This document shows, piece by piece, positions 1 to 64,000 of a stretch of DNA of 64,000 nt. Where the stretch lies: contig NZ_JAPLET010000026.1 in the NCBI RefSeq assembly GCF_026391055.1, positions 186,001 through 250,000 on the forward strand, read 5' to 3'. The notes under the pieces were generated by a model, which saw only the letters and a program-made list of their open reading frames with translations, was not told the origin of the DNA and searched no databases. Made by a program: the position numbers and the translations under genes. Origin of the DNA: Spirosoma sp. Lineage in GTDB: Bacteria > Bacteroidota > Bacteroidia > Cytophagales > Spirosomataceae. Position 1 is the first letter of the stretch, and each line of letters starts with the position of its first letter.

Positions 1-1376
1 TTCTCATGATTAAGCCCCAGTTGGTTCAGCACTGTAGCCTGGAAATCATGCACATGAACGGGGTCTTTAATGATGTTATAGCCTACATCATCGGTTTCGC
101 CATACACCATACCGGGCTTGATACCCCCGCCCGCCATCCAGATGGTGAAGCAGCGCGGATGGTGATCGCGGCCGTAGTTCTCTTTGGTAAGCTTGCCCTG
201 CGTGTAGCTTGTCCGGCCAAATTCACCGCCCCAGATAACCAGCGTTTCATCCAGCAAACCCCGCTGTTTGAGGTCGGTAACCAGCGCTGCCGATGCCTGA
301 TCGACGTCCTTAGCCTGTCTGGTTATCTCGAAGGGCAGGTTGCCGTGCTGATCCCATCCCTGATGATATAACTGAACGAAGCGTACACCATTTTCGGATA
401 ATTTTCGCGCCAGTAGACAGTTGGCGGCAAACGTACCGGGCACCAGACAGTCGGGGCCGTAGAGTTTAATGATATCGTCCGGCTCTTTCGACAGGTCCAT
501 CACTTCCGGCACGGCCGTTTGCATCCGGTAAGCCATTTCGTACTGCTTTACTTTGGCGGCTATTTCCGGATCGCCAAACTCCTGATACGACAGGTCATTG
601 AGCTGAGCCAGATTATCGAGCATATCCCGCCGATCCTGTCGGCTCATACCTTCCGGGTCGCGCAGATAGAGCACCGGGTCTTCGCCCTTGCTAAACTGTA
701 CTCCCTGATGCACGGAATCCAGGAAACCGTTCGACCATAATTTGGAGTAAACGCCCTGCCCGTTACCGATACCCCGTGAGAGCAACACCGTAAAATTGGG
801 CAGGTTTTTATTTTCATTCCCCAGGCCGTAGCTCAGCCAAGAGCCCATGCTTGGCCGGTTGCCCTGCTGCGAACCCGTCTGCAAAAACGTCAGGGCAGGG
901 TCGTGGTTAATGGCCTCGGTGAACATCGACTTCACGATGCACAGATCGTCCACAATTTTGGCGGTGTACGGAAATAGGTCGCTGACCCAGGCCCGCGACT
1001 CGCCGTATTGCTTGAAGTCGACAAATGAACCCACCATCGGAAACTCCTTCTGGTTGGCCGTCATGCCCGTGAGTCGTTGCGTACCCCGAACGGAGGGCGG
1101 CAACTCCTGCCCCATCATTTCCCGCAGCTTGGGCTTGTAGTCAAACAATTCCTGCTGGGAAGGGGCTCCGTTCTGAAACAGATAGATGACCCGTTTGGCT
1201 TTGGGAGCGAAATGCGGGATACCAACTGTCAGGCCGTCCTCATCCGTACTACTTCCGCTGAAGAGGTCAGGGATTAACAACGAACCAAGCGCAGCACTAC
1301 CCAGCCCTAAGCTAAGTCTGGACAAAAAACGACGTCGGTTAAAATTGAGGCCGTGTTCGAGAATTTCTTTTTCCAT
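1..1376 (-). CDS. DUF1501 family secreted protein, partial (C-terminus beyond left edge)
   Basis: The reading frame runs from an ATG at 1376 leftwards off the window; about 458 codons are visible. The N-terminus has NRRRFLSRLSLGLGSAALG, which resembles a twin-arginine signal with a hydrophobic stretch. Motifs typical of DUF1501 (sulfatase-like fold, alkaline-phosphatase superfamily) are readable: WGGEFGRTSYTQGKL, YGRDHHPRCFTIWMAGGG, and a run of Gly/Pro-rich loops such as QLYHQGWDQHGNLP. It lies 93 bp downstream of a PSD1 cytochrome gene on the same strand and is the fourth gene of two PSD1/DUF1501 pairs. In this family the pairing is known but the substrate is not established; a hydrolytic role outside the cytoplasm is inference. 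The family call is firm, the function is not. Confidence 0.88.
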   Translation of the reverse strand, partial: MEKEILEHGLNFNRRRFLSRLSLGLGSAALGSLLIPDLFSGSSTDEDGLTVGIPHFAPKAKRVIYLFQNGAPSQQELFDYKPKLREMMGQELPPSVRGTQRLTGMTANQKEFPMVGSFVDFKQYGESRAWVSDLFPYTAKIVDDLCIVKSMFTEAINHDPALTFLQTGSQQGNRPSMGSWLSYGLGNENKNLPNFTVLLSRGIGNGQGVYSKLWSNGFLDSVHQGVQFSKGEDPVLYLRDPEGMSRQDRRDMLDNLAQLNDLSYQEFGDPEIAAKVKQYEMAYRMQTAVPEVMDLSKEPDDIIKLYGPDCLVPGTFAANCLLARKLSENGVRFVQLYHQGWDQHGNLPFEITRQAKDVDQASAALVTDLKQRGLLDETLVIWGGEFGRTSYTQGKLTKENYGRDHHPRCFTIWMAGGGIKPGMVYGETDDVGYNIIKDPVHVHDFQATVLNQLGLNHE

Positions 1377-1394
1377 GACTCTCTTTTCGTTAAC

Positions 1395-1464
1395 CCCTAA
1401 TTCCCTTAAAGGGGACTTTCTCCTGACTATTCTCAACCCAAAGTTGCCTTTAGGAGAATTAGGG
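1395..1464. repeat. Imperfect inverted repeat (25-bp arms) between PSD1 and DUF1501 genes
   Basis: Arms 1395-1419 and 1440-1464 match at 21 of 25 positions when one is reverse-complemented, with a 20-nt loop. It starts just after the PSD1 stop codon in transcript order. The core CCCTnnnnnAAAGGGG recurs between P1 and P2 at 19826-19878, so it may be a dispersed palindromic repeat rather than a dedicated terminator. Confidence 0.6.
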
Positions 1465-1469
1465 ATATT

Positions 1470-3815
1470 TCAGGACTTTGTAATGGTTTCTTCGAGATTA
1501 TAGATGGTTGTCATAACCCGCATCAGGGCGGCAAGCTTCACTTTGTCGATGTTGGCCGGAATTGGATACTCACCAACTGCCAGCGACTTATCGGCACTCG
1601 ATCTGGTCGATTTCCCGAGTTCTTTCTTGTAATAATCACTGAGGATAGCGACTTCCTTCTCGTTCGGTTTTCGACTTACAATCAATCGGAATGCCTTTTC
1701 TATCTTGGCATTTACGTCTCCCCGTTCCTGCATCAGCCGGGCGGCCAGCACACGCGACGCTTCCAGTACGGTGGGATCGTTCATCATAACCAGCGCTTGT
1801 AGGGGCGTATTCGTTTTCAGCCGTTTTACTTCGCAGAGATCGCGGTTGCTGGCGTCGAAAATGGCCATTGACGGTGGCGGAACTGTACGTTTGATCAGCG
1901 TGTACATACCGCGCCGATACAGGTTTGGCCCATGATCCTGCGTGTACATCGACAGCAGGCCCCGCCCCGACGTTGCTCCTTCCCACAAACCGGCGGGTTG
2001 ATAGGGTTTCACACTAGGACCGCCGATGGTGGGATTCAGCAACCCGCTGCTACTCAATACCAGATCCTTCACAAATTCGGCGTGGATACGATACCGAGGC
2101 CCTCGGGCCAATAACCGGTTGTCCGGGTCGGCAGCTAGTTTTTCGGGAGTGATTACGGCCGACTGGCGGTAGGTAGCGGAGGTCACCATCTGCTTCACCA
2201 GCCGTTTAATATCCCAGTTATGCTCCATAAAATCGACGGCCAGCCAGTCGAGCAGTTCGGGGTGGGAAGGCAGTTCACCCTGCATCCCGAAATCACCGGC
2301 TGTCCGGACAATGCCTTTCCCGAAGAACTCCTGCCAAAGCAGATTGACATATACCCTGGCCGTAAGCGGGTTCTTCTTATCGAACAACCATTTGGCGAGC
2401 CCGAGCCGGTTTTTGGGGTAGGTGGGGTCAAAGGGCAAGATGGCTTTGGGCGTTCCGGGCTGCACTTCATCACCGGGTGCATCGTACACTCCGCGCTTGA
2501 GAATAAATGTTTTCCGGGTCGTATCCAGATCACCCATCACCGACACGATCAGGCGGTTAGTGTCCCGTTTATTGACGAAGGACAGGATACTTTTTACGTC
2601 CTCATCACTGATTTCCATCAATGGTTTCTTGGCATAGGTATCCGGGCCGCCAATAACGGATTCGATACCCACCTCTTTCACGTTGTTGAAAAACGCAAAA
2701 AGCTGGTAGTACTCTTTGTGCGAGAATGGGTCGTATTTATGGTCGTGGCAATGGGCGCATTCGATGGTTACACCAAGTAAGCCCTTGCCAAACAGATCGT
2801 TCCGATCGGTCACGTACATAGTTCGGTACTCTTCGGGAATGACGCCCCCTTCTTCAGTGATTTTGTGATTTCGGTTGAAGCCCGTAGCCAGCAGTTGTTC
2901 TTTGTTGGCTGGTCCGCCGTCGCGGTTGGGCATCAGGTCACCGGCTAGCTGCCAGCTTACGAACTCGTTGTAATGCATGTTCTTGTTGAAGGCATGGATT
3001 ACCCAATCCCGCCAGGGCCACTGCGTTCGGTAACCGTCGTCCTGATACCCGTGCGAATCGGCATACCGGGCCAGATCGAGCCAGTGCAGCGCCATTTTTT
3101 CCCCGTAAGCCGGGTTCTTCAGTAGCTGATCGACAACTTTTTCGTACGCATTAGCGCTCTTGTCTGCCAGGAAGCCATCCATTAATGCGAGTGTGGGCGG
3201 CAAGCCAACCAAATCCAGACTCAGCCGTTTGAGCAGCCGCTCTTTGTCCGCTTCTTCGTTTGGCGTTACGCCCTGCTGTTCCTGTTTTTGCAGGATAAAA
3301 TAGTCAATTTCATTCCGGGGCCACTCGCCCAGTTTTACGGTTGGAACAGTTGGTTTTTTCGGCGCAACGAACGACCAGTGTTTTTCATAAGCCCCCCCCT
3401 GCTGAATCCATTTTTCAATCAGTTTTATTTCGCGGGCCGTCAGCTTTAAGTTCGACGAAGGTGGTGGCATCATAATCGACGTATCAGTCGAACTGATTCG
3501 CCGAAACACTTCGGATAGCTCGGGTTTTCCCGGCACCAGCGCGTGCGCCGACGGATGCTCTTTCAAGGCGGCATACGCACTTTCGGCCATATCGAGCCGC
3601 AAACCAGCTTCTCGCTTGTTGGCGTCCGGCCCGTGGCAGGCCAGGCACTTATCCGAAAGAATGGGCCGTATATCGAAGTTGTAGCTGATCGTTTCGGGGA
3701 TGTTGTCGGACCGGCTCTGGTCGATCACCCGGCTGGACGAACTCGTTGAACAGGATTGCAGATAAACGACAATTCCGGCAATCAGTCCAATGATGTAGAA
3801 AGCACTTTTATGCAT
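1470..3815 (-). CDS. PSD1 / planctomycete cytochrome C-type lipoprotein (DUF1549-DUF1553)
   Basis: The first ATG is at 3815; a TTG nine bases upstream is less likely. The product is 781 aa. The N-terminus is a lipoprotein signal ending in YLQSC. Residues about 40-140 form a planctomycete-type cytochrome domain with the haem motif CLACHGPD and a downstream MMPPPSS loop that could supply the axial Met. A DUF1549 region follows (ERLLKRLSLDLVGLPPT), with a second CxxCH (CAHCHDHKYDPFSHKEYY). The C-terminal DUF1553 region contains NRLGLAKWLF and TNTPLQALVMMNDPT. It is shorter than many PSD1 proteins because the segment between DUF1549 and DUF1553 is compact. It sits 55 bp downstream of a DUF1501 gene and upstream of another. 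Likely an exported c-type haem protein; substrate unknown. Confidence 0.9.
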   Translation of the reverse strand: MHKSAFYIIGLIAGIVVYLQSCSTSSSSRVIDQSRSDNIPETISYNFDIRPILSDKCLACHGPDANKREAGLRLDMAESAYAALKEHPSAHALVPGKPELSEVFRRISSTDTSIMMPPPSSNLKLTAREIKLIEKWIQQGGAYEKHWSFVAPKKPTVPTVKLGEWPRNEIDYFILQKQEQQGVTPNEEADKERLLKRLSLDLVGLPPTLALMDGFLADKSANAYEKVVDQLLKNPAYGEKMALHWLDLARYADSHGYQDDGYRTQWPWRDWVIHAFNKNMHYNEFVSWQLAGDLMPNRDGGPANKEQLLATGFNRNHKITEEGGVIPEEYRTMYVTDRNDLFGKGLLGVTIECAHCHDHKYDPFSHKEYYQLFAFFNNVKEVGIESVIGGPDTYAKKPLMEISDEDVKSILSFVNKRDTNRLIVSVMGDLDTTRKTFILKRGVYDAPGDEVQPGTPKAILPFDPTYPKNRLGLAKWLFDKKNPLTARVYVNLLWQEFFGKGIVRTAGDFGMQGELPSHPELLDWLAVDFMEHNWDIKRLVKQMVTSATYRQSAVITPEKLAADPDNRLLARGPRYRIHAEFVKDLVLSSSGLLNPTIGGPSVKPYQPAGLWEGATSGRGLLSMYTQDHGPNLYRRGMYTLIKRTVPPPSMAIFDASNRDLCEVKRLKTNTPLQALVMMNDPTVLEASRVLAARLMQERGDVNAKIEKAFRLIVSRKPNEKEVAILSDYYKKELGKSTRSSADKSLAVGEYPIPANIDKVKLAALMRVMTTIYNLEETITKS

Positions 3816-3870
3816 ACCGAACAATTTGTTTAGAGCGAACGAACCAGGCCGCCGGAGCGACCGTCCGCTT

Positions 3871-5307
3871 TTATGCCAGCAACTCCATTACTGCTTTTCC
3901 CTTTCCATCTGGTGTCGAATAAAACGGCCTTTTTTCCACTTCGTAATGGGTGTCGGGAGCAATACCCAGCGCGTGGTAAATGGTCTGATGAATTCCATCG
4001 ATGCGTATCGGGTTTTCGATTGTTTTACACGGGCGTTCGTCGGCTGTTTTGCCATAGACAAACCCTTTTTTGATTCCTCCGCCGAACATCAGAATGGAAC
4101 AGCCATCGGTAAAGTGCCGGTGCATGCCGTAGAATTTCAGATCAGACAGAATCTCCGGCTGTTGAACCTGCTCGCGTACTTTGGCATCCGGTCGCCCTTC
4201 TACCATCATATCCCGGCTGAACTCGCTGGCCAGAATAACGATTGTGCGGTCGAGTTGGCCGGTTTTATCCAAATCCTTGATGAGCTGCGCAATCGGCCCG
4301 TCGATCTGCTTTTTCATATCTTCCAGGCGCGTATGTCCGTTTTCGTGGGTATCCCACCCTTTAAACGGCTCGTATTCAGTCGTGACGCTGATAAACCGGG
4401 CACCCTGTTCGGTTAGCCGACGAGCCAGCAAGCAGCCCAGCCCGAACTTGCCGGTATTGTAAATGTCATAGCTCGCTTTGGGTTCTTTGCTCAGGTCGAA
4501 TGCTTTGGCTTCGGGCGAATTGAGCAGCATATACGCCTGTTCCATCGACCGTTTGAGGGACTCTTTCTGATAATCGCTCCCGAATTCGCCCATCGGTCCG
4601 CCACTAATCAGGTCGTTATACAGTTGATTCCGGCGCTCGAAGCGTTTGGCATCCATGCCCACCGGCGGCCGAACACTCTCCAGACCCTGACTTGGGTCGG
4701 GGATGAAGAACGGGCCGAATTCATTTCCCAGAAAACCAGCGGTATGAAAGGCCTTTAGCTCTTCGGCCTCGCCCACTGTGAACCGCTGCCCAATGTCGAC
4801 AAAGGCCGGAATGACCGGATTTTTCGGACCCAGTTCCTTGGCAATCCAGGAGCCAAGGTGCGGAGCCGCTACGGTTTGGGGCGGCTCATACGAGGTGTGC
4901 CAATGGTATTGGTGGCGGGAATGCAGAATGTGCCCCATATCCGCAGCCACGTAGGATCGAATCAGCGTTCCCTTATCCATTACTTTGCCGATGGACTGAA
5001 GCCCGTCCGAAAAATGAATGCCGTCCAGCACGGTCGGAACCGATTTGAAGGTACTCAATACTCGGTTTCCTTCCATTCCTTTCTCGAAAGGGGTATACCG
5101 TTTAGGGTCGAACGTTTCTGTATGCGCCATGCCACCCGCCATCCAGAGCAGAATGACCGTATCGGCAGTGCCGGTTGTTTCACCCGGCTTACGCGTCCGG
5201 CTGCAACCCGATAACAGGCTCGACATGGGTGCTCCCGCTGCCAGGGCAGCCATGGTTGCGGCACTGGTTTTTTGTAGAAATTCCCGTCTATTCCAGTTCG
5301 TATTCAT
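3871..5307 (-). CDS. DUF1501 family protein with Tat-like lipoprotein signal
   Basis: 478 aa from an ATG at 5307. The N-terminus has RREFLQ, resembling a twin-arginine motif, then an Ala-rich hydrophobic segment and a lipobox-like SSLLSGC near residue 35, so export and lipidation are both possible. DUF1501 landmarks include WMAGGMAHTETFDPK near the start and ILASEFSRDM and MFGGGIKKGFVYG in the C-terminal half. It is 138 bp downstream of the membrane-anchored PSD1 protein and 55 bp upstream of the lipoprotein PSD1 gene, with all four genes on the same strand. This paralogue diverges clearly from the one at the left edge: it has ASEFSR where that one has GGEFGR. Function is not established for the family. 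Confidence 0.9.
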   Translation of the reverse strand: MNTNWNRREFLQKTSAATMAALAAGAPMSSLLSGCSRTRKPGETTGTADTVILLWMAGGMAHTETFDPKRYTPFEKGMEGNRVLSTFKSVPTVLDGIHFSDGLQSIGKVMDKGTLIRSYVAADMGHILHSRHQYHWHTSYEPPQTVAAPHLGSWIAKELGPKNPVIPAFVDIGQRFTVGEAEELKAFHTAGFLGNEFGPFFIPDPSQGLESVRPPVGMDAKRFERRNQLYNDLISGGPMGEFGSDYQKESLKRSMEQAYMLLNSPEAKAFDLSKEPKASYDIYNTGKFGLGCLLARRLTEQGARFISVTTEYEPFKGWDTHENGHTRLEDMKKQIDGPIAQLIKDLDKTGQLDRTIVILASEFSRDMMVEGRPDAKVREQVQQPEILSDLKFYGMHRHFTDGCSILMFGGGIKKGFVYGKTADERPCKTIENPIRIDGIHQTIYHALGIAPDTHYEVEKRPFYSTPDGKGKAVMELLA

Positions 5308-5445
5308 GTTATTTCCTGCTTAGAATCTAATGTACCACTCCGGCGTCTGAGGGCTGTACATCAGGTATTTATAAGTCATTAACTGGTCTTTCTTACTGCT
5401 TAGTATGTATACTGTCAGACGCTTTTGCGCTGTGAAAAGGCCCTG

Positions 5446-7803
5446 TCAGTAAATCAACTGAAACTCGGGGTGCAGGCTGATTGCCCATACCAAGTCCTGA
5501 ATCCCCTCTGTGCTGGGGCTTTTGCCCACAATTTTCTGTGCAACGGCCATTTCATTGGGTCTTGGCTCCCGGCCCAGCGCTTTCCAGTAGAGATTTCGTA
5601 CCAGCACATCCGACGTTGGGTAAGTAGCTTTCCATTGCTGAGCCCCACGCTTAAGGGCATCGTTGAACTTCTCCCCGTTGGTTAGCTCCAAAGCCTGCAA
5701 CAAATTCGCCTGCGACGACCGGCTGGTACTGACCGTTTCGCGGTTCGGGCGCCCTAGGGCCGTTAGGAACGGGTCATTTTTAACCAGAGACGCCCGTGGA
5801 AAAGGCATTTCTTTTTTGAGTTGTTGCGGAAACTGTTTCTCTACAATCGATGTGTCGGCATAAACCGGGCTAAACGCCAGACTAACGGCATCGGCAAACT
5901 GCTCGGCAGTTAAGCGACGGCGTACCATACCCTGAAACACAAAGTTAGGCGCGGTAATCATGTCCGCTTCTTTAAGCCCGACGGAAGGAAGCTGATAGGT
6001 TTTCGACGTTAGAATGGTGTACATCAGTTTTTTGATATCATAGCCATTCGTAACGAAATCAGACGCCAGCCAGTCCAGCAGATCCTGACTCCAGGGGTCG
6101 TTATCCATCACATCGACTGGCTCAATGATTCCCCGACCCATCACCTGCGCCCAAATCCGGTTCACCACCGTGCGATACAGTCGACCATCTTTGGGCTGCA
6201 CCATGAAATTGGCCAGTTCCTTGAGTCGTTCGTCGGTAGTTGCTTTACCATTGATGGTGCCCAGCTTTTCGAAGATGATGCGCGTATCAGCTTTTTTGCC
6301 TGTCGGCTTGTCGCAGCGATTGATCTCCAGAGTTGTATCGGCAAAGACGTTGGCAAAGGCATAAGCATCGGCCAGTTTCCAGTCGCTGATGAAACTATCG
6401 TGACACGAAGCACACTTGAGATTGAGCCCAAGCAGCACCTGCGATACATTTTGCGCGGCCTGCATTTCGGTTCGCTGGCTCGAATTGATGGTCCCCCTCC
6501 ACTTGATTCCTTTTATAAACCCGGCCGATTCTTTGGTAGGGCTTACCAATTCCCGCACAAACTGATTATAAGGTTTGTTAGCTCTCAGCGAGTTATAAAG
6601 CCAGGAAGTAATGTCGAACCGGCCACCGGTTATGTAGCCCGTACCGGTATAATCATTGCGAAGGGCGTCGTTCCAGAAGGTTAACCAGTGCTGAGCGTAG
6701 TCGGTATTTCGGTTCAGCAGTTCCTTAACAAGAAGGTCACGTTTATCGGGTCGCTGGTCAGCAACGAATGTCTTGATCTGTTCGGGCGTTGGCAGTAAAC
6801 CCACCACATCCAGGTAAACCCGGCGCATGTAGGTCCGGTCGTCAATGCTGTTTTTCCAGGTCAGTTTGTGCTGCTGAAAATAGACGTTCACGAACTTGTC
6901 GATGGGGTTGGTTATACCAGCTGGCGCATCGGGCAGTTCGGGTAAGCGGGGTTCCAGAGCCGCCACTCGGTAAATGCTTTTCTCGGGGCCACTTGGCCAG
7001 GGAGCGCCCTGCTTGATCCAGTATTCGAGCAACTCAACGTCGTGTTCAGACAGGCGTTTTCCCTTGGTTGGCATGGCCTCCTTATGACCGGCGGGGAGCT
7101 TGATCCGCCGGATGATGTCACTATCCTCGGGATGCCCAGCCACCAGAATAACGCCATCCTCGCCCCCTTTCATGACAAGCTCTTTCTTATCCAGCCGCAA
7201 CCCTCCTTTGGTTTTCGTGGCACTGTGACAACTGTAGCAGTTATGCGCCAGAATAGACCGCACCTCCATATTCAGTTCACCAATCTGTTTATCACTCAGC
7301 GGTTGATTGACCGTGGCGAAGGCAAATTTGGTTTCGCCTTCCAAGGGTGAACTCCCGCCTTTGTCGAACGGCAGCACACTGCTCAGGTAGTCGTCGCCGT
7401 GCGTCAGCATGGCTCCGTAATGACCAGCCAGACTCACGCCCAATACGGTGGTCATTAATAACCCCCGGTATAAACTGGTCCGCCCGGAGCGCAGGGCGAA
7501 AACGGTCAATATGGCCAGGGTCATCGTTGCCAGACCCGACCATTGGTGAATGGTTACGGTGTTGCCGCCGTAATCGTCCTGATTGACCAGCAGCAGTCCC
7601 AGCGCAGCCGCCACTACCGAACTGATCGTACCGATCCAGACCATAGCACGAATACCCGCCTGTAATTCGGTCGATTTGCGGAACCAGCCAACTGCTTCGA
7701 GTATGAGTGCAATGCACAGTAAACTCACCGGAAAATGGACCATCAACGGGTGCAGACGGCCCAAGAACTGCCAAAGCCAAAATGTTTCAGTTAGTATAGT
7801 CAT
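5446..7803 (-). CDS. Membrane-anchored PSD1 / planctomycete cytochrome C-type protein
   Basis: 785 aa from an ATG at 7803. The first ~130 residues hold four predicted membrane segments starting with GRLHPLMVHFPVSLLCIALI, which resembles the DUF2231-type quinone/haem-linked membrane domain. About residues 180-280 form a planctomycete-type cytochrome domain with CYSCHSATKTKGGLRLD and a later MPTKGKRLSEHD. A DUF1549 region with a second haem motif, CASCHDSF, and a DUF1553 region (RTVVNRIWAQVMGRG) follow. It is the third gene after susC and susD, 149 bp from the susD stop. The combination suggests electron transfer from a periplasmic reaction into the membrane; that is inference. Spacing and strand favour co-transcription with the downstream DUF1501 gene. 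Confidence 0.88.
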   Translation of the reverse strand: MTILTETFWLWQFLGRLHPLMVHFPVSLLCIALILEAVGWFRKSTELQAGIRAMVWIGTISSVVAAALGLLLVNQDDYGGNTVTIHQWSGLATMTLAILTVFALRSGRTSLYRGLLMTTVLGVSLAGHYGAMLTHGDDYLSSVLPFDKGGSSPLEGETKFAFATVNQPLSDKQIGELNMEVRSILAHNCYSCHSATKTKGGLRLDKKELVMKGGEDGVILVAGHPEDSDIIRRIKLPAGHKEAMPTKGKRLSEHDVELLEYWIKQGAPWPSGPEKSIYRVAALEPRLPELPDAPAGITNPIDKFVNVYFQQHKLTWKNSIDDRTYMRRVYLDVVGLLPTPEQIKTFVADQRPDKRDLLVKELLNRNTDYAQHWLTFWNDALRNDYTGTGYITGGRFDITSWLYNSLRANKPYNQFVRELVSPTKESAGFIKGIKWRGTINSSQRTEMQAAQNVSQVLLGLNLKCASCHDSFISDWKLADAYAFANVFADTTLEINRCDKPTGKKADTRIIFEKLGTINGKATTDERLKELANFMVQPKDGRLYRTVVNRIWAQVMGRGIIEPVDVMDNDPWSQDLLDWLASDFVTNGYDIKKLMYTILTSKTYQLPSVGLKEADMITAPNFVFQGMVRRRLTAEQFADAVSLAFSPVYADTSIVEKQFPQQLKKEMPFPRASLVKNDPFLTALGRPNRETVSTSRSSQANLLQALELTNGEKFNDALKRGAQQWKATYPTSDVLVRNLYWKALGREPRPNEMAVAQKIVGKSPSTEGIQDLVWAISLHPEFQLIY

Positions 7804-7864
7804 TACGTTGCAGTAATGGGTTAAGAAAAATAGGTTTATTCATACCGGTTCCGGCGAGTGATTT

Positions 7865-7910
7865 AGTCGCGTTAACGACGATCTGCGTACATCTCATCAT
7901 TAACGCGACT
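7865..7910. repeat. 11-bp perfect inverted repeat in the susD-PSD1 gap
   Basis: Arms AGTCGCGTTAA (7865-7875) and its reverse complement (7900-7910) are separated by 24 nt. There is no T-run and the loop is long, so it is not a convincing terminator. It could be a protein site or a weak RNA structure that modulates read-through from susD into the cytochrome genes. Confidence 0.4.
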
Positions 7911-7952
7911 GACTCAATCTGAATTATAATGAGCAACATCCACCCTCCCGGC

Positions 7953-9449
7953 TTATTGGTAACCCGCGTTTTGGGTTAGCTTACTGTTAATCAGAATTTG
8001 AGGTGCGGGAATGGGGAAGAAATATTCGAAGTCACTGTAGACATAGTCTAATGCATTAAACGCAATACCGCCCCGATCTACTGTTGGCTTTGCTTTTTCT
8101 CTGGCTCCGTGCGCATTCATGAAGGCAGTCAGTTCGGCGGGTGTCATGGTCCGTTTCAAATCAAACCAGCGATGGTTCTCAAAAGCCAATTCAACGCGTC
8201 TCTCCTTGAGCACGGCCGTTTTAAAGGCTGCTTTATCGAGACCATCCAACGCCTTGAGACCCGCCCGCGTACGTACCTGATTTACATACCCGTATGCTTC
8301 GGCCGTCGGACCCGATTGCTCGTTGATAGCTTCGGCCAGCATCAGCAGCACATCGGCGTACCGAAGGACCGGCCAGTTATTGTCCGTCCGTCCAGTGATG
8401 GTGTGCGGGTAGGTAAACTTTGTCACGTACGGAATAGGAACGACCGTACCATTCAGGGTATAGCTGGTTTTCAGCGAAGCATCCTTCCGCAGATCGCCGG
8501 GTTCATAGGCCGCAATCATGTCGTTGGTAGGGATATTCCGTCCGCCCGGCGTTGTATTGGCAAAGCCAGTCACGGCCCCTGCCGATAGCCTTGGTGCAAA
8601 CGTGTAGGCAAACGTACTCCATTCGCCCAGGTCATTACCTCCCTGATATTGGATTTCGAACAGCGACTCAGGCCCGTTCTTTCTGGCCGGGTTGAAATTA
8701 TCCGAATAGACGGCATTTAGCGAGTACCCGGTCACCTGTTTCAGCGTTGTTACGGCATCCCCGTATTTCTTCTGCGTCAAATACACTTTACCCAACAAGC
8801 CCAGAGCAGCCCCCTTGGTAACCCGCCCCAACTGAGATGCAGGAAAAGTGGCCGGTAGCAAGGGTACCGCTTCTTTCAAATCTTTTTCAATCTGCGCCCA
8901 CACATCGGCCTGGGGCGATCGAATCAGCTCAAACGCTTTATCGGGCTTATCCAGCGTCGACGTAACCAGCACGACATCCCCGAAATACTGGACCAGGTGA
9001 AAGTAGAAATAAGCTCTCAGGAATTTCAACTGTCCTTCGATGGGCGCTTTGACGGAGGCATCGAGCGTACTGGCGGCTAACTTTTCCAGCGTGTAATTGG
9101 TATTGTACAGCGCGGAATAATACAGGTTCCAGACGTTGGCAATTTCGCCATTTCCCTGATTGACCGTCGAGAACTCGAAGGCTTCCCAACCGGCTGCTCC
9201 CCCGCGATCGAGCGGGTTAAAATCGAGCGTGGTGTTGTCGGATGGAAACTCCTGAAAGATATAGGCTGCATTAGTAATGTTCTGCAACTGGCCATATACA
9301 CCATTTAGCGCCTGCAAAAACTGCGTTTCGTTTTTATAAAACAGGTCGGTGCCAATACGAGTCGGATCGGTAGTGACCAGCAAATCATCACTGCACGAAA
9401 ACTGACCCAGGCAAAGAAAAAGAGTTGCGATAAGAAGTTTATTTTTCAT
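7953..9449 (-). CDS. SusD/RagB family outer-membrane nutrient-binding lipoprotein
   Basis: 498 aa from an ATG at 9449. The signal peptide ends in a lipobox, LGQFSCSDDL, giving a lipidated Cys near residue 19. The SusD-like N-terminal region (residues ~30-200) begins LLVTTDPTRIGTDLFY and has the usual tetratricopeptide-like helices. The C-terminal RagB region includes WPVLRYADVLLMLAEAINE and VLKERRVELAFENHRWFDLK, both family hallmarks. It starts 11 bp after the susC stop, so the two are translated as a pair. SusD binds the substrate on the cell surface and closes as a lid over SusC. The substrate cannot be read from the sequence. The genes that follow are cytochrome and DUF1501 pairs, not glycoside hydrolases, which is unusual company. 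Confidence 0.95.
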   Translation of the reverse strand: MKNKLLIATLFLCLGQFSCSDDLLVTTDPTRIGTDLFYKNETQFLQALNGVYGQLQNITNAAYIFQEFPSDNTTLDFNPLDRGGAAGWEAFEFSTVNQGNGEIANVWNLYYSALYNTNYTLEKLAASTLDASVKAPIEGQLKFLRAYFYFHLVQYFGDVVLVTSTLDKPDKAFELIRSPQADVWAQIEKDLKEAVPLLPATFPASQLGRVTKGAALGLLGKVYLTQKKYGDAVTTLKQVTGYSLNAVYSDNFNPARKNGPESLFEIQYQGGNDLGEWSTFAYTFAPRLSAGAVTGFANTTPGGRNIPTNDMIAAYEPGDLRKDASLKTSYTLNGTVVPIPYVTKFTYPHTITGRTDNNWPVLRYADVLLMLAEAINEQSGPTAEAYGYVNQVRTRAGLKALDGLDKAAFKTAVLKERRVELAFENHRWFDLKRTMTPAELTAFMNAHGAREKAKPTVDRGGIAFNALDYVYSDFEYFFPIPAPQILINSKLTQNAGYQ

Positions 9450-9460
9450 GTTCGTGGCGA

Positions 9461-12400
9461 TTAAAAGTTCAGTTTGATACCGGCAGCATAAGTTCTGGGA
9501 ACCGGATAAGACTCATCGTCATTGTTCGGCTCGGTCGTGCTTCGGACACCTGCATCCGGATTATTGCCAGGGTACTTTGTGAAGATCAACAGGTTGTTAC
9601 CCGTCACGAAAACCCGTGCGTTGCTCAGGATTGATTTGAACTTGGGGAAGTTGTAGCCAATTGTAACGGTTTTCAGCCAGACGTAGCTGCCGTCATACAC
9701 ATACCGGTCGCTGCTCTCGCGCGACCATTTAAAGTAGCTGGTACCACCCTGCGCGTGTACATCCGTTGGATTGGTTCCCTGATTGGTAGCCGACCGCCAG
9801 CGATCTTTGGCCTTGTCAAGTACGTTGAACACGCCGTCCATATTCATGGTCGAAGCCTCAATGTTGCGGTAAATATCGAAGTCCTGCGCACCGAGGAACA
9901 TAAGGTTTACATCGAACCGTTTGTAATCAGCGGCAAAAGTCCAGGCCCAGGTAAAGGCCGGATTTGGATTACCGATTTCGACCATATCCTGGGTGTCGTA
10001 CGAAATAACGCCATCGCCGTTGGTATCCGCGAACTTCATCCCGCCCGGAATAACCCCGTCCTGCTTGGGTGCTGCGTCAATTTCGGCCTGCGTGTTGAAA
10101 ATGCCCAGCTTTTTATAGCCATAGATCATACCCACCGGGCGACCCACTTTCTGAACGTTATAGCCTCCATAGAAGCTGCCGTAATACAGCGCGTCATTCG
10201 CTCCTTTGATGGCCAGAATCTTATTGCGGTTAAAGCTGATGTTGGCGTTGCTGCGGAAGTTGACCTGGCCAATGGTAGTCCGGAATTCGGCACCCAGCTC
10301 AAACCCATGGTTCTCCACTTTACCAATGTTATCCAGACTGGTCGTAAAGCCTGATACCGACGGAATGGAAACCGGCAACAGCATGTCATTGGTAATTTTC
10401 CGGTAGTATTCGGCATTGAAAATCAGCTTGCTATTGAACAGAGCCAGATCCAGACCGATATCCAGTTGATTGGATTTTTCCCATTTCAGCTCCTGATTGG
10501 CAAAAGAACTGACCACTTTACCAGCGGCAAATGAGTTACCCAGAATGTAGTTGTTGGCCCCTACGAATGCCAGACTTGGGTAGTTACCAATGTCGTTATT
10601 ACCCGTTACGCCCCAACTGGCCCGAAGTTTAAGATCGCTAAGCCAGGCGGTTTTTGGCATAAACGATTCTTCGGTAATACGCCAGCCAATAGAAGCCGCC
10701 GGAAAATCGCCGTACTTGTTCTTCGCCCCGAATCTAGAACTTCCCTCCCGCCGAAAAGATGCGGAGAGCAGGTATTTGTCCTTGTACGAATAGTTGACGC
10801 GACTCAAATAGGCCAGCATACTCCAGCCAAATTCAGTGGAAGAAGCTGATCGAATGGATGCAGCTCCCAGAAACGGAACCAGGTCATCCGGAAACGTATT
10901 GCCCGTACCCGTAAAGCCACGTACTTTTTCCTGCTGAGCGGTATAGCCCACCAGAACATCCAGACTATGATTGGCCGACAGTTGCGGCTTATAGGTAAGC
11001 AGCTGATCCAGCGAGTAGTTGGTTAGCTCTTCCGTATTGTCCGTTTCAGTAGCAATCCGTGGGGGCGCTCCCGCCGTACCGGATGCTACCGGCAGGCCAA
11101 TGGTCGATGGCACATATTCCTTGAAGGTATTGTTCGTCAGTTTTACGTTGGCGGATGTTCTGAACTTGAAATTCCGCAGGAAAGACAACTCGATAAATCC
11201 ATTGGTCAACAGATCGGCAATGTTCCGTTTCCGGTACACGTTTTCCAGCATGAACAGCGGATTGGGGAAGCCGAAAACGCCATCGACTCCATTGATGTAT
11301 GGAATCAACGACCCATCCGGATTATAGGGGGTAGCCCGTGGGTCCATCAGTAAAGCGCCACCTACCAGGGCACTTCGTCCGTCTGTATTAGCCAGATTCT
11401 GACGGGTATAGGTCCCGTTAATATTGAGGCCAACGTTGATGAATTTATTGACCTGCCCTCCCAGATTGGAGCGAACGGAAATACGGTCATAATTCGTCTT
11501 TTTAACAGTCCCTTCTTCTTTGTAATACCCCACCGAAATCAGCGATTTTATAGGGCCGGAACCGGACGAAATGGTCATATTCAGATCCGAATAAGGGGCA
11601 TTATCATTCATGATAAGGTCAAACCAGTTGGTCGAGTATTTGGTCTGTTCCGGAAAGCGATAGCCAATCGGAACTTCGCTTTCGGCGGGTTCCCGATTCT
11701 GGAGAATGCGAATCTGATCCATAAAAATGTCCTTCTTGAACTGGGCAAATTCAGGACCGGTCAGCATGGTTACCCGTCTGGATTTTGGCACCGACTGAAT
11801 CCCGTAATCGAGCGACAGATTGACATTTACCTTCCCTTCTTTGGCCTGTTTGGTCGTAATAAGTACGACACCGTTAGACCCTCTGGCGCCGTAGATAGCG
11901 GTAGACGCTGCGTCTTTCAGAACGGTGACACTCTCAATATCATTTGGATTCAGGTTCTGCCCAACCGATGTACCGACGGCAAACCCGTCGATAACGTACA
12001 GCGGATTACTGCCGGCCCCCAGCGAGCCAATACCCCGCACCCGAACTTCAAATACGCCACCTGGTGTACCGCTTTTCTGCTTGACAACAACCCCTGGAGC
12101 GCGTCCCTGAAGAATTTGGTTTGGGTTATTGGCGGGCTGCTCGCCAATATCCCGCATGTTAATAACCGAAACAGCTGAGGTTAAATCCTGCCGACGCTGC
12201 GAACCGTAGCCCACCACGACCACTTCATTGAGCGTTTGATCGTCCGGAATCAGGGAAACGGTTATCGACGTTTGATTGCCGATCAGAACTTCCTTTTTTT
12301 GATAGCCCACAAAACTAAAAACGAGCGTAGCCGCCGAGTTAGGCGCCGAAATTCGGTACGCCCCCGATCCATCCGTTGTAGCGCCCTGTGTTGATCCTTT

Positions 12401-12637
12401 CAGAACGACACTAACGCCCGGCAATCCGCTTCCTTTTTCGTCAATTACTCTCCCTGTCACAATAATTTCAGCGACTTTCGGATCGCTACTCGTTGAGTGC
12501 TGCGCAGAACTCGCCAGCGCCACCGGCTCCATTATACGGGGCGGTGAGCTGCCTTTACTGACTCCCTGTCCAAAGGCATGGCTTGCACAACAGCCAGCTA
12601 ATACACTAAAGGCAACTAACTGATAGAGCTTTTTCAT
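9461..12637 (-). CDS. SusC/RagA family TonB-dependent outer-membrane transporter
   Basis: The chosen ATG at 12637 gives 1058 aa and a clean signal peptide (MKKLYQLVAFSVLAGCCAS...); a longer frame adds 26 residues with no signal. Residues ~55-140 form the CarboxypepD_reg-like domain (VTGRVIDEKGSGLPGVSVVL). The plug follows, with VLKDAASTAIYGARGSNG, the SusC signature. The C-terminal beta-barrel ends in the aromatic strand YAAGIKLNF used for outer-membrane assembly. It transports the SusD-bound ligand with energy from TonB-ExbBD. It is divergent from a GntR-type regulator 469 bp away, a common local control arrangement. The substrate is unknown. Confidence 0.95.
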   Translation of the reverse strand: MKKLYQLVAFSVLAGCCASHAFGQGVSKGSSPPRIMEPVALASSAQHSTSSDPKVAEIIVTGRVIDEKGSGLPGVSVVLKGSTQGATTDGSGAYRISAPNSAATLVFSFVGYQKKEVLIGNQTSITVSLIPDDQTLNEVVVVGYGSQRRQDLTSAVSVINMRDIGEQPANNPNQILQGRAPGVVVKQKSGTPGGVFEVRVRGIGSLGAGSNPLYVIDGFAVGTSVGQNLNPNDIESVTVLKDAASTAIYGARGSNGVVLITTKQAKEGKVNVNLSLDYGIQSVPKSRRVTMLTGPEFAQFKKDIFMDQIRILQNREPAESEVPIGYRFPEQTKYSTNWFDLIMNDNAPYSDLNMTISSGSGPIKSLISVGYYKEEGTVKKTNYDRISVRSNLGGQVNKFINVGLNINGTYTRQNLANTDGRSALVGGALLMDPRATPYNPDGSLIPYINGVDGVFGFPNPLFMLENVYRKRNIADLLTNGFIELSFLRNFKFRTSANVKLTNNTFKEYVPSTIGLPVASGTAGAPPRIATETDNTEELTNYSLDQLLTYKPQLSANHSLDVLVGYTAQQEKVRGFTGTGNTFPDDLVPFLGAASIRSASSTEFGWSMLAYLSRVNYSYKDKYLLSASFRREGSSRFGAKNKYGDFPAASIGWRITEESFMPKTAWLSDLKLRASWGVTGNNDIGNYPSLAFVGANNYILGNSFAAGKVVSSFANQELKWEKSNQLDIGLDLALFNSKLIFNAEYYRKITNDMLLPVSIPSVSGFTTSLDNIGKVENHGFELGAEFRTTIGQVNFRSNANISFNRNKILAIKGANDALYYGSFYGGYNVQKVGRPVGMIYGYKKLGIFNTQAEIDAAPKQDGVIPGGMKFADTNGDGVISYDTQDMVEIGNPNPAFTWAWTFAADYKRFDVNLMFLGAQDFDIYRNIEASTMNMDGVFNVLDKAKDRWRSATNQGTNPTDVHAQGGTSYFKWSRESSDRYVYDGSYVWLKTVTIGYNFPKFKSILSNARVFVTGNNLLIFTKYPGNNPDAGVRSTTEPNNDDESYPVPRTYAAGIKLNF

Positions 12638-13105
12638 AGTGTTATTATTAAAGGGTTTAGCCTGAGTGTAACTGCTTAAAAACAGACAACTCATTAGCCA
12701 AATATTACTATCCACGCAGGAGTCACTTTCCTATACCTACCTACTTTTTAATAGTTATTTAATATTTTTTATCTAATAAATGCCAATAGAGCCTCTAAGG
12801 CTAGTTTTTATAGTCGAAAAGATCATACCTGTCTACAGCGGCTGCTTAAGGTCATGATCATGGGCTAGTTATACGCGTATCGTCCTTCTGCTCAAACAGG
12901 CGCTCTATCCGTAGATAAAGGGGCGTGTTTGAGCAGAAGGACGATGGGACGGGTATATATGAAAGGTGTTAAAACGACCAGAGAACACACAGGGAGTATC
13001 ATAATCTATCCGTCTTGTTTCATAAAACTGATAGTAACTAAACCCACTCTTTGTACTTTCTTATAGGTCACCTACAAGCATCACTTTATAAGAGACGAAT
13101 ACATT
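12638..13105. promoter_or_regulatory. Divergent susC / GntR intergenic control region with 20-bp inverted repeat
   Basis: This 468-bp gap has no gene. It holds a perfect 20-bp inverted repeat: arms 12879-12898 (ATCGTCCTTCTGCTCAAACA) and 12926-12945, with a 27-nt spacer. Neither neighbouring gene ends here, so a terminator is unlikely. The repeat is 242 bp from the susC start and 160 bp from the regulator start. Its position suits a looping or cruciform-type operator for the adjacent GntR protein; that is inference. Confidence 0.55.
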
Positions 13106-14122
13106 ATGCTGTATCATATCAAAATTAATGATTACTCAAATACGCCAAAGTACCAGCAGATTTACAACTCAATTGTTGAGGGCATTGAGAATCAAGACAT
13201 TTTGCCAGGCGATAAACTGCCCTCTATTCATGAGGTCTGCGCCGAGTTTGACGTAGCAAAGGGAACGGTAGAGCGGGCTTATGAACTCTTGAAGGAGAAA
13301 GAGATAATTGGTGCCGTAAAAGGGAAAGGATTTTACATCAACTACACCAAAACCGGAAAAAATCTCAAAATATTCCTCCTATTCAATAAGCTAAGCGCCC
13401 ACAAGAAGATCATTTACGACTCTTTCGTCGAGTTGTTAGGGCCGGGGGTAGCCATTGATTTTTTCATTTACAACAATGACTTCCGCTTGTTTCGGGACTT
13501 GATTCAGCGGCAGGCCCGAAACCATACGCACTACGTTATTATCGGCCATTTTTTCGAGGGGGGTGACAAAGCCGATGAGTTGATTAATAGTCTACCGAAG
13601 CATAAACTGGTTATTCTGGACAAACTAATGGAGGGCGTTTCGGGGCAATATGCCGCTGTGTTTCAGAACTTCGAGAAAGATGTTTACCAGGCCCTTACTG
13701 AAGCCCTTCCGCTTTTGAAGAAATACACGACCCTTAACATTCTCTTTCCGCACTACACCTACCACCCCAAAGCCATTTTGAATGGTTTTTATAAGTTCTG
13801 CTTCGAGCACGGTTTCGAAACACGCGTGATCAACGACATCAACCATGAGGTGATTCGTCCGCAGAACGCCTATATTAATTTGATGGAAGAGGACTTGGTC
13901 GAACTCATTAAGCGAATAAAAACCACGCCTTATATCGTTGGGCAGGAAGTAGGCATACTGTCTTACAATGACACGCCTTTGAAGGAATTTTTGCTGGATG
14001 GCATTACGGTTATCTCTACCGACTTTGCCCAGATGGGCCGAACGGCCGCTCAGTTGGTACTAAACGCCAGCGTTGAACACGTAGAGAATCCATTCCATCT
14101 GGTTATCCGAAAATCCCTTTAA
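13106..14122 (+). CDS. GntR-family transcriptional regulator with sugar-binding-like C-terminal domain
   Basis: 338 aa. Residues ~10-78 are a winged helix of the GntR type: QIYNSIVEGI, then LPGDKLPSIHEVCAEFDVAKGTVERAYELLKEKEII and GKGFYI. Residues ~90-330 look like a periplasmic-binding-protein/LacI-type effector domain, with FFIYNNDFRLFRDLIQRQ early and ISTDFAQMGRTAAQLVLNA near the end, a LacI-like closing motif. Such GntR-LacI chimeras in Bacteroidota often sit divergently to SusCD loci and respond to a carbohydrate. The gene is divergent from susC here and ends inside a long hairpin shared with the convergent gene downstream. Ligand unknown. Its likely target is the divergent promoter region. 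Confidence 0.85.
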   Translation: MLYHIKINDYSNTPKYQQIYNSIVEGIENQDILPGDKLPSIHEVCAEFDVAKGTVERAYELLKEKEIIGAVKGKGFYINYTKTGKNLKIFLLFNKLSAHKKIIYDSFVELLGPGVAIDFFIYNNDFRLFRDLIQRQARNHTHYVIIGHFFEGGDKADELINSLPKHKLVILDKLMEGVSGQYAAVFQNFEKDVYQALTEALPLLKKYTTLNILFPHYTYHPKAILNGFYKFCFEHGFETRVINDINHEVIRPQNAYINLMEEDLVELIKRIKTTPYIVGQEVGILSYNDTPLKEFLLDGITVISTDFAQMGRTAAQLVLNASVEHVENPFHLVIRKSL

Positions 14123-14223
14123 CCGTGATTTTTATGATTTTTCTGACCGACTATGGTTTTTAAAGATAGCTTTCTCTGAAAGCAAAATCATAGTCGGTCA
14201 GAAAAATCATAAAAATCACGGTT
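14121..14223. terminator. Giant bidirectional hairpin between convergent genes
   Basis: Arms 14121-14155 and 14189-14223 are perfect 35-bp reverse complements. Pairing continues through a G-T wobble and four A-T pairs to about 40 bp. The loop carries a nested stem, GCTTTC-TCT-GAAAGC. It begins within the regulator stop codon and ends four bases before the stop of the LiaF-like gene, so it can end both convergent transcripts. The arms are rich in ATTTTT and AAAAAT, giving a U-tract in either direction. The stem is far longer than a usual intrinsic terminator and may be a dispersed palindromic repeat. Confidence 0.85.
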
Positions 14224-14227
14224 CGGA

Positions 14228-15274
14228 TTAATAGCGTACTACCTTAAATTTAGAAATACCCCCGTCGAAGCGGATAAGCATTTTCTTCTTGGCCGCGTCG
14301 TAGCCGGGACTAACGAACTCTCCCCCGCCTACACTGGTAAAATCATCCAGTTGCTCAATGTTCAGGGCACCATCTTTTTTAATACGACACCCCACTTCTT
14401 TAGGAACCCGAACGGTGACGGAAGCGGCTCCTACGTCCAGTTTTACGTCAGACTGGTCAGCTTTAGCGCCCAGTTTGAGGTCTAGTTCAGCGGCTCCAAC
14501 GGCTAATTTCAGGCTTCTTACCGCATAGGCACTCAAATCCAGATCGCCCTGCCCAGCGCCCAGGGCGACATCCATTGTCCAGACGGGCGTTGTGTTCAAG
14601 TGTACATCGACCCGGTTTTGATAGTCGCCGTCTTTCAGGTCGATGTTTTGTTTATCCTCCGTTGGCTTCAACTCAATGGTTGGAATGTGCGTCGTTTCGT
14701 CGCGGTCTACCGACATGGAGTAGCTCCCAACCGTCTGTTTGGTATCGGCCTTAATCAGTTCGGTAGTTGGGTCGCTGATGATAAACCGACCTGCCCCACC
14801 CGACAACTTTAACACAGCCTCCCGGGTATCGGCGCTCATGGGCTCGACAAAGGTTGAAGAGGTTTCTGTACGATCTGCATCCCGACGGTCTCGCTCAGAC
14901 CGATAATTCTCTTCGTTGTCGTTATTCCCGTTGTCATCATCCGAATCATCGTCATCGCCATCCGAATAGTTACGATCGTTGTCATCATCGTCATGGTTCC
15001 AGCGCATATGGAAACCATCTCGATCCCGGTCATGCGCGAAAAAGCCAAACAACGTAGTTGGTACGGCCACAGCCAGCATGACCGTTGTAATGAAAGCGGC
15101 TGGGTTACCACGGCGTTCTAAAATCAGATTGACACCGGCTAAAATCAGCAGAACGGGCCACAGATTTACCAATGAGTGCCAGTCAACATCGAGCCACCCT
15201 GCCCGCCGGGCCAGGAAAAGAACACCCAGCGTGAGCAGAAATATGCCCCAGAATAATCCGTTAGTACGTTTCAT
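14228..15274 (-). CDS. LiaF-like membrane protein with toast-rack (DUF2154/DUF4097-like) domain
   Basis: 348 aa. The first ~85 residues hold three to four hydrophobic segments of the LiaI/LiaF type (GLFWGIFLLTLGVLFLARRAGWL). Residues ~88-135 are an extremely acidic Asp/Asn-rich linker (HDDDDNDRNYSDGDDDDSDD). The C-terminal half is a repetitive beta structure: LKLSGGAGRFIISD, MDVALGAGQGDLDLS, KLAVGAAELDLKLGAK, DVGAASVTVRVPKE. This fits the toast-rack fold of LiaF C-terminal domains. It lies 67 bp downstream of the PspC gene on the same strand. In Firmicutes, LiaF and PspC proteins tune envelope-stress signalling; a similar role is inferred from this pairing. The acidic linker is unusual and could bind divalent cations. 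Confidence 0.82.
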   Translation of the reverse strand: MKRTNGLFWGIFLLTLGVLFLARRAGWLDVDWHSLVNLWPVLLILAGVNLILERRGNPAAFITTVMLAVAVPTTLFGFFAHDRDRDGFHMRWNHDDDDNDRNYSDGDDDDSDDDNGNNDNEENYRSERDRRDADRTETSSTFVEPMSADTREAVLKLSGGAGRFIISDPTTELIKADTKQTVGSYSMSVDRDETTHIPTIELKPTEDKQNIDLKDGDYQNRVDVHLNTTPVWTMDVALGAGQGDLDLSAYAVRSLKLAVGAAELDLKLGAKADQSDVKLDVGAASVTVRVPKEVGCRIKKDGALNIEQLDDFTSVGGGEFVSPGYDAAKKKMLIRFDGGISKFKVVRY

Positions 15275-15292
15275 AAGAATGGTAAGATGTAA

Positions 15293-15339
15293 GATGTATG
15301 ATATAGGGTCGGGGCCGCCCCGACCCTATATCATACATC
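15293..15339. terminator. 22-bp perfect hairpin between pspC-like and liaF-like genes
   Basis: Arms 15293-15314 and 15318-15339 are perfect 22-bp reverse complements with a 3-nt loop. They include GGGTCGGGG pairing with CCCCGACCC. It stands 2 bp after the PspC stop codon and 18 bp before the start codon of the LiaF-like gene, in transcript order. No T-run follows on the minus strand, so it may attenuate or process the transcript rather than end it fully. Confidence 0.65.
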
Positions 15340-15341
15340 GT

Positions 15342-15854
15342 TTATAGGGTTCCGTTATTGGGGTCGTTTGGGGTAGGGTCACTCTTGTAAGGATCACTTT
15401 TGTAGGGGTCGTTCTGATTGTTGTCGAACGGGGTTTTGATCCGATCCCGGAAAATCAACCACAAACCAATGGCTATCAAAATGAAGGGCCACAAATCGCC
15501 GAAACTGATGTCGAAATAGCGGTCAATCAGAAACAGAACACCGAGTAAAATCAGGACAGCTCCACCAACAAGGCTACGGTCGGGCGATGCAGGTTTATTA
15601 GGATTGTAAGGATTCATGGAGAAAACAGGGTTTGCGTAAATAGTTGATTGAGCCGCAGAACCCGCGAAACGACGTTCTGGTAATGCGATCCACAAGATAA
15701 CATAAATGATGAAAGCCGGGAAATGAGGTAGAAAAATCCCAACCACAAAAAGCACACGCACCAGGGTGCGATCAATTCCAAAATAGTCGGCTAAACCAGC
15801 GCAGACGCCCCCAATCTGGGCCTGGTCTGCTATACGTTCTAATCTCTTGTTCAT
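15342..15854 (-). CDS. PspC domain protein
   Basis: 170 aa. Residues ~1-62 match PspC: RLERIADQAQIGGVCAGLADYFGIDRTLVRVLFVVG, followed by a membrane segment and ALPERRF. A second hydrophobic hairpin (~90-135: GGAVLILLGVLFLIDRYFDISFGDLWPFILIAIGLWLIF) is of the LiaI/LiaF transmembrane type. The C-terminal tail is a low-complexity repeat, DPYKSDPYKSDPTPNDP. PspC proteins are inner-membrane partners in phage-shock and envelope-stress responses. Here the partner is the LiaF-like gene 67 bp downstream, separated from it by a strong hairpin. The adjacency supports a two-gene membrane-stress module. Regulation is not visible. Confidence 0.88.
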   Translation of the reverse strand: MNKRLERIADQAQIGGVCAGLADYFGIDRTLVRVLFVVGIFLPHFPAFIIYVILWIALPERRFAGSAAQSTIYANPVFSMNPYNPNKPASPDRSLVGGAVLILLGVLFLIDRYFDISFGDLWPFILIAIGLWLIFRDRIKTPFDNNQNDPYKSDPYKSDPTPNDPNNGTL

Positions 15855-15985
15855 GGCTTCTAGTGTCTAAAACCGATGTAAACCTAGCAGATGAACGTGT
15901 CCTGTGGAAGGATAATAGGAAGAATGGACGCGCCTATGGATAGATGTATGTTTTCAATGATAGTAGGTAATACATAGTAGTGGGC

Positions 15986-16621
15986 TCACTCCTCCTCTAT
16001 CGCTTCCAGAATATCCATTAATTCGCCGAACTCTTTGTTGCCGGGTTGTTCCTCCACTCCTCCGCTTAGGGCAATGCCTTTCACAGACAGATCATCGAGT
16101 AGCTGATGAACGTTTTCGACGGATATGCCGGTACCCAGCAGGATGGGGTAGCGAGACGCCTGCCGTTTCAGAAGTTGCTTTACATCGTCATCCAGATGCA
16201 TAGGGCCGTTGCTTTCGAGCAGGACATAATCGGCATTGGCCGCCCCTGTTTGCAGGATTGTATCGAGCTGGTCGAAGGTGACTTGAGCGACATCAATCCG
16301 TAAGATAAACCGGAGCTCATCTTCCGTAGTTGTCAGCGTACTTAGGTAGGGTAATAAAGCAGCTTCATCGACCTGCAACAGGTCGGGCTGGTAAGCGCTT
16401 AGCAACTCTTCGATTATTTCAGGATCGGTCGAGGTGGTTTCGCCAACAATCTGCACCCCCGCTACCCAACCCCGTATTTCGGCGAACTTTTTCGGGTCAA
16501 CGTAGTCCGGCGAGTCAGCATCCATCGAAAAGCCAAGCATATCGACACCCATGCCTGCACAGTAGCGGGCATCGCTTAAGTTCGTAACGTTCGAGATTTT
16601 GACCAGCGTTTTAAGGGCCAT
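15986..16621 (-). CDS. TrpF-like TIM-barrel protein lacking canonical catalytic residues
   Basis: The ATG at 16621 begins MALKTLVKISNVT and gives 211 aa; a longer frame adds 11 residues with no homology. The layout follows phosphoribosylanthranilate isomerase: N-terminal strand with VKI, DARYCAGMGVDMLGF, DLLQVDE where TrpF has QLHG, and a phosphate-binding-like end LSGGVEEQPGNKEF that parallels SSGVE-PG-KD. The general base Cys of the TrpF KICG motif is Ser here (KISN), and the catalytic Asp of LLD is Glu (VLLESN). There are no trp neighbours. It is therefore either a divergent isomerase or a non-tryptophan paralogue; automated pipelines may call it TrpF. It may stand alone: neighbours are 131 bp away on one side and divergent on the other. 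Confidence 0.75.
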   Translation of the reverse strand: MALKTLVKISNVTNLSDARYCAGMGVDMLGFSMDADSPDYVDPKKFAEIRGWVAGVQIVGETTSTDPEIIEELLSAYQPDLLQVDEAALLPYLSTLTTTEDELRFILRIDVAQVTFDQLDTILQTGAANADYVLLESNGPMHLDDDVKQLLKRQASRYPILLGTGISVENVHQLLDDLSVKGIALSGGVEEQPGNKEFGELMDILEAIEEE

Positions 16622-16712
16622 AGAAGTAGGTAGTAATAAAATTTTGTTTAACAATCCGTAATCGCAAAGTTACAGACAGACCATCATTCTATCACCCGCA
16701 CTTCGTCCGGAT

Positions 16713-16748
16713 TGTTCATCAGCGGACAGCCATGTACGATTTCGGACA
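16713..16748 (+). promoter_or_regulatory. Tandem palindromic sites, cassette 1 (putative enhancer sites)
   Basis: Two 16-bp sites, TGTTCATCAGCGGACA (16713-16728) and TGTACGATTTCGGACA (16733-16748), start 20 bp apart. They fit the window consensus TGTCCR-N4-YGGACA. The second ends 55 bp before the -24 element. The layout resembles activator sites for a sigma-54 enhancer-binding protein; a PadR operator is the alternative. Confidence 0.65.
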
Positions 16749-16802
16749 AACCACATTTTATAGAATCTGCGTCTGCAAGCTGGATAGGCTGTTTATGAGA
16801 GT

Positions 16803-16817
16803 TGGCAAAGCATTTGT
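16803..16817 (+). promoter_or_regulatory. Sigma-54-like promoter of padR1-P1-P2
   Basis: TGGCAAAGCATTTGT has GG and GT separated by 10 bp, close to the RpoN pattern TGGCAC-N5-TTGC. It is 45 bp upstream of the padR1 start codon. The last base of the canonical GC is T here. The same element precedes all five padR genes at comparable distance. Confidence 0.6.
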
Positions 16818-16847
16818 TCTACAAAAGTTAATCTTATTCTTTTCAGC

Positions 16848-17186
16848 ATGAAACGAACATACCTGGGTGAGTTTGAAGAACTGGTTTTACTGACGGTCGC
16901 GGTCCTGCACGAGGGAGCTTATGGAGTTGCTATCACCGACGAGCTGGAACGGCAAACCGGTCGCTCGGTGAGCATCAGCGCCGTTCACGCGGCCTTACAT
17001 AGGTTGGAAGAGAAAGGCATGCTCAAATCGCAGATGGGGGAAGCGACCGCCGAACGCGGTGGCCGACGGAAACGACTGTTTTCGGTTACCGCGCTGGGAA
17101 GCCGCGCGTTGCACGATATTCGGGCTATGCGCGACCAGTTGTGGGAGTCGATTTCGCCAAATGTCTTACCGACCCTTAGTATATGA
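16848..17186 (+). CDS. PadR-family transcriptional regulator (padR1)
   Basis: 112 aa, the short PadR form. The core begins KRTYLGEFEELVLLTVAVL, continues with VAITDELERQTGRSVSISAVHAALHRLEEKGML (recognition helix region), then the wing GGRRKRLFSVTALG and a dimerisation helix ending in LWESI. Its stop codon overlaps the start of P1 by four bases (ATGA), so translation is coupled. PadR proteins are usually repressors that respond to small hydrophobic ligands and often control transporters. The tight coupling to a prefix-domain permease is seen in four of five cases here in the same or near-same form. The target is not shown; autoregulation is plausible. Confidence 0.92.
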   Translation: MKRTYLGEFEELVLLTVAVLHEGAYGVAITDELERQTGRSVSISAVHAALHRLEEKGMLKSQMGEATAERGGRRKRLFSVTALGSRALHDIRAMRDQLWESISPNVLPTLSI

Positions 17187-19813
17187 ACGCATCGCAACCA
17201 CCCCGCTGGGCCGACCGGCTCCTCGAATGGTTCTGCGCCCCACATCTATTAGAAGAGGTGCAGGGCGATTTGCATGAGCGATTTACCCGAGAATTACACG
17301 TGATGGGTACTCGACGCGCAAACCATAATTACTGGGTCAACGTATTGCGCTTTGTACGTCCGTTTGCCCTGAAACGCCAACCCGAACGCTATCCTTCAGT
17401 CTCTTTATTCAGTCCGGCTATGTTCCAGAACTATCTCAAAATTGCTTTACGAAACCTCGCCCGCAACAAGGCGTATTCGGCCATTAATATCATTGGGTTG
17501 AGCATTGGTCTCTCAGCGGCCATGCTGATCATGCTGTATACCAAAGACGAAGTTAGTTACGACCGGTTTCATGCAAATAATCCATCTATTTACCGGATCA
17601 CCAGCAAATCGCTGACACCCGCCGGTATTGTTGAGCAATTACAGCCCTATACCGGTGTTTTTCCAGGGCCAAAATTCCATGAGGGCGTCCCGGAAATAAC
17701 AGCCTTTGTACGGTATCGGGAAAACCATCGGGATATGAAGGAGGGCAATGACATAAAAAGCCAGTCCGTTCATTACGCCGACACGAACTTCTTTTCAATA
17801 TTCACCTTCCCGCTCCTGAGCGGCAACCCAAAAACCGCATTGCAAAACCCACAATCGGTTGTCATATCGGAGGACGTTGCGGAGAAAAACTTCGGGACAA
17901 CAAACGCACTGGGCAAGACGCTGTTTTTCAGGCGGGATGAGCGATTTGAACCCTATACGGTGACGGGCGTGGCTAAGAAAAGCCCCCAAAACTCGTCCAT
18001 CAAATTTGACGTGCTCATGCCCCTCGTGATCGAGGCAGACGAGATGGCTAATAATGAAAACTGGTTCAGTGTCTTTATGAATACGTTTGTGCTGGTTAGT
18101 CCGGGAGCCAACCTGAAAGCGGTAGAGGCAAAAATGAATCGGGTCTATGTGGCCGATGCCCGGGAAAGCATTAAAATTGTTGCTAAAAAGTACGGTATAA
18201 CGGGCAGAACGGTGTACACACTTCAGCCCTTCACCGACATGCACCTGAGCAAAGAGCTACCAGCCAGCAACGGACTTGTTGACGAGAGCAATCCCACTTT
18301 TTCGTACATCCTATCGGGTATTGCGCTGTTCATCCTGCTGATCGCCTGTATCAATTTTGTCAATCTTACCGTAGCCCGCTCCCTGAAACGAGCCAAGGAG
18401 ATAGGTGTCAGGAAAGTGGTGGGCGGAGCCAGAACCCAACTGATTATCCAGTTTCTGGGCGAGTCGTTCTTACTTTGTCTTGTTGCGTTCCTGCTGGCTA
18501 TCGGCCTGATTGAACTGGCCCTGCCTACGTTTAATCAACTCGCCAACAAAGCCCTCGCACTCTCGTATCTGTTTGATGTTAAGTTGGTGGCCGGGTACAT
18601 TATCCTGTTCATGGTCACGAGTCTGTTGTCCGGTTTCTACCCGGCGCTTATTCTGTCGGGCTACAATCCGGTTCAAACGCTGTACAGCCGGTTCAATTTG
18701 TCGGGTAAAAACTACCTGCAAAAATCACTGGTCGTACTTCAGTTTACGCTGGCCTCGTTTCTGATCATTGCTTCCCTGACCATTTATTCACAATTCAATT
18801 TCCTGACAAGTAAAGAGTTGGGCTACGACGATAAAAATCTGGTCATCATCGATAAATCGAACTTAGCGCGCAACGAAGCCAACCTATTGAAAGAAGAGTT
18901 AGAGAAAAACGGGAACATCATTGGTATCGCCCCTAAAAACGGCGGTCGATGGGGAACAGTAGCCAAAATAAACGGCGAAACGCAAGTCAATTTTGCTTAC
19001 GAAACTGTTAACGAATCCTACCTTCCGCTCTTTAAAATACCCATTTTGACCGGGCGCAATTTCTCCCCAGCCTACCCATCCGACTCGTCGCACTCGGTAT
19101 TGGTCAACGAAACGTTCGTGAAAGAAGCAGGCTGGAAAAACCCCATTGGTCAGGTCGTCGATTTCTGGTTCAGAAACGAAAAATACACCGTCGTTGGCGT
19201 GGTAAAAGACCATCATTACGAGTCGTTGAGCGAAAAAATAAAGCCGCAATTATTTACCATGAAAGCCAGCAATCCGTATGGTGTAGTCTATATAAAAATC
19301 AAACCCAATACGGAGACGGCCAGCCTTCGGCATATCGAGAAGGTTTTCAAAAAACTCTTCCCACTCAATCCCTACTCGTATCAGTTTTTAGATCAGGAAA
19401 ACCTGAAACGGTACGAGTCGGAAGCCAAGTGGAAACAGATGATGCTCTTCGGAGCCATTCTCACCATCTTCATTTCGTGCATCGGGCTCTTCGGCCTGGC
19501 GACACTCTCAGCCGAGCGACGCACCAAAGAGATTGGTATCCGGAAGGTACTGGGCGCATCGGTTGGCAGTGTCGTTCAGCTCTTATCGACAGACTTTCTG
19601 AAACTGGTTTCGCTGTCATTCATCTTCGCGTTCCCTGCCGCCTGGTACGCCATGAATGAATGGCTCAGTAACTACCCCTATCGAATCAGCATCGGCGTCT
19701 GGATGTTCCTGGCTACGGCATTCATTGCCATAACCATCGCTTTCTTCACGGTGGGCTGGCAGTCAGTACGAGCCGCCACGATCAACCCGGTAAAGAGTTT
19801 GAAAGCTGAATAA
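17183..19813 (+). CDS. FtsX/MacB-type ABC permease with prefix domain (P1)
   Basis: 876 aa. Residues ~5-66 form the permease prefix domain: PPRWADRLLEWFCAPHLLEE, GDLHERF, YW, then RPFALKRQ. TM1 is near 99-119 (INIIGLSIGL). A large MacB-type periplasmic domain follows, then an FtsX core with three segments near 370-500 (ALFILLIACINFVNLTVARS). A single segment, a second periplasmic domain and a second FtsX core (CIGLFGLATLSAERRTKEIG) close the protein. It ends in NPVKSLKAE, where most paralogues end in LRSE. This is the duplicated two-core layout. No ATPase gene is nearby. Likely function is an inner-membrane permease or mechanotransmitter; substrate unknown. Confidence 0.92.
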   Translation: MNASQPPRWADRLLEWFCAPHLLEEVQGDLHERFTRELHVMGTRRANHNYWVNVLRFVRPFALKRQPERYPSVSLFSPAMFQNYLKIALRNLARNKAYSAINIIGLSIGLSAAMLIMLYTKDEVSYDRFHANNPSIYRITSKSLTPAGIVEQLQPYTGVFPGPKFHEGVPEITAFVRYRENHRDMKEGNDIKSQSVHYADTNFFSIFTFPLLSGNPKTALQNPQSVVISEDVAEKNFGTTNALGKTLFFRRDERFEPYTVTGVAKKSPQNSSIKFDVLMPLVIEADEMANNENWFSVFMNTFVLVSPGANLKAVEAKMNRVYVADARESIKIVAKKYGITGRTVYTLQPFTDMHLSKELPASNGLVDESNPTFSYILSGIALFILLIACINFVNLTVARSLKRAKEIGVRKVVGGARTQLIIQFLGESFLLCLVAFLLAIGLIELALPTFNQLANKALALSYLFDVKLVAGYIILFMVTSLLSGFYPALILSGYNPVQTLYSRFNLSGKNYLQKSLVVLQFTLASFLIIASLTIYSQFNFLTSKELGYDDKNLVIIDKSNLARNEANLLKEELEKNGNIIGIAPKNGGRWGTVAKINGETQVNFAYETVNESYLPLFKIPILTGRNFSPAYPSDSSHSVLVNETFVKEAGWKNPIGQVVDFWFRNEKYTVVGVVKDHHYESLSEKIKPQLFTMKASNPYGVVYIKIKPNTETASLRHIEKVFKKLFPLNPYSYQFLDQENLKRYESEAKWKQMMLFGAILTIFISCIGLFGLATLSAERRTKEIGIRKVLGASVGSVVQLLSTDFLKLVSLSFIFAFPAAWYAMNEWLSNYPYRISIGVWMFLATAFIAITIAFFTVGWQSVRAATINPVKSLKAE

Positions 19814-19825
19814 GTGCATAATTAT

Positions 19826-19878
19826 CCCTTCCCTAAAGGGGAGCATTCAAAGTGGATTTTCTCTCCTCTAGGGAGGGG
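19826..19878. repeat. Imperfect palindrome between P1 and P2
   Basis: CCCTTCCCTAAAGGGGAG (19826-19843) pairs with 19863-19878 apart from one bulge and one mismatch, with a 19-nt loop. The CCCTnAAAGGGG core resembles the repeat at 1395-1464. It could dampen read-through from P1 into P2 or be a dispersed repeat. Confidence 0.5.
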
Positions 19879-19939
19879 TATTAACAGCTCTGCCCCACGT
19901 CCGTATAGTCTCTTTGCCCACTACCCCATGCCCTCTGCC

Positions 19940-22594
19940 ATGAAACCACCCCGCCGTGCCGACCGGCTACTCGAATGGTTCTGCACTCCCCACTTAGTGG
20001 AAGAGATTCAGGGCGATCTATACGAGCGATTTACCCGCGATGTGCATCGGTTGGGCCTTCCAAAAGCAAGGCAGCGTTATTGGTTCAATGTGCTGCGGTT
20101 CATTCGCCCTTTTGCCCTCAAGCGGCAATCTGACTATTATTCACCCGGTTTATCATCCTCCAATATGCTTCGCAACTACCTCAAAACCTCGATCCGCACC
20201 CTGACCCGACATAAGGTCAGTACGCTGATTAACCTGTTTGGTCTCACGCTGGGGATAACTGCCTGTCTGGTCATCTACCTCATTACCAATTACGAACTCA
20301 GCTACGACACCTTCCACCCCGATAGCGAACGTATTTATCGGCTGGTAGGCGAATCTCAATACGGGAAAACGGGCGAAAAGCACCCGGTGGGCTTTGTGCC
20401 GAATGCGGTTCCGAAAGCCATTCGGGAAGAAATTACGGGATTAGAAACGGTGGCGGCTTTTCATAATATCTCGTCAGATGTGCTCATTCCAACGGAGAAA
20501 GAAAAACCGAAGCGATTCGAGAGTAGCCGACATAGTGAACTAGTCGTCGTAGACCCGCAGTTTTTTGACATTTTCAGGTATCAATGGCTGGCAGGCAATC
20601 CCAAAACGGCGCTGAGTGAGCCGTTCAAAGTTGTCTTGTCCGAACAAAAAGCGCACACGTATTTTGGCAATATTCCCCTCAATCACATACTGGGTAAAGA
20701 GATCATCTATGAAGATTCGGTGCGGGTTAGCGTGGCCGGTATTGTAAAAGAGTGGGCGCAGCCATCCGATTTTGGCTTTACTGACTTTATCTCATTCGCT
20801 ACAATTCGGGCCAGTAAGCTCAGGCAAAGCATCAATCTCGACCAGTGGACCGACATCTGGTCGGCTTCTCAGGCGTTTGTCAAACTGCCTCAGGGGGCCA
20901 CACCCGAGCAGTTCACCGCCCAACTTCATCGGTTCGGCAAGATGCATTTTACCAAGGATATGGAGTTGCAATTTACTCCCGCCCTGCAACCCCTGTCCGA
21001 CCTTCACTTCAACGTTAATTATGACGACAATTACTCCCGGAAAGCACATTTGCCCACGCTCTATGGCCTCATGGCGATAGCCGCGTTTATTCTTCTCATA
21101 GCCGCTATCAACTTTATCAATCTAGCCACGGCACAATCGGCGATGCGTGCCAAGGAAACCGGCATTCGGAAAGTGATGGGTAGTAGCCGGGCCAATTTAA
21201 TTTTTCAGTTTCTAAGCGAAACGGCTTTACTAACGCTCATTGCCGTACTCATTTCACTAGTCCTTGTTAACCCAATTCTCCGCCTATTCCAAACCCTAAC
21301 GCCCGAGGGACTAACGGTTAATCTGTTTAGCTGGCAAACGTTGACCTTTTTACTTTTTGTCACGATAATTACCTCGCTGCTATCTGGCTTTTATCCATCC
21401 TGGATGCTGTCTTCGTATGTGCCCGCCTTGACCCTGAAGGGTCAGTCGGTCCTGAACGGCGGGGAGAAAGGGTATCTCAGAAAAGGACTGATTGTTTTTC
21501 AGTTCACGGTGTCGCTGGTGTTTATCATTGGCACGCTTATGGTTAGCCGGCAGCTTAACTTCATGCGACACAAAGACCTTGGTTTCTCAACGAATGCCAT
21601 CGTGTCGATCCGGCCCGGCCGTGATGATAAAGGACCGGTACTGGCACAGAAAATAAAGCAGTTAGCGGGTGTTGAGCGGGTTACCATGGAGTGGTTCCCA
21701 CCCATGGGACAGGCCTTTATGGTGACTAAATTGACCTACAGGGACAAGAAAAAAAACGTCGAAATGGACGTTTCAGCCAAGATAGGCGATGAGAATTTTA
21801 TTCCGCTATATCAGCTTCGACTTCTGGCTGGCCGGAATTTCCTAAAAAGCGACTCCCTTCGCGAATTGGTCATCAACGAGACGTATGCCAAAGCGTTAGG
21901 ATTCAAAAAACCAGCCGATGCGCTTAACAAGCTCATCAAGTTTCAGGACAACGCTTTTCCGGTTGTGGGTGTGGTAGCCGATTTTCATGAGCAGTCATTT
22001 CACGAAAAGATTGGTCCGGTCTTTATTGCCAACATGCCGCAGGCACGCAATATTGGGGTTAAACTTGCTACTCAGGGAAAACAGGTTGGTGATTTAAAAA
22101 CGACCCTGGCCAGCCTTGAACAGACCTGGAAATCCGTCTATCCCGACAAAAAATTCGAGTACACCTTTCTGGACGATTCCATTGCCCAGCTCTATGAGAA
22201 AGAACAAAAAACGGGTCAGCTTGTCAATACAGCTACGGCCATCGCTATCCTGATTTCGTGCATGGGCTTATTCGGTCTGGCCACATTCACGGCGCAGCAG
22301 CGTACCAAAGAGATTGGTGTTCGCAAAGTGCTTGGTGCATCGGTCGCCAGCATCGTAGCCTTGCTCACCAAAGACTTCCTGAAGTTGGTATTTATTGCCT
22401 TAGTACTGGCCTCGCCCCTGGCGTGGTGGGCCATGAATCAGTGGCTCAGGGATTTCGTCTACAAAGTCGATCTTGACTGGTGGGTCTTCGCGTTTGCGGG
22501 TGTTCTGGCCATTAGCATCGCGTTAGTGACCGTGAGTTTCCAGAGTATAAAAGCCGCCTTGACAAATCCCGTGAAGTCGTTGCGGAGTGAGTAG
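19940..22594 (+). CDS. FtsX/MacB-type ABC permease with prefix domain (P2)
   Basis: The ATG at 19940 (MKPPRRADRLLEWF) starts exactly at the prefix domain and gives 884 aa; ATG 19928 is possible, and the open frame back to 19814 runs through a palindrome and is unlikely to be coding. The prefix domain is very like that of P1 (LLEWFCTPHLVEEIQGDLYERFTRDVHRLG). Two periplasmic domains and two FtsX cores follow in the usual order, the second reading CMGLFGLATFTAQQRTKEIG. It ends NPVKSLRSE. It is 126 bp downstream of P1 with no promoter seen and with a hairpin terminator just after its stop, so it probably closes the padR1 operon. TM1 region (LINLFGLTLGITACLVIYLI) differs from P1, so the pair is old. 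Confidence 0.9.
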   Translation: MKPPRRADRLLEWFCTPHLVEEIQGDLYERFTRDVHRLGLPKARQRYWFNVLRFIRPFALKRQSDYYSPGLSSSNMLRNYLKTSIRTLTRHKVSTLINLFGLTLGITACLVIYLITNYELSYDTFHPDSERIYRLVGESQYGKTGEKHPVGFVPNAVPKAIREEITGLETVAAFHNISSDVLIPTEKEKPKRFESSRHSELVVVDPQFFDIFRYQWLAGNPKTALSEPFKVVLSEQKAHTYFGNIPLNHILGKEIIYEDSVRVSVAGIVKEWAQPSDFGFTDFISFATIRASKLRQSINLDQWTDIWSASQAFVKLPQGATPEQFTAQLHRFGKMHFTKDMELQFTPALQPLSDLHFNVNYDDNYSRKAHLPTLYGLMAIAAFILLIAAINFINLATAQSAMRAKETGIRKVMGSSRANLIFQFLSETALLTLIAVLISLVLVNPILRLFQTLTPEGLTVNLFSWQTLTFLLFVTIITSLLSGFYPSWMLSSYVPALTLKGQSVLNGGEKGYLRKGLIVFQFTVSLVFIIGTLMVSRQLNFMRHKDLGFSTNAIVSIRPGRDDKGPVLAQKIKQLAGVERVTMEWFPPMGQAFMVTKLTYRDKKKNVEMDVSAKIGDENFIPLYQLRLLAGRNFLKSDSLRELVINETYAKALGFKKPADALNKLIKFQDNAFPVVGVVADFHEQSFHEKIGPVFIANMPQARNIGVKLATQGKQVGDLKTTLASLEQTWKSVYPDKKFEYTFLDDSIAQLYEKEQKTGQLVNTATAIAILISCMGLFGLATFTAQQRTKEIGVRKVLGASVASIVALLTKDFLKLVFIALVLASPLAWWAMNQWLRDFVYKVDLDWWVFAFAGVLAISIALVTVSFQSIKAALTNPVKSLRSE

Positions 22595-22597
22595 TGA

Positions 22598-22626
22598 CCG
22601 TCCCCTCCTATTTTAGGAGAGGACGG
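22598..22626 (+). terminator. Hairpin after P2
   Basis: Arms CCGTCCCCTCCTA (22598-22610) and 22614-22626 pair at 12 of 13 positions with loop TTT. It begins 4 bp past the P2 stop. No clear T-run follows, so efficiency is uncertain. It separates the first module from the cassette-2 sites. Confidence 0.6.
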
Positions 22627-22672
22627 TCCGACGCTTCGGTTAGGCCGGGCGGCCGATGCCGGTGGTAAACCC

Positions 22673-22709
22673 CGTCCTATACCGTACAGATTTTGTCCGA
22701 TTCTGGACA
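22673..22709 (+). promoter_or_regulatory. Tandem palindromic sites, cassette 2
   Basis: CGTCCTATACCGTACA (22673-22688, degenerate) and TGTCCGATTCTGGACA (22694-22709) start 21 bp apart. The promoter-proximal copy is the closer match to consensus. It ends 64 bp before the -24 element at 22773. Confidence 0.65.
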
Positions 22710-22772
22710 ACCATAAAAAAGCAGATAACATAAAACATGTCCCCAAAGCCTTCTCAGATGGCTTTTATATTC

Positions 22773-22787
22773 TGGCAGGGCATTTGC
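22773..22787 (+). promoter_or_regulatory. Sigma-54-like promoter of padR2-P3-P4
   Basis: TGGCAGGGCATTTGC has the full GG-N10-GC spacing of an RpoN promoter, the best match of the six. It lies 43 bp upstream of the padR2 start codon. Confidence 0.68.
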
Positions 22788-22815
22788 TCAGCAAAAATAG
22801 AACTAATGAACTACT

Positions 22816-23154
22816 ATGAAACGGACCTACCTGGGCGAGTTTGAAGAGATTGTGCTGCTCACCGTGGCTGTGCTGGAAGGGCAGGCCTACGGGGTGGCGC
22901 TCACCCATGAAATCATTGAGCAGACAGGCCGGTCAGTTCGTCTGAATCAGATTCACGCGGCTCTGCAACGGCTGGAAGACAAAGGCATGGTGAAATCTGA
23001 AATGGGCGAACCCACCGCCGAACGTGGTGGTCGGAGGAAACGGCTATTTACGGTTACCGCCTATGGTCGGCGGACGTTGCAGGAAATTCAGGAAGTGCGC
23101 GTTAGTTTATGGAGCCGGCTGGTCAACCCCTTTAAACCCGTTACCAGTTTATGA
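22816..23154 (+). CDS. PadR-family transcriptional regulator (padR2)
   Basis: 112 aa, aligned end to end with padR1: KRTYLGEFEEIVLLTVAVLE, ALTHEIIEQTGRSVRLNQIHAALQRLEDKGM, ERGGRRKRLFTVTAYG, and a C-terminal helix ending LWSRL. The helix that should read DNA (SVRLNQIHAALQRL) differs from padR1 at several exposed positions (RLNQI against SISAV), so the two may not share operators. Its stop overlaps the P3 start by four bases. It is the first gene of the padR2-P3-P4 module, behind the best sigma-54-like element in the window. Confidence 0.92.
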   Translation: MKRTYLGEFEEIVLLTVAVLEGQAYGVALTHEIIEQTGRSVRLNQIHAALQRLEDKGMVKSEMGEPTAERGGRRKRLFTVTAYGRRTLQEIQEVRVSLWSRLVNPFKPVTSL

Positions 23155-25769
23155 AACCCCGAAACATCGAACCGCCCCGGTTAGCCGACCGACTCCTGGA
23201 ATGGTTCGTGGCTCCGCACCGGCTCGAATCGCTGCAAGGCGATTTGCACGAAGAGTTCGCGTATCAGGTTCAGCGCATTGGTGAGCAACGGGCTAAATGG
23301 CGATACTGGCAGGATGTTCTGGGATTTATCAGGCCTTCATTTGCGATTAAACGAGACGCATCAGTCAATCAATATTTATCACCCGCATTAGCTAACCCTG
23401 CTATGATCCGCAACTATTTCAGAACTGCCTGGCGCAATCTGGCCAAGAACAAATTTTATTCGTTCATCAACATTTCGGGTCTGACTATCGGGCTGGCCGT
23501 TGGTATTCTCATTTTACTATGGGTTCAGGATGAGTTGAGCTTTGACCGGTTCCATACGCAATCGTCGTCAATTTATCGGCTCGAAAACTGGGCGGGCACC
23601 GGCAGCAGTCGGCAGATCTGGACAACCACCGTTGCACCCATTGCTGGTTTCGCCAAACGCGAGACGCCCGAGGTCAAAGATGCCGTTCGCTTAGCAGGAA
23701 ACTATGCGTACACCTTGTTCAAATACAAGGGAAAGACTATCAACGAAAATAAGACATTCTTTACTGACCCTGCCCTGTTTTCGGTATTCGACTTCAAGCT
23801 GATTCAGGGGAATCCAGCGAAACCCTTCTCCGATGATCATTCGATTGTACTAACAGAAACAACGGCCAAACGCTATTTCGGCAATGAGAATCCAGTTGGC
23901 AAAGTACTGGCTGCTAACGACAATACGACATTCACCGTAAGTGGCATTGTCCGGGACTTTCCAAAAAACTCGTCAATTAAGGGCGATATGTTTCTCCCAA
24001 TCTCTCTGTTTTTCAGGAACCTGTACGAAGGCAACAAGGATGGAAAAAACAAGGATAATGACTTCTCGCAATTCAGGTACGAAACGTATTTATTACTCCA
24101 GCCAAATACATCAGTGGCCAGTCTGGCAACTAAACTGCGCACCATTCACTTGCGTAATAAACCCGACGATACCGACCTCACCTACCTGCTGCAAGCCTTG
24201 CCCGATATGCATTTATACAAAGCCGACGGCACGGAAGGGGGTATCGAAACGGTCAGGATGTTCTCCATCATTGCGTTGCTGATTTTGGCGATTGCCTGTA
24301 TTAACTACGTAAACCTGTCGACAGCCCGCTCCCTGCTGCGTTCCAAAGAAGTGAGTATGCGTAAAATTGTGGGTGCCGCCCGGAGTCAGTTATTCGTGCA
24401 GTTTCTAGTCGAAACCACGCTCCTGTTCTCGCTGGCTGCAGCGCTGGCCCTTGGTCTACTCTATGCCCTGCTGCCCCTATATAATCAACTGTCGGGCAAA
24501 GAACTTGCGCTCAATTTCGGTGACTACCAAATCTGGCAGATTATCGGACTTACCATCATCGGCACGCTGGCCGCGTCGAGTATCTACCCGGCGATCCTGC
24601 TGTCTTCGTTTGAGCCGTTAAAAGCCTTAAAAGGCAAAGTATCGGCCCGGCTAAGTGAAGCTTCGTTTCGCAAGGTATTGGTTGTCGTCCAGTTTGCGGT
24701 TTCGGTTATCCTGATTGCCGGTACGTTTATCATCAATAATCAACTGCAATACATCCGATCCAAAGAATTGGGTTACGACAAAACGCATGTGTTCGCTTTT
24801 TTCATGCGGGATATGGGCAAGCACTACGATGCCGTAAAAGCCGACCTGTTAAATCAGCCGGGTGTAGCGGCCGTTACACGCGCCGGTGGCAATATTGTTC
24901 AGTTAGGCGGCCAAACCGGTGATAACGAATGGGATGGAAAAGAGCAGGGCGAAACCATGATGATGCACACCGTGGCCATCGATAAAGACTTCATTCCGTT
25001 CTTCAATATGAAGCTGCAACACGGGGCCAATTTCACCGGGGCCGTGGCCGACTCGCTGCATTTTATCCTGAACGAAACAGCGGTTAAAGCCGCCCGGCTT
25101 GAAAATCCAATTGGCAAACGGTTCCGGCTATGGAAGCATAACGGTACCATCATTGGTGTGGTAAAGGACTTCCATTTTGCATCGATGAAGCAAAAAATAG
25201 AGCCCGCCATATTCTATTACGAACCCCGTGACTTAGGAGCCATCTATATTAAAACCACCGGCAAGGAGGCCGAACACGCCATAGCTTCGGCCCAAAAGTC
25301 CTGGAAACAGTACAATGCCGATTTCCCATTCGAGTTCTCGTTTCTGGACGATGTATTCACTAACCTCTACAAGACAGAACAGCAAACGGGGCTTCTGTTC
25401 ACTATCTTTTCGTCCATTGCCATCCTCATTTCATGTTTGGGCTTGTTCGGACTGGCAGCTTATACGGCACAGGTACGCACCCGCGAAATTGGTGTTCGCA
25501 AAGTGCTGGGAGCCAGTGTTACCAGCGTCATTCAGCTCCTGGCCAAAGATTTTATTCAGTTAGTCCTGATCGCCATTGTCATTGCTGTTCCGCTTGCCTG
25601 GTGGGCCATGAGTGTATGGCTTGAGGACTTTGCGTATCGCATTGACATTGAGTGGTGGATGTTCGCCATTGCCGGTTTACTGGCGCTGGCTATTGCGTTG
25701 CTGACAGTGAGTTTCCAGAGTATCAAAGCGGCTCTGATGAACCCGGTTCGCTCCCTACGGTCGGAATGA
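23151..25769 (+). CDS. FtsX/MacB-type ABC permease with prefix domain (P3)
   Basis: 872 aa, start overlapping the padR2 stop. The prefix domain (~4-62) reads PPRLADRLLEWFVAPHRLESLQGDLHEEF and RYWQDVLGFIRPSFAIKR. TM1 is ISGLTIGLAVGILILLWVQDE. The first core has LILAIACINYVNLSTARSLLRSKEVSMRKIVG, the second CLGLFGLAAYTAQVRTREIGVRKVLGAS. The end is NPVRSLRSE. Family-level knowledge: these proteins share the fold of MacB, LolC/E and FtsX, which couple ATP hydrolysis in the cytoplasm to movements in the periplasm. No adaptor or outer-membrane partner is nearby. It probably shares a transcript with P4 after a 71-bp gap that contains a palindromic repeat. Confidence 0.92.
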   Translation: MKPRNIEPPRLADRLLEWFVAPHRLESLQGDLHEEFAYQVQRIGEQRAKWRYWQDVLGFIRPSFAIKRDASVNQYLSPALANPAMIRNYFRTAWRNLAKNKFYSFINISGLTIGLAVGILILLWVQDELSFDRFHTQSSSIYRLENWAGTGSSRQIWTTTVAPIAGFAKRETPEVKDAVRLAGNYAYTLFKYKGKTINENKTFFTDPALFSVFDFKLIQGNPAKPFSDDHSIVLTETTAKRYFGNENPVGKVLAANDNTTFTVSGIVRDFPKNSSIKGDMFLPISLFFRNLYEGNKDGKNKDNDFSQFRYETYLLLQPNTSVASLATKLRTIHLRNKPDDTDLTYLLQALPDMHLYKADGTEGGIETVRMFSIIALLILAIACINYVNLSTARSLLRSKEVSMRKIVGAARSQLFVQFLVETTLLFSLAAALALGLLYALLPLYNQLSGKELALNFGDYQIWQIIGLTIIGTLAASSIYPAILLSSFEPLKALKGKVSARLSEASFRKVLVVVQFAVSVILIAGTFIINNQLQYIRSKELGYDKTHVFAFFMRDMGKHYDAVKADLLNQPGVAAVTRAGGNIVQLGGQTGDNEWDGKEQGETMMMHTVAIDKDFIPFFNMKLQHGANFTGAVADSLHFILNETAVKAARLENPIGKRFRLWKHNGTIIGVVKDFHFASMKQKIEPAIFYYEPRDLGAIYIKTTGKEAEHAIASAQKSWKQYNADFPFEFSFLDDVFTNLYKTEQQTGLLFTIFSSIAILISCLGLFGLAAYTAQVRTREIGVRKVLGASVTSVIQLLAKDFIQLVLIAIVIAVPLAWWAMSVWLEDFAYRIDIEWWMFAIAGLLALAIALLTVSFQSIKAALMNPVRSLRSE

Positions 25770-25770
25770 A

Positions 25771-25842
25771 GAATGGATAATGTATAATGAATAACACGCC
25801 TGAATCACTAGTCTTTATTCTCCATTTTACATTATTCATTAT
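25771..25842. repeat. AATGGATAATG-family palindromic repeat before P4
   Basis: The left arm (25771-25794, with GAATGGATAATGTATAATG) and right arm (about 25814-25842) match at about 20 of 23 positions as reverse complements; an inner 11-bp perfect match is 25784-25794 with 25832-25842. The right arm runs into the P4 start codon. Related copies precede P9 and P11. Confidence 0.7.
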
Positions 25843-28498
25843 GCCCCCTCCCCCTTTAGCTGACCGCCTGCTCAAACTCGTCTGCGCCCCTCACCGGCTG
25901 GAAGAGGTGCAGGGCGACATGCACGAAGAGTTCAACTGGCAGGTCGAGCGTGTTGGCGAACGGCGGGCCCGCTGGCGGTATTGGCGGGATGTATTGGGGT
26001 TCATTAAACTCTCTCTTGCCAACTGGCTGTTTGCCAGAGATCGTAAATCGTCAGACTATTCCTCAACTTCTTTTCTAAACTCAGCTATGTTCCGAAATTA
26101 CTTCAACATCGCCTTCAGAAACCTCGTTAAGTACAGGACGTATTCGTTCATTAACATTGGTGGATTGGCATTGGGCATTGCGGTCAGTCTGCTTATTCTG
26201 CTGTTTGTGATTCACGAACGAACCTACGATCACTTCCACGCAAACGCCGACCAGATTTTCCGGGTTTACTCTAAACTGAAATTTGGGGAACAGGAGCTTC
26301 AAAGCGATCGGGTGTCAGCTCGGTTTGGACCGGCTGTTCAGGAAGCGAATGCCGGTGTATTGGATGTAGTTCGTGTTGCCACAACGCAGGGGCGTATTGT
26401 AATTAAAACCAGCCCGGAACGCAAGTTTTTCGAAGATAAATTTATTCTGGCCGATCCGTCATTTCTTGCCGTTTTCTCCTTCCCACTAGTCGAGGGATCA
26501 GCCAAAACGGCACTCATTCGACCGATGACCGTTCTGTTGACAGAGCGTACCGCCGAGCGTTACTTTGGCCACGAAGATCCCGTCGGCAAAACGATCACTT
26601 ATAATAATAAGCTCAAGTTTGAGGTAACGGGCGTACTGAAAAACCCACCATCGAACTCGACCGTGCAATTCGACTTTGTGGCTTCCCTTAAGAGTCATCC
26701 AGCTATTGAACGAATACAAAATCAATTCATCAAAGATGATGAGGTGGCCTTGATGAATCAGCGTGTACAGGCTGGATCATTTCGAACCTATTTTCTACTT
26801 AACTCGTCAGCCGATACGGCCCGTATACTTCGCACACTGCCTGGATTGATCAAAGCATCCGGGGGTGGTGATATGCAGGGAACCCAATATATTATTGACC
26901 CACTAACGAGTGTTCATTTGGGTGTGAATTTCGGCGATACAGCCAATTCGCGCTATCTGAACATCTTTCTGGGCATTGCGGCTCTCATCCTATTGCTGGC
27001 GTTGATCAACTACATGAGCTTAACCACCGCCCGTGCTACCCAACGCGCCCGTGAGGTGGGTGTCAGGAAAGTAATGGGCGCGGGCCGAAACGAACTCGCG
27101 GGTCAATTTTATGGTGAGTCGATGTTGGTTACGGGATTTGCCTTCCTGTTAGCCTTGGTGTTGGTAAAGGTCCTTCGACCACCGTTTTACCAGCTTTTAC
27201 AACTCGATATCGACCCGTCATTTATGTATACGCCCGCGTTCGGACTGGCGGCACTGGTGTTATTGATAACCTGCGTACTGCTGTCCGGAAGCTACCCGGC
27301 CGTGTTGCTATCTTCTTTTAGCCCGGTCAATGTGCTAAAAGGCAATCTGACAACCAGTAAAGGAGGCCCCGCTGTTCGCCGGGTTTTCACGGTCATTCAG
27401 TTTACGGTATCCATTGGTTTGATTGGCTGTAGTATTCTGATTTACCAGCAGGTACAGCACCTGCAAAACCGAAAATTAGGATTGTATAAAGACCGCGTAC
27501 TCGTTCTGCCCGTAGATGCCTCCCTTACCCAACAATACAGTGTATTGAAACACGACCTCAGGCAAATACCGGGTGTGGAGCGGGTAGCGGCTGCATCGTC
27601 AGTGCTCTACAAAGAAGGGGGAAGCATCTTCTTTACACAATCGCCGACAACGAAGAAAGACATCAGCATCCATATATTATCCGTAGACGATCAATTTGCC
27701 GAAACCCTCCAGATTCCCTGGAAAAGTAAACCTGACCCAACGCGTTTGGCGGCCCCCAATACGGTTGTCCTGAACGAAATAGCCGTCCGAAAGATGGGAT
27801 TCGGCAAGCAACCACTGGGCCAGCAGTTGTCGTTTGGCTCGGAGAAGAGCGAAGTAGTTGGTGTGATGCGTAATTTCTATTTTACGAACATCAACGATTC
27901 CAACGAACCACTGGCACTCTTCGTTGCCAAAGATACCGCCAGTGCCATGGCCACGTCCGGGGGTAGTCTGTACATTCGTATTCAACCTAGCGCTGATTTA
28001 CAACAAACGGTCGGACGCATTGAAACGGCCTATCATCAAATCAACGCCGAGAAGCCGTTTGAGTATTATTTTCTGGATCAAACCTTCAACAGCATCTACA
28101 AATCGGAGGCCCGGCTAGCCAGCTTATTCAGCGTTTTTACGGGTTTCGCCCTATTCATTGCCTGTCTTGGTCTATTTGGACTAGCCGCCTTCACAGCCGA
28201 GCAACGCACCAAAGAGATTGGCGTTCGCAAAGTGCTGGGGGCTTCCGCTGCCAGTATCGTTACACTGCTTTCGGCGGACTTCCTCAGGCTAATTATTATT
28301 GCCCTGCTTATTGGCTCTCCCCTAGCCTGGTACGCCATGCACCAATGGCTGAAAGACTTCGCCTATAAAATCGATATCGCGTGGTGGGTATTTGCCCTGG
28401 CTGGTGGCCTGACCATCGCGATTGCCGTATTAACCGTCAGTTTTCAGGCGGTAAAAGCAGCCCTTATAAATCCGGCAAAGTCGTTGAGAAGCGAGTAA
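25841..28498 (+). CDS. FtsX/MacB-type ABC permease with prefix domain (P4)
   Basis: The ATG at 25841 (MPPPPLADRLLKLVCAPHRL) starts at the prefix domain and gives 885 aa; the frame upstream to 25787 lies inside a palindromic repeat and is not credible as protein. The prefix continues EEVQGDMHEEFNWQVERVGERRARWRYWRDVLGFIK. It has the two-core layout: LILLLALINYMSLTTARATQRAREVGVRKVMGAG and CLGLFGLAAFTAEQRTKEIGVRKVLGAS. The end is NPAKSLRSE. The sequence between prefix and TM1 is longer than in P1 (about 30 residues of Ser-rich linker). It is the last gene of the padR2 module; no terminator is evident before the truncated permease that follows. Confidence 0.9.
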   Translation: MPPPPLADRLLKLVCAPHRLEEVQGDMHEEFNWQVERVGERRARWRYWRDVLGFIKLSLANWLFARDRKSSDYSSTSFLNSAMFRNYFNIAFRNLVKYRTYSFINIGGLALGIAVSLLILLFVIHERTYDHFHANADQIFRVYSKLKFGEQELQSDRVSARFGPAVQEANAGVLDVVRVATTQGRIVIKTSPERKFFEDKFILADPSFLAVFSFPLVEGSAKTALIRPMTVLLTERTAERYFGHEDPVGKTITYNNKLKFEVTGVLKNPPSNSTVQFDFVASLKSHPAIERIQNQFIKDDEVALMNQRVQAGSFRTYFLLNSSADTARILRTLPGLIKASGGGDMQGTQYIIDPLTSVHLGVNFGDTANSRYLNIFLGIAALILLLALINYMSLTTARATQRAREVGVRKVMGAGRNELAGQFYGESMLVTGFAFLLALVLVKVLRPPFYQLLQLDIDPSFMYTPAFGLAALVLLITCVLLSGSYPAVLLSSFSPVNVLKGNLTTSKGGPAVRRVFTVIQFTVSIGLIGCSILIYQQVQHLQNRKLGLYKDRVLVLPVDASLTQQYSVLKHDLRQIPGVERVAAASSVLYKEGGSIFFTQSPTTKKDISIHILSVDDQFAETLQIPWKSKPDPTRLAAPNTVVLNEIAVRKMGFGKQPLGQQLSFGSEKSEVVGVMRNFYFTNINDSNEPLALFVAKDTASAMATSGGSLYIRIQPSADLQQTVGRIETAYHQINAEKPFEYYFLDQTFNSIYKSEARLASLFSVFTGFALFIACLGLFGLAAFTAEQRTKEIGVRKVLGASAASIVTLLSADFLRLIIIALLIGSPLAWYAMHQWLKDFAYKIDIAWWVFALAGGLTIAIAVLTVSFQAVKAALINPAKSLRSE

Positions 28499-28530
28499 CT
28501 AGAGCTGACCTTAACAATTATTAACGACTT

Positions 28531-28580
28531 GTCTATAAGTAGTTTAGCTACCTTTTTGCCCAACTAAGCTACTTATAGAC
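28531..28580 (+). promoter_or_regulatory. Housekeeping-type promoter overlapped by a 17-bp inverted repeat
   Basis: GTCTA (28531-28535), 13 bp, then TACCTTTTTG (28549-28558) fits a Bacteroidota promoter. It overlaps an inverted repeat with arms 28531-28547 and 28564-28580 (16 of 17 match). The ATG follows at 28582. The P12 upstream region has GTCTA-N13-TACCTT with the same distance to ATG (28 bp from the final T). Confidence 0.6.
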
Positions 28581-28581
28581 C

Positions 28582-29259
28582 ATGTTACGAAACTACATTA
28601 AAATTGCGATCAGGAATCTGCTCCGGTGCAAGTTCTATGCACTGCTCAACATTATTGGTCTAGCCGTTGGTATGACGTTCACGCTGCTTATTGGCAGCTA
28701 CATCTGGAGCCAATTACAGATAAATAACAGATTACGTAATGCCCCTAATCAATACATCATCCGCAGTAAATGGAAACAGCCCGGCTTGGGCTATGAAGAT
28801 GTAACGGTGGCTCCGCTAGGTATAACGCTGAAAGAAAAATACCCCGACTTAGTCGCTAATTATTACCGGTTCGACGTGCTCACGACCGCTATATCCAGCG
28901 GGAACAAGCACTTTGTTCGGGAAGTAGCCGAAGCAGATTACTCAGCCATGATATCCATGTTTGGTTTCACTATGCTGTATGGCGATGCCCGAACATCCCT
29001 CAAGGCGCCAAATTCAGTGGTGATTACGGAAGAAAACGCTTTAAAGTATTTTGGCAAAACGGATGTACTTGGACAAGTGCTGAACCTGAGCAACTATACA
29101 GGCAGTAAGCAGGAATTTGTGGTAACAGGCGTATTGAAAAATCTGCGAAAAAACTCGGTTACATACCTGTGGGATTTGCCGGTAAATGTCTTCATTGAAG
29201 AGAGTGAAATAAGTGGAGTGAGTACAATAAGTGCAGTCCCGGTCACCGAGTACGTTTAA
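28582..29259 (+). pseudogene. Truncated FtsX-type permease remnant
   Basis: 225 codons encode only the N-terminal part of a prefix-less permease: MLRNYIKIAIRNLLRCKFYALLNI, TM1 (GLAVGMTFTLLIGSYIW) and most of the first periplasmic domain up to VVTGVLKNLRKNSVTYLW. Family resemblance stops there; the last ~20 residues (ESEISGVSTISAVPVTEYV) match no paralogue, and no FtsX core follows. Full relatives are about 785 aa. A 12-bp inverted repeat (29213-29224 and 29294-29305) brackets the break, which may mark a deletion or insertion scar. The promoter region is intact, so a short membrane-anchored periplasmic fragment could still be made. Called a pseudogene because all transport segments are gone. 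Confidence 0.75.
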
Positions 29260-29305
29260 TCTACCGTTTGATCGACCATCCCGGTCTGTAATATACTCAC
29301 TCCAC
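29213..29305. repeat. 12-bp inverted repeat at the truncation point
   Basis: GTGGAGTGAGTA (29213-29224) and its exact reverse complement (29294-29305) flank about 69 bp covering the end of the permease remnant. It could be the footprint of a lost element or a weak terminator. Confidence 0.4.
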
Positions 29306-29327
29306 CAATCACCAATTTGCCACTCCA

Positions 29328-29690
29328 CTACTCCACCGACGCAGGCAAAAAGATCGTTTTATCTCTTAGGAAAGCGGCAATCCAGATCAGTACCAACGGC
29401 ACGAATGCGTTGAGGGGCGAGCCATGCGATAGCTCAGTAGCGAGTGCCCCGGCAAAATAGCAGGAGAGCAGGATAAAGCCCAGTTTCATCGTTTTGGAGT
29501 AAATGAATAGGGCTGCGAAGCCGATTTCCATACAGCCCAGAATAATAGCTTTATCGCCCACCCCCGCTTTCGTTAGGGTGTCAACAACTTCTTTCGATTG
29601 GGTTAGCTTCATAACACCACTCATGATGGCCATGCCAGCAGCCAGAACGGTGAAAACGATGGTTACAATACGCATTACTTTTGAATTCAT
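29328..29690 (-). CDS. DoxX-like small membrane protein
   Basis: The ATG at 29690 gives 120 aa; an upstream frame adds 22 residues that run into the divergent promoter region. Four hydrophobic segments are visible: MRIVTIVFTVLAAGMAIMSG, AIILGCMEIGFAALFIYS, LGFILLSCYFAGALATEL and LNAFVPLVLIWIAAFL. The pattern VMKLTQSKEVVDTLTKAGVGD between TM1 and TM2 is typical of the DoxX-like family, which is loosely linked to redox or quinone chemistry. It is divergent from an HxlR regulator. In Bacteroidota, HxlR-DoxX pairs are common, and the regulator likely controls this gene. Specific activity is unknown. Confidence 0.82.
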   Translation of the reverse strand: MNSKVMRIVTIVFTVLAAGMAIMSGVMKLTQSKEVVDTLTKAGVGDKAIILGCMEIGFAALFIYSKTMKLGFILLSCYFAGALATELSHGSPLNAFVPLVLIWIAAFLRDKTIFLPASVE

Positions 29691-29773
29691 CTTGATGTAC
29701 AATTTACAGTAACCGTTGGTGGCTATGTTTCGGGAAGCAAACCTACGCAAACCCACTATCTATCGGTAAGCAC

Positions 29774-29805
29774 TATACTAAAGGATACCACTATACTTTA
29801 GTATA
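29774..29805. promoter_or_regulatory. Candidate HxlR operator between doxX-like and hxlR-like genes
   Basis: TATACTAAAG (29774-29783) and its exact reverse complement (29796-29805) are separated by 12 bp, with extra CTATACT half-copies between. It lies 84 bp upstream of the doxX-like start and 40 bp upstream of the HxlR start, a usual position for a divergent operator. Confidence 0.6.
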
Positions 29806-29844
29806 CTACATGGCCTTGTGAAACCAGCCTGTTATCTTTAATCC

Positions 29845-30249
29845 ATGAGCACTGTTCTTGAAGCAACCCCTCCACCTGTCAATGGTATACATTCAATCCA
29901 TTCCGCAGCCGAATGTACACAGAGCGCGCAAGCTGTTCAGGACGCCCTCTATGTTTTGAGCGGCAAGTGGAAGCTCCCCATTATCGTTGCCCTGAGTACT
30001 GGCCCCAGACGCTTTGGCGAATTGCAGCGGCTAGTTTCGGGTATAACGGCCAAAGTCCTCAGCAAAGAGCTCAAGGAACTGGAAATGAATGAATTCGCTG
30101 TTCGGCGTGTCTACGCCACGATGCCCGTTACAGTCGAATATGAACTAACGGCATACAGCCAGTCCTTAAACAGCATTATCGAAGCGTTACGCGACTGGGG
30201 CATCCAGCACCGCGCCCGAATTCTAGGAAAAAGCAAATCTGTCGACTAG
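29845..30249 (+). CDS. HxlR-family transcriptional regulator
   Basis: 134 aa. The HxlR winged helix is clear from about residue 30: ALYVLSGKWKLPIIVALSTGPRRFGELQRLVSGITAKVLSKELKELE, then YATMPVTVEYELTAYSQSLNSIIEALRDWG. Cys near residue 24 (AAECTQSA) sits just before the domain, where many HxlR proteins sense quinones or electrophiles through a single Cys; whether this one does is inference. It is divergent from the DoxX-like gene across a near-perfect palindrome. TATCTTTA ends only four bases before the ATG, so the transcript may be nearly leaderless. Confidence 0.92.
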   Translation: MSTVLEATPPPVNGIHSIHSAAECTQSAQAVQDALYVLSGKWKLPIIVALSTGPRRFGELQRLVSGITAKVLSKELKELEMNEFAVRRVYATMPVTVEYELTAYSQSLNSIIEALRDWGIQHRARILGKSKSVD

Positions 30250-30256
30250 AATTCTC

Positions 30257-30293
30257 TGTCCAGATGCGTACAGCCGGTGTCCAGAAACGGACA
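30257..30293 (+). promoter_or_regulatory. Tandem palindromic sites, cassette 3
   Basis: TGTCCAGATGCGTACA (30257-30272) and TGTCCAGAAACGGACA (30278-30293) start 21 bp apart, only 8 bp after the HxlR stop. The second ends 64 bp before the -24 element at 30357. Confidence 0.7.
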
Positions 30294-30312
30294 AGTCACC
30301 AATCTTCGTAAC

Positions 30313-30353
30313 AACAAAAAGTGCCATTTCTAACCGGAATGGCACTTTTTGTT
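30313..30353 (+). terminator. Intrinsic terminator between cassette-3 sites and promoter
   Basis: AACAAAAAGTGCCATT (30313-30328) pairs perfectly over 16 bp with 30338-30353, with a 9-nt loop and a TTTTT stretch in the 3' arm. It ends the hxlR transcript but stands between the tandem sites and the -24/-12 element, insulating padR3 from read-through. Confidence 0.85.
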
Positions 30354-30356
30354 ATT

Positions 30357-30371
30357 TGGCCGGGCATTTGT
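30357..30371 (+). promoter_or_regulatory. Sigma-54-like promoter of padR3-P5
   Basis: TGGCCGGGCATTTGT keeps the GG-N10-G spacing, with T replacing the final C. It is 43 bp upstream of the padR3 start, as in cassette 2. Confidence 0.6.
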
Positions 30372-30399
30372 TATACATATACACAACTAATGAACGACC

Positions 30400-30726
30400 A
30401 TGAAGGGGACCTACCTGGGCGAGTTTGAAGAAGTGGTACTACTGGCAGTGGCCATCCGGTCGGGAGATGCGTATGGAGCGGCTATTGTCACAGAGATTGA
30501 GCAGCAAATGAGCCGCTCAGTAAACCTGGGTGCCGTCCACTCCGCCCTGAATCGGCTGGCCGAAAAAGGGCTAGTGACATCAGCACTAGGTGGTGTAACA
30601 ACCGAACGTGGTGGACGGCGAAAGCGGTTGTACTCGGTTACGGCAGCTGGACAGCGGGCATTGCAGGAAGTTCGGCAACTGCGCAATCAGATGTGGGAAG
30701 CCATTCCAAACACGGCCTGGTCATGA
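30400..30726 (+). CDS. PadR-family transcriptional regulator (padR3)
   Basis: 108 aa, slightly shorter at the C-terminus than its paralogues. Core: KGTYLGEFEEVVLLAVAIRS, AAIVTEIEQQMSRSVNLGAVHSALNRLAEKGLV, ERGGRRKRLYSVTAAG, ending LRNQMWEAI. The usual QTGRSV before the recognition helix is QMSRSV here. The stop codon overlaps the P5 start by four bases. It heads a two-gene module, padR3-P5. The local promoter, sites and coupling match the other modules, so it should belong to the same regulon. Confidence 0.92.
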   Translation: MKGTYLGEFEEVVLLAVAIRSGDAYGAAIVTEIEQQMSRSVNLGAVHSALNRLAEKGLVTSALGGVTTERGGRRKRLYSVTAAGQRALQEVRQLRNQMWEAIPNTAWS

Positions 30727-33323
30727 AAACGTCCCCACCGCGCTGGGCTACGCGCCTGCTGTATCTCGTTTGTGCGCCCAATAGAATAGATGAGTTGGAA
30801 GATGATTTAAACGAACTGTTCTACGAACGAATTGAGTCGGTGGGTCTGCGCCAGGCCCGGTGGCGGTACATAAAAGACGTGTTAAGTCTAGTGCGACCCA
30901 GTCTAGTGCGACCCAGTCTAGTGCGGCCCAGTCTACTGCGACCCAGTCTACTGCGTCCTTCTCTCATCAAACGTCAGGAATCATTCTACCCGAAACAGAC
31001 CAGTATGACTATGCTACGTAATTATCTGAAAATAGCGTTCAGAAACCTTACCAAGAACAAAGCCTATTCAGCGATCAACATCACTGGCCTGTCGATAGGC
31101 ATGGCCTGTAGTTTACTGATTGGCTTATGGGTACTAGATGAATTCAACGTCAATAAGGGCTATAAGGATGGCGACCGAATTTACTTTATCCGGCTGACAG
31201 ATGGTATCTCTACCAGCGAGATTATGCCAGGCCCACTGGCGGCAGCACTCAAAAAAGATATTCCTGCCGTTGAAAAAGTCACAAAGTTTACGGTTTGGAG
31301 CAACGATTTCCTGCTCAATGCAGGTCAGCAAAGCAGTAAGAAAACTGGCATCTATGCAACCGAAGACTTTTTCGATATTTTCCAATATCCAGTTTTACAA
31401 GGTAACCCTAGTCTTGCGATTCAGTTACCGAACAGCATTATTATCACTCGAAATACAGCCCAGACGCTTTTTGGACGTATCGACGCGGTAGGACAGACGC
31501 TTCGACTTAACAACGATAAATATTACCGTATTGGCGCGGTCATCGATAATGTTCCAGCCAACTTATCCGTTCAGTTCGACTGGATTGTCAACTTTACAGT
31601 TTCTGAAGAAGACTGGATGAAAACGTGGGGTAGCCGTTCTTTTCTAACCTATGTAAAACTTAAACCCAACACGACGCAGAGCCAGGCAGAAGCCAGCATG
31701 AAAGGTATACTGAAACGGTATATACCCGATAATAAGGAAATCCCTGTGCTGCAACCCATTGGCGATACGTATCTATACGGGAATTATATAAATGGTAAAC
31801 CAATGGGTGGGCGTATTAGCTATGTGCAAACGTTTACTCTGGTAGGCCTGCTTATCTTGCTTATTGCCTGCGTCAACTTCATGAACCTGAGCACGGCCCG
31901 TTCGGCCAAACGGGCCAAAGAAGTGGGTGTTCGGAAAGTGGTGGGCGCTAGTCGCTGGGCGCTGGCAGGGCAATTTTTTGGGGAATCAATATTGCTGAAT
32001 TTAGTCGCTGCCATAGTCGCCGTTCTTCTGGTGATCAGCTTATTGCCTGGTGTCAATCAGGTTGTTGATAAGCATCTGTCTATCGACCTCTTATCCCCAA
32101 TGATCTGGTTCTATTTAGTGATTCTTGTTGGTGTTACGAGCCTACTGGCCGGTATTTATCCGGCTTTGTTTTTATCGGCTATGCAGCCAGCCAAGGTTCT
32201 TAAGGGAGTTTTTGCGAAAGTTTCAGCAGGTGCTACCTTCCGTAAATCACTGGTCGTCTTTCAATTTTCGTTGTCGTTGTTCTTCATTATCGGTATGCTC
32301 ATTATCGGTCGGCAAATGGCGTATATCCGAACGAAGCAATTAGGTCTCGACCGACAAAATATCATTCACCTACCGGTAGAAGGTGAGTTGCGGGGTAAAA
32401 TGGAAACGCTTCGACAGGAGCTGCAACGATCAAATGCGATTCGTTCAGTGACTACAGTGGGCGAGCTTCCCATCCAAATCGGGAGTACGACCAGTCTGAA
32501 CTGGCCGGGAAAAGATGCCAAACGGGACGGTAGCGTTACCACAATGAAAGTGGGGCTCGATTTCGCCAAAACGCTCGATATCCAGTTTGTTGCCGGACAT
32601 GATTTTGGGCCAGCCGATACAATGAACTGCATTGTTAACGAATCGACCGTGCGGATGATGAATCTAAAAAACCCGGTTGGCACCGAGATCAACAAAGGTC
32701 ATATCATTGGCGTTGTGCGGGATTTCCATACCAGTTCGTTCCATGACCCTATTCGTCCGTTATTACTGACCTACTACCCTAAATGGACGAACGATTTCCT
32801 GATAAAGACAAGTCCCGGAAAAATGACCGAAGCACTTACAATCATCGAGCAGCTAACGCATCAACTTAACCCTGGCTATCCGTTTACGTACCACTTCCTG
32901 GACGAAACATACGAAAAACTATATCGAAGTGAAACATTGGTCAACAGGCTTATTAATTTTTTTGGTGTGCTGGCTATTCTTATATCGTGCCTGGGTCTGT
33001 TCGGTCTTGCCACGTTCAGTGCCGAGCAGCGGACCAAAGAAATTGGCGTTCGCAAGGTGCTTGGGGCATCGGTGAGTAGTATAGTCGCACTTCTCTCTAA
33101 AGACTTCCTAAAACTAGTTCTGCTAGCTATTGTCATCGCGTCACCGATTGCCTGGTATGCGATGACCAAATGGCTTCAGAACTTTACTTACAAGATTGAC
33201 ATTGAGTGGTGGATGTTCATGCTGGCGAGTTTACTAGCGGTTGGGATTGCTTTACTCACCGTTGGTTTCCAGAGCATTAAAACTGCATTGATAAATCCGA
33301 TAAAAAGTCTGCGAAGCGAGTAG
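30723..33323 (+). CDS. FtsX/MacB-type ABC permease with divergent prefix and repeated linker (P5)
   Basis: The ATG at 30723 overlaps the padR3 stop and gives 866 aa. The prefix domain is the most divergent of the set: PPRWATRLLYLVCAPNRIDE, LEDDLNELFYERIESVG, RYIKDVLSLVRPS. Directly after it, residues ~55-79 repeat (V/L)RPSL five times, from a 15-bp DNA tandem repeat, where paralogues have one RPxxIKRQ. TM1 is ITGLSIGMACSLLIGLWVLDE. The cores read LILLIACVNFMNLSTARSAKRAKEVGVRKVVGAS and CLGLFGLATFSAEQRTKEIGVRKVLGAS. The end is NPIKSLRSE. Base composition is more AT-rich than in P1-P4. It sits upstream of the AT-rich island. Confidence 0.9.
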   Translation: MKTSPPRWATRLLYLVCAPNRIDELEDDLNELFYERIESVGLRQARWRYIKDVLSLVRPSLVRPSLVRPSLLRPSLLRPSLIKRQESFYPKQTSMTMLRNYLKIAFRNLTKNKAYSAINITGLSIGMACSLLIGLWVLDEFNVNKGYKDGDRIYFIRLTDGISTSEIMPGPLAAALKKDIPAVEKVTKFTVWSNDFLLNAGQQSSKKTGIYATEDFFDIFQYPVLQGNPSLAIQLPNSIIITRNTAQTLFGRIDAVGQTLRLNNDKYYRIGAVIDNVPANLSVQFDWIVNFTVSEEDWMKTWGSRSFLTYVKLKPNTTQSQAEASMKGILKRYIPDNKEIPVLQPIGDTYLYGNYINGKPMGGRISYVQTFTLVGLLILLIACVNFMNLSTARSAKRAKEVGVRKVVGASRWALAGQFFGESILLNLVAAIVAVLLVISLLPGVNQVVDKHLSIDLLSPMIWFYLVILVGVTSLLAGIYPALFLSAMQPAKVLKGVFAKVSAGATFRKSLVVFQFSLSLFFIIGMLIIGRQMAYIRTKQLGLDRQNIIHLPVEGELRGKMETLRQELQRSNAIRSVTTVGELPIQIGSTTSLNWPGKDAKRDGSVTTMKVGLDFAKTLDIQFVAGHDFGPADTMNCIVNESTVRMMNLKNPVGTEINKGHIIGVVRDFHTSSFHDPIRPLLLTYYPKWTNDFLIKTSPGKMTEALTIIEQLTHQLNPGYPFTYHFLDETYEKLYRSETLVNRLINFFGVLAILISCLGLFGLATFSAEQRTKEIGVRKVLGASVSSIVALLSKDFLKLVLLAIVIASPIAWYAMTKWLQNFTYKIDIEWWMFMLASLLAVGIALLTVGFQSIKTALINPIKSLRSE
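30885..30959 (+). repeat. 15-bp minisatellite, five units, in the P5 linker
   Basis: Units of AGTCTAGTGCGACCC start at 30885, 30900, 30915, 30930 and 30945. Units 3 to 5 have one to three substitutions. The unit length is a multiple of three, so copy-number change would lengthen or shorten the RPSL linker without a frameshift. Confidence 0.9.
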
Positions 33324-33336
33324 ACCGGACCCGGCA

Positions 33337-33367
33337 TTTGCGTCAGATAAAGTATTCTTTACCTTTA
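33337..33367 (+). promoter_or_regulatory. Bacteroidota-type promoter of the AraC gene
   Basis: TTTG (33337-33340), 19 bp, then TACCTTTA (33360-33367) matches the -33 TTTG / -7 TAnnTTTG pattern. The ATG is only 5 bp beyond, which implies a leaderless or nearly leaderless mRNA. Confidence 0.6.
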
Positions 33368-33371
33368 CAAA

Positions 33372-34220
33372 ATGTTTAAAACAATTTCCATATCATCTCT
33401 AATCAACCAACCCGATAAAGACGTTTTCTTTTGGATAGATCGATTTGAGGATATGGAAGAACCTGACAATTTGGTTTTCCCGCATAAGCATAATTTCTAT
33501 GAGATTTTATGGATTACAAGTGGTAATAGTAAACAAACTATTGATTACATCGACTATGAAATAAAAGCAGATACATTGTTCTTCATTTCGCCAGGCCAAT
33601 TGCATTTGTTTGAAGAATGGGAAGATATTAAAGGCTATTGCGTCCTATTCGAGGAACATTATTTTCTTCAGCTATTTCAAAATAAAAATATACTTTTCGA
33701 ACTAGTGTACCTCGACAATCTATATGCAAATCCCTTTTTGACAATAGACAATAATGCCAAGTTAAAACTTGAACCAATCATTAACCTACTACGAAAAGAA
33801 AAGTCAAGCCAAACAATTCAGGCGCTATTATTTATTCTTTTAAAACAGATACAAAGCTTATATACCACTAATCAAATTCTTACAGCCTCAACACATCAGG
33901 TTGTGCTTTTCAAACGTTTCAGAAGTCTGGTTGATGAAAATTTCGGCAAAAATTGGGCATTAACTCAATACGCTAATCAGCTAAATATTACAGCCCACAA
34001 TTTGAATAGTATTGTCAAATCAGTATGCAACAAAACAGCAAGTGATATTATTAAAGAACGTATTTTGCTGGAAGCTAAACAACTTTTACAGTTTTCAGAC
34101 GATACAATAGCTGAAATAACCAATAGGCTAGGCTTCGAAGACAGCAGTTACTTTGCTCGCTACTTCAAAAAACACACGTCAGCTTCACCAATGGAGTTCA
34201 GGAAACAATATCTACGATAA
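33372..34220 (+). CDS. AraC-family transcriptional regulator
   Basis: 282 aa. The N-terminal half is a cupin-type sensor domain: FPHKHNFYEILWITSG, DTLFFISPGQLHLFEEWEDIKGYCVLFEEHYF. The C-terminal ~100 residues have the two AraC helix-turn-helices: ALTQYANQLNITAHNLNSIVKS, ERILLEAKQLLQFSDDTIAEITNRLGFEDSSYFARYFKKHTSASPMEFRK. AT-rich codon use (many AAA, ATT, TTA) sets it and the next four genes apart from the permeases. It stands 82 bp before the methyltransferase gene, a plausible first target. No effector can be inferred. Confidence 0.93.
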   Translation: MFKTISISSLINQPDKDVFFWIDRFEDMEEPDNLVFPHKHNFYEILWITSGNSKQTIDYIDYEIKADTLFFISPGQLHLFEEWEDIKGYCVLFEEHYFLQLFQNKNILFELVYLDNLYANPFLTIDNNAKLKLEPIINLLRKEKSSQTIQALLFILLKQIQSLYTTNQILTASTHQVVLFKRFRSLVDENFGKNWALTQYANQLNITAHNLNSIVKSVCNKTASDIIKERILLEAKQLLQFSDDTIAEITNRLGFEDSSYFARYFKKHTSASPMEFRKQYLR

Positions 34221-34302
34221 GTACCGAAAATCCTCACATTTGTCCTGACAAGTCAGTTATTATGGCTTTTACATTTGCATTGTAACTAACTCAATGTAAA
34301 TA

Positions 34303-34881
34303 ATGCCATCCAAGAATACGACAAAAGACTTTTTAGATAATCAACGAAGTCATTGGCAGGATTGGAATATTCCTTATTCCGACGGCGAAGCGTTGTACAA
34401 ACTTATTGTCGAAAATAATTTTACATCTGTTTTGGAAATTGGCACATCTTCCGGACATTCTACCATCTGGCTGTCTTATGCAATGCAGCAAACCGGTGGA
34501 AAAGTTACTACGATCGAGATAGATCAAACCCGTTACAATAAAGCAATCAAGAATTTTGAGTTAGCTGGCGTCTCTAATTTGATTGACGCCAGGCTTGGCG
34601 ATGCATTACACATAATACCCACCTTAACTGAAACATTTGATTTTATCTTTTCCGATGCAACCTTAACCATTCAACCCAAAGAAAGTTACCTACTTTTTTT
34701 TAAAGCGGCAGATCCAAAATTAAGGGTTAACGGACTATACACAATGCATAATGTTACTGATGGTTTTGGCGACGATGGTCGGTTTTTTAAGTATGTAGAT
34801 AATTTAGGTAACTATCAGACATCAATTATTAGAGCAAGTTCGGCGGGAATTTCTGTAAGTAAAAAAATTAAATCAAGATGA
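34303..34881 (+). CDS. Class I SAM-dependent O-methyltransferase-like protein
   Basis: 192 aa. SAM motif I is VLEIGTSSGHSTIWLSYAM (about residues 44-62), followed by the acidic ribose-binding TTIEIDQTRYNKA, and an LGDALHIIPTL loop with FDFIFSDATLTIQPKESYLLFF. The layout is that of catechol/caffeoyl-CoA-type O-methyltransferases, which usually have a DADK motif after the fourth strand; here it is SDAT, so metal use and substrate may differ. Its stop overlaps the start of the next gene by four bases (ATGA). It is part of a compact four-gene run after AraC. The substrate is unknown; a small hydroxylated aromatic is a guess from family alone. Confidence 0.82.
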   Translation: MPSKNTTKDFLDNQRSHWQDWNIPYSDGEALYKLIVENNFTSVLEIGTSSGHSTIWLSYAMQQTGGKVTTIEIDQTRYNKAIKNFELAGVSNLIDARLGDALHIIPTLTETFDFIFSDATLTIQPKESYLLFFKAADPKLRVNGLYTMHNVTDGFGDDGRFFKYVDNLGNYQTSIIRASSAGISVSKKIKSR

Positions 34882-35315
34882 TCACTCTAACCGAAAGCGT
34901 CCTCGTAAATGCACCTAAAGATGAGGTATTTGAAAAATTAATCAATCCTCAAGAGCAGTTGAAATGGAATACATTATACATAGAAGTCTCCATCGAACCG
35001 AAAGGCGAAATTAAGAATGGAACAGTAATGACCGGGAAGTTTAAAGGGTCTGGTAAAGCAACCGTACATTTCGAAAATGTCATCCCAAATCAGGAGTTTA
35101 CCCATTATTCGAAACTAATGATGTTTAACCTGATCTATCTGGGAGAATTTCACCACAACTACAAAGTAGAAGATGTAAGCGGCAAAACTAAATTTACACA
35201 AACCGTTTTTCTAGAACCAAAAGGAATAGGCAAGTTACTACAAAGCACGCTGGTTAACAGTTTTAAAAAACGAATGCCCGAAAGTTTTGAGGAATTCAAA
35301 AAATACATCGAGTAA
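34878..35315 (+). CDS. SRPBCC (START-like) family protein
   Basis: 145 aa. The START-like hydrophobic-cavity fold is suggested by the opening ITLTESVLVNAPKDEVFEKL, the core TVMTGKFKGSGKATVHFENVIPNQEFTHYS and the long C-terminal helix LLQSTLVNSFKKRMPESFEEF. Such proteins bind small hydrophobic ligands such as polyketides or lipids, and some catalyse cyclisation or ligand transfer. The four-base overlap with the methyltransferase gene implies coupled expression. The next gene starts 15 bp on. Role in the run is unknown. Confidence 0.83.
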   Translation: MITLTESVLVNAPKDEVFEKLINPQEQLKWNTLYIEVSIEPKGEIKNGTVMTGKFKGSGKATVHFENVIPNQEFTHYSKLMMFNLIYLGEFHHNYKVEDVSGKTKFTQTVFLEPKGIGKLLQSTLVNSFKKRMPESFEEFKKYIE

Positions 35316-35329
35316 AAAAACAAAATAAG

Positions 35330-36124
35330 ATGAAAGAAATTTTTACTGCGTTCGCAATGACCTTTTTGACAGCTACCAGCTTCGCACAATCAGGTAATCA
35401 GGCCAAATCAAATAAAAATATGAGAATCGTTTTTGTAGTATCCAATCAAGTAAAGTCAGAAACTACAGGTTACCCAATTGGGTTTTGGCTAAGTGAATTA
35501 GCACAACCTTTTTATGAATTTCAGGAGGTTGGTTACGAAGTTACTATTGCTTCGCCCGATGGCGGAAAAATTATTTTTGACAGCTGGAGTGATCCAGAAA
35601 GTCCTAATGCAAGGGAACTGGACCTAATAAGTACAGGTTTTAAACACCATCCAAAAACAGTTGCTTTGATGGAAAACACGGTTAAACTGGATGAAATAAA
35701 AGCTGAAAATTTTGATGGAATTTTTGTAGTCGGCGGCCTGGGACCCATGCAGACGTTTTACAATAATGAAAAGCTACACAAATTATTTGCCCAGTTTTAT
35801 CAGGCAGGAAAGGCATCGGCAACCATCTGTCATGGCTCATCTATTTTGTTAAAAACAAAACTAAGCGACGGTAAATTACTAGCCGAAGGAAAGAAATGGA
35901 CAGGCTTTTGTAATGCCGAAGAAGATATAGTTGATAAAACGGCCAAGAAGAAAATGCAACCTTTTCGGATTGAAGATGAAGCTAAGAAATTAAATACCAA
36001 TTACGTGACAGGCAAAAACCCTTATAGTTCTTTTGCCGTTGCTGATGGAAACTTAATCAGTGGTCAGCAGGGGAGCAGCGGTGCAGAAACTGCTAAATTG
36101 GTTATTAACTATTTGAAGAGATAA
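35330..36124 (+). CDS. Exported DJ-1/PfpI family protein (Hsp31/glyoxalase III-like)
   Basis: 264 aa. A signal peptide (MKEIFTAFAMTFLTATSFAQ) precedes the domain. The flavodoxin-like core starts MRIVFVVSNQV. Glu in TGYPIGFWLSELAQPFYEF and the nucleophile Cys in ATICHGSSILL form the DJ-1-type site, and the length and GFWLSE motif resemble the Hsp31/glyoxalase III subgroup more than small PfpI peptidases. Candidate roles are methylglyoxal detoxification or amidase/hydrolase activity in the periplasm. The stop codon shares one base with the start of the next gene, and both products carry signal peptides, so they may act together outside the cytoplasm. Confidence 0.87.
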   Translation: MKEIFTAFAMTFLTATSFAQSGNQAKSNKNMRIVFVVSNQVKSETTGYPIGFWLSELAQPFYEFQEVGYEVTIASPDGGKIIFDSWSDPESPNARELDLISTGFKHHPKTVALMENTVKLDEIKAENFDGIFVVGGLGPMQTFYNNEKLHKLFAQFYQAGKASATICHGSSILLKTKLSDGKLLAEGKKWTGFCNAEEDIVDKTAKKKMQPFRIEDEAKKLNTNYVTGKNPYSSFAVADGNLISGQQGSSGAETAKLVINYLKR

Positions 36125-37110
36125 TGAAACAACTGTTTTTAAATGTGATAGTCTCTCTTGGGGCTATCACGTTTTCATTTAGCCAAAACGACATAATGAA
36201 TTATAATCTGGAAAAAGTAAGCTTCAAAAGCCATGGTACCCGAGTAGTTGGTTTTTTAGGCAATCCCGGCACAAAATCACCAAAACCTGCAGTTGTAATC
36301 TTAGGGCCTATATGTTCTGTAAAAGAAATGTCACCAATACAGTATGCAACCAGGCTTGCAAAATTAGGTTTTGTTACACTTTGCTTTGACGCTCGAAATT
36401 TTGGCGAAAGTGATGGAACGCCCAGGCAGTTTGAAAGCCTGAAATTAAAAGAAGAAGATATAAAGTCGGCTGTTGATTATTTGATTTCAAATAAGGAGGT
36501 AGATACTAATAAACTATTTCTGTTAGGCATCTGCAATGGAACAAACGAAATAATTTCAGTTGCTACAGAAGACAAACGAATAAAAGCTATCAGTTTAGTT
36601 TCGGGCAATTACCTTATTAAAGAAAATATGGTTCATTTGTTGGGTGACGAAACTATCTGGAATACTCATTTACAAAGAGCCAGGCTTGCCAAAGAAAAGT
36701 TTGACAAAAAAAGGGAAGTCCAATATATAAAAATCATTGACAATACAAGTACCGATCAGCTATTGCCACAGTTACCTATTTATGAGTGGTATCATCCCTG
36801 GGAAAATAAAGCCCCTTATTTTGGTTTTCGTGGAGGCTGGAAAAACGAAGTAACAGCCATGTCAGAATGGGAAACCTTAAACTTTAATGCACTGGATTTC
36901 TCCCGAGAACTACGTGTACCAACATTATTAATCCACGGCGAAATGAGCGATGGTGGTTATGAGTACGCAAAGCGTATTTTTAATAGCATTCCAACTAAAA
37001 ACAAAAAAGCTATCTGGGAGGATAAAATTATTCATTTTCAGTACTACGAAGATGCGAGCGTGATTGATAGAGCCACTGAAAATATAGCACACTGGTTTAA
37101 TCAGTATTAA
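36124..37110 (+). CDS. Exported alpha/beta hydrolase with GxCxG nucleophile elbow
   Basis: 328 aa with a signal peptide (MKQLFLNVIVSLGAITFSFS). Alpha/beta hydrolase landmarks: AVVILGPICSVKEM near the oxyanion region, LGFVTLCFDARNFGESDGTP, the nucleophile elbow LLGICNGTNE and a C-terminal VPTLLIHGEMSDGGYEYAKRI with a His in IIHFQYYED. The elbow residue is Cys, as in dienelactone hydrolases, not the usual Ser. That may reflect substrate choice or loss of activity. It follows the DJ-1-like gene with a one-base overlap and is the last gene of the AT-rich run. Substrate unknown. Confidence 0.82.
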   Translation: MKQLFLNVIVSLGAITFSFSQNDIMNYNLEKVSFKSHGTRVVGFLGNPGTKSPKPAVVILGPICSVKEMSPIQYATRLAKLGFVTLCFDARNFGESDGTPRQFESLKLKEEDIKSAVDYLISNKEVDTNKLFLLGICNGTNEIISVATEDKRIKAISLVSGNYLIKENMVHLLGDETIWNTHLQRARLAKEKFDKKREVQYIKIIDNTSTDQLLPQLPIYEWYHPWENKAPYFGFRGGWKNEVTAMSEWETLNFNALDFSRELRVPTLLIHGEMSDGGYEYAKRIFNSIPTKNKKAIWEDKIIHFQYYEDASVIDRATENIAHWFNQY

Positions 37111-37471
37111 GTGTTACATAAGTTGGACAGATAAATAAATTGACAAAATGCGAACATCTGGCAAGGTATTGACAAAAAAAGAATTAATATATTTTGCTGA
37201 GCCAACAAAAGGTGTTGAATCGAACGGACGGCCCCGATTTTTAATTCTGTTGAGATATAGCCCTAAAAATCTGCTACTGCATCAGCCCAAAAATCGTTGA
37301 GTATTTTTATCTTTGGCTTTTATCAGGTCTGTTCATACAAAAGAATAGCCTTTCATTCAACGACGCCCCTTTCCCACCACTAGATCTTCCGATAAACCCT
37401 GCGTATAGCCTTTCGATGGGCAAAATAACTTAATCCGTTACCTCTGACCTTGCGCAGAAATTTTAGAAAAG
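37111..37471. other. 361-bp AT-rich intergenic stretch
   Basis: No credible gene. Two TTGACA-like hexamers lie near 37138 and 37178. TACCTCTG at 37440-37447 is a plausible -7 element for the AraC gene starting at 37472. No terminator hairpin was recognised after the hydrolase. The stretch marks the change from the AT-rich run to genes of more typical composition. Confidence 0.4.
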
Positions 37472-38353
37472 ATGCAGAATAAGGCCAGACCCATTCCCGT
37501 CGTCTCTATGGTAGACGAGTTTGGTGCAGGTATTGCCATTGAGAAAACATACCTTCCCGATTTACCCATCGTGGATAAAGCAACGTTGACTTCTTTTGAC
37601 GAAGCTTACCAAGCACACCGGCACGAGGGTCATTCGTTCTTCCTGCTGGAAACCGGAACAATTACCATTGAAATTGACTTTCAAACGCTTGTGATACGAT
37701 CGCCGACGGTCATCTACGTTCATCCCGATCAGGTACATCGAACCCTGGCCGCTGAAAATGTAACCGTCAGCGCCTTGACAATCAGTAACGAAAACCTAAA
37801 TCCCGTTTATCTGAAACTGCTTGACGATATCACACCCGCCAAACCGCTCGTCTTGGCCAACGAAACGCTCTTTATCATTTCAGACTCGGTATCACTTTGC
37901 ACAAAATTATCCGAACGCGAAAATGATAAACTATACCATTCCATGTTGAAAGATAGTTGCAACGCCTTGGTAGCATTCGTTATTTCACAGTATCTGGAGC
38001 AAGCTGAGTCAGCAGGCAAACTTTCACGAGTTGAAACAATTACCAAAGATTTTCGCAAACTTCTGGAACGTCACTACGCTACGCTCAAACGCCCTACGGA
38101 ATATGCTCAGACGCTACATCTGTCTACGCCTTACCTGAACGAATGCGTCAAAAACACGACAGGTCATTCCGTTTCACACCACATACATCAGCGTATCATT
38201 CTGGAAGCCAAACGGTTGCTATATCACTCCGACAAATCGGTGAAAGAAATTGCGTCTGATTTAGGGTATGATGATTACCCGTATTTTTCGCGGTTGTTCA
38301 CCAAGCTTACCCAGATGACTCCATTGACCTTTCGTAACAAAAACCGCGATTAG
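37472..38353 (+). CDS. AraC-family transcriptional regulator (second)
   Basis: 293 aa. The N-terminal cupin-like part has HRHEGHSFFLLETGTITIEI and VIYVHPDQVHRTL. The C-terminal DNA-binding part reads RPTEYAQTLHLSTPYLNECVKNTTGHSVSHHIHQRIILEAKRLLYHSDKSVKEIASDLGYDDYPYFSRLFTKLTQMTPLTFR, a full double helix-turn-helix. It is only distantly similar to the AraC protein at 33372. It sits 77 bp upstream of a flavin monooxygenase gene on the same strand and is the obvious candidate regulator of that gene. In Bacteroidota such AraC-oxidoreductase pairs often respond to xenobiotics; effector unknown. Confidence 0.93.
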   Translation: MQNKARPIPVVSMVDEFGAGIAIEKTYLPDLPIVDKATLTSFDEAYQAHRHEGHSFFLLETGTITIEIDFQTLVIRSPTVIYVHPDQVHRTLAAENVTVSALTISNENLNPVYLKLLDDITPAKPLVLANETLFIISDSVSLCTKLSERENDKLYHSMLKDSCNALVAFVISQYLEQAESAGKLSRVETITKDFRKLLERHYATLKRPTEYAQTLHLSTPYLNECVKNTTGHSVSHHIHQRIILEAKRLLYHSDKSVKEIASDLGYDDYPYFSRLFTKLTQMTPLTFRNKNRD

Positions 38354-38430
38354 TCCAATACTTACTTTGTATTGGCATTTCCCGACCCTGCTACGCGCTG
38401 TTCCTTTGTGCCAACGAAAATCACAAAGCA

Positions 38431-39552
38431 ATGGACTCGTTTAATGAAAAAAAAGTGCTCGTTACGGGCGCAAGCATAGCCGGTCTGTCAACCGCCTATT
38501 GGATGAACAAACTTGGGTATAAGGTCACTGTAGTTGAAATGGCCAGCGAACCCCGAACGGCCGGTGCGGCTATTGATATACGCGGAACTACCATAGCCAT
38601 CGCCAAACGTATGGGCATTTTTGAGCCGTTAGCATCGAACAGATTGACGGTGGACTTAATTGAATTTAAACAGGCTGACGATAGCACAGCAGGTTCGATC
38701 GTATTGAAAGATCAACGCGGAGAACTTCCCAATGATGATATCGAAATTGAACGGGATACGTTCATAACTATTCTGATTGAGAAGTTAAAAGGCGAAGTTG
38801 AATTTAGCTTCAATAACAGCATTACGGCGCTTAGTGAAACAGAAAACGATATAACTGCTACGTTTAAGGATGGTTCGCAACGGTCATTCGATCTGGTGTT
38901 AGGCTGCGACGGTTCACATTCGGGTGTACGAAAAATCTGGTTCGGCCACGAAACAGAATACAGTTATTTTCTCAAAGCCTATTTTTCGATCACCATCGTC
39001 AATAAATTGTTAATAAATGAAAGAACGATGCAGTTATATAATGTGCCGGATAAGGCCATTACACTGAATGCATACAACAATAAAACCGACGTAATTTTTA
39101 GTTTCTTTTCTGAAACCGAGATTCCTTATGATTATCGTGCTATCGACCAACAACGAAAAATCATTTTGGAACAGTTTGCCGGACAGGGCTGGCGAACCGA
39201 AGAATTACTGGAAGAAGTGCAGCACTCGCACAAAATGTACTTCGATAAATTCTGCCAGATAAAAATGCCATCGTGGACAAAAGGTAGAGTGGCGTTGGTG
39301 GGTGATGCCGGTTACTGCGCGTCGCCCGCAGCCGGAATGGGTGCATCGTTGGCGATGGAAGGGGCAGCCGCTCTGGCAGATGCCTTACAAAAACACAACG
39401 GAAATTTTGAGGGAGCGTTTCAGGATTACAATAAAAACCTGCGTCCATTTATTGAGCAAGTCCAGGCCACAGCGGAATTGAATGTACGAGAAAATTTTAT
39501 TCCAAGAACCGAAGAAGCTATTCGCAAGAGAAACGCACTACAAGAGTTTTAG
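38431..39552 (+). CDS. FAD-dependent aromatic monooxygenase (group A flavoprotein)
   Basis: 373 aa. The dinucleotide-binding start is VLVTGASIAGLSTAYWMNKLGY (GxSxxG variant), the DG motif is LVLGCDGSHSGVRKIWFG near residue 160, and the FAD-ribityl GD motif is RVALVGDAGYCASPAAGMGASLAMEGA near 290. Together these are diagnostic for the PHBH/TetX fold. The enzyme should use NAD(P)H and oxygen to hydroxylate a small aromatic or polycyclic compound in the cytoplasm. TetX-like tetracycline or rifamycin inactivation is possible but cannot be claimed from motifs. TTCCTTTG upstream is a reasonable -7 element. It is paired with the AraC gene before it. Confidence 0.9.
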   Translation: MDSFNEKKVLVTGASIAGLSTAYWMNKLGYKVTVVEMASEPRTAGAAIDIRGTTIAIAKRMGIFEPLASNRLTVDLIEFKQADDSTAGSIVLKDQRGELPNDDIEIERDTFITILIEKLKGEVEFSFNNSITALSETENDITATFKDGSQRSFDLVLGCDGSHSGVRKIWFGHETEYSYFLKAYFSITIVNKLLINERTMQLYNVPDKAITLNAYNNKTDVIFSFFSETEIPYDYRAIDQQRKIILEQFAGQGWRTEELLEEVQHSHKMYFDKFCQIKMPSWTKGRVALVGDAGYCASPAAGMGASLAMEGAAALADALQKHNGNFEGAFQDYNKNLRPFIEQVQATAELNVRENFIPRTEEAIRKRNALQEF

Positions 39553-39612
39553 AATAGATGCCGTTTAGCGTCTTCATGAAAAACAACCCGCCGAAGTTGC
39601 GCCGGAAAGCCC

Positions 39613-39648
39613 TGTCCGAATACGTACATGTCAGTACGCATTCGGACA
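39613..39648 (+). promoter_or_regulatory. Tandem palindromic sites, cassette 6, upstream of padR-less P6-P7
   Basis: TGTCCGAATACGTACA (39613-39628) and AGTACGCATTCGGACA (39633-39648) start 20 bp apart and are also inverted copies of one another (14 of 15). The distance to the -24 element is 55 bp, as in cassette 1. Confidence 0.68.
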
Positions 39649-39702
39649 TTTCCCCTGCCCAAACTCCTCGTAACCAGCTATCTGTCAGAGTCTTTACGTT
39701 AC

Positions 39703-39717
39703 TGGCATGACTTTAGT
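39703..39717 (+). promoter_or_regulatory. Weak sigma-54-like element upstream of P6
   Basis: TGGCATGACTTTAGT keeps TGGCA and the GG-N10-GT spacing but loses part of the GCATTTG block. It is 84 bp before the ATG of P6. Its bases would also encode WHDFS in an open frame that resembles the end of a prefix domain, so it may be partly a coding relic. Confidence 0.4.
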
Positions 39718-39786
39718 GTATTCATACGCACGAATTATCTGACGGCAAGGGCAGTACCGAAATCCCAGATCAACGCTTATAAAACT

Positions 39787-42168
39787 ATGGTCCGCAACTA
39801 CGTAAAAATTGCCTGGCGAAACCTTGTTCGCAACAAAGCTTTCTCTGGCATCAACTTGGCAGGACTTACCCTGGGCATGACGTGTAGTCTGCTCATTTTA
39901 CTCTGGGTGCAGGACGAACGGAATGTAGATGGTTTTCACGCCAACGACAAGCATCTATACCAGATATATGAACGCCAGCATTTCGATGGAAAAGTGTATG
40001 CCAGCTATTTTACCCAGGGCTTACTGGCTGATGAACTAAAGAACACCATTCCTGAAGTACAATATGCCAGTAGCCTGGAGTGGCCTTACAGTACCACCTT
40101 CGAAGCTGGTGATAAAATCAATAAACTGAACGGGACATTTGCCGGAGCCGATTTTTTCAAGATGTTCAGCTATCCCTTCTTGCAGGGTACCCCGGCTACA
40201 GCACTGAGTCGTCCGGGCGGCATAGCCATCTCGCGCAACATGGCCGAACAGTTTTTTGGCAGCCCCGAAAAGGCTATGGGTAAATCCATCCGGTACGAAA
40301 ACAAAGAAGATTTACAGATAACAGCCGTCTTCGAAAACCTACCCGCTAACTCGTCGGTACAATTTGATTATCTGAGGCCCTGGATCGACTTCTTCAAGGA
40401 TAACGAATGGGCAAAAACCTGGGGCAGCACAGACCCCGTCACCTATGTGCAGCTACGCGCCGATGGCGCGGGGCAGCCAGCCGACGCGGCTCGCGTAGAA
40501 GCTAAAATCAAGGATTTTCTGTATCGGTACATACCAAAAACCAAAGGCTTTCTAGTTGAACTGGGCTTGCAGCCTTACCCGGAAAAGTACCTTCACTCGA
40601 CCTTTAAAGATGGGTATCTGGATGGCGGCCGGATTGAGTATGTGCGTTTGTTCAGTATCGTAGCCATTTTCATTCTGCTCATTGCCTGCATCAACTTCAT
40701 GAACTTGAGTACGGCTCGTTCGGCTAAACGGGCCAAAGAAGTGGGTGTTCGGAAAGTGATCGGAGCCGCGCGGTTATCGTTGATGGGACAGTTTGTTGGC
40801 GAGGCCATGCTGCTCACCATCCTGTCAATGTGTGTCGCCCTGATACTGGTAGCCACCCTACTCCCCGCCTTTAACACCCTCACAGGTAAAATGCTGGCGT
40901 TGCCGGTCAATGACCCTGTTTTCTGGATAAGTTTATTGGGTCTACTCCTTCTGACGGGCTTTGTAGCGGGTAGTTATCCGGCGCTCTTTCTATCGTCGCT
41001 CAATCCCATTCGGGTGTTAAAAAGCAGCCTAAAATTCAGTTCGGGAGCAACCTTTTTCCGGCAGGGCTTGGTTGTCTTTCAGTTTGGCCTGTCGATTTTG
41101 CTTATTGTTGGCACAATCGTCATTTACCAACAGATGAATTATGTTCAGACGGCAAATCTTGGATTTAACCGCGAGAATTTGGTTTATGTACCCATCGAAG
41201 GCGATTTAATGGTCAAATACGACCTCTTCAGAGAAAAAGCGGGGAAGATCGCTGGTGTTTCGATGGTATCCCGCATGCGGGAATCCCCAACCGGCATTGG
41301 TCACCACGTCGATGATATTAGCTGGTCGGGAAAAGACCCGAATTTGAGAACAGCTTTTGCCAATACGGCCGTTGGCTACGACTTTGTCAAGACCCTGAAT
41401 CTTCAGTTGAAGGAAGGGCGGGATTTTTCGAGAGACTACGGTACGGACTCGCTGGGGTTCATGATTAACGAAACGGCTTTGGCTAAAATCGGCTATAAGA
41501 ACCCGATTGGTAAGCCGCTGAACTGGGGGGGAGTGCACGGCACCATCATTGGCGTCCTGAAAGATTTTCACTTCAACTCCATGCGTCAATCCATTGAGCC
41601 ATTGATCATTCGACTGGACCCTAAACCCAGATGGGGCACGATTCTGGTCCGTACCGAAGCGGGCCAAATCAAAGAAGCCATCACGGGTCTGGAAAAGCTT
41701 TGCACCGAGTTGAACCCTAAAACGCCCTTCACCTACCAGTTTTCCGATCAGGAATACGCAAAACTGTACCGGAGCGAACAAGTTGTCAGCCAGTTGGCTA
41801 ATTGCTTCGCGTTGCTGGCTATTTTCATCTCGTGCCTGGGTTTGTTTGGTCTGGCCACCTTCACCGCCGAGCAGCGCACCAAAGAGATTGGCGTTCGGAA
41901 AGTGCTGGGGGCATCGATTGCCAGTGTCGTTGCCCTGCTCTCCAAAGATTTTCTAAAGCTGGTACTGATTGCCATTGTGATGGCTTCCCCCATTGCGTGG
42001 TGGGCGATGAATCAATGGCTGCAAAACTTTATGTACAAAGTCGATATTGAGTGGTGGGTCTTTGCGGTGGCAGGCATACTAGCCATTGGTATTGCCTTAT
42101 TGACCGTCAGCTTCCAAAGTATCAAAGCGGCCCTGACAAATCCGGTGAAGTCGTTGAGAAGCGAGTAG
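39787..42168 (+). CDS. FtsX/MacB-type ABC permease without prefix domain (P6)
   Basis: The ATG at 39787 (MVRNYVKIAWRNLVRNKAFS) marks the start of the conserved permease body and gives 793 aa. The open frame extends back to 39628, but that part overlaps the cassette-6 sites and promoter. TM1: LAGLTLGMTCSLLILLWVQDE. Cores: FILLIACINFMNLSTARSAKRAKEVGVRKVIGA and CLGLFGLATFTAEQRTKEIGVRKVLGAS. End: NPVKSLRSE. It has no padR of its own, yet its upstream region keeps the tandem sites seen before the padR genes. P7 follows 154 bp later and a terminator follows P7, so P6-P7 are probably one operon. No ATPase is nearby. Confidence 0.9.
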   Translation: MVRNYVKIAWRNLVRNKAFSGINLAGLTLGMTCSLLILLWVQDERNVDGFHANDKHLYQIYERQHFDGKVYASYFTQGLLADELKNTIPEVQYASSLEWPYSTTFEAGDKINKLNGTFAGADFFKMFSYPFLQGTPATALSRPGGIAISRNMAEQFFGSPEKAMGKSIRYENKEDLQITAVFENLPANSSVQFDYLRPWIDFFKDNEWAKTWGSTDPVTYVQLRADGAGQPADAARVEAKIKDFLYRYIPKTKGFLVELGLQPYPEKYLHSTFKDGYLDGGRIEYVRLFSIVAIFILLIACINFMNLSTARSAKRAKEVGVRKVIGAARLSLMGQFVGEAMLLTILSMCVALILVATLLPAFNTLTGKMLALPVNDPVFWISLLGLLLLTGFVAGSYPALFLSSLNPIRVLKSSLKFSSGATFFRQGLVVFQFGLSILLIVGTIVIYQQMNYVQTANLGFNRENLVYVPIEGDLMVKYDLFREKAGKIAGVSMVSRMRESPTGIGHHVDDISWSGKDPNLRTAFANTAVGYDFVKTLNLQLKEGRDFSRDYGTDSLGFMINETALAKIGYKNPIGKPLNWGGVHGTIIGVLKDFHFNSMRQSIEPLIIRLDPKPRWGTILVRTEAGQIKEAITGLEKLCTELNPKTPFTYQFSDQEYAKLYRSEQVVSQLANCFALLAIFISCLGLFGLATFTAEQRTKEIGVRKVLGASIASVVALLSKDFLKLVLIAIVMASPIAWWAMNQWLQNFMYKVDIEWWVFAVAGILAIGIALLTVSFQSIKAALTNPVKSLRSE

Positions 42169-42322
42169 AGCCGCAAGGTATTGCGGCTCCTGAGTGTCAG
42201 CCAAAACCATCCGGTTAAGGAGACGAGAAAGATCGCCGGTTTGCTGGTGCGGACTCTACACACGCAACGAAACAAAATTCCCGGCGTCATTGGGGTAACC
42301 ATGTCCCCAACCGCTGGAAAGT

Positions 42323-44680
42323 ATGTTCCGAAACTACATCAAAATCGCCTGGCGCAACATTACCCGAAGCAAAACCTTCTCCTTTATCAATGTGCTGGGC
42401 CTTGCTCTGGGCATGACCAGCAGCCTGCTCATTTTGCTCTGGGTGCAGGACGAACGCAGCATCGACCAGTTACACGCTAACGGCCCGAACATTTATTCGG
42501 TGCTGGAGAACCAGCAGTGGACAGGCAATGACATCAGCACCACCCCCTCCACACCCGGTCCGCTGGCGTTCGCCCTCAAAGCTGAAATTCCGGAAGTAGA
42601 GCGGACTGTTAAGGTGACCTGGGAAGAAGAGCACCTGCTTTCTGTGGGCGATAAGGCTTATAAAGAAAAGGGCCGCTACGCGAGCTCGGATTTATTTAAG
42701 ATATTCTCCTTTCCCCTAGCACATGGCGACCCAAAAACTGCCATTGTAGAGCCAACGTCTATCGTTATTTCTGAAAAAGCTGCACAAAAGCTTTTCGGCC
42801 GAACCGATGTGCTTGGGCGAATGGTTCGGGTCGATAACAAGGAAGATCATAAAGTAACGGGTGTCGTGCGGGACATTCCAGAAACGTCTTCTCTTAAATT
42901 TGATTTCGTCCTACCCGAAGCTCCTTACGAGAAGGAAAACAAGTGGCTGGAGAAGTGGGACAACAACGGCATTCGTACCTACGCGCTCCTGCATCCAAAT
43001 ACAGATATCGACGCTCTAAATGCCAAGATCCTGAACTTTATCAAAAAGCACGACAAGAACGTAACGACCATCACGACGTTCATGTTCCCCTACGAGAAAG
43101 CCTACCTGCAATCGAAATTCACCAATGGCAAGCCCGATGGCGGGCGGATTGAATACGTCCGAATTTTCACCATCGTGGCTATTTTTCTGCTAATCATTGC
43201 CTGCATCAACTTCATGAATCTGGCTACGGCCCGCTCGGCCAAACGCGCCAAGGAAGTGGGCATTCGAAAGGTGGTGGGTGCCGAACGTTCGTATCTGGTC
43301 GGTCAGTTCGTTGGAGAAGCCGTACTGACAGCCCTCTTCTCCCTACTCATTGCCATTGTTCTGGTGCAGGTGCTGCTTTCGAGCTTCAACACCTTAACGG
43401 AGAAACACATAGAAATCCAGTATGCAAACCCGCTGTACTGGCTCACCCTGCTTGGCTTAGCCCTGATCACCGGCCTTGTTTCCGGGAGTTACCCGGCCTT
43501 ATTTCTATCGTCGCTTCAACCGGTAAAGGTTTTGAAAGGTACGCTACGATTTACTGCGGGAGCCGTATTCTTCCGACAAGGGTTAGTGGTTTTCCAGTTT
43601 GCCCTCTCCTTATTGCTGATTATTGGCACCCTGATTGCCGGTCGGCAGGTCGATTACATCCGCACCAAAAATCTTGGGCTAGACCGCGAAAATGTCGTTT
43701 ACATGACACTGGAAGGCGATTTACCCAAACGGTTCGACGCTTTCCGGGAAGAACTTCTACAGGCACCGGGTATTCAATCGGTATCCTCGGCAGGCAACGA
43801 CCCTATGCAGATTGGCAGTTCGACCACGGGCGTTGAGTGGAAAGGTAAACCCGAAGGCGACAAAACCTTATTTAATCAGCTCCCTATCAGCTACGACTTT
43901 ATCAAGACCATGAAGATCAAGCTGCTCGATGGCCGTGATTTTTCAAAGGGTACGATTACAGACAGCACCAATTATATTGTCAATGAAGAAGCGGCCCGGC
44001 GTATGGGCATGAAAACCGCCGTTGGGCAGGATTTGAAATTCTGGGGTAAGTCAGGAAAGATCGTTGGCCTGATCAAAAACTTTCATATCAATTCGTTGCG
44101 GGTAGCCATCGAGCCCCTCATCATGCGACTGGACTCCACCAACAACACACTGCTGGTGCGCACGCAACCCGGTCAGACCGAAAAGGCGCTCAAGAGCATG
44201 GAGCGGCTGGCCAAACAGTTTAACCCGGCCTACCCGTTCGACTACCAATTCGCCGACGAGAGTTTCCGGGAGCAGTACAAAAGTGAGACGCTGATTGGCA
44301 CTCTGGCAAACGCTTTTGCGGTTATCGCCATTTTCATCGCCTGCCTGGGGTTGTTTGGCCTGGCCATGTTCACCGCCGAACAACGCACCCGCGAAATTGG
44401 CGTTCGCAAAGTGCTGGGGGCCTCGGTTCCTAACATCGTCGTCCTGCTCTCGAAAGACTTTTTGAAACTGGTCATGATCGCCATTTTAATTGCCTCGCCC
44501 CTGGCTTGGTGGGCTATGCACCAATGGCTGAAAGACTTCGCCTACCGCATCGACATTGAGTGGTGGGTCTTTGCGCTGGCGGGCCTGATAGCCATTGGCA
44601 TTGCCCAACTCACGGTGAGTTTCCAGAGTATCAAAGCCGCTTTGATGAACCCGGTGAAGAGTTTGCGAAGCGCAGAGTAA
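42323..44680 (+). CDS. FtsX/MacB-type ABC permease without prefix domain (P7)
   Basis: 785 aa starting MFRNYIKIAWRNITRSKTFS. TM1 is VLGLALGMTSSLLILLWVQDE, nearly the same as in P6. The first core has LLIIACINFMNLATARSAKRAKEVGIRKVVGAE, the second CLGLFGLAMFTAEQRTREIGVRKVLGAS. The end is NPVKSLRSAE, one residue longer than most. The similarity to P6 over TM1, the cores and HVNS-type periplasmic loops suggests a tandem duplication. No sites or -24/-12 element lie in the 154-bp gap before it. A strong hairpin terminator follows 20 bp after the stop. Role as in the other permeases: a membrane core with periplasmic domains, partner ATPase unknown. Confidence 0.9.
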   Translation: MFRNYIKIAWRNITRSKTFSFINVLGLALGMTSSLLILLWVQDERSIDQLHANGPNIYSVLENQQWTGNDISTTPSTPGPLAFALKAEIPEVERTVKVTWEEEHLLSVGDKAYKEKGRYASSDLFKIFSFPLAHGDPKTAIVEPTSIVISEKAAQKLFGRTDVLGRMVRVDNKEDHKVTGVVRDIPETSSLKFDFVLPEAPYEKENKWLEKWDNNGIRTYALLHPNTDIDALNAKILNFIKKHDKNVTTITTFMFPYEKAYLQSKFTNGKPDGGRIEYVRIFTIVAIFLLIIACINFMNLATARSAKRAKEVGIRKVVGAERSYLVGQFVGEAVLTALFSLLIAIVLVQVLLSSFNTLTEKHIEIQYANPLYWLTLLGLALITGLVSGSYPALFLSSLQPVKVLKGTLRFTAGAVFFRQGLVVFQFALSLLLIIGTLIAGRQVDYIRTKNLGLDRENVVYMTLEGDLPKRFDAFREELLQAPGIQSVSSAGNDPMQIGSSTTGVEWKGKPEGDKTLFNQLPISYDFIKTMKIKLLDGRDFSKGTITDSTNYIVNEEAARRMGMKTAVGQDLKFWGKSGKIVGLIKNFHINSLRVAIEPLIMRLDSTNNTLLVRTQPGQTEKALKSMERLAKQFNPAYPFDYQFADESFREQYKSETLIGTLANAFAVIAIFIACLGLFGLAMFTAEQRTREIGVRKVLGASVPNIVVLLSKDFLKLVMIAILIASPLAWWAMHQWLKDFAYRIDIEWWVFALAGLIAIGIAQLTVSFQSIKAALMNPVKSLRSAE

Positions 44681-44699
44681 ATCAGCAAAACCATAGAAT

Positions 44700-44730
44700 A
44701 ACGCCAACACATACCGTATGTGTTGGCGTT
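44700..44730 (+). terminator. Intrinsic terminator after P7
   Basis: AACGCCAACACATAC (44700-44714) pairs perfectly with 44716-44730 around a single central base, so the real loop is a few bases wider. GGCTTTTTGG follows. It closes the P6-P7 unit. Confidence 0.85.
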
Positions 44731-44915
44731 GGCTTTTTGGAGAGTTAAGAATAGAAAATGCATACTGCAAATTCCTAACGGGAAAGGACTGAACGGGTAA
44801 GCTGATAAGCACCCACACTAACTGAATTCCAGAAAACTTTGCCACGCCGATGCTTGCGAATTGCGTATTTTTGACAAATCACTCACAGCAAATTAGCCCT
44901 TTTAACCTCAGATTC

Positions 44916-47060
44916 ATGAATATTGGACTAACTCTTCTTGCCCTAACGACTGTGCTTACCACGTTTACATCAGGTGTTGATTCACCAATAGCGCCCGACC
45001 CCAATCCGTTTTTCAGTACGTACAATACGCCATTTGGAGTACCACCCTTTGCTCAGATAAAGCCCGAGCACTTTGAACCGGCCATCGACGAGGGCATACG
45101 GCAGCAAACAGCCGAAATCGAAATCATTACCAGGCAGAAAGCGGCACCCACCTTTGCTAACACGGTTGAGGCTCTCGAAGCCAGTGGTGACCTCCTTCGG
45201 CGGGTCAATACGGTATTGGGGAACCTCAACGGTGCCAACACCAACGATCAGCTGCAGAAAATTGCCCAGACAGTAGCCCCCAAACTGGCTAAACACAGCG
45301 ATGACATTATGCTTAATCCAGCCTTGTTCGGGCGGGTAAAAGCGGTTTACGACGGTCGCGCCAAACTAAAACTATCCGGCGATCAGCAGCGTTTGCTCGA
45401 AAAAATGTACAAAAACTTTGTGCGAAACGGAGCCGCCCTAACCGCCGACAAGCAGACCCGTTTGCGCCAGATCAACGGCGATGTATCTGTACTGACGCTG
45501 AAATTCGGGCAGAATCTTCTTGCCGAAAACAATGCTTATGCCCTGGTTATCGACAAGGCCGACGACCTGAGCGGTTTGCCAGCCTCGGTTGTGGCCGCAG
45601 CCGCCGAGGAAGCAAAAAAACGTAAGCTCACGGGTACTAAGTGGGTCTTCACACTCCAGAATCCGAGTATCATGCCATTTCTACAATACGCCGATAACCG
45701 GGCTCTGCGTGAGCAACTGTTAAAGGCGTACCTCGAACGGGGTAACCACAACGACGAACACGACAACAAAGCGATCATGGCCAACATGGTGTCGCTGCGG
45801 GCCGAAAAAGCGCAGTTGCTAGGGTACGACAATCACGCAGCTTATGTGTTGGAAGAAAGCATGGCCCAAACGCCCGACAAGGTGGCTCAATTACTGAATC
45901 AACTCTGGTCGGCAACGGTGCCCGTGGCGCAACAGGAAGCCGCCGACTTACAGGCCATGATGGACAAAGATGAAAAGGCCAACCCCGGCCGGAATCAGAA
46001 ACTGGCCAGTTGGGACTGGCGCTATTACGCCGAAAAACTGCGTAAAGAAAAATACGCCCTCGACGAGCAGGAACTACGTCCTTATTTTTCGCTGGAAAGT
46101 GTACGGGATGGCATTTTCATGCTGACCAACCGGCTGTATGGCCTGCGCTTCGAACGCCGTACCGATATTCCAGTCTACCACGAAGAAGCTATGGCCTACG
46201 AGGTCAAAGAAGCCGACGGACGGCACATCGGGATCATTTACATGGATTTTTTTCCGCGAGCTAGCAAGCGCGGTGGGGCCTGGATGACCAGCTACCGGCG
46301 GCAGGAAGCGGATAACGGAAAGAAAGTAACGCCCGTAGTATCCATCGTCTGCAACTTCTCGCGGCCATCGGGCGACGCCCCTGCCCTGCTCACGTTAAAC
46401 GAAACCAGCACCTTTTTCCACGAGTTTGGCCATGCCCTGCATGGGCTGCTGTCCAACGTCCATTATGGGAGCCAGTCGGGTACATCGGTGCCGCGCGATT
46501 TCGTTGAACTGCCCTCGCAGATTATGGAAAACTGGGCTGTAGAGCCGGAAATGCTCCGGTTGTTTGCCAAACACTATAAAACCGGGGCCGTCATTCCCGA
46601 CGTGCTGGTCGACAAGATCAAGCGGAGCAGCCTGTTCAATCAGGGCTTTGAAACGAGTGAGTATCTGGCCGCTTCGTTGCTGGACATGGCCTATCATACG
46701 CTGAAACCGGACCAGACACCGACTGATGTGCTGGCTTTTGAAAAACAGGCGATGGATAAAATTGGCCTGATCGACCAGATTCCACCGCGCTACCGAAGCA
46801 CTTACTTCCAGCATATCTTCTCGGGCGGATACTCGGCGGGCTACTACAGCTACATCTGGTCGGCGGTACTTGATGCCGATGCCTTCGAGGTATTTAAACA
46901 AAAGGGATTATTCGATCCTAAATCGGCCCAGTCGTTCCGCAAAAACGTTCTTGAAAAAGGCGGCACCGAAGACCCAATGACGCTTTACCGGAAATTCCGG
47001 GGTGCCGAACCCGACATTAAGCCGCTGCTTCGTCGGCGCGGGCTCATGAAGGATGTTTAG
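44916..47060 (+). CDS. M3-family metallopeptidase (dipeptidyl carboxypeptidase/oligopeptidase type)
   Basis: The ATG at 44916 gives 714 aa with a likely signal peptide (MNIGLTLLALTTVLTTFTSG); the longer frame adds 22 residues without one. The N-terminal region NPFFSTYNTPFGVPPFAQIK and PEHFEPAIDEGI is characteristic of the Dcp/PrlC branch. The zinc site is FFHEFGHALHGL (HExxH) with the third ligand in FVELPSQIMENWA, about 25 residues on. A C-terminal YYSYIWSAVLDADAF motif is also typical. It should cleave short peptides, releasing dipeptides, probably in the periplasm. It stands alone between two permease modules with its own TATTTTTG-type promoter and a following hairpin. Confidence 0.93.
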   Translation: MNIGLTLLALTTVLTTFTSGVDSPIAPDPNPFFSTYNTPFGVPPFAQIKPEHFEPAIDEGIRQQTAEIEIITRQKAAPTFANTVEALEASGDLLRRVNTVLGNLNGANTNDQLQKIAQTVAPKLAKHSDDIMLNPALFGRVKAVYDGRAKLKLSGDQQRLLEKMYKNFVRNGAALTADKQTRLRQINGDVSVLTLKFGQNLLAENNAYALVIDKADDLSGLPASVVAAAAEEAKKRKLTGTKWVFTLQNPSIMPFLQYADNRALREQLLKAYLERGNHNDEHDNKAIMANMVSLRAEKAQLLGYDNHAAYVLEESMAQTPDKVAQLLNQLWSATVPVAQQEAADLQAMMDKDEKANPGRNQKLASWDWRYYAEKLRKEKYALDEQELRPYFSLESVRDGIFMLTNRLYGLRFERRTDIPVYHEEAMAYEVKEADGRHIGIIYMDFFPRASKRGGAWMTSYRRQEADNGKKVTPVVSIVCNFSRPSGDAPALLTLNETSTFFHEFGHALHGLLSNVHYGSQSGTSVPRDFVELPSQIMENWAVEPEMLRLFAKHYKTGAVIPDVLVDKIKRSSLFNQGFETSEYLAASLLDMAYHTLKPDQTPTDVLAFEKQAMDKIGLIDQIPPRYRSTYFQHIFSGGYSAGYYSYIWSAVLDADAFEVFKQKGLFDPKSAQSFRKNVLEKGGTEDPMTLYRKFRGAEPDIKPLLRRRGLMKDV

Positions 47061-47113
47061 TCCTTCGGCACGTATCCACTAAAGCGAGTAAACTAATTCT
47101 TCACTCCGTTCAA

Positions 47114-47145
47114 CAAGCCAGCCCGATCATCGTCGGGCTGGCTTG
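47114..47145 (+). terminator. Hairpin after the M3 peptidase gene
   Basis: CAAGCCAGCCCGA (47114-47126) pairs perfectly with 47133-47145, with loop TCATCG. The 3' arm overlaps the first two bases of the cassette-4 distal site (47144). No T-run follows directly. Confidence 0.75.
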
Positions 47146-47181
47146 TCCGTTTTACGGACATATGCTGTCCACAAACGGACA
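47144..47181 (+). promoter_or_regulatory. Tandem palindromic sites, cassette 4
   Basis: TGTCCGTTTTACGGACA (47144-47160, 17 bp, 7-bp perfect arms) and TGTCCACAAACGGACA (47166-47181) start 22 bp apart. They are the strongest palindromes of the set. The second ends 64 bp before the -24 element at 47245. Confidence 0.72.
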
Positions 47182-47244
47182 GTTGATTTTACCATCATAC
47201 TGTAATTATTCCCATTCTGAGCAATTAAAGCACTTTTCGCTAGT

Positions 47245-47259
47245 TGGCACCGCATTTGT
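47245..47259 (+). promoter_or_regulatory. Sigma-54-like promoter of padR4-P8
   Basis: TGGCACCGCATTTGT includes the full TGGCAC of the RpoN -24 box, with GT in place of GC at -12. It lies 44 bp before the padR4 start codon. Confidence 0.63.
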
Positions 47260-47288
47260 TCGACATTATCGTATAAAATCAATCGGGT

Positions 47289-47627
47289 ATGAAACGAACC
47301 TTTCTGGGAGAGTTTGAGGAAGTAGTTTTACTAACGGTGGCCGTCCTGGGCGATGAGGCTTATGGCGTCACCATCACACAGGAGATCGAGCAGCGAACCG
47401 GGCGGTCCGTTGGCTTCAGTACCGTACATACGACCTTGCAACGTTTGGCAGAAAAAGGCTATTTATCGTCGGAGATGGGTGGTGCCACAGCTGAGCGGGG
47501 TGGTAGACGAAAACGTTTTTTCAGCGTAACAGCCGCCGGACGGAGAGCTTTACAGGAAGTGAAGCAGGTACGCGAGGAGCTATGGAGCGCGTTACCTCCG
47601 CAAACGCTGCAATTGATGGGAGGATAA
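47289..47627 (+). CDS. PadR-family transcriptional regulator (padR4)
   Basis: 112 aa: KRTFLGEFEEVVLLTVAVLG, VTITQEIEQRTGRSVGFSTVHTTLQRLAEKGYL, ERGGRRKRFFSVTAAG, ending EELWSAL. In the HTH region, the recognition segment (GFSTVHTTLQRL) differs from padR1-3. Unlike padR1-3, the stop codon does not overlap the next start; P8 begins 10 bp later. It heads the padR4-P8-serine hydrolase module. Confidence 0.92.
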   Translation: MKRTFLGEFEEVVLLTVAVLGDEAYGVTITQEIEQRTGRSVGFSTVHTTLQRLAEKGYLSSEMGGATAERGGRRKRFFSVTAAGRRALQEVKQVREELWSALPPQTLQLMGG

Positions 47628-47637
47628 TCTGGCACTC

Positions 47638-50280
47638 ATGACTCATCCACCGCGCTGGGCTCAGAAGCTGCTGGAAGCTTTGGGCCATCCCGATACACAG
47701 GAAGAGGTGCAGGGCGACCTGCTCGAACTCTACGACCACTGGGTTCAGACAATGGGCAAACGACGCGCCAACTGGCGGTATAGTCTCGCAGCTTTGAAAC
47801 TACTGCGGCCACTGGCTAAACCAAAACCACAGACCTATTCACCACCCTTTACTTCACACCCCGACATGCTTCGTAATTACGTAAAAATTGCCACTCGAAA
47901 CCTTGTCAGGAACAGGGTGTATTCTGCCATCAACATTGGTGGTCTGGCGTTGGGCATGGTCTGTTGCCTGCTCATTGCCCTCTACGTCTATGACGAACTG
48001 AGTTACGACCGTTTCAATGCGAATTTCGCGCACATTTATCGGGTCACCGAACGGCAAACGCAGCCCGAAGGCATTTTCGATGTGGCCGTTACACCGGGAC
48101 CGCTGGCCCCTGCGCTGGAGAAAGACTTCCCCGAAGTACAGCGCACTACACGCGTTGGCCAGTGGCACGGTTTACTGACCAAAGGGCGCCGGGCCATTGA
48201 GCCCGAGCAATTTTTGATCGTTGACCCCAGCTTTTTCAGCCTGTTCAGTTATCCGCTCATCATGGGCGATACGAACACCATCTTTCACGGCCCCAACGAA
48301 CTAATCTTCAGCGAAGCCACCGCCGAACGATTTTTCGGGGCCGACTGGCGGCTGAAAAACCTGCTGGGTCAGTCGATCACCCTTAACAAAGACCAGACCT
48401 TCACGCTGGTTGGCGTGGCGAAGAACCCACCCACGCAATCGCACATTCAGTTTGATGTCCTGATGCCGTTCAAATGGCTTGAACGCAATGACGAATGGAG
48501 TATGAAATGGAACAGCAACAGCTACCATACCTACCTTCAATTGCGGCCGGATGTAGCCGGGAAAGCCATAGACCCAACTGCTTTTGCCGATAAACTCCGG
48601 GGGCAGCTTAAACAATACCAATCAGGCAACGAGACGCCCTTACTGCTGCAACCTCTGTCCGACATCTACCTGTATTCCAAATTCGCCTTTGGCACCGATT
48701 ACGGCAAACGCAGCGACATTACCTACATCAATATTTTCGTAGCGGTTGGCCTGATTGTGCTGCTTATTGCGGTGATCAACTTCATCAATCTGGCCACGGC
48801 GCGGGCGTCGCAGCGGGCTAAAGAAGTGGGCGTTCGAAAAAGCGTAGGAGCGCAGCGGTCGAGTCTGGTGACGCAGTTTCTGAGCGAGGCCTTATTAATG
48901 ACAACCTTAGCTATGCTGGTCTCTCTGTTGCTGGCCGAACTGCTTCTGCCTGTATTTAACAATCTGGCCGAAAAAAGCATGGCGATTCCGTATCGGATGC
49001 CCGCTTTCTGGCTGGTTATTATTGGACTAACGGCCGTGGTTAGCTTACTAACCGGTCTTTACCCGGCCTTTTTCCTCTCGTCTTTCCGGCCTGTCGCCGT
49101 ACTGAAAACTGGCATTGCGGGCTACTTTTCCAGTGGCCAAACGGGGCGAAACTTCCGGCAATCGCTGGTGGTGGGCCAGTTCGTGCTGTCTATTTCACTC
49201 GCGATCAGCACAGTAGTCATTTACCGGCAACTGGCGTATTTGCAAAGCACCAAACTGGGATTCGACAAATCGCACTTACTGAACGTGCGACTCAAAGGCG
49301 ATCTGAAACAAAACGCGCTGCGATTCAAGACCGACGTGTCGCAATTGCCGGGGGTGGCGCAGGCATCCATGACCACGAGCAATCTGGTCGATATGAACAA
49401 CAGCACGACCATTGAATGGGAAGGCCAGACGCCGAAAGACGAATTTCTCATTACGCAGATGAACGTCGACGCTGATTTTATCAGGACAACGGGCATGTCG
49501 ATGGTTGCGGGCCGAAATTTTTCCGCTCAGATTACCAGCGATACGTTGTCTAAATTGGGCACCTATCTAATCAACGAAACGGCGGCCAAACGCATGGGCT
49601 GGACACCCGCCAGCGCCCTGGGAAAGAAGGTAAAATTCTGGGGAACGGATGGCACCGTCATCGGCGTAGTGAAAGACTTCCATTTTCGGCCATTGCATGT
49701 CAGCATAGAACCCTTCATTCTTCGTTTCCGGCCGAAAGAATTCTATTTTGACTTGTTAGTAAAAACAAAGCCCGGTATGGTCGCCAGTACTCTGCCCGCT
49801 ATAACGTCCGTTTACAAAAAACTGGATCCGAACTACCCAATTTCTTATGGTTTCGTCGATCAGGATCTGGACAGACAATACCGATCCGAACAGCGTATTG
49901 GTCAGATCATTCTCTACTTTTCCATCCTGACAATTCTGGTTTCCTGCCTCGGCTTGTTTGGTTTGACGGCCTTCACCGCCGAACAGCGGACGAAGGAAAT
50001 CGGCATCCGGAAAGTGTTGGGAGCTTCGGTCGTCAGCATCGTAGCCCTGCTCTCCAAAGACTTCCTGAAACTGGTATTGATTGCCCTTATCATCGCGTCG
50101 CCCATCGCCTGGTACGCCATGAACCGCTGGCTGCAAAGTTTTGCCTACAAAACCAGTTTTGAGTGGTGGATGCCCGCCCTGGCCGGATTAGTAGCCATTT
50201 GCATTGCCCTCCTCACGACCAGTTTTCAAAGCATTAAAGCCGCCATTGCCAACCCGGTGAAGAGTTTACGGAATGAATAA
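47638..50280 (+). CDS. FtsX/MacB-type ABC permease with divergent prefix domain (P8)
   Basis: 880 aa. The prefix (~2-60) reads HPPRWAQKLLEALGHPDTQE, EVQGDLLELYDHWVQTMGKRRANWRYS, LLRPLAKPKP; it has lost the AP of APHL and the IKRQ end. TM1: IGGLALGMVCCLLIALYVYDE. Cores: VLLIAVINFINLATARASQRAKEVGVRKSVGAQ and CLGLFGLTAFTAEQRTKEIGIRKVLGAS. The end is NPVKSLRNE. The first core lacks the usual ACINFMN and has AVINFIN. The serine hydrolase gene begins 74 bp later with no promoter or terminator seen, so it may be in the same transcript. Substrate unknown. Confidence 0.9.
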   Translation: MTHPPRWAQKLLEALGHPDTQEEVQGDLLELYDHWVQTMGKRRANWRYSLAALKLLRPLAKPKPQTYSPPFTSHPDMLRNYVKIATRNLVRNRVYSAINIGGLALGMVCCLLIALYVYDELSYDRFNANFAHIYRVTERQTQPEGIFDVAVTPGPLAPALEKDFPEVQRTTRVGQWHGLLTKGRRAIEPEQFLIVDPSFFSLFSYPLIMGDTNTIFHGPNELIFSEATAERFFGADWRLKNLLGQSITLNKDQTFTLVGVAKNPPTQSHIQFDVLMPFKWLERNDEWSMKWNSNSYHTYLQLRPDVAGKAIDPTAFADKLRGQLKQYQSGNETPLLLQPLSDIYLYSKFAFGTDYGKRSDITYINIFVAVGLIVLLIAVINFINLATARASQRAKEVGVRKSVGAQRSSLVTQFLSEALLMTTLAMLVSLLLAELLLPVFNNLAEKSMAIPYRMPAFWLVIIGLTAVVSLLTGLYPAFFLSSFRPVAVLKTGIAGYFSSGQTGRNFRQSLVVGQFVLSISLAISTVVIYRQLAYLQSTKLGFDKSHLLNVRLKGDLKQNALRFKTDVSQLPGVAQASMTTSNLVDMNNSTTIEWEGQTPKDEFLITQMNVDADFIRTTGMSMVAGRNFSAQITSDTLSKLGTYLINETAAKRMGWTPASALGKKVKFWGTDGTVIGVVKDFHFRPLHVSIEPFILRFRPKEFYFDLLVKTKPGMVASTLPAITSVYKKLDPNYPISYGFVDQDLDRQYRSEQRIGQIILYFSILTILVSCLGLFGLTAFTAEQRTKEIGIRKVLGASVVSIVALLSKDFLKLVLIALIIASPIAWYAMNRWLQSFAYKTSFEWWMPALAGLVAICIALLTTSFQSIKAAIANPVKSLRNE

Positions 50281-50354
50281 TTTGTCTGGGCTTGGCCCAG
50301 GCATCACACGCAACTATTTCTCAGGCCTCGTGGCCTTTATTCTCACTACAGCTT

Positions 50355-52088
50355 ATGCGTCTACCCCTCGCCTTTATTTCCTTACTCCTTCTCGCTTCGC
50401 CGGTCATTGCCGATGATTTGGACGACTTCATTCGTGACCAGTTACGAAAACGACATGTACCCGGTTTGTCGATCGCCATTATCCAGAATGGTAAAATTGT
50501 GAAGGCTCAAACCTACGGTTTCGCCGACAAGAAGGGAACGATACCGTTAACCACCGCCACCCTGTTTCAGGCTGGGTCCATTAGTAAATCGGTGGCGGCT
50601 GTTGGTGCGTTGTACCTGACCGAAGCAGGCAAACTATCGCTCGACGAAGACGTAAACGTGAAGCTACGCACCTGGAAAGTGCCGGAGAATGAATTTACGA
50701 AAGACAAAAAAGTAACCCTGCGCGGGTTACTCAGCCACACAACAGGACTAACCGTTCATGGTTTTCCGGGCTATGAGGTTGGTAAGTCGATAGCAACCGT
50801 CCCGCAGATTCTCGACGGCGTAGCACCTGCCAACACCGCTCCCGTTCGTGTCGATTTCGTACCCGGAACCAAATGGCGGTATTCGGGCGGAGGTTACACC
50901 GTAATGCAGCAACTCATGCTTGACGTGACCGGCAAACCCTTCCCTCAGTTTATGCAGGAAACAGTGTTGACGTCACTGGGTATGACCGAAAGTACGTATC
51001 AACAGCCCTTGCCTGCTGACAAAGCCAAACGGACCGCCAGAGGCTATTACGGCGACCGAAGCGACGTGAAAGGCCGATGGCACCTCTACCCCGAAATGGC
51101 CGCTGCCGGACTCTGGACAACACCCTCCGATCTGGCCCGTTTTGCCATTGGTATTCAACAGGCACTGGCTGGAAAATCGGGCGCGGTGCTGTCGCAACAA
51201 ATGACGAAGCAGATGCTGACGGATCAGAAAGACAACGACGGGCTGGGCGTTTTTTTACAGGGCGAAGGCCACACGATGCGGTTTGGGCACGGGGGACGCG
51301 ATGAGGGATTCGACGCGCAGTTCACCGCTGGTGCTGAAACCGGACAGGGTGTGGCAATCATGATCAACGCTAACGATAACTCACGCATGATGAGCCGGAT
51401 TGTAGACGCCGTAGCCAAGCACTACAACTGGCCGGATTATACGACAACGAAGGTTGCTGAGCGCAAAGCGGTGGCTGTCGATGCAAAAGCACTAGCATCC
51501 TACGAAGGCCGTTACGAGTTTGCCAACAACCGTATGATCACATTCATCACCGACAAGGGACGACTGGCAACGCTCGTGGATGGTTTCGCCGACGAAGAGT
51601 TTGTATCCGAAACGCCAACTCGCTTTGTATCGGTAGACCGGGATGCCTATTTGACGTTTGCACCGGACGACACCGGAAAAATAACAGGGCTGGTATTTAA
51701 ACAGGGCAAAGAGGAACGCACAATACCGCGCATCGGTCCGCTACTGAATACGTTAAAACCCAGCCAGGACCCCGACGCAGACCGTACGCGCCAGATCGAA
51801 ACGGCTCTGAAGGCATCCATTCAGGGCGGTAAAAGCGTAGCTCATGTTCCTGGCATTTCGCCCGGTGCCCGCCGTGATTTTGCCGGAGGAGTGCCGGAGT
51901 TGGCAGGACTCAAGTCCATTGCGTTCATTAGCCATGAAGATGTAAAAAACTATGGCATCGAGCGGCACGATGGCAAAGTAAGTCAGATCCTGAACTATAA
52001 ACTCACAACGGACAAAGCCTCGAAATACATACTGGTCTATCTGACATCGGACGGGTTAGTGACGGATTTTGATGTGGTGGACAAATAA
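50355..52088 (+). CDS. Exported serine hydrolase of the beta-lactamase class C/esterase fold
   Basis: The ATG at 50355 (MRLPLAFISLLLLASPVIAD) begins a signal peptide and gives 577 aa; the longer frame has none. The catalytic SxxK is AGSISKSVAA near residue 80, followed by HTTGLTVHGF, the Tyr motif YSGGGYTVMQQ and the third motif GHGGRDEGFD near 315. These are the three elements of the class C / D-Ala-D-Ala peptidase fold. After ~365, a beta-rich C-terminal region (SYEGRYEFANN) and about 90 further residues of unknown role follow. Likely a periplasmic esterase or peptidase; beta-lactam hydrolysis is not shown. It follows P8 within 74 bp and is closed by a strong terminator, so it may be co-expressed with padR4-P8. 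Confidence 0.9.
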   Translation: MRLPLAFISLLLLASPVIADDLDDFIRDQLRKRHVPGLSIAIIQNGKIVKAQTYGFADKKGTIPLTTATLFQAGSISKSVAAVGALYLTEAGKLSLDEDVNVKLRTWKVPENEFTKDKKVTLRGLLSHTTGLTVHGFPGYEVGKSIATVPQILDGVAPANTAPVRVDFVPGTKWRYSGGGYTVMQQLMLDVTGKPFPQFMQETVLTSLGMTESTYQQPLPADKAKRTARGYYGDRSDVKGRWHLYPEMAAAGLWTTPSDLARFAIGIQQALAGKSGAVLSQQMTKQMLTDQKDNDGLGVFLQGEGHTMRFGHGGRDEGFDAQFTAGAETGQGVAIMINANDNSRMMSRIVDAVAKHYNWPDYTTTKVAERKAVAVDAKALASYEGRYEFANNRMITFITDKGRLATLVDGFADEEFVSETPTRFVSVDRDAYLTFAPDDTGKITGLVFKQGKEERTIPRIGPLLNTLKPSQDPDADRTRQIETALKASIQGGKSVAHVPGISPGARRDFAGGVPELAGLKSIAFISHEDVKNYGIERHDGKVSQILNYKLTTDKASKYILVYLTSDGLVTDFDVVDK

Positions 52089-52109
52089 ACGTTGCTGTCG
52101 TTTCTTTTC

Positions 52110-52146
52110 TGTCCGCTTGTGTCCGCTCCCTGTCCGTTTTTGGACA
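52110..52146 (+). promoter_or_regulatory. Tandem sites, cassette 5 (distal site degenerate)
   Basis: The proximal site TGTCCGTTTTTGGACA (52131-52146) fits consensus. The distal one, 21 bp upstream at 52110, keeps only the TGTCCG half. The proximal site ends 65 bp before the -24 element. Confidence 0.62.
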
Positions 52147-52166
52147 ACAGCTAGTAATAATCATTC

Positions 52167-52207
52167 AACGAAAAAGCCCTTCCCAGATTGGTAAGGGCTT
52201 TTTCGTT
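52167..52207 (+). terminator. Intrinsic terminator between cassette-5 sites and promoter
   Basis: AACGAAAAAGCCCTT (52167-52181) pairs perfectly with 52193-52207, with an 11-nt loop and a TTTTT run in the 3' arm. It ends the hydrolase transcript and lies only 3 bp before the -24 element at 52211, as in cassette 3. Confidence 0.87.
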
Positions 52208-52210
52208 CTT

Positions 52211-52225
52211 TGGCACTGCATTTGA
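52211..52225 (+). promoter_or_regulatory. Sigma-54-like promoter of padR5-P9-P10-P11
   Basis: TGGCACTGCATTTGA has a perfect -24 TGGCAC but GA at -12 instead of GC. It is 66 bp upstream of the padR5 start, about 22 bp farther than in cassettes 1-4. Confidence 0.55.
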
Positions 52226-52276
52226 CATACCGAAATAGATGAAATAAATAAAGTGTAGCGTCTTACCCTTTACCCC

Positions 52277-52612
52277 ATGCGACGAAGTGATTTAGGCGAG
52301 TTTGAAGAGGTCGTTCTGCTGGCCGTAGCCGTATTGACCCCCAAAGCTTATTCGGTGATGATTGCCGAAGAACTGGAACGGGAAACAGGTCAGACAGTTA
52401 GCACGGGTGCCGTTCATGCCGCCCTGCAACGGCTCGAACAGAAAGGTTACCTAAGTTCTGTACTGGGCGAGGCAACCGCCGAACGGGGTGGCCGCCGGAA
52501 ACGCATTTTTACCATAACAGCCCTGGGTGGGCGAGTGCTCAGCGAGGTTCAGGCAGTACGCACCCGGTTGTGGGATCGTATCATTCCAAATGTCCGACTA
52601 GAGTGGAGTTGA
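52277..52612 (+). CDS. PadR-family transcriptional regulator (padR5)
   Basis: 111 aa: RRSDLGEFEEVVLLAVAVLT, VMIAEELERETGQTVSTGAVHAALQRLEQKGYL, ERGGRRKRIFTITALG, ending LWDRII. The opening RRSDLGEF differs from KRTYLGEF of padR1 and padR2, and the GRSV of the recognition region is GQTV. The gap to P9 is 92 bp and holds a palindromic repeat, in contrast to the four-base overlaps of padR1-3. It heads the largest module, padR5-P9-P10-P11. Confidence 0.91.
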   Translation: MRRSDLGEFEEVVLLAVAVLTPKAYSVMIAEELERETGQTVSTGAVHAALQRLEQKGYLSSVLGEATAERGGRRKRIFTITALGGRVLSEVQAVRTRLWDRIIPNVRLEWS

Positions 52613-52621
52613 CTATGGGAA

Positions 52622-52705
52622 GATAATGGATAATGTACAATGCATAACGTATCCATACAACAAGCTTTGCTCTACCCTTCATTATCCATTCTACATTATC
52701 CACTA
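52622..52705. repeat. AATGGATAATG-family palindromic repeat before P9
   Basis: The left arm (from about 52622) and the right arm (to about 52705) match as reverse complements at about 23 of 28 positions around AATGGATAATG (52625-52635) and CATTATCCATT (52680-52690). The right arm ends in CACTATG, supplying the P9 start codon. Confidence 0.7.
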
Positions 52706-55317
52706 TGCTCCCGAAACGTCGGACCGCACCCCGCTTAGCTGACCGCCTGCTCAACTGGTTTTGCGCTCCTCACCTACGGGAAGAGGTGCTGGGAGATCTG
52801 CACGAACGTTATGCCTTGCGGGTGGAGCGGCTGGGCGAACGCAAAGCCCGGCAGAAGTACTGGCGCGAAGTGCTGGCCTATGTGCGACCCCGATTCATTA
52901 AACGACAACCATCTACCTACTCATACCCAACAAACACAGACATGCTACGTAATTATTTGAAAATAGCCTGGCGCAACCTTGTCAGCCAGAAAGGGTACTC
53001 ATTCATCAATATTACAGGCTTAGCTGTTGGAATGGCCGTTGCCATGCTCATTGGCCTGTGGATCTATCATGAGTATTCGTATGATAAGTTTCTCCCAAAC
53101 TATCAGCAGCTATACCAGGTAAAGCGAAACTATAACAGCAATGGCGACACGCTCACGTTTTCGTCTACCTCGCTCAAGTTAGCTGACGCCTTGCGTAATG
53201 AGATACCAGAGATTGACTATGTTGCCGAAAGCGATTACATAGGCTCTTCTCATGGACTCAAGGTTGGTGACAAAAAATTCTATGTGAACGGTGGCCAAAT
53301 CGGAAGAGATTTTCTGAAAATGTTTCAGTATCCGCTGCTTCAAGGCGAGGCTAGTATGGCGTTAAACGATCCTTATTCCATTGTTCTTACCGAGTCGACG
53401 GCCAAAGCGCTATTTGGCAACGAAGTCCCAATGGGTAAAGTCGTCCGCTTTGATAATCAGAATGACTTGAAAGTGACCGGTATCCTGAAAGACCTCCCAA
53501 AAAATTCCTCTTTCCAATTCGAGTTCCTGGTTCCCTTTAGCTATTTCGAAGCTACAGCAAGCAACGTCCGAATGGCCCGCAGCGGCAGTTTTGGAGATAA
53601 CTCCTTTCAAATTTTCGTCAAGCTCAAGCCAGGTGTAACATACGCTCAGGTAGCCCCTAAAATTGCCCTTATTGAACACACCGAGACAAATAATGTCAAT
53701 GCCATGAATTCGGTGGTTATCCTACAGCCGTTGCAGAACTGGCATCTGTACTCAACTTACCAGAATGGGAAAGAAGCGGGGGGGTTCATTGATTACGTCC
53801 GTATGTTTACCATCATTGGTATCCTGGTTGTCCTCATTGCCTGCATCAACTTCATTAACCTGACCACGGCGCGGTCTACTAAGCGAGCCAAAGAAGTGGG
53901 CATTCGAAAGGCAGTTGGCTCGCAACGTCAACAGCTTGTCGGCCAATTTCTAACCGAATCATTTCTGCTCACGTTTGTAGCCTTTTTATTCTCACTACTC
54001 GTTGTACAGCTCTCACTACCTGCGTTCAATGCGTTAATTAATGGAGAGGTGTCAATTCCTTACGCCAGGGGTGAGTTTTGGCTGGCTCTGCTAAGTTGCC
54101 TGCTGATTACGGCTCTCCTAGCAGGCAGTGTACCGGCGTTTTATCTTTCTTCCTTCCAACCAGTGAAGGTACTGAAAGGCATTATGCAAGTCGGCAAAGC
54201 GGCTTCATGGCCTCGTAAAGCTTTAGTGGTAACTCAGTTTAGCTGTTCCATCGCATTGATTCTGAGCGCCGTCGTCGTTTTCCAGCAAATACGATATGCT
54301 AAAAATAGACCGACAGGCTATGACGTCAACCGCTTGATGATGACTAACATGAACAGCGAGTTGGGCGCTAATTTCACCATCCTGAAAGATGAATTGCTCA
54401 GGAACGGCATTGCCGAAAGTGTATCGCAGTCTTCGAGCCCGGCTACCGATATCTGGTGGCATTCCGATGTGGAGAAATGGCCGGGCAAAAACGCCGGTGA
54501 AACGATAGAAATGGGCACCATCGTAATAGCTAAAGACTATTTTAAAACGGTAGGCATGACACTGGCGCAGGGGCGGGTTTTCACAAGTGAAAACGATACA
54601 ACCAGCGTTATTTTCAACGAAGCAGCCATGAAGCGAATGCGCTTAGCGCATCCTATCGGTCAGCTTATTGAATGGCAGGGCAAACAACTGCGAATCGTTG
54701 GTGTAATGAAGGACGCCCTTGTTCAATCGCCCTTCACCCGGGCAGACCCTGGCATGTTCCTTTGCAGGCCGGTTTCACTCAACGTTCTTTTGTACCGTAT
54801 TTCACCCCGCCTGTCAACCCAAGAAGCCCTCACTCAGATGACGGCATTGTTTAACAAATACAATCCTTCTTATCCATATAGTTATCAGTTCGCCGATGTT
54901 ACCTACGCAGCCAAGTTTAACCTCGAAACACTAGTCGGCAAACTGGCGGGCATTTTTGCCTGCCTGGCCATTTTCATTTCATGCCTGGGGCTCTTTGGTC
55001 TGGCTTCGTTCATGGCCGAACGGCGTACGAAGGAGATTGGCGTGCGTAAAGTACTGGGCGCATCCGTGCTGAATGTATGGGGATTGCTCTCGAAGGAATT
55101 TGTCTATCTGGTTGGCATCGCCTTTATCATAGCGTCGACGCTAGCGTACTACCTACTTTCCAACTGGCTACAGCGGTACGAATACCGGACAGAAATGTCG
55201 TGGTGGATTTTCGCCCTAACAGGTTTGGGGTCCTTGACCGTTACGTTGCTCACGGTGAGCTACCAGAGCATCAAAGCCGCCTTGCTGAATCCGGTAAAGA
55301 GTTTGAAAAGCGAATAA
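52705..55317 (+). CDS. FtsX/MacB-type ABC permease with prefix domain (P9)
   Basis: 870 aa. Prefix (~7-70): RLADRLLNWFCAPHLREEVL, GDLHERYALRVERLGERKAR, YWREVLAYVRPRFIKRQ. This stretch is nearly identical in DNA to that of P11, though the bodies diverge. TM1: ITGLAVGMAVAMLIGLWIYHE, shared with P10. Cores: VVLIACINFINLTTARSTKRAKEVGIRKAVGSQ and CLGLFGLASFMAERRTKEIGVRKVLGASVLNVWGLLSKEF. The last core has AERR where most have AEQR. End: NPVKSLKSE. It is followed by P10 after 32 bp, so P9-P10 should be co-transcribed. Like P10, it has a WGLLSKE/WSLLSKD variant of the usual VALLSKD, placing the two in one sub-branch. Confidence 0.91.
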   Translation: MLPKRRTAPRLADRLLNWFCAPHLREEVLGDLHERYALRVERLGERKARQKYWREVLAYVRPRFIKRQPSTYSYPTNTDMLRNYLKIAWRNLVSQKGYSFINITGLAVGMAVAMLIGLWIYHEYSYDKFLPNYQQLYQVKRNYNSNGDTLTFSSTSLKLADALRNEIPEIDYVAESDYIGSSHGLKVGDKKFYVNGGQIGRDFLKMFQYPLLQGEASMALNDPYSIVLTESTAKALFGNEVPMGKVVRFDNQNDLKVTGILKDLPKNSSFQFEFLVPFSYFEATASNVRMARSGSFGDNSFQIFVKLKPGVTYAQVAPKIALIEHTETNNVNAMNSVVILQPLQNWHLYSTYQNGKEAGGFIDYVRMFTIIGILVVLIACINFINLTTARSTKRAKEVGIRKAVGSQRQQLVGQFLTESFLLTFVAFLFSLLVVQLSLPAFNALINGEVSIPYARGEFWLALLSCLLITALLAGSVPAFYLSSFQPVKVLKGIMQVGKAASWPRKALVVTQFSCSIALILSAVVVFQQIRYAKNRPTGYDVNRLMMTNMNSELGANFTILKDELLRNGIAESVSQSSSPATDIWWHSDVEKWPGKNAGETIEMGTIVIAKDYFKTVGMTLAQGRVFTSENDTTSVIFNEAAMKRMRLAHPIGQLIEWQGKQLRIVGVMKDALVQSPFTRADPGMFLCRPVSLNVLLYRISPRLSTQEALTQMTALFNKYNPSYPYSYQFADVTYAAKFNLETLVGKLAGIFACLAIFISCLGLFGLASFMAERRTKEIGVRKVLGASVLNVWGLLSKEFVYLVGIAFIIASTLAYYLLSNWLQRYEYRTEMSWWIFALTGLGSLTVTLLTVSYQSIKAALLNPVKSLKSE

Positions 55318-55349
55318 GGCGTATGGGCTGATCTGCTCCCACAACGATT

Positions 55350-57983
55350 ATGAAACACCCAAAACGTCGAATCGCACCACGACTGGCCGACCGCCTGCTT
55401 AACTGGCTGGTGGCCCCACACCTGCGCGAAGAAGTGCTCGGCGATTTGCACGAACGTTATGCGCTACGGGTGCAGCGACAGGGGGAGACCAACGCCCGTT
55501 GGCGCTACTGGCGCGAAGTACTGGCCTATGTGCGCCCCTCGATGATCAGACGACAACCTCAACGATACCCTACTCCAACAACTACGACAATGCTACGCAA
55601 TTATCTCAAAATCGCCCTCAGGAATCTTGTTAAGAACAAGGCATATTCAGCCATTAACATTGGCGGGCTTGCCGTAGGTATGGCCGTTGCCATGCTGATC
55701 GGGTTGTGGATTTATGATGAGCTTTCTTTCGACAAATACCACCAGAACTACAACCGTATTGGCAGGGTCATGCAAAGCGCCACATTTGAAGGGGTGTTTG
55801 GCGCTGGGAGCTATATGCCCATTCCCTTAGGCAATGAATTACGCACTGATTTTGCCGACGAATTCACCTACGTTGTCATGTCGTCCTGGAATAAGGAGCA
55901 TATTCTGGCTTATGGCGACAGAAAATTCACCAAACAGGGAAGTTATCTCAGTCCGGAAGCACCGGACATGTTCACCCTGAAGATGCTGCGGGGCACACGG
56001 GCGGGACTAAAAGACCCAGCGGCTATTATGCTATCGGCGTCCGTTTCTCAGGCCCTGTTCGGGAGTGATGACCCGCTGGGGAAAATTGTAAAGATCGACA
56101 ACAGGCTGAATGTAAAGGTAACAGGTGTGTACGAAGACTTGCCCTACAATACTGAGTTCAGAGACATGACCTTTATCGCACCCTGGGATTTGTATGTATC
56201 GTCGGAGGCATGGGTAAAGCAGGCGCAGGACAATGTAGAATGGAACAATAACTCCTGGCAAATACTGGCTCAGATTGCGCCTAACGCCACTTTCGATGCC
56301 GTCAACGCCAAAATTAAAGGGCTTCGGGTGAAGCATGTTCCGGAAGTGGCTCCTTACAAAGCGGACGTATTTTTGCAACCCATGAGCCGCTGGCACTTAT
56401 ACACCGGCTGGGATAAACAGGGCAACCTGGAAGGGCGCATTCAGTATGTCTGGCTCTTTGGTATTATTGGCCTGTTTGTGCTGCTGCTCGCCTGCATCAA
56501 CTTCATGAACCTAAGCACCGCCCGGAGCGAAAAACGCGCTAAAGAAGTGGGCATCCGGAAAGCCGTCGGGTCGGTACGCTCGCAACTCATCAGTCAGTTT
56601 TTCAGTGAATCGCTGCTGGTTGCTGCGTTTGCGTTTATTCTGTCGCTGCTTCTGGTAATCCTTGCCCTTCCCCTCTTCAATGAAGTAGCCGACAAACAAG
56701 TAGGCATTTTATGGACTAGCCCCATGTTCTGGTTTTCGGGTATTGGATTCAGCCTGTTTACGGGCCTTGTTGCAGGTAGCTACCCCGCGCTTTATCTGTC
56801 TTCTTTTCAACCGATAAAAGTCCTGAAAGGTACGTTCAGGGTAGGTCGTTTTGCCAGTGTGCCCCGGCAGGTATTGGTGGTTGTCCAGTTTACGGTATCG
56901 GTTACGCTCATCATTGGCACCATCCTGGTTTTTCGCCAGATTCAGTATGCCAAAAATCGTCCGATTGGCTACGACCGTAATGGGCTGATTACGATCACCA
57001 TGAACACGCCCGAGTTGCACGACCATTATAACACTCTTAGAGAGGAACTACTACGAACAGGTGCTGTAGTAGACATGTCTACCTCATCGACGCCCGCAAC
57101 GGATTTGAACTCACGAAATGGCGGATTCGACTGGGAAGGCAAAGACCCGAATTTTAAGGTACAATTCGGAACAATTGCCGTAACCCACGACTTCGGTAAA
57201 ACAGTGGGCTGGCAGTTCAAAGAGGGCCGCGATTTTTCCCGAGCTTTCTCCACCGATTCAGCGGCACTCGTTATGAACGAAACGGCAGTGAAGTACATGA
57301 ACCTGAAAACCGGCTCGCCGGTGGGCATGATCGTCAAATGGAATGGCAAACCCATGCGGGTGCTGGGTGTTGTCAAAGACATGGTGATGGGATCGCCGTT
57401 CGAACCGGTTTATCAGACGGTTTTTCTGCTGGATTATGGCTGGGCGGGTGTTATCAATATCAAACTGAATCCAGCGCAGAGCGCGTCGGAGTCGCTGGCT
57501 AAAATTGAAACCATATTCCAAAAATTCAATCCCGGCAGCCCGTTCGATTATAAATTCACCGATCAGCAGTATGCCCTAAAATTTGCTACCGAAGAGCGGA
57601 TTGGCAAGCTGGCTTCGGTCTTCGCGCTACTCGCCGTCTTTATCAGTTGCCTGGGCATATTTGGTTTGGCCTCTTTTGTCGCTGAACAGCGCACCAAAGA
57701 GCTGGGTGTTCGCAAAGTGCTGGGAGCGTCGGTCTTCAGCTTGTGGAGCTTACTCTCGAAAGATTTTGTATTGTTGGTCGCTATTGGCTTTGGTATCGCT
57801 ACGCCCTTCGCCTACTATTTCCTGAGCAACTGGCTCCAGAAATATGAATACCGAACCGATATATCCTGGTGGATTTTTGCGGTAACAGGCGCAGGAGCAT
57901 TGGTCATTACGTTGCTCACGGTGAGCTACCAGAGCATTAAAGCCGCGTTGATGAACCCGGTCACCTCGCTACGATCGGAATGA
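55350..57983 (+). CDS. FtsX/MacB-type ABC permease with prefix domain (P10)
   Basis: 877 aa. Prefix: PRLADRLLNWLVAPHLREEV, LGDLHERYALRVQRQGETNAR, YWREVLAYVRPSMIRRQ. TM1: IGGLAVGMAVAMLIGLWIYDE, almost the same as in P9. Cores: VLLLACINFMNLSTARSEKRAKEVGIRKAVGS and CLGIFGLASFVAEQRTKELGVRKVLGASVFSLWSLLSKDF. The second core has LGIFG instead of LGLFG and KELG instead of KEIG. End: NPVTSLRSE. It lies 32 bp after P9 and 76 bp before P11, with a palindromic repeat in the second gap. The strong kinship to P9 points to tandem duplication. Confidence 0.91.
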   Translation: MKHPKRRIAPRLADRLLNWLVAPHLREEVLGDLHERYALRVQRQGETNARWRYWREVLAYVRPSMIRRQPQRYPTPTTTTMLRNYLKIALRNLVKNKAYSAINIGGLAVGMAVAMLIGLWIYDELSFDKYHQNYNRIGRVMQSATFEGVFGAGSYMPIPLGNELRTDFADEFTYVVMSSWNKEHILAYGDRKFTKQGSYLSPEAPDMFTLKMLRGTRAGLKDPAAIMLSASVSQALFGSDDPLGKIVKIDNRLNVKVTGVYEDLPYNTEFRDMTFIAPWDLYVSSEAWVKQAQDNVEWNNNSWQILAQIAPNATFDAVNAKIKGLRVKHVPEVAPYKADVFLQPMSRWHLYTGWDKQGNLEGRIQYVWLFGIIGLFVLLLACINFMNLSTARSEKRAKEVGIRKAVGSVRSQLISQFFSESLLVAAFAFILSLLLVILALPLFNEVADKQVGILWTSPMFWFSGIGFSLFTGLVAGSYPALYLSSFQPIKVLKGTFRVGRFASVPRQVLVVVQFTVSVTLIIGTILVFRQIQYAKNRPIGYDRNGLITITMNTPELHDHYNTLREELLRTGAVVDMSTSSTPATDLNSRNGGFDWEGKDPNFKVQFGTIAVTHDFGKTVGWQFKEGRDFSRAFSTDSAALVMNETAVKYMNLKTGSPVGMIVKWNGKPMRVLGVVKDMVMGSPFEPVYQTVFLLDYGWAGVINIKLNPAQSASESLAKIETIFQKFNPGSPFDYKFTDQQYALKFATEERIGKLASVFALLAVFISCLGIFGLASFVAEQRTKELGVRKVLGASVFSLWSLLSKDFVLLVAIGFGIATPFAYYFLSNWLQKYEYRTDISWWIFAVTGAGALVITLLTVSYQSIKAALMNPVTSLRSE

Positions 57984-57984
57984 C

Positions 57985-58055
57985 AATGTAAAATGGATAA
58001 TTTATCCCTCGGTAACCCTGCTCTACCCTTCATTACTCATTATCCATTTTACATT
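57985..58055. repeat. AATGGATAATG-family palindromic repeat before P11
   Basis: AATGTAAAATGGATAAT (57985-58001) has an exact 17-bp reverse complement at 58039-58055, with a 37-nt loop. It begins 1 bp after the P10 stop and ends 4 bp before the P11 ATG. Related copies precede P4 and P9. Confidence 0.8.
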
Positions 58056-58059
58056 ACTT

Positions 58060-60747
58060 ATGATGTTCCCACCGCGCTGGCTCGACAAACTGCTGCTTTG
58101 GCTGATCGCTCCTCACCTGCGGGAAGAGGTGCTGGGTGATCTGCACGAACGCTACGCCTTGCGGGTGGAGCGGCTGGGCGAACGCAAAGCCCGCCGACGC
58201 TACTGGCGCGATGCGATGGCCTACATGCGTCCTCGATTTATCAAACGACAGCCATCCCTATATACCTCTCCATCAATTACTGATATGCTACGAAATTACC
58301 TCAAAATCGCATTTCGGACCTTGAGCCGTAACAGGCTGTACACAGCCCTCAACGTGGCGGGTCTGACCTTCGGCATTACTTGTTTTCTGCTGATCGGGCT
58401 CTATTTGTTCGATGAACTGACTTTCGACCAGCAACACAGTAAAGCAACTCGTATTTATCGGGCGATTCAGCATAAAAAAACGCCTGTCGAGGACTTGACC
58501 ATTGCAGCATCGAGCTATAAGGTATCCGAAGAATCGAAGCAGCGTATCGGTGAAATTGAAAACTCCGCCCGAATCAACCGAACGGGGAGGGCCAACCTGA
58601 CAAACCCTGAAAACAAAAACTCCTTTCAGGAAACAATTGCCTTTGGCTCGCCGGGTTTGCTGGAGATGTTCGATTTTGAGGCCATCGACGGCGACAGCAA
58701 ATCGGCCCTGAATGAGCCAAACTCAATTATCATCGTTGAGGACTTAGCACAACGGCTTTTCAGCACCACTCAGGTTGTCGGCAAAACCGTTGATTTTGAA
58801 TTTGGGTTGGGGAGAGCGCTGAAGATAACGGCTGTTCTGAAAAACCATCCCCGCAATTCAAGTTTCGACTTCAACGCCATCGTTTCGGAAGCAACCATCA
58901 GCCACGACGAAGAATTTACCGCCTGGACATCGGACTGGGACTCCCAGAATTTCTTAACTTTCTTTCTGCTGAAAGACAAAGCCAATCCCGATGTGGCGGC
59001 TCGAAAAATCACCAATCTGCTCCATGCCAATAGTAAACGGGAGCCGGGCACGTCGATCAGCTATTCATTACAGCCCCTGGCCGACATCCATTTACACTCC
59101 GAAACCATCGTAGACGGTGCCCGAAACGGCAACGTAGAAGCCATGAGCCAGGGCGTACTGCTGTACATTAAGATCTTTGCCCTTATCGCTCTGTTTGTTC
59201 TGCTCACTGCCTGCATCAATTACATGAATCTGGCCACGGCAAGAGCGGCCAATCGGTCGAAAGAAATTGGCGTGCGTAAGGCGAGTGGCGCGTTTCAAAG
59301 CCATCTGATTTATCAGTTTCTGACCGAGTCGATGGTGGTTACTACCCTCTCGTTTCTGCTGGCGGTGTTACTGGTCAATGTGCTGCTGCCCGCTTTCAAT
59401 ACATTTACGAACAAAGAACTTTCGCTGGATTTTCACACCGATTACCGAATCTGGGCACTTAGCGGGCTGGCGCTGGTGACCACGGGCTTACTGTCAGGAA
59501 GTTACCCCGCTTTTTTACTGTCCAGATTCAGCCCGCTTTTGCTTCTAAAAAACTTCAAACTTCAAAACAAAGGTGACTGGTCATTTCGTAAAGGGTTAGT
59601 CGTTTTTCAGTTTACTATTTCGGTGGTGATGATGGTCGCTACGATTGTGCTGTTCCAACAGGTGCGCTACGTCAACAATAAAAACTTGGGTTTTAACAAA
59701 GACCTGCTGGTTGTGGTCGACATTAACAGTGGCAAAGTGCGCTCTAGTGCCGAAACGATCAAAGCAGAGTTCAGCAACATCCCGACGGTCAAAAGCGTAG
59801 CCGTAACGTCGAGGGTGCCGGGCGAATGGAAGATCATTCCAACCGTCAAAATCAGGCCCGAAGGCAATACCAGCGACCACCAGACGGCATACTTGATCGG
59901 AGCCGACGAAAACTTTGCCAAAACCTTTGAAGTACAATTGGTGAACGGACGGAATTTTGCGGGAATGAGCGATTCTACGTCCGTTCTCCTCAACGAAACA
60001 GCCGCCAAGATGCTCGGCATTACCGAAGCTTCGTCCCAAGTTGTCGATATACCCTCCCGGTCAATGGGCGGCAGCTATAGACCGCTCAACGAAGCGAACA
60101 AGCCATTTAAAACCAGAGTCGTTGGCATTGTGAAGGATTTTCATTTTCAATCGCTGCGCGAGAAAATTGCCCCGATGGTCTTAGCCTATCAGCGAAACCC
60201 GGTGCATAACATCGACTACTTTACCGCCCGAATCGAAGGCAGGGATATTCCGGCAACCTTAGCCAGAATGGGCGATGTGTTGACCCAGATCGACCAGACG
60301 CATTTGCTGGAATATCACTTTCTGGATGAGCAGCTGGCCCGTTTCTATGCCGAAGACCGACGGCGGGAAACGCTGCTGATCTGGGTAGCACTGGCCACAA
60401 TATTCATTGCCTGTCTGGGGCTCTTTGGTCTGGCCACGTATGCCGCCGAACAACGCATCAAGGAAATTGGCGTCCGTAAAGTACTGGGCGCAAGCGTTCT
60501 GAACCTTACAGCCCTGCTCTCCAAAGATTTCCTGAAACTGGTTTTGATTGCCAATGGCTTAGCCTTTCCGTTGGCCTGGTGGGCCACCAGCCGATGGCTT
60601 CAGGAGTTTGCTTACCACATCGAGGTCGAGTGGTGGGTATTTGTGGTCGCCGGTATCTTAGCCCTCACCATTGCCCTGGCAACCGTTTGCTACCAGGCCA
60701 TCAAAGCCGCTCTGACAAATCCGGTGAAGAGCTTACGAAGCGAGTAA
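58060..60747 (+). CDS. FtsX/MacB-type ABC permease with prefix domain (P11)
   Basis: 895 aa, with a second ATG one codon in. Prefix: PPRWLDKLLLWLIAPHLREE, VLGDLHERYALRVERLGERKAR, YWRDAMAYMRPRFIKRQPSLY. TM1: VAGLTFGITCFLLIGLYLFDE. Cores: VLLTACINYMNLATARAANRSKEIGVRKASGAF and CLGLFGLATYAAEQRIKEIGVRKVLGASVLNLTALLSKDF. End: NPVKSLRSE. The body differs strongly from P9 and P10, but part of the prefix is about 95% identical in DNA to P9. It is the last gene of the padR5 module; the 81-bp gap to P12 contains a separate promoter. Confidence 0.91.
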   Translation: MMFPPRWLDKLLLWLIAPHLREEVLGDLHERYALRVERLGERKARRRYWRDAMAYMRPRFIKRQPSLYTSPSITDMLRNYLKIAFRTLSRNRLYTALNVAGLTFGITCFLLIGLYLFDELTFDQQHSKATRIYRAIQHKKTPVEDLTIAASSYKVSEESKQRIGEIENSARINRTGRANLTNPENKNSFQETIAFGSPGLLEMFDFEAIDGDSKSALNEPNSIIIVEDLAQRLFSTTQVVGKTVDFEFGLGRALKITAVLKNHPRNSSFDFNAIVSEATISHDEEFTAWTSDWDSQNFLTFFLLKDKANPDVAARKITNLLHANSKREPGTSISYSLQPLADIHLHSETIVDGARNGNVEAMSQGVLLYIKIFALIALFVLLTACINYMNLATARAANRSKEIGVRKASGAFQSHLIYQFLTESMVVTTLSFLLAVLLVNVLLPAFNTFTNKELSLDFHTDYRIWALSGLALVTTGLLSGSYPAFLLSRFSPLLLLKNFKLQNKGDWSFRKGLVVFQFTISVVMMVATIVLFQQVRYVNNKNLGFNKDLLVVVDINSGKVRSSAETIKAEFSNIPTVKSVAVTSRVPGEWKIIPTVKIRPEGNTSDHQTAYLIGADENFAKTFEVQLVNGRNFAGMSDSTSVLLNETAAKMLGITEASSQVVDIPSRSMGGSYRPLNEANKPFKTRVVGIVKDFHFQSLREKIAPMVLAYQRNPVHNIDYFTARIEGRDIPATLARMGDVLTQIDQTHLLEYHFLDEQLARFYAEDRRRETLLIWVALATIFIACLGLFGLATYAAEQRIKEIGVRKVLGASVLNLTALLSKDFLKLVLIANGLAFPLAWWATSRWLQEFAYHIEVEWWVFVVAGILALTIALATVCYQAIKAALTNPVKSLRSE

Positions 60748-60777
60748 TAAATAAGGCTTAACAAACTTTAACAGCCT

Positions 60778-60825
60778 GTCTAATAACGATATCCGTACCT
60801 TAACCACTTAATCAGGTACGGATAT
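60778..60825 (+). promoter_or_regulatory. Promoter and inverted repeat upstream of P12
   Basis: GTCTA (60778-60782), 13 bp, TACCTT (60796-60801), then ATG at 60829: the same spacing as before the truncated permease. A 12-bp perfect inverted repeat (ATATCCGTACCT, 60789-60800; right arm 60814-60825) covers the -7 element and could be an operator. Confidence 0.6.
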
Positions 60826-60828
60826 TTT

Positions 60829-63186
60829 ATGCTTCAGAACTACTTCAACGTCGCCTGGCGGACGTTGACCAAGAATCGGCTTTATACCGGAATTAACATG
60901 GCGGGTTTGTCCGTCAGTATGGCCGCTTGCTGGCTGATTACGCTGTACGTCTGGAACGAGCTGACCTTCGACCGGTTCCACGAACGCGCCGATTCGATCT
61001 ATCGCGTGATTACCCGGTTTAAAATGACAGGCTCAGACGATGGTCTGGCCGTTTCGAGTACGGATCTTGGCCCCCGACTCCGGCAAACGTATCCTGAGGT
61101 GCTAAAAACCGTCCGGTTCAAGGCCGTTTCGGTAGCAACTATACGAAACAATAATACCCTGACTAACGAAGGGGATGTCTATCAGGTCGATAAAAGCGTT
61201 TTTGATGTTTTCTCCTACCGCCTGCTTTCCGGCAGCAAAACCGCGTTGGATAAGCCGAATAGCGCGGTGCTAACCCGGCAGGTGGCGGAGAAATACTTTG
61301 GAGCAATCGACCCAACCGGAAAAATCCTGCACCTGAATAAGCAACCGTACACAATAACCGGCGTAGTGCAAAACCTGCCGGCCAACACCGACTTACGCTT
61401 TACTATCCTGCTTTCCTGGCAGGATGTACCAGCCACCGCCGAAGACGTATTTGACACTTCCTGCTTTACGTATGTGCTGTTGAACGATAAAACACGGGCC
61501 GATAGCTTTCGCCGGAAACTGGCCCAATTTGACCAGGCACAGGTAGGGCCCCGCATTAAGGCGCTGGGATACGACATTAAGCTTGAGCATCAGCTACAGC
61601 CACTAACCGAACTACACTTCGTTGACGGCCTGTTTGACGATACGCCCAAAGGTAACCGGATGTATCTGGCCATTTTTTCCATCGTAGCCGCGTTTATTCT
61701 GCTTGTAGCCTGCATCAACTACATGAATCTGTACGTAGTTCAGGCCATCAAACGCCAAAAAGAAGTCGGCATCCGAAAAGTAATGGGCGCTGGTAAGCGG
61801 CAGTTACTCGGACAGTTTTTGGGCGAAGCGTTGCTGGTGATGCTCATGAGCACTGTTTTGTCATTGGGAATAATCATGGCTATTCGGCCCCTGTTTGAAC
61901 AGCTTACCGCTATTCCGCTCACCATGCCTGACTGGTCATTGGTGGCCGGTGGCCTGAGTGTATTGGGTGTAGTGGGTCTACTGACGGGCCTGTATCCGGC
62001 CGTCTTTCTCTCGTCGGCGCAGCCGGTGGTTGTGCTGAAGGGTCAATCGGCCGGGGTCGGTCGCCAGTGGACCCGCAAATCGCTGATCGTACTACAATTT
62101 ACCATTTCGGTCATCTTGATCGTCAGTACCCTGGTCGTACGGCAGCAGACGGACTATTTACGGAGCAAAGATCCGGGCTTCACGAAAGAACAGGTGCTGG
62201 TGGTGAACGTACCGCCTGAGGAAGCGATTCGCAAAAAAATGCAGGTGCTAAAAACAACGTTGGCGCAAAACAGCCAGATCGATGCCGTATCGCTGGGACT
62301 AAATCCGATCACGAACGAAATGAAGGCCAGCGTTGTCCGCGAAGCTGGGGGTCAAAAAACAGAGCAGATGGTCTTCTCAGCCCACGTCGACGAGGCTTAC
62401 CTGAACCTACTGAAAATCAAGCTAAAGGCTGGCCGAAATTTCAATCCTGCCATCACCACCGACCAGAAACGGGCAGTCCTGGTCAATGAACGTTTCGTCA
62501 AATGGATGGGTTGGCGGATGAATCAGGCCGTTGGTCAGAACATCAGGTCATCATCGAAGGACTCGCTTACTATCCAGGTAATCGGCGTGGTGCAGGATTA
62601 CCATTTTGCCTCGCTCCACAACCGAATTGAACCAATGATGCTGTCTTACGGCACGAATAATACGCTTAATATGCTGGTTCGCCTCAAGCCCTCCAACGTG
62701 GAACTTGTTCGGTCGGTCTGGGCATCGCTCATTCCGGAATATCCCTTCGAATCCGCTTTTCTGGATACGAGTTTCGACAAGCAGTATCAACAGGAAGCAA
62801 AAGCAGAGACCCTGCTCAGTTGGTTTTCCGGGTTAATCATTCTTATTTCCTGCCTGGGTCTGTTCGGACTGATCGCGTTCACGGCCGAGCAGCGCATTAA
62901 AGAAATTGGCATCCGAAAAGTGCTGGGGGCCACGGTCGGGCAACTCGTAACCCTGCTTGCCCGAGACTTCATGAAGCTGGTAATTATCGGGATTGTCATT
63001 GCCAGCCCAATCGCCTGGTACGCCATGCATCAATGGCTCCAACGTTTTGCCTACCGGACAGACATTGGCTGGTGGACGTTCCTTTGGGCTGGCCTATTGG
63101 CCGTCGGAATTGCGTTACTAACCATTAGTTTCCAGGTGATCAAAGCGGCTTTAATGAACCCCGTAAAATCATTACGGAGCGAGTAA
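60829..63186 (+). CDS. FtsX/MacB-type ABC permease without prefix domain (P12)
   Basis: 785 aa starting MLQNYFNVAWRTLTKNRLYT. TM1: MAGLSVSMAACWLITLYVWNE. Cores: ILLVACINYMNLYVVQAIKRQKEVGIRKVMGAG and CLGLFGLIAFTAEQRIKEIGIRKVLGATVGQLVTLLARDF. End: NPVKSLRSE. It differs from the others in both cores: VVQAIKRQ replaces the TARSxKRA seen nearly everywhere, and LLARDF replaces LLSKDF. It has no prefix, no padR and no sigma-54-like element; a housekeeping-type promoter with an overlapping palindrome stands before it instead. It is the last member of the array and may be regulated independently of P9-P11. Confidence 0.9.
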   Translation: MLQNYFNVAWRTLTKNRLYTGINMAGLSVSMAACWLITLYVWNELTFDRFHERADSIYRVITRFKMTGSDDGLAVSSTDLGPRLRQTYPEVLKTVRFKAVSVATIRNNNTLTNEGDVYQVDKSVFDVFSYRLLSGSKTALDKPNSAVLTRQVAEKYFGAIDPTGKILHLNKQPYTITGVVQNLPANTDLRFTILLSWQDVPATAEDVFDTSCFTYVLLNDKTRADSFRRKLAQFDQAQVGPRIKALGYDIKLEHQLQPLTELHFVDGLFDDTPKGNRMYLAIFSIVAAFILLVACINYMNLYVVQAIKRQKEVGIRKVMGAGKRQLLGQFLGEALLVMLMSTVLSLGIIMAIRPLFEQLTAIPLTMPDWSLVAGGLSVLGVVGLLTGLYPAVFLSSAQPVVVLKGQSAGVGRQWTRKSLIVLQFTISVILIVSTLVVRQQTDYLRSKDPGFTKEQVLVVNVPPEEAIRKKMQVLKTTLAQNSQIDAVSLGLNPITNEMKASVVREAGGQKTEQMVFSAHVDEAYLNLLKIKLKAGRNFNPAITTDQKRAVLVNERFVKWMGWRMNQAVGQNIRSSSKDSLTIQVIGVVQDYHFASLHNRIEPMMLSYGTNNTLNMLVRLKPSNVELVRSVWASLIPEYPFESAFLDTSFDKQYQQEAKAETLLSWFSGLIILISCLGLFGLIAFTAEQRIKEIGIRKVLGATVGQLVTLLARDFMKLVIIGIVIASPIAWYAMHQWLQRFAYRTDIGWWTFLWAGLLAVGIALLTISFQVIKAALMNPVKSLRSE

Positions 63187-63314
63187 GACAGCCTGCAACC
63201 CAACGATTAAACTACCCGCTTTCCTATCAGCAAGGAGTACACAGCCGCTTGGGCATTCGCCATACCCCGGTCAGTTACTCACCCTAGCCGTGAGGGTAAG
63301 GTAGAATGGCTTTT

Positions 63315-64000
63315 TTAGCATCCACCACTTCTGAGAATGGCATACATCACGTTGCCTGAAACGGATAAATTGAAGACCTTACCGTTTATAGAGGGGACTA
63401 CCAGCTTCCAGTTTTTACCTTTGTCTAATGATCTGAAAATACCGGCAGGATGCCCACAAAAGAACGAATCACCTACCTGGACAATGGAGGAAGTGAGGAA
63501 ACTTGCGGGCAAGTTCGCATCAATAGGCTGCCAGGTTTTACCACCATCGTAGGAGGTTCGTACTCGTCTGGTCTCCGACTGTGTATTGTAACTGATCGCA
63601 GCGAATCCACCGTTGATGCGCTCTATAGCGATACCCACACCACCTTCACTAATGACAACATCCCAGTTTTCGCCATCATCGGTCGATCTAATAATCCCTC
63701 CCTGACTCGTCGCCAGCAGTACACCGTTTGACTCGACCATTTTTATTACCCACCCTCCGGTATGAACGTGTTGCCAGGTTTTTCCGCTGTCAGTGGATTT
63801 AAAAAGGCCCCTGTCGGAGCCGATGAAAACGGCCCCTCCACTTGTTTCAAACACGGTGCGTACCTGTTTCTCCTGCGAATTCGTGTACGTTGGCAACCAT
63901 AGATTCGTTCCGTTTATTTTTTTCAAAAATTGACCATCTTGGTAATTGTAGGCAAATACCCCATTCTTACCGGGAGCAATGCTGCCACGTTCGGCAGGGA
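63315..64000 (-). CDS. Asp-box (BNR-like) beta-propeller protein, partial (N-terminus beyond right edge)
   Basis: The frame is open to the right edge; about 228 codons are visible, ending at a stop at 63315. A TTG near 63926 is internal, not the start. At least four Asp-box motifs (SxDxGxxW) are readable: GLFKSTDSGKTW, GIIRSTDDGENW, VRTSYDGGKTW and GIFRSLDKGKNW, spaced 40-50 residues apart, one per propeller blade. Proteins of this type include sialidase-fold, VPS10-like and YCF48-like families, often exported. No catalytic residues of a sialidase are visible in this part. It is convergent with P12, with 128 bp between and no recognised terminator. Function cannot be assigned. Confidence 0.83.
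   Translation of the reverse strand, partial: PAERGSIAPGKNGVFAYNYQDGQFLKKINGTNLWLPTYTNSQEKQVRTVFETSGGAVFIGSDRGLFKSTDSGKTWQHVHTGGWVIKMVESNGVLLATSQGGIIRSTDDGENWDVVISEGGVGIAIERINGGFAAISYNTQSETRRVRTSYDGGKTWQPIDANLPASFLTSSIVQVGDSFFCGHPAGIFRSLDKGKNWKLVVPSINGKVFNLSVSGNVMYAILRSGGC

Follow-up and report, generated by a model that had tools for sequence, protein, structure and literature searches.

A padR-less permease gene of Spirosoma lies behind a palindrome pair and a predicted sigma-54 promoter

The window analysed here is a 64-kb stretch (G000:C11:186001-250000) of the 8.0-Mb genome of a Spirosoma sp. and contains five padR genes, each followed by MacB_PCD/FtsX permeases bearing a prefix domain, which is matched 12 times in the genome with 9 of these matches inside the window. 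The permease P6 (39787-42168, + strand, as are P7, padR3, P5, the AraC-FAD cassette and the padR promoters described below, 793 amino acids, Pfam PF12704 and PF02687) gives no match to the prefix model NF038404, and the following permease P7 (42323-44680, 785 amino acids, assigned by Pfam and NCBIfam profiles), which is possibly co-transcribed with P6, is also without a prefix. Palindromic sites resembling those of the padR operons nevertheless lie upstream of P6, raising the question of what such sites do at a gene that has no padR. The absence of padR and prefix from P6-P7, described in the first-pass annotation, is borne out, with no padR gene or padR-like open reading frame found directly upstream of P6, neither of the two 5' frames of P6 (this genome and its sister G010) matching NF038404 even at E≤1, and P7 consisting of 785 residues with no prefix. 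A short permease open reading frame elsewhere in the window (P4b, 28582-29259, 225 amino acids) has an 802-residue homologue in G010 and G016.

The prefix-domain permease P5 (30693-33323, NF038404 E=2.2e-22) is now placed directly after padR3 (30400-30726, PF03551), and a cassette of an AraC-type regulator and a FAD monooxygenase (37472-39552, assigned by Pfam and also present in G010) separates P5 from P6. The linker between the P5 prefix and core (30900-30990) has a tandem RPSL-type repeat that is longer here than in G010. The cassette forms the end of a low-G+C island (33372-39552, G+C down to 0.37) encoding two AraC regulators, a methyltransferase, a polyketide-cyclase-like protein, a hydrolase, the FAD monooxygenase and, by eye, a DJ-1-like protein. 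Only the last AraC-FAD pair of this island is also at this place in G010, where the FAD gene is split, and homologues of the FAD gene are located elsewhere in 13 genomes besides these two.

The P6 sites are 16-bp palindromes of the type TGTCCG-N4-CGGACA, with UAS1 (TGTCCGAATACGTACA, 39613-39628) matching 11 and UAS2 (AGTACGCATTCGGACA, 39633-39648, 20 bp from UAS1) matching 10 of the 12 consensus positions. A -24/-12 box of the sigma-54 type (TGGCATGACTTTAGT, 39703-39717) begins 70 bp from the start of UAS2 with the form TGGC-N7-TAGT at 39703. Sigma-54 promoters are defined by GG at -24 and G at -12 at a canonical distance, and both elements are in register in the P6 box, for which the G010 counterpart is TGGCATGACTTTGGC. 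Two palindromes and a 55-bp spacing had been reported as retained at P6; the palindromes are confirmed, whereas the element approximately 55 bp on is the sigma-54 box and not a palindrome, and the gap of 54 nt from the end of UAS2 is common to P6 and padR1 only (63-64 nt in padR2-5).

The five padR promoters have the same architecture. In padR1 (16713-16817) the UAS start at 16713 and 16733 and the box at 16803, giving a distance from the UAS2 start to TGGC of 70 bp as in P6, and in the other four this distance is longer by approximately one helical turn: 79 bp in padR2 (22673-22787; UAS 22673 and 22694, box 22773), padR3 (30257-30371; UAS 30257-30272 and 30278-30293, box 30357-30371) and padR4 (47144-47259; UAS 47144 in a 17-bp form and 47166, box 47245), and 80 bp in padR5 (52110-52225; a weak UAS with 8/12 at 52110, UAS 52131, box 52211). 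An upstream dyad in fixed phase to the box is thus present at all six sites. Palindromes with at least 11/12 positions occur six times in the window, every one within the promoters of padR1-5 and P6, and with the half-sites moved 10 to 24 nt apart (TGTCCG-N10..24-CGGACA) there is one occurrence compared with 0.03 expected. A composite scan of both strands, requiring palindromes with at least 7 and at least 10 of 12 positions followed 64-85 bp on by TGGC with a G at -12, returned six sites, all on the + strand and preceding padR1-5 and P6, and returned none in 60 dinucleotide-shuffled windows. Between UAS and box, padR3 (30313-30353, z -4.5) and padR5 (52167-52207, z -8.2) carry, as DNA, a near-perfect terminator-like hairpin that may insulate the promoter from read-through; it is weaker at padR2 (z -1.95) and absent at P6, padR1 and padR4.

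The comparison with G010, where the P6 protein is 96% identical, shows the UAS and box together conserved at 46 of 49 bases (UAS1 14/16, UAS2 15/16, and 17/17 across 39698-39714) compared with 29/49 in the linker and 0/4 in the spacer between the palindromes; GTTACTGGCATGACTTT is identical in G010. The 60 bases before UAS1 (39553-39612) are 49/60 and the leader 51/72 identical, so the sites are not the only conserved part of the region, and this promoter is found in two genomes only. The -12 element reads TTTAGT here, TTTGGC in G010 and TTTG in the padR promoters, and it is therefore weaker here than in either and could be decaying.

It is probable that the palindrome pair is the upstream activating sequence of an NtrC-type enhancer-binding protein and that P6, together with P7, is under a sigma-54 promoter 54 bp downstream. 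A shared trans-acting activator had already been favoured in the first reading of the sequence, and the sigma-54 register, the presence of the sites before padR and padR-less genes alike and their presence beside an NtrC-type activator gene all point the same way.

Across the genus the promoters fall into two classes. The padR-type composite has 129 matches in 32 of 36 genomes (control, 0), and of these 30 were resolved as loci, leading to padR in 24, to a permease in 4 and to other genes in 2. Among 30 padR-type loci of a family-wide search, 14 lead to padR, 10 to a permease and 6 to other genes (one an ABC ATPase), and these loci show that the padR-type box also serves genes other than padR. 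The pattern combining TGGCATGAC with the UAS has 26 matches in 21/36 genus genomes (reversed control, 2), comprising 19 at an adaptor operon, 5 at padR-less permeases (P6 here and in G010, and one each in G011, G030 and G021) and 2 at unrelated genes, with two matches only in this genome, at P6 and at the efflux operon described below. Since none of the 26 leads to padR, the P6 promoter belongs with those of padR-less genes. In G010 the P6 promoter has the same UAS1 and the same TGGCATGACTTTGG as the permease promoters of G011 and G030, though the linkers have no detectable likeness. Against the 20 class members with 70-bp spacing, the mean linker identity is 20.7/54 for G010 P6 (shuffles 15.2, sd 3.2) and 18.2 for P6 of this genome, which shares 17/54 with the G030 promoter, the most alike in UAS1 and box. 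The linker identities do not show the P6 promoter to be a copy of one particular efflux or permease promoter.

The genome has a single sigma-54 match (PF04552) and 14 matches to enhancer-binding proteins (PF00158), eight of them strong. In stretches of 20-32 kb around each of the eight genes, a UAS with at least 11/12 positions occurs once, upstream of an adaptor-ATPase-four-permease operon located 2 kb from the activator gene G000:C15:556858-558225, with exactly 70 bp between UAS2 and box. Two further sites found at 10/12 fall inside a coding region (L001) and were counted as background. The activator combines a receiver with sigma-54 AAA+ and Fis HTH domains, and a histidine kinase gene (L069:210, HATPase and PAS) is located 2 kb beyond it. 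The adaptor layout recurs in 17 of the 20 relatives for which the activator neighborhood was fetched, followed immediately by genes for the adaptor (78-98% identical) and the ATPase (91-100%); the fetched stretches of G006, G073 and G042 contain neither gene, and in G006 the layout is present approximately 23 kb away. The first palindrome of the adaptor promoters is weak, with 7-10/12 positions in 17 of 18 and 11 in one. At E≤1e-5 the window encodes nothing related to the ATPase of the adaptor operon. Between UAS and box, the efflux-operon promoters (L187-L191, L194-L199, L201-L203, L205-L208 and L211) contain a TGATNATCA-like element with TTTA nearby, which may resemble an IHF site.

Within 150 genomes of the family the composite is present in 64, and an activator orthologue, at a cut-off of E≤1e-170 picked after viewing the table and counting one orthologue cut at a contig end, is present in 62/64 of these compared with 22/86 genomes without the composite. 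At a cut-off of 1e-120 the figures are 62/64 and 55/86, and by genus the activator occurs in 13/14 genera with the motif and 7/22 without. G059 (66% complete) and G153 have the motif with no activator at the cut-off, and some genomes, for example G013, have the activator and lack the strict pattern. A second enhancer-binding protein used as a control is itself enriched (54/64 with the composite, 31/86 without), so part of the co-occurrence is due to common descent. That the composite is real and is served by another of the eight enhancer-binding proteins is an unlikely reading, to which the correlative nature of linkage and co-occurrence, the parallel enrichment of the second activator and the presence of seven further activators lend some weight; no other activator stretch has a UAS of at least 11/12, and the second activator adjoins another MacAB-type operon, whose palindrome, TGTGCGAATTCGCACG, is not that of the UAS. 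This second NtrC-type activator-kinase pair (L070:9335-18126), whose neighboring operon is MacAB-TolC-like and has its own box TGGCACGCTGTTTGG, suggests a parallel second circuit.

Orthologues of P6 (at least 69%) occur in fifteen genomes, and the prefix domain is present in 13/13 of the close orthologues other than those of this genome and G010. In a tree of 22 cores (the 15 orthologues and 7 more distant matches) this genome and G010 are placed inside the prefixed clade, beside G016 (100/99) and then G023 and G032, which makes the prefix loss one event there; two more distant prefix-less cores (L037 and L041) form a second group. P6 lies within the padR3 operon, identified by synteny, in the three nearest relatives (G016, G023 and G032) and in G018, within the padR5 operon in G002 and G014, and behind a padR with padR4 as its best match in G034 and G020. 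Operon membership therefore shifts across the genus, with the three nearest relatives agreeing on padR3. The AraC-FAD cassette is not between padR3 and P6 in G016, G023, G032 or G018; in this genome and G010 padR3 heads P5, and the cassette, with approximately 4 kb more here, lies between P5 and P6. The P7 homologues of G010, G016 and G018 are reading frames of 785-796 amino acids with no room for a prefix, so that within the P6/P7 pair loss is seen for P6 only. P7 is upstream of padR3 in G018 and another gene lies between P6 and P7 in G016, and P6-P7 is not an ancient pair. The P5 prefix resembles that of G016 P6, and the padR3-operon permeases of G018 share the same type; P5 is a possible carrier of the old P6 prefix.

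The comparison of orthologous loci thus recovers a padR-prefix version of P6, together with sites conserved in G010, and the proposal that P6 lost padR and prefix by deletion is upheld for the ancestral prefix and fails for padR3, which persists 9.4 kb upstream. A peptide in the frame upstream of P6, RYWHDFSVFIR, had been taken as the possible end of a lost prefix domain. The sequence is present, yet its YWHDF core comes from in-frame translation of the conserved promoter block and the prefix HMM gives no match; the corresponding frame has two stops in G010, and the peptide is accordingly not a protein remnant. These results bear on the reading that an internal deletion removed padR and most of the prefix and left P6 behind its original padR promoter. 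The orthologues support an ancestral prefix and a former place in the padR3 operon, padR1 has an equal 70-bp spacing, and RYWHDF looks, by eye, like the ends of prefixes at a like distance before MxRNY, but padR3 and its promoter still exist upstream, the G010 stops and the missing HMM match stand against a remnant, and the P6 promoter with TGGCATGAC, 70 bp and no hairpin differs from padR3 promoters with TGGCNNNNCATTTG, 79 bp and a hairpin, leaving this reading very unlikely. It is just as doubtful that the sites before P6 have no function and are the remains of a promoter that travelled with the AraC-FAD cassette; the weak -12 element here, the cassette immediately upstream and the broken FAD gene of G010 would fit, and the far stronger conservation between the two species of UAS and box than of the linker argues against it.

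The padR operons may contain a further, local layer of control. In alignments of 3-8 genomes, a block that starts in the -12 box and extends through part of the leader is near-invariant within each padR family and differs between families (16803-16848, 22773-22816, 30357-30400, 47245-47289 and 52211-52277), that before padR3 (TTTGTTATACATATACACAACTAAT) being found in 6/6 genomes. These blocks are candidate PadR operators, judged from the alignments, and no such block is seen in the P6 leader between this genome and G010 (51/72 identical). PadR proteins commonly autoregulate, and all five window padR genes have palindromes, but the reading of the palindromes as PadR operators on which a PadR from elsewhere (padR1-5) acts at P6 in trans was rejected as their main meaning and is the most improbable considered, because many genomes have UAS-type pairs before the adaptor operon and before padR-less permeases, the pair and the sigma-54 box are in constant helical register, and the separate leader blocks, without an equivalent at P6 in either genome, are better operator candidates. 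The earlier suggestion that the sites are more than padR operators is in agreement with their occurrence before padR-less permeases and the adaptor operon.

In the mechanism proposed, P6-P7 would be transcribed from the sigma-54 promoter 54 bp below the UAS pair, with the response regulator G000:C15:556858-558225 as the most likely activator, binding the UAS and switching on a dispersed regulon in trans that would comprise the adjoining adaptor operon, the padR-prefix operons and permeases lacking padR, P6-P7 among them. PadR, sensed via the permease prefix, would repress the padR operons from an operator overlapping the -12 element and start. P6 was probably once a prefixed member of the padR3 operon that became separated from padR3 and lost its prefix before this species and G010 diverged, to come under a promoter of the padR-less class, and would now answer to the activator alone. 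More broadly, it is tentatively proposed from the gene arrangement that one two-component sigma-54 activator coordinates dispersed MacB-like permeases having no ATPase of their own with one adaptor-ATPase operon that would serve them in trans, padR-prefix pairs acting as local brakes. If true, prefix and brake are lost together, as in P6, or absent together, such permeases answer to a common signal alone, and P6 is a recent natural experiment separating the two control layers. Such permeases abound in these Bacteroidota, the candidate activator, site and padR-free variant open the control of the full set to direct tests, and the palindrome pair with its box provides a rule for finding further regulon members.

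The wider claim is limited by earlier work that had already connected sigma-54 with this permease class. The main text of PMC12316311 describes predicted sigma-54 promoters as enriched at FtsX-like permeases (COG0577), calling this the first evidence for the link. The class of permease with predicted sigma-54 promoters is that of P6; the enrichment differs in being at class level, with no UAS, activator or padR coupling in the text concerned, and the terms PadR and MacB are absent from the main text. The literature search returned no title or abstract on this UAS or on padR with sigma-54 at these permeases, none on Spirosoma with sigma-54 and no named regulator for these permeases, one of the searches being diluted by words beginning "padr". 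Neither the activator and its UAS site nor the two promoter classes or the history of P6 turned up in these searches, the known part being the link of sigma-54 to FtsX-like permeases (PMC12316311, main text).

The closest regulatory parallel is with NtrC-type sigma-54 promoters, which likewise combine a tandem dyad UAS, a -24/-12 box, an AAA+ activator with Fis-type HTH and receiver domains and a kinase nearby, whereas the UAS here are only 54-64 nt before the box and are shared by dispersed permease operons, several with an extra padR. The scanned permeases and PadRs have TIGR03434 and TIGR03433, the ADOP/padR_acidobact families, as their best NCBIfam matches, but P6 at 293.7 bits and P7 at 331.9 bits do not reach the curated TIGR03434 cut-off of 622.3. 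The HAAS-PadR dyad, in the part of PMC11237479 that treats it, is an N-terminal cytoplasmic helical domain fused to an FtsX/MacB_PCD permease beside a stand-alone PadR. The padR-prefix permeases of the window have a similar arrangement; their prefix is predicted to form three helices in a model of mean pLDDT 76.8, for which a fold search at E≤0.001 gave no match. In a difference with the dyad, none of the 12 prefixes matches HAAS/DUF1700-type Pfam models at E≤5, a threshold at which the HMMER filters drop most weak matches, and P6 has neither half of the pair. By analogy, the HAAS-PadR idea would account for the joint occurrence of prefix and padR.
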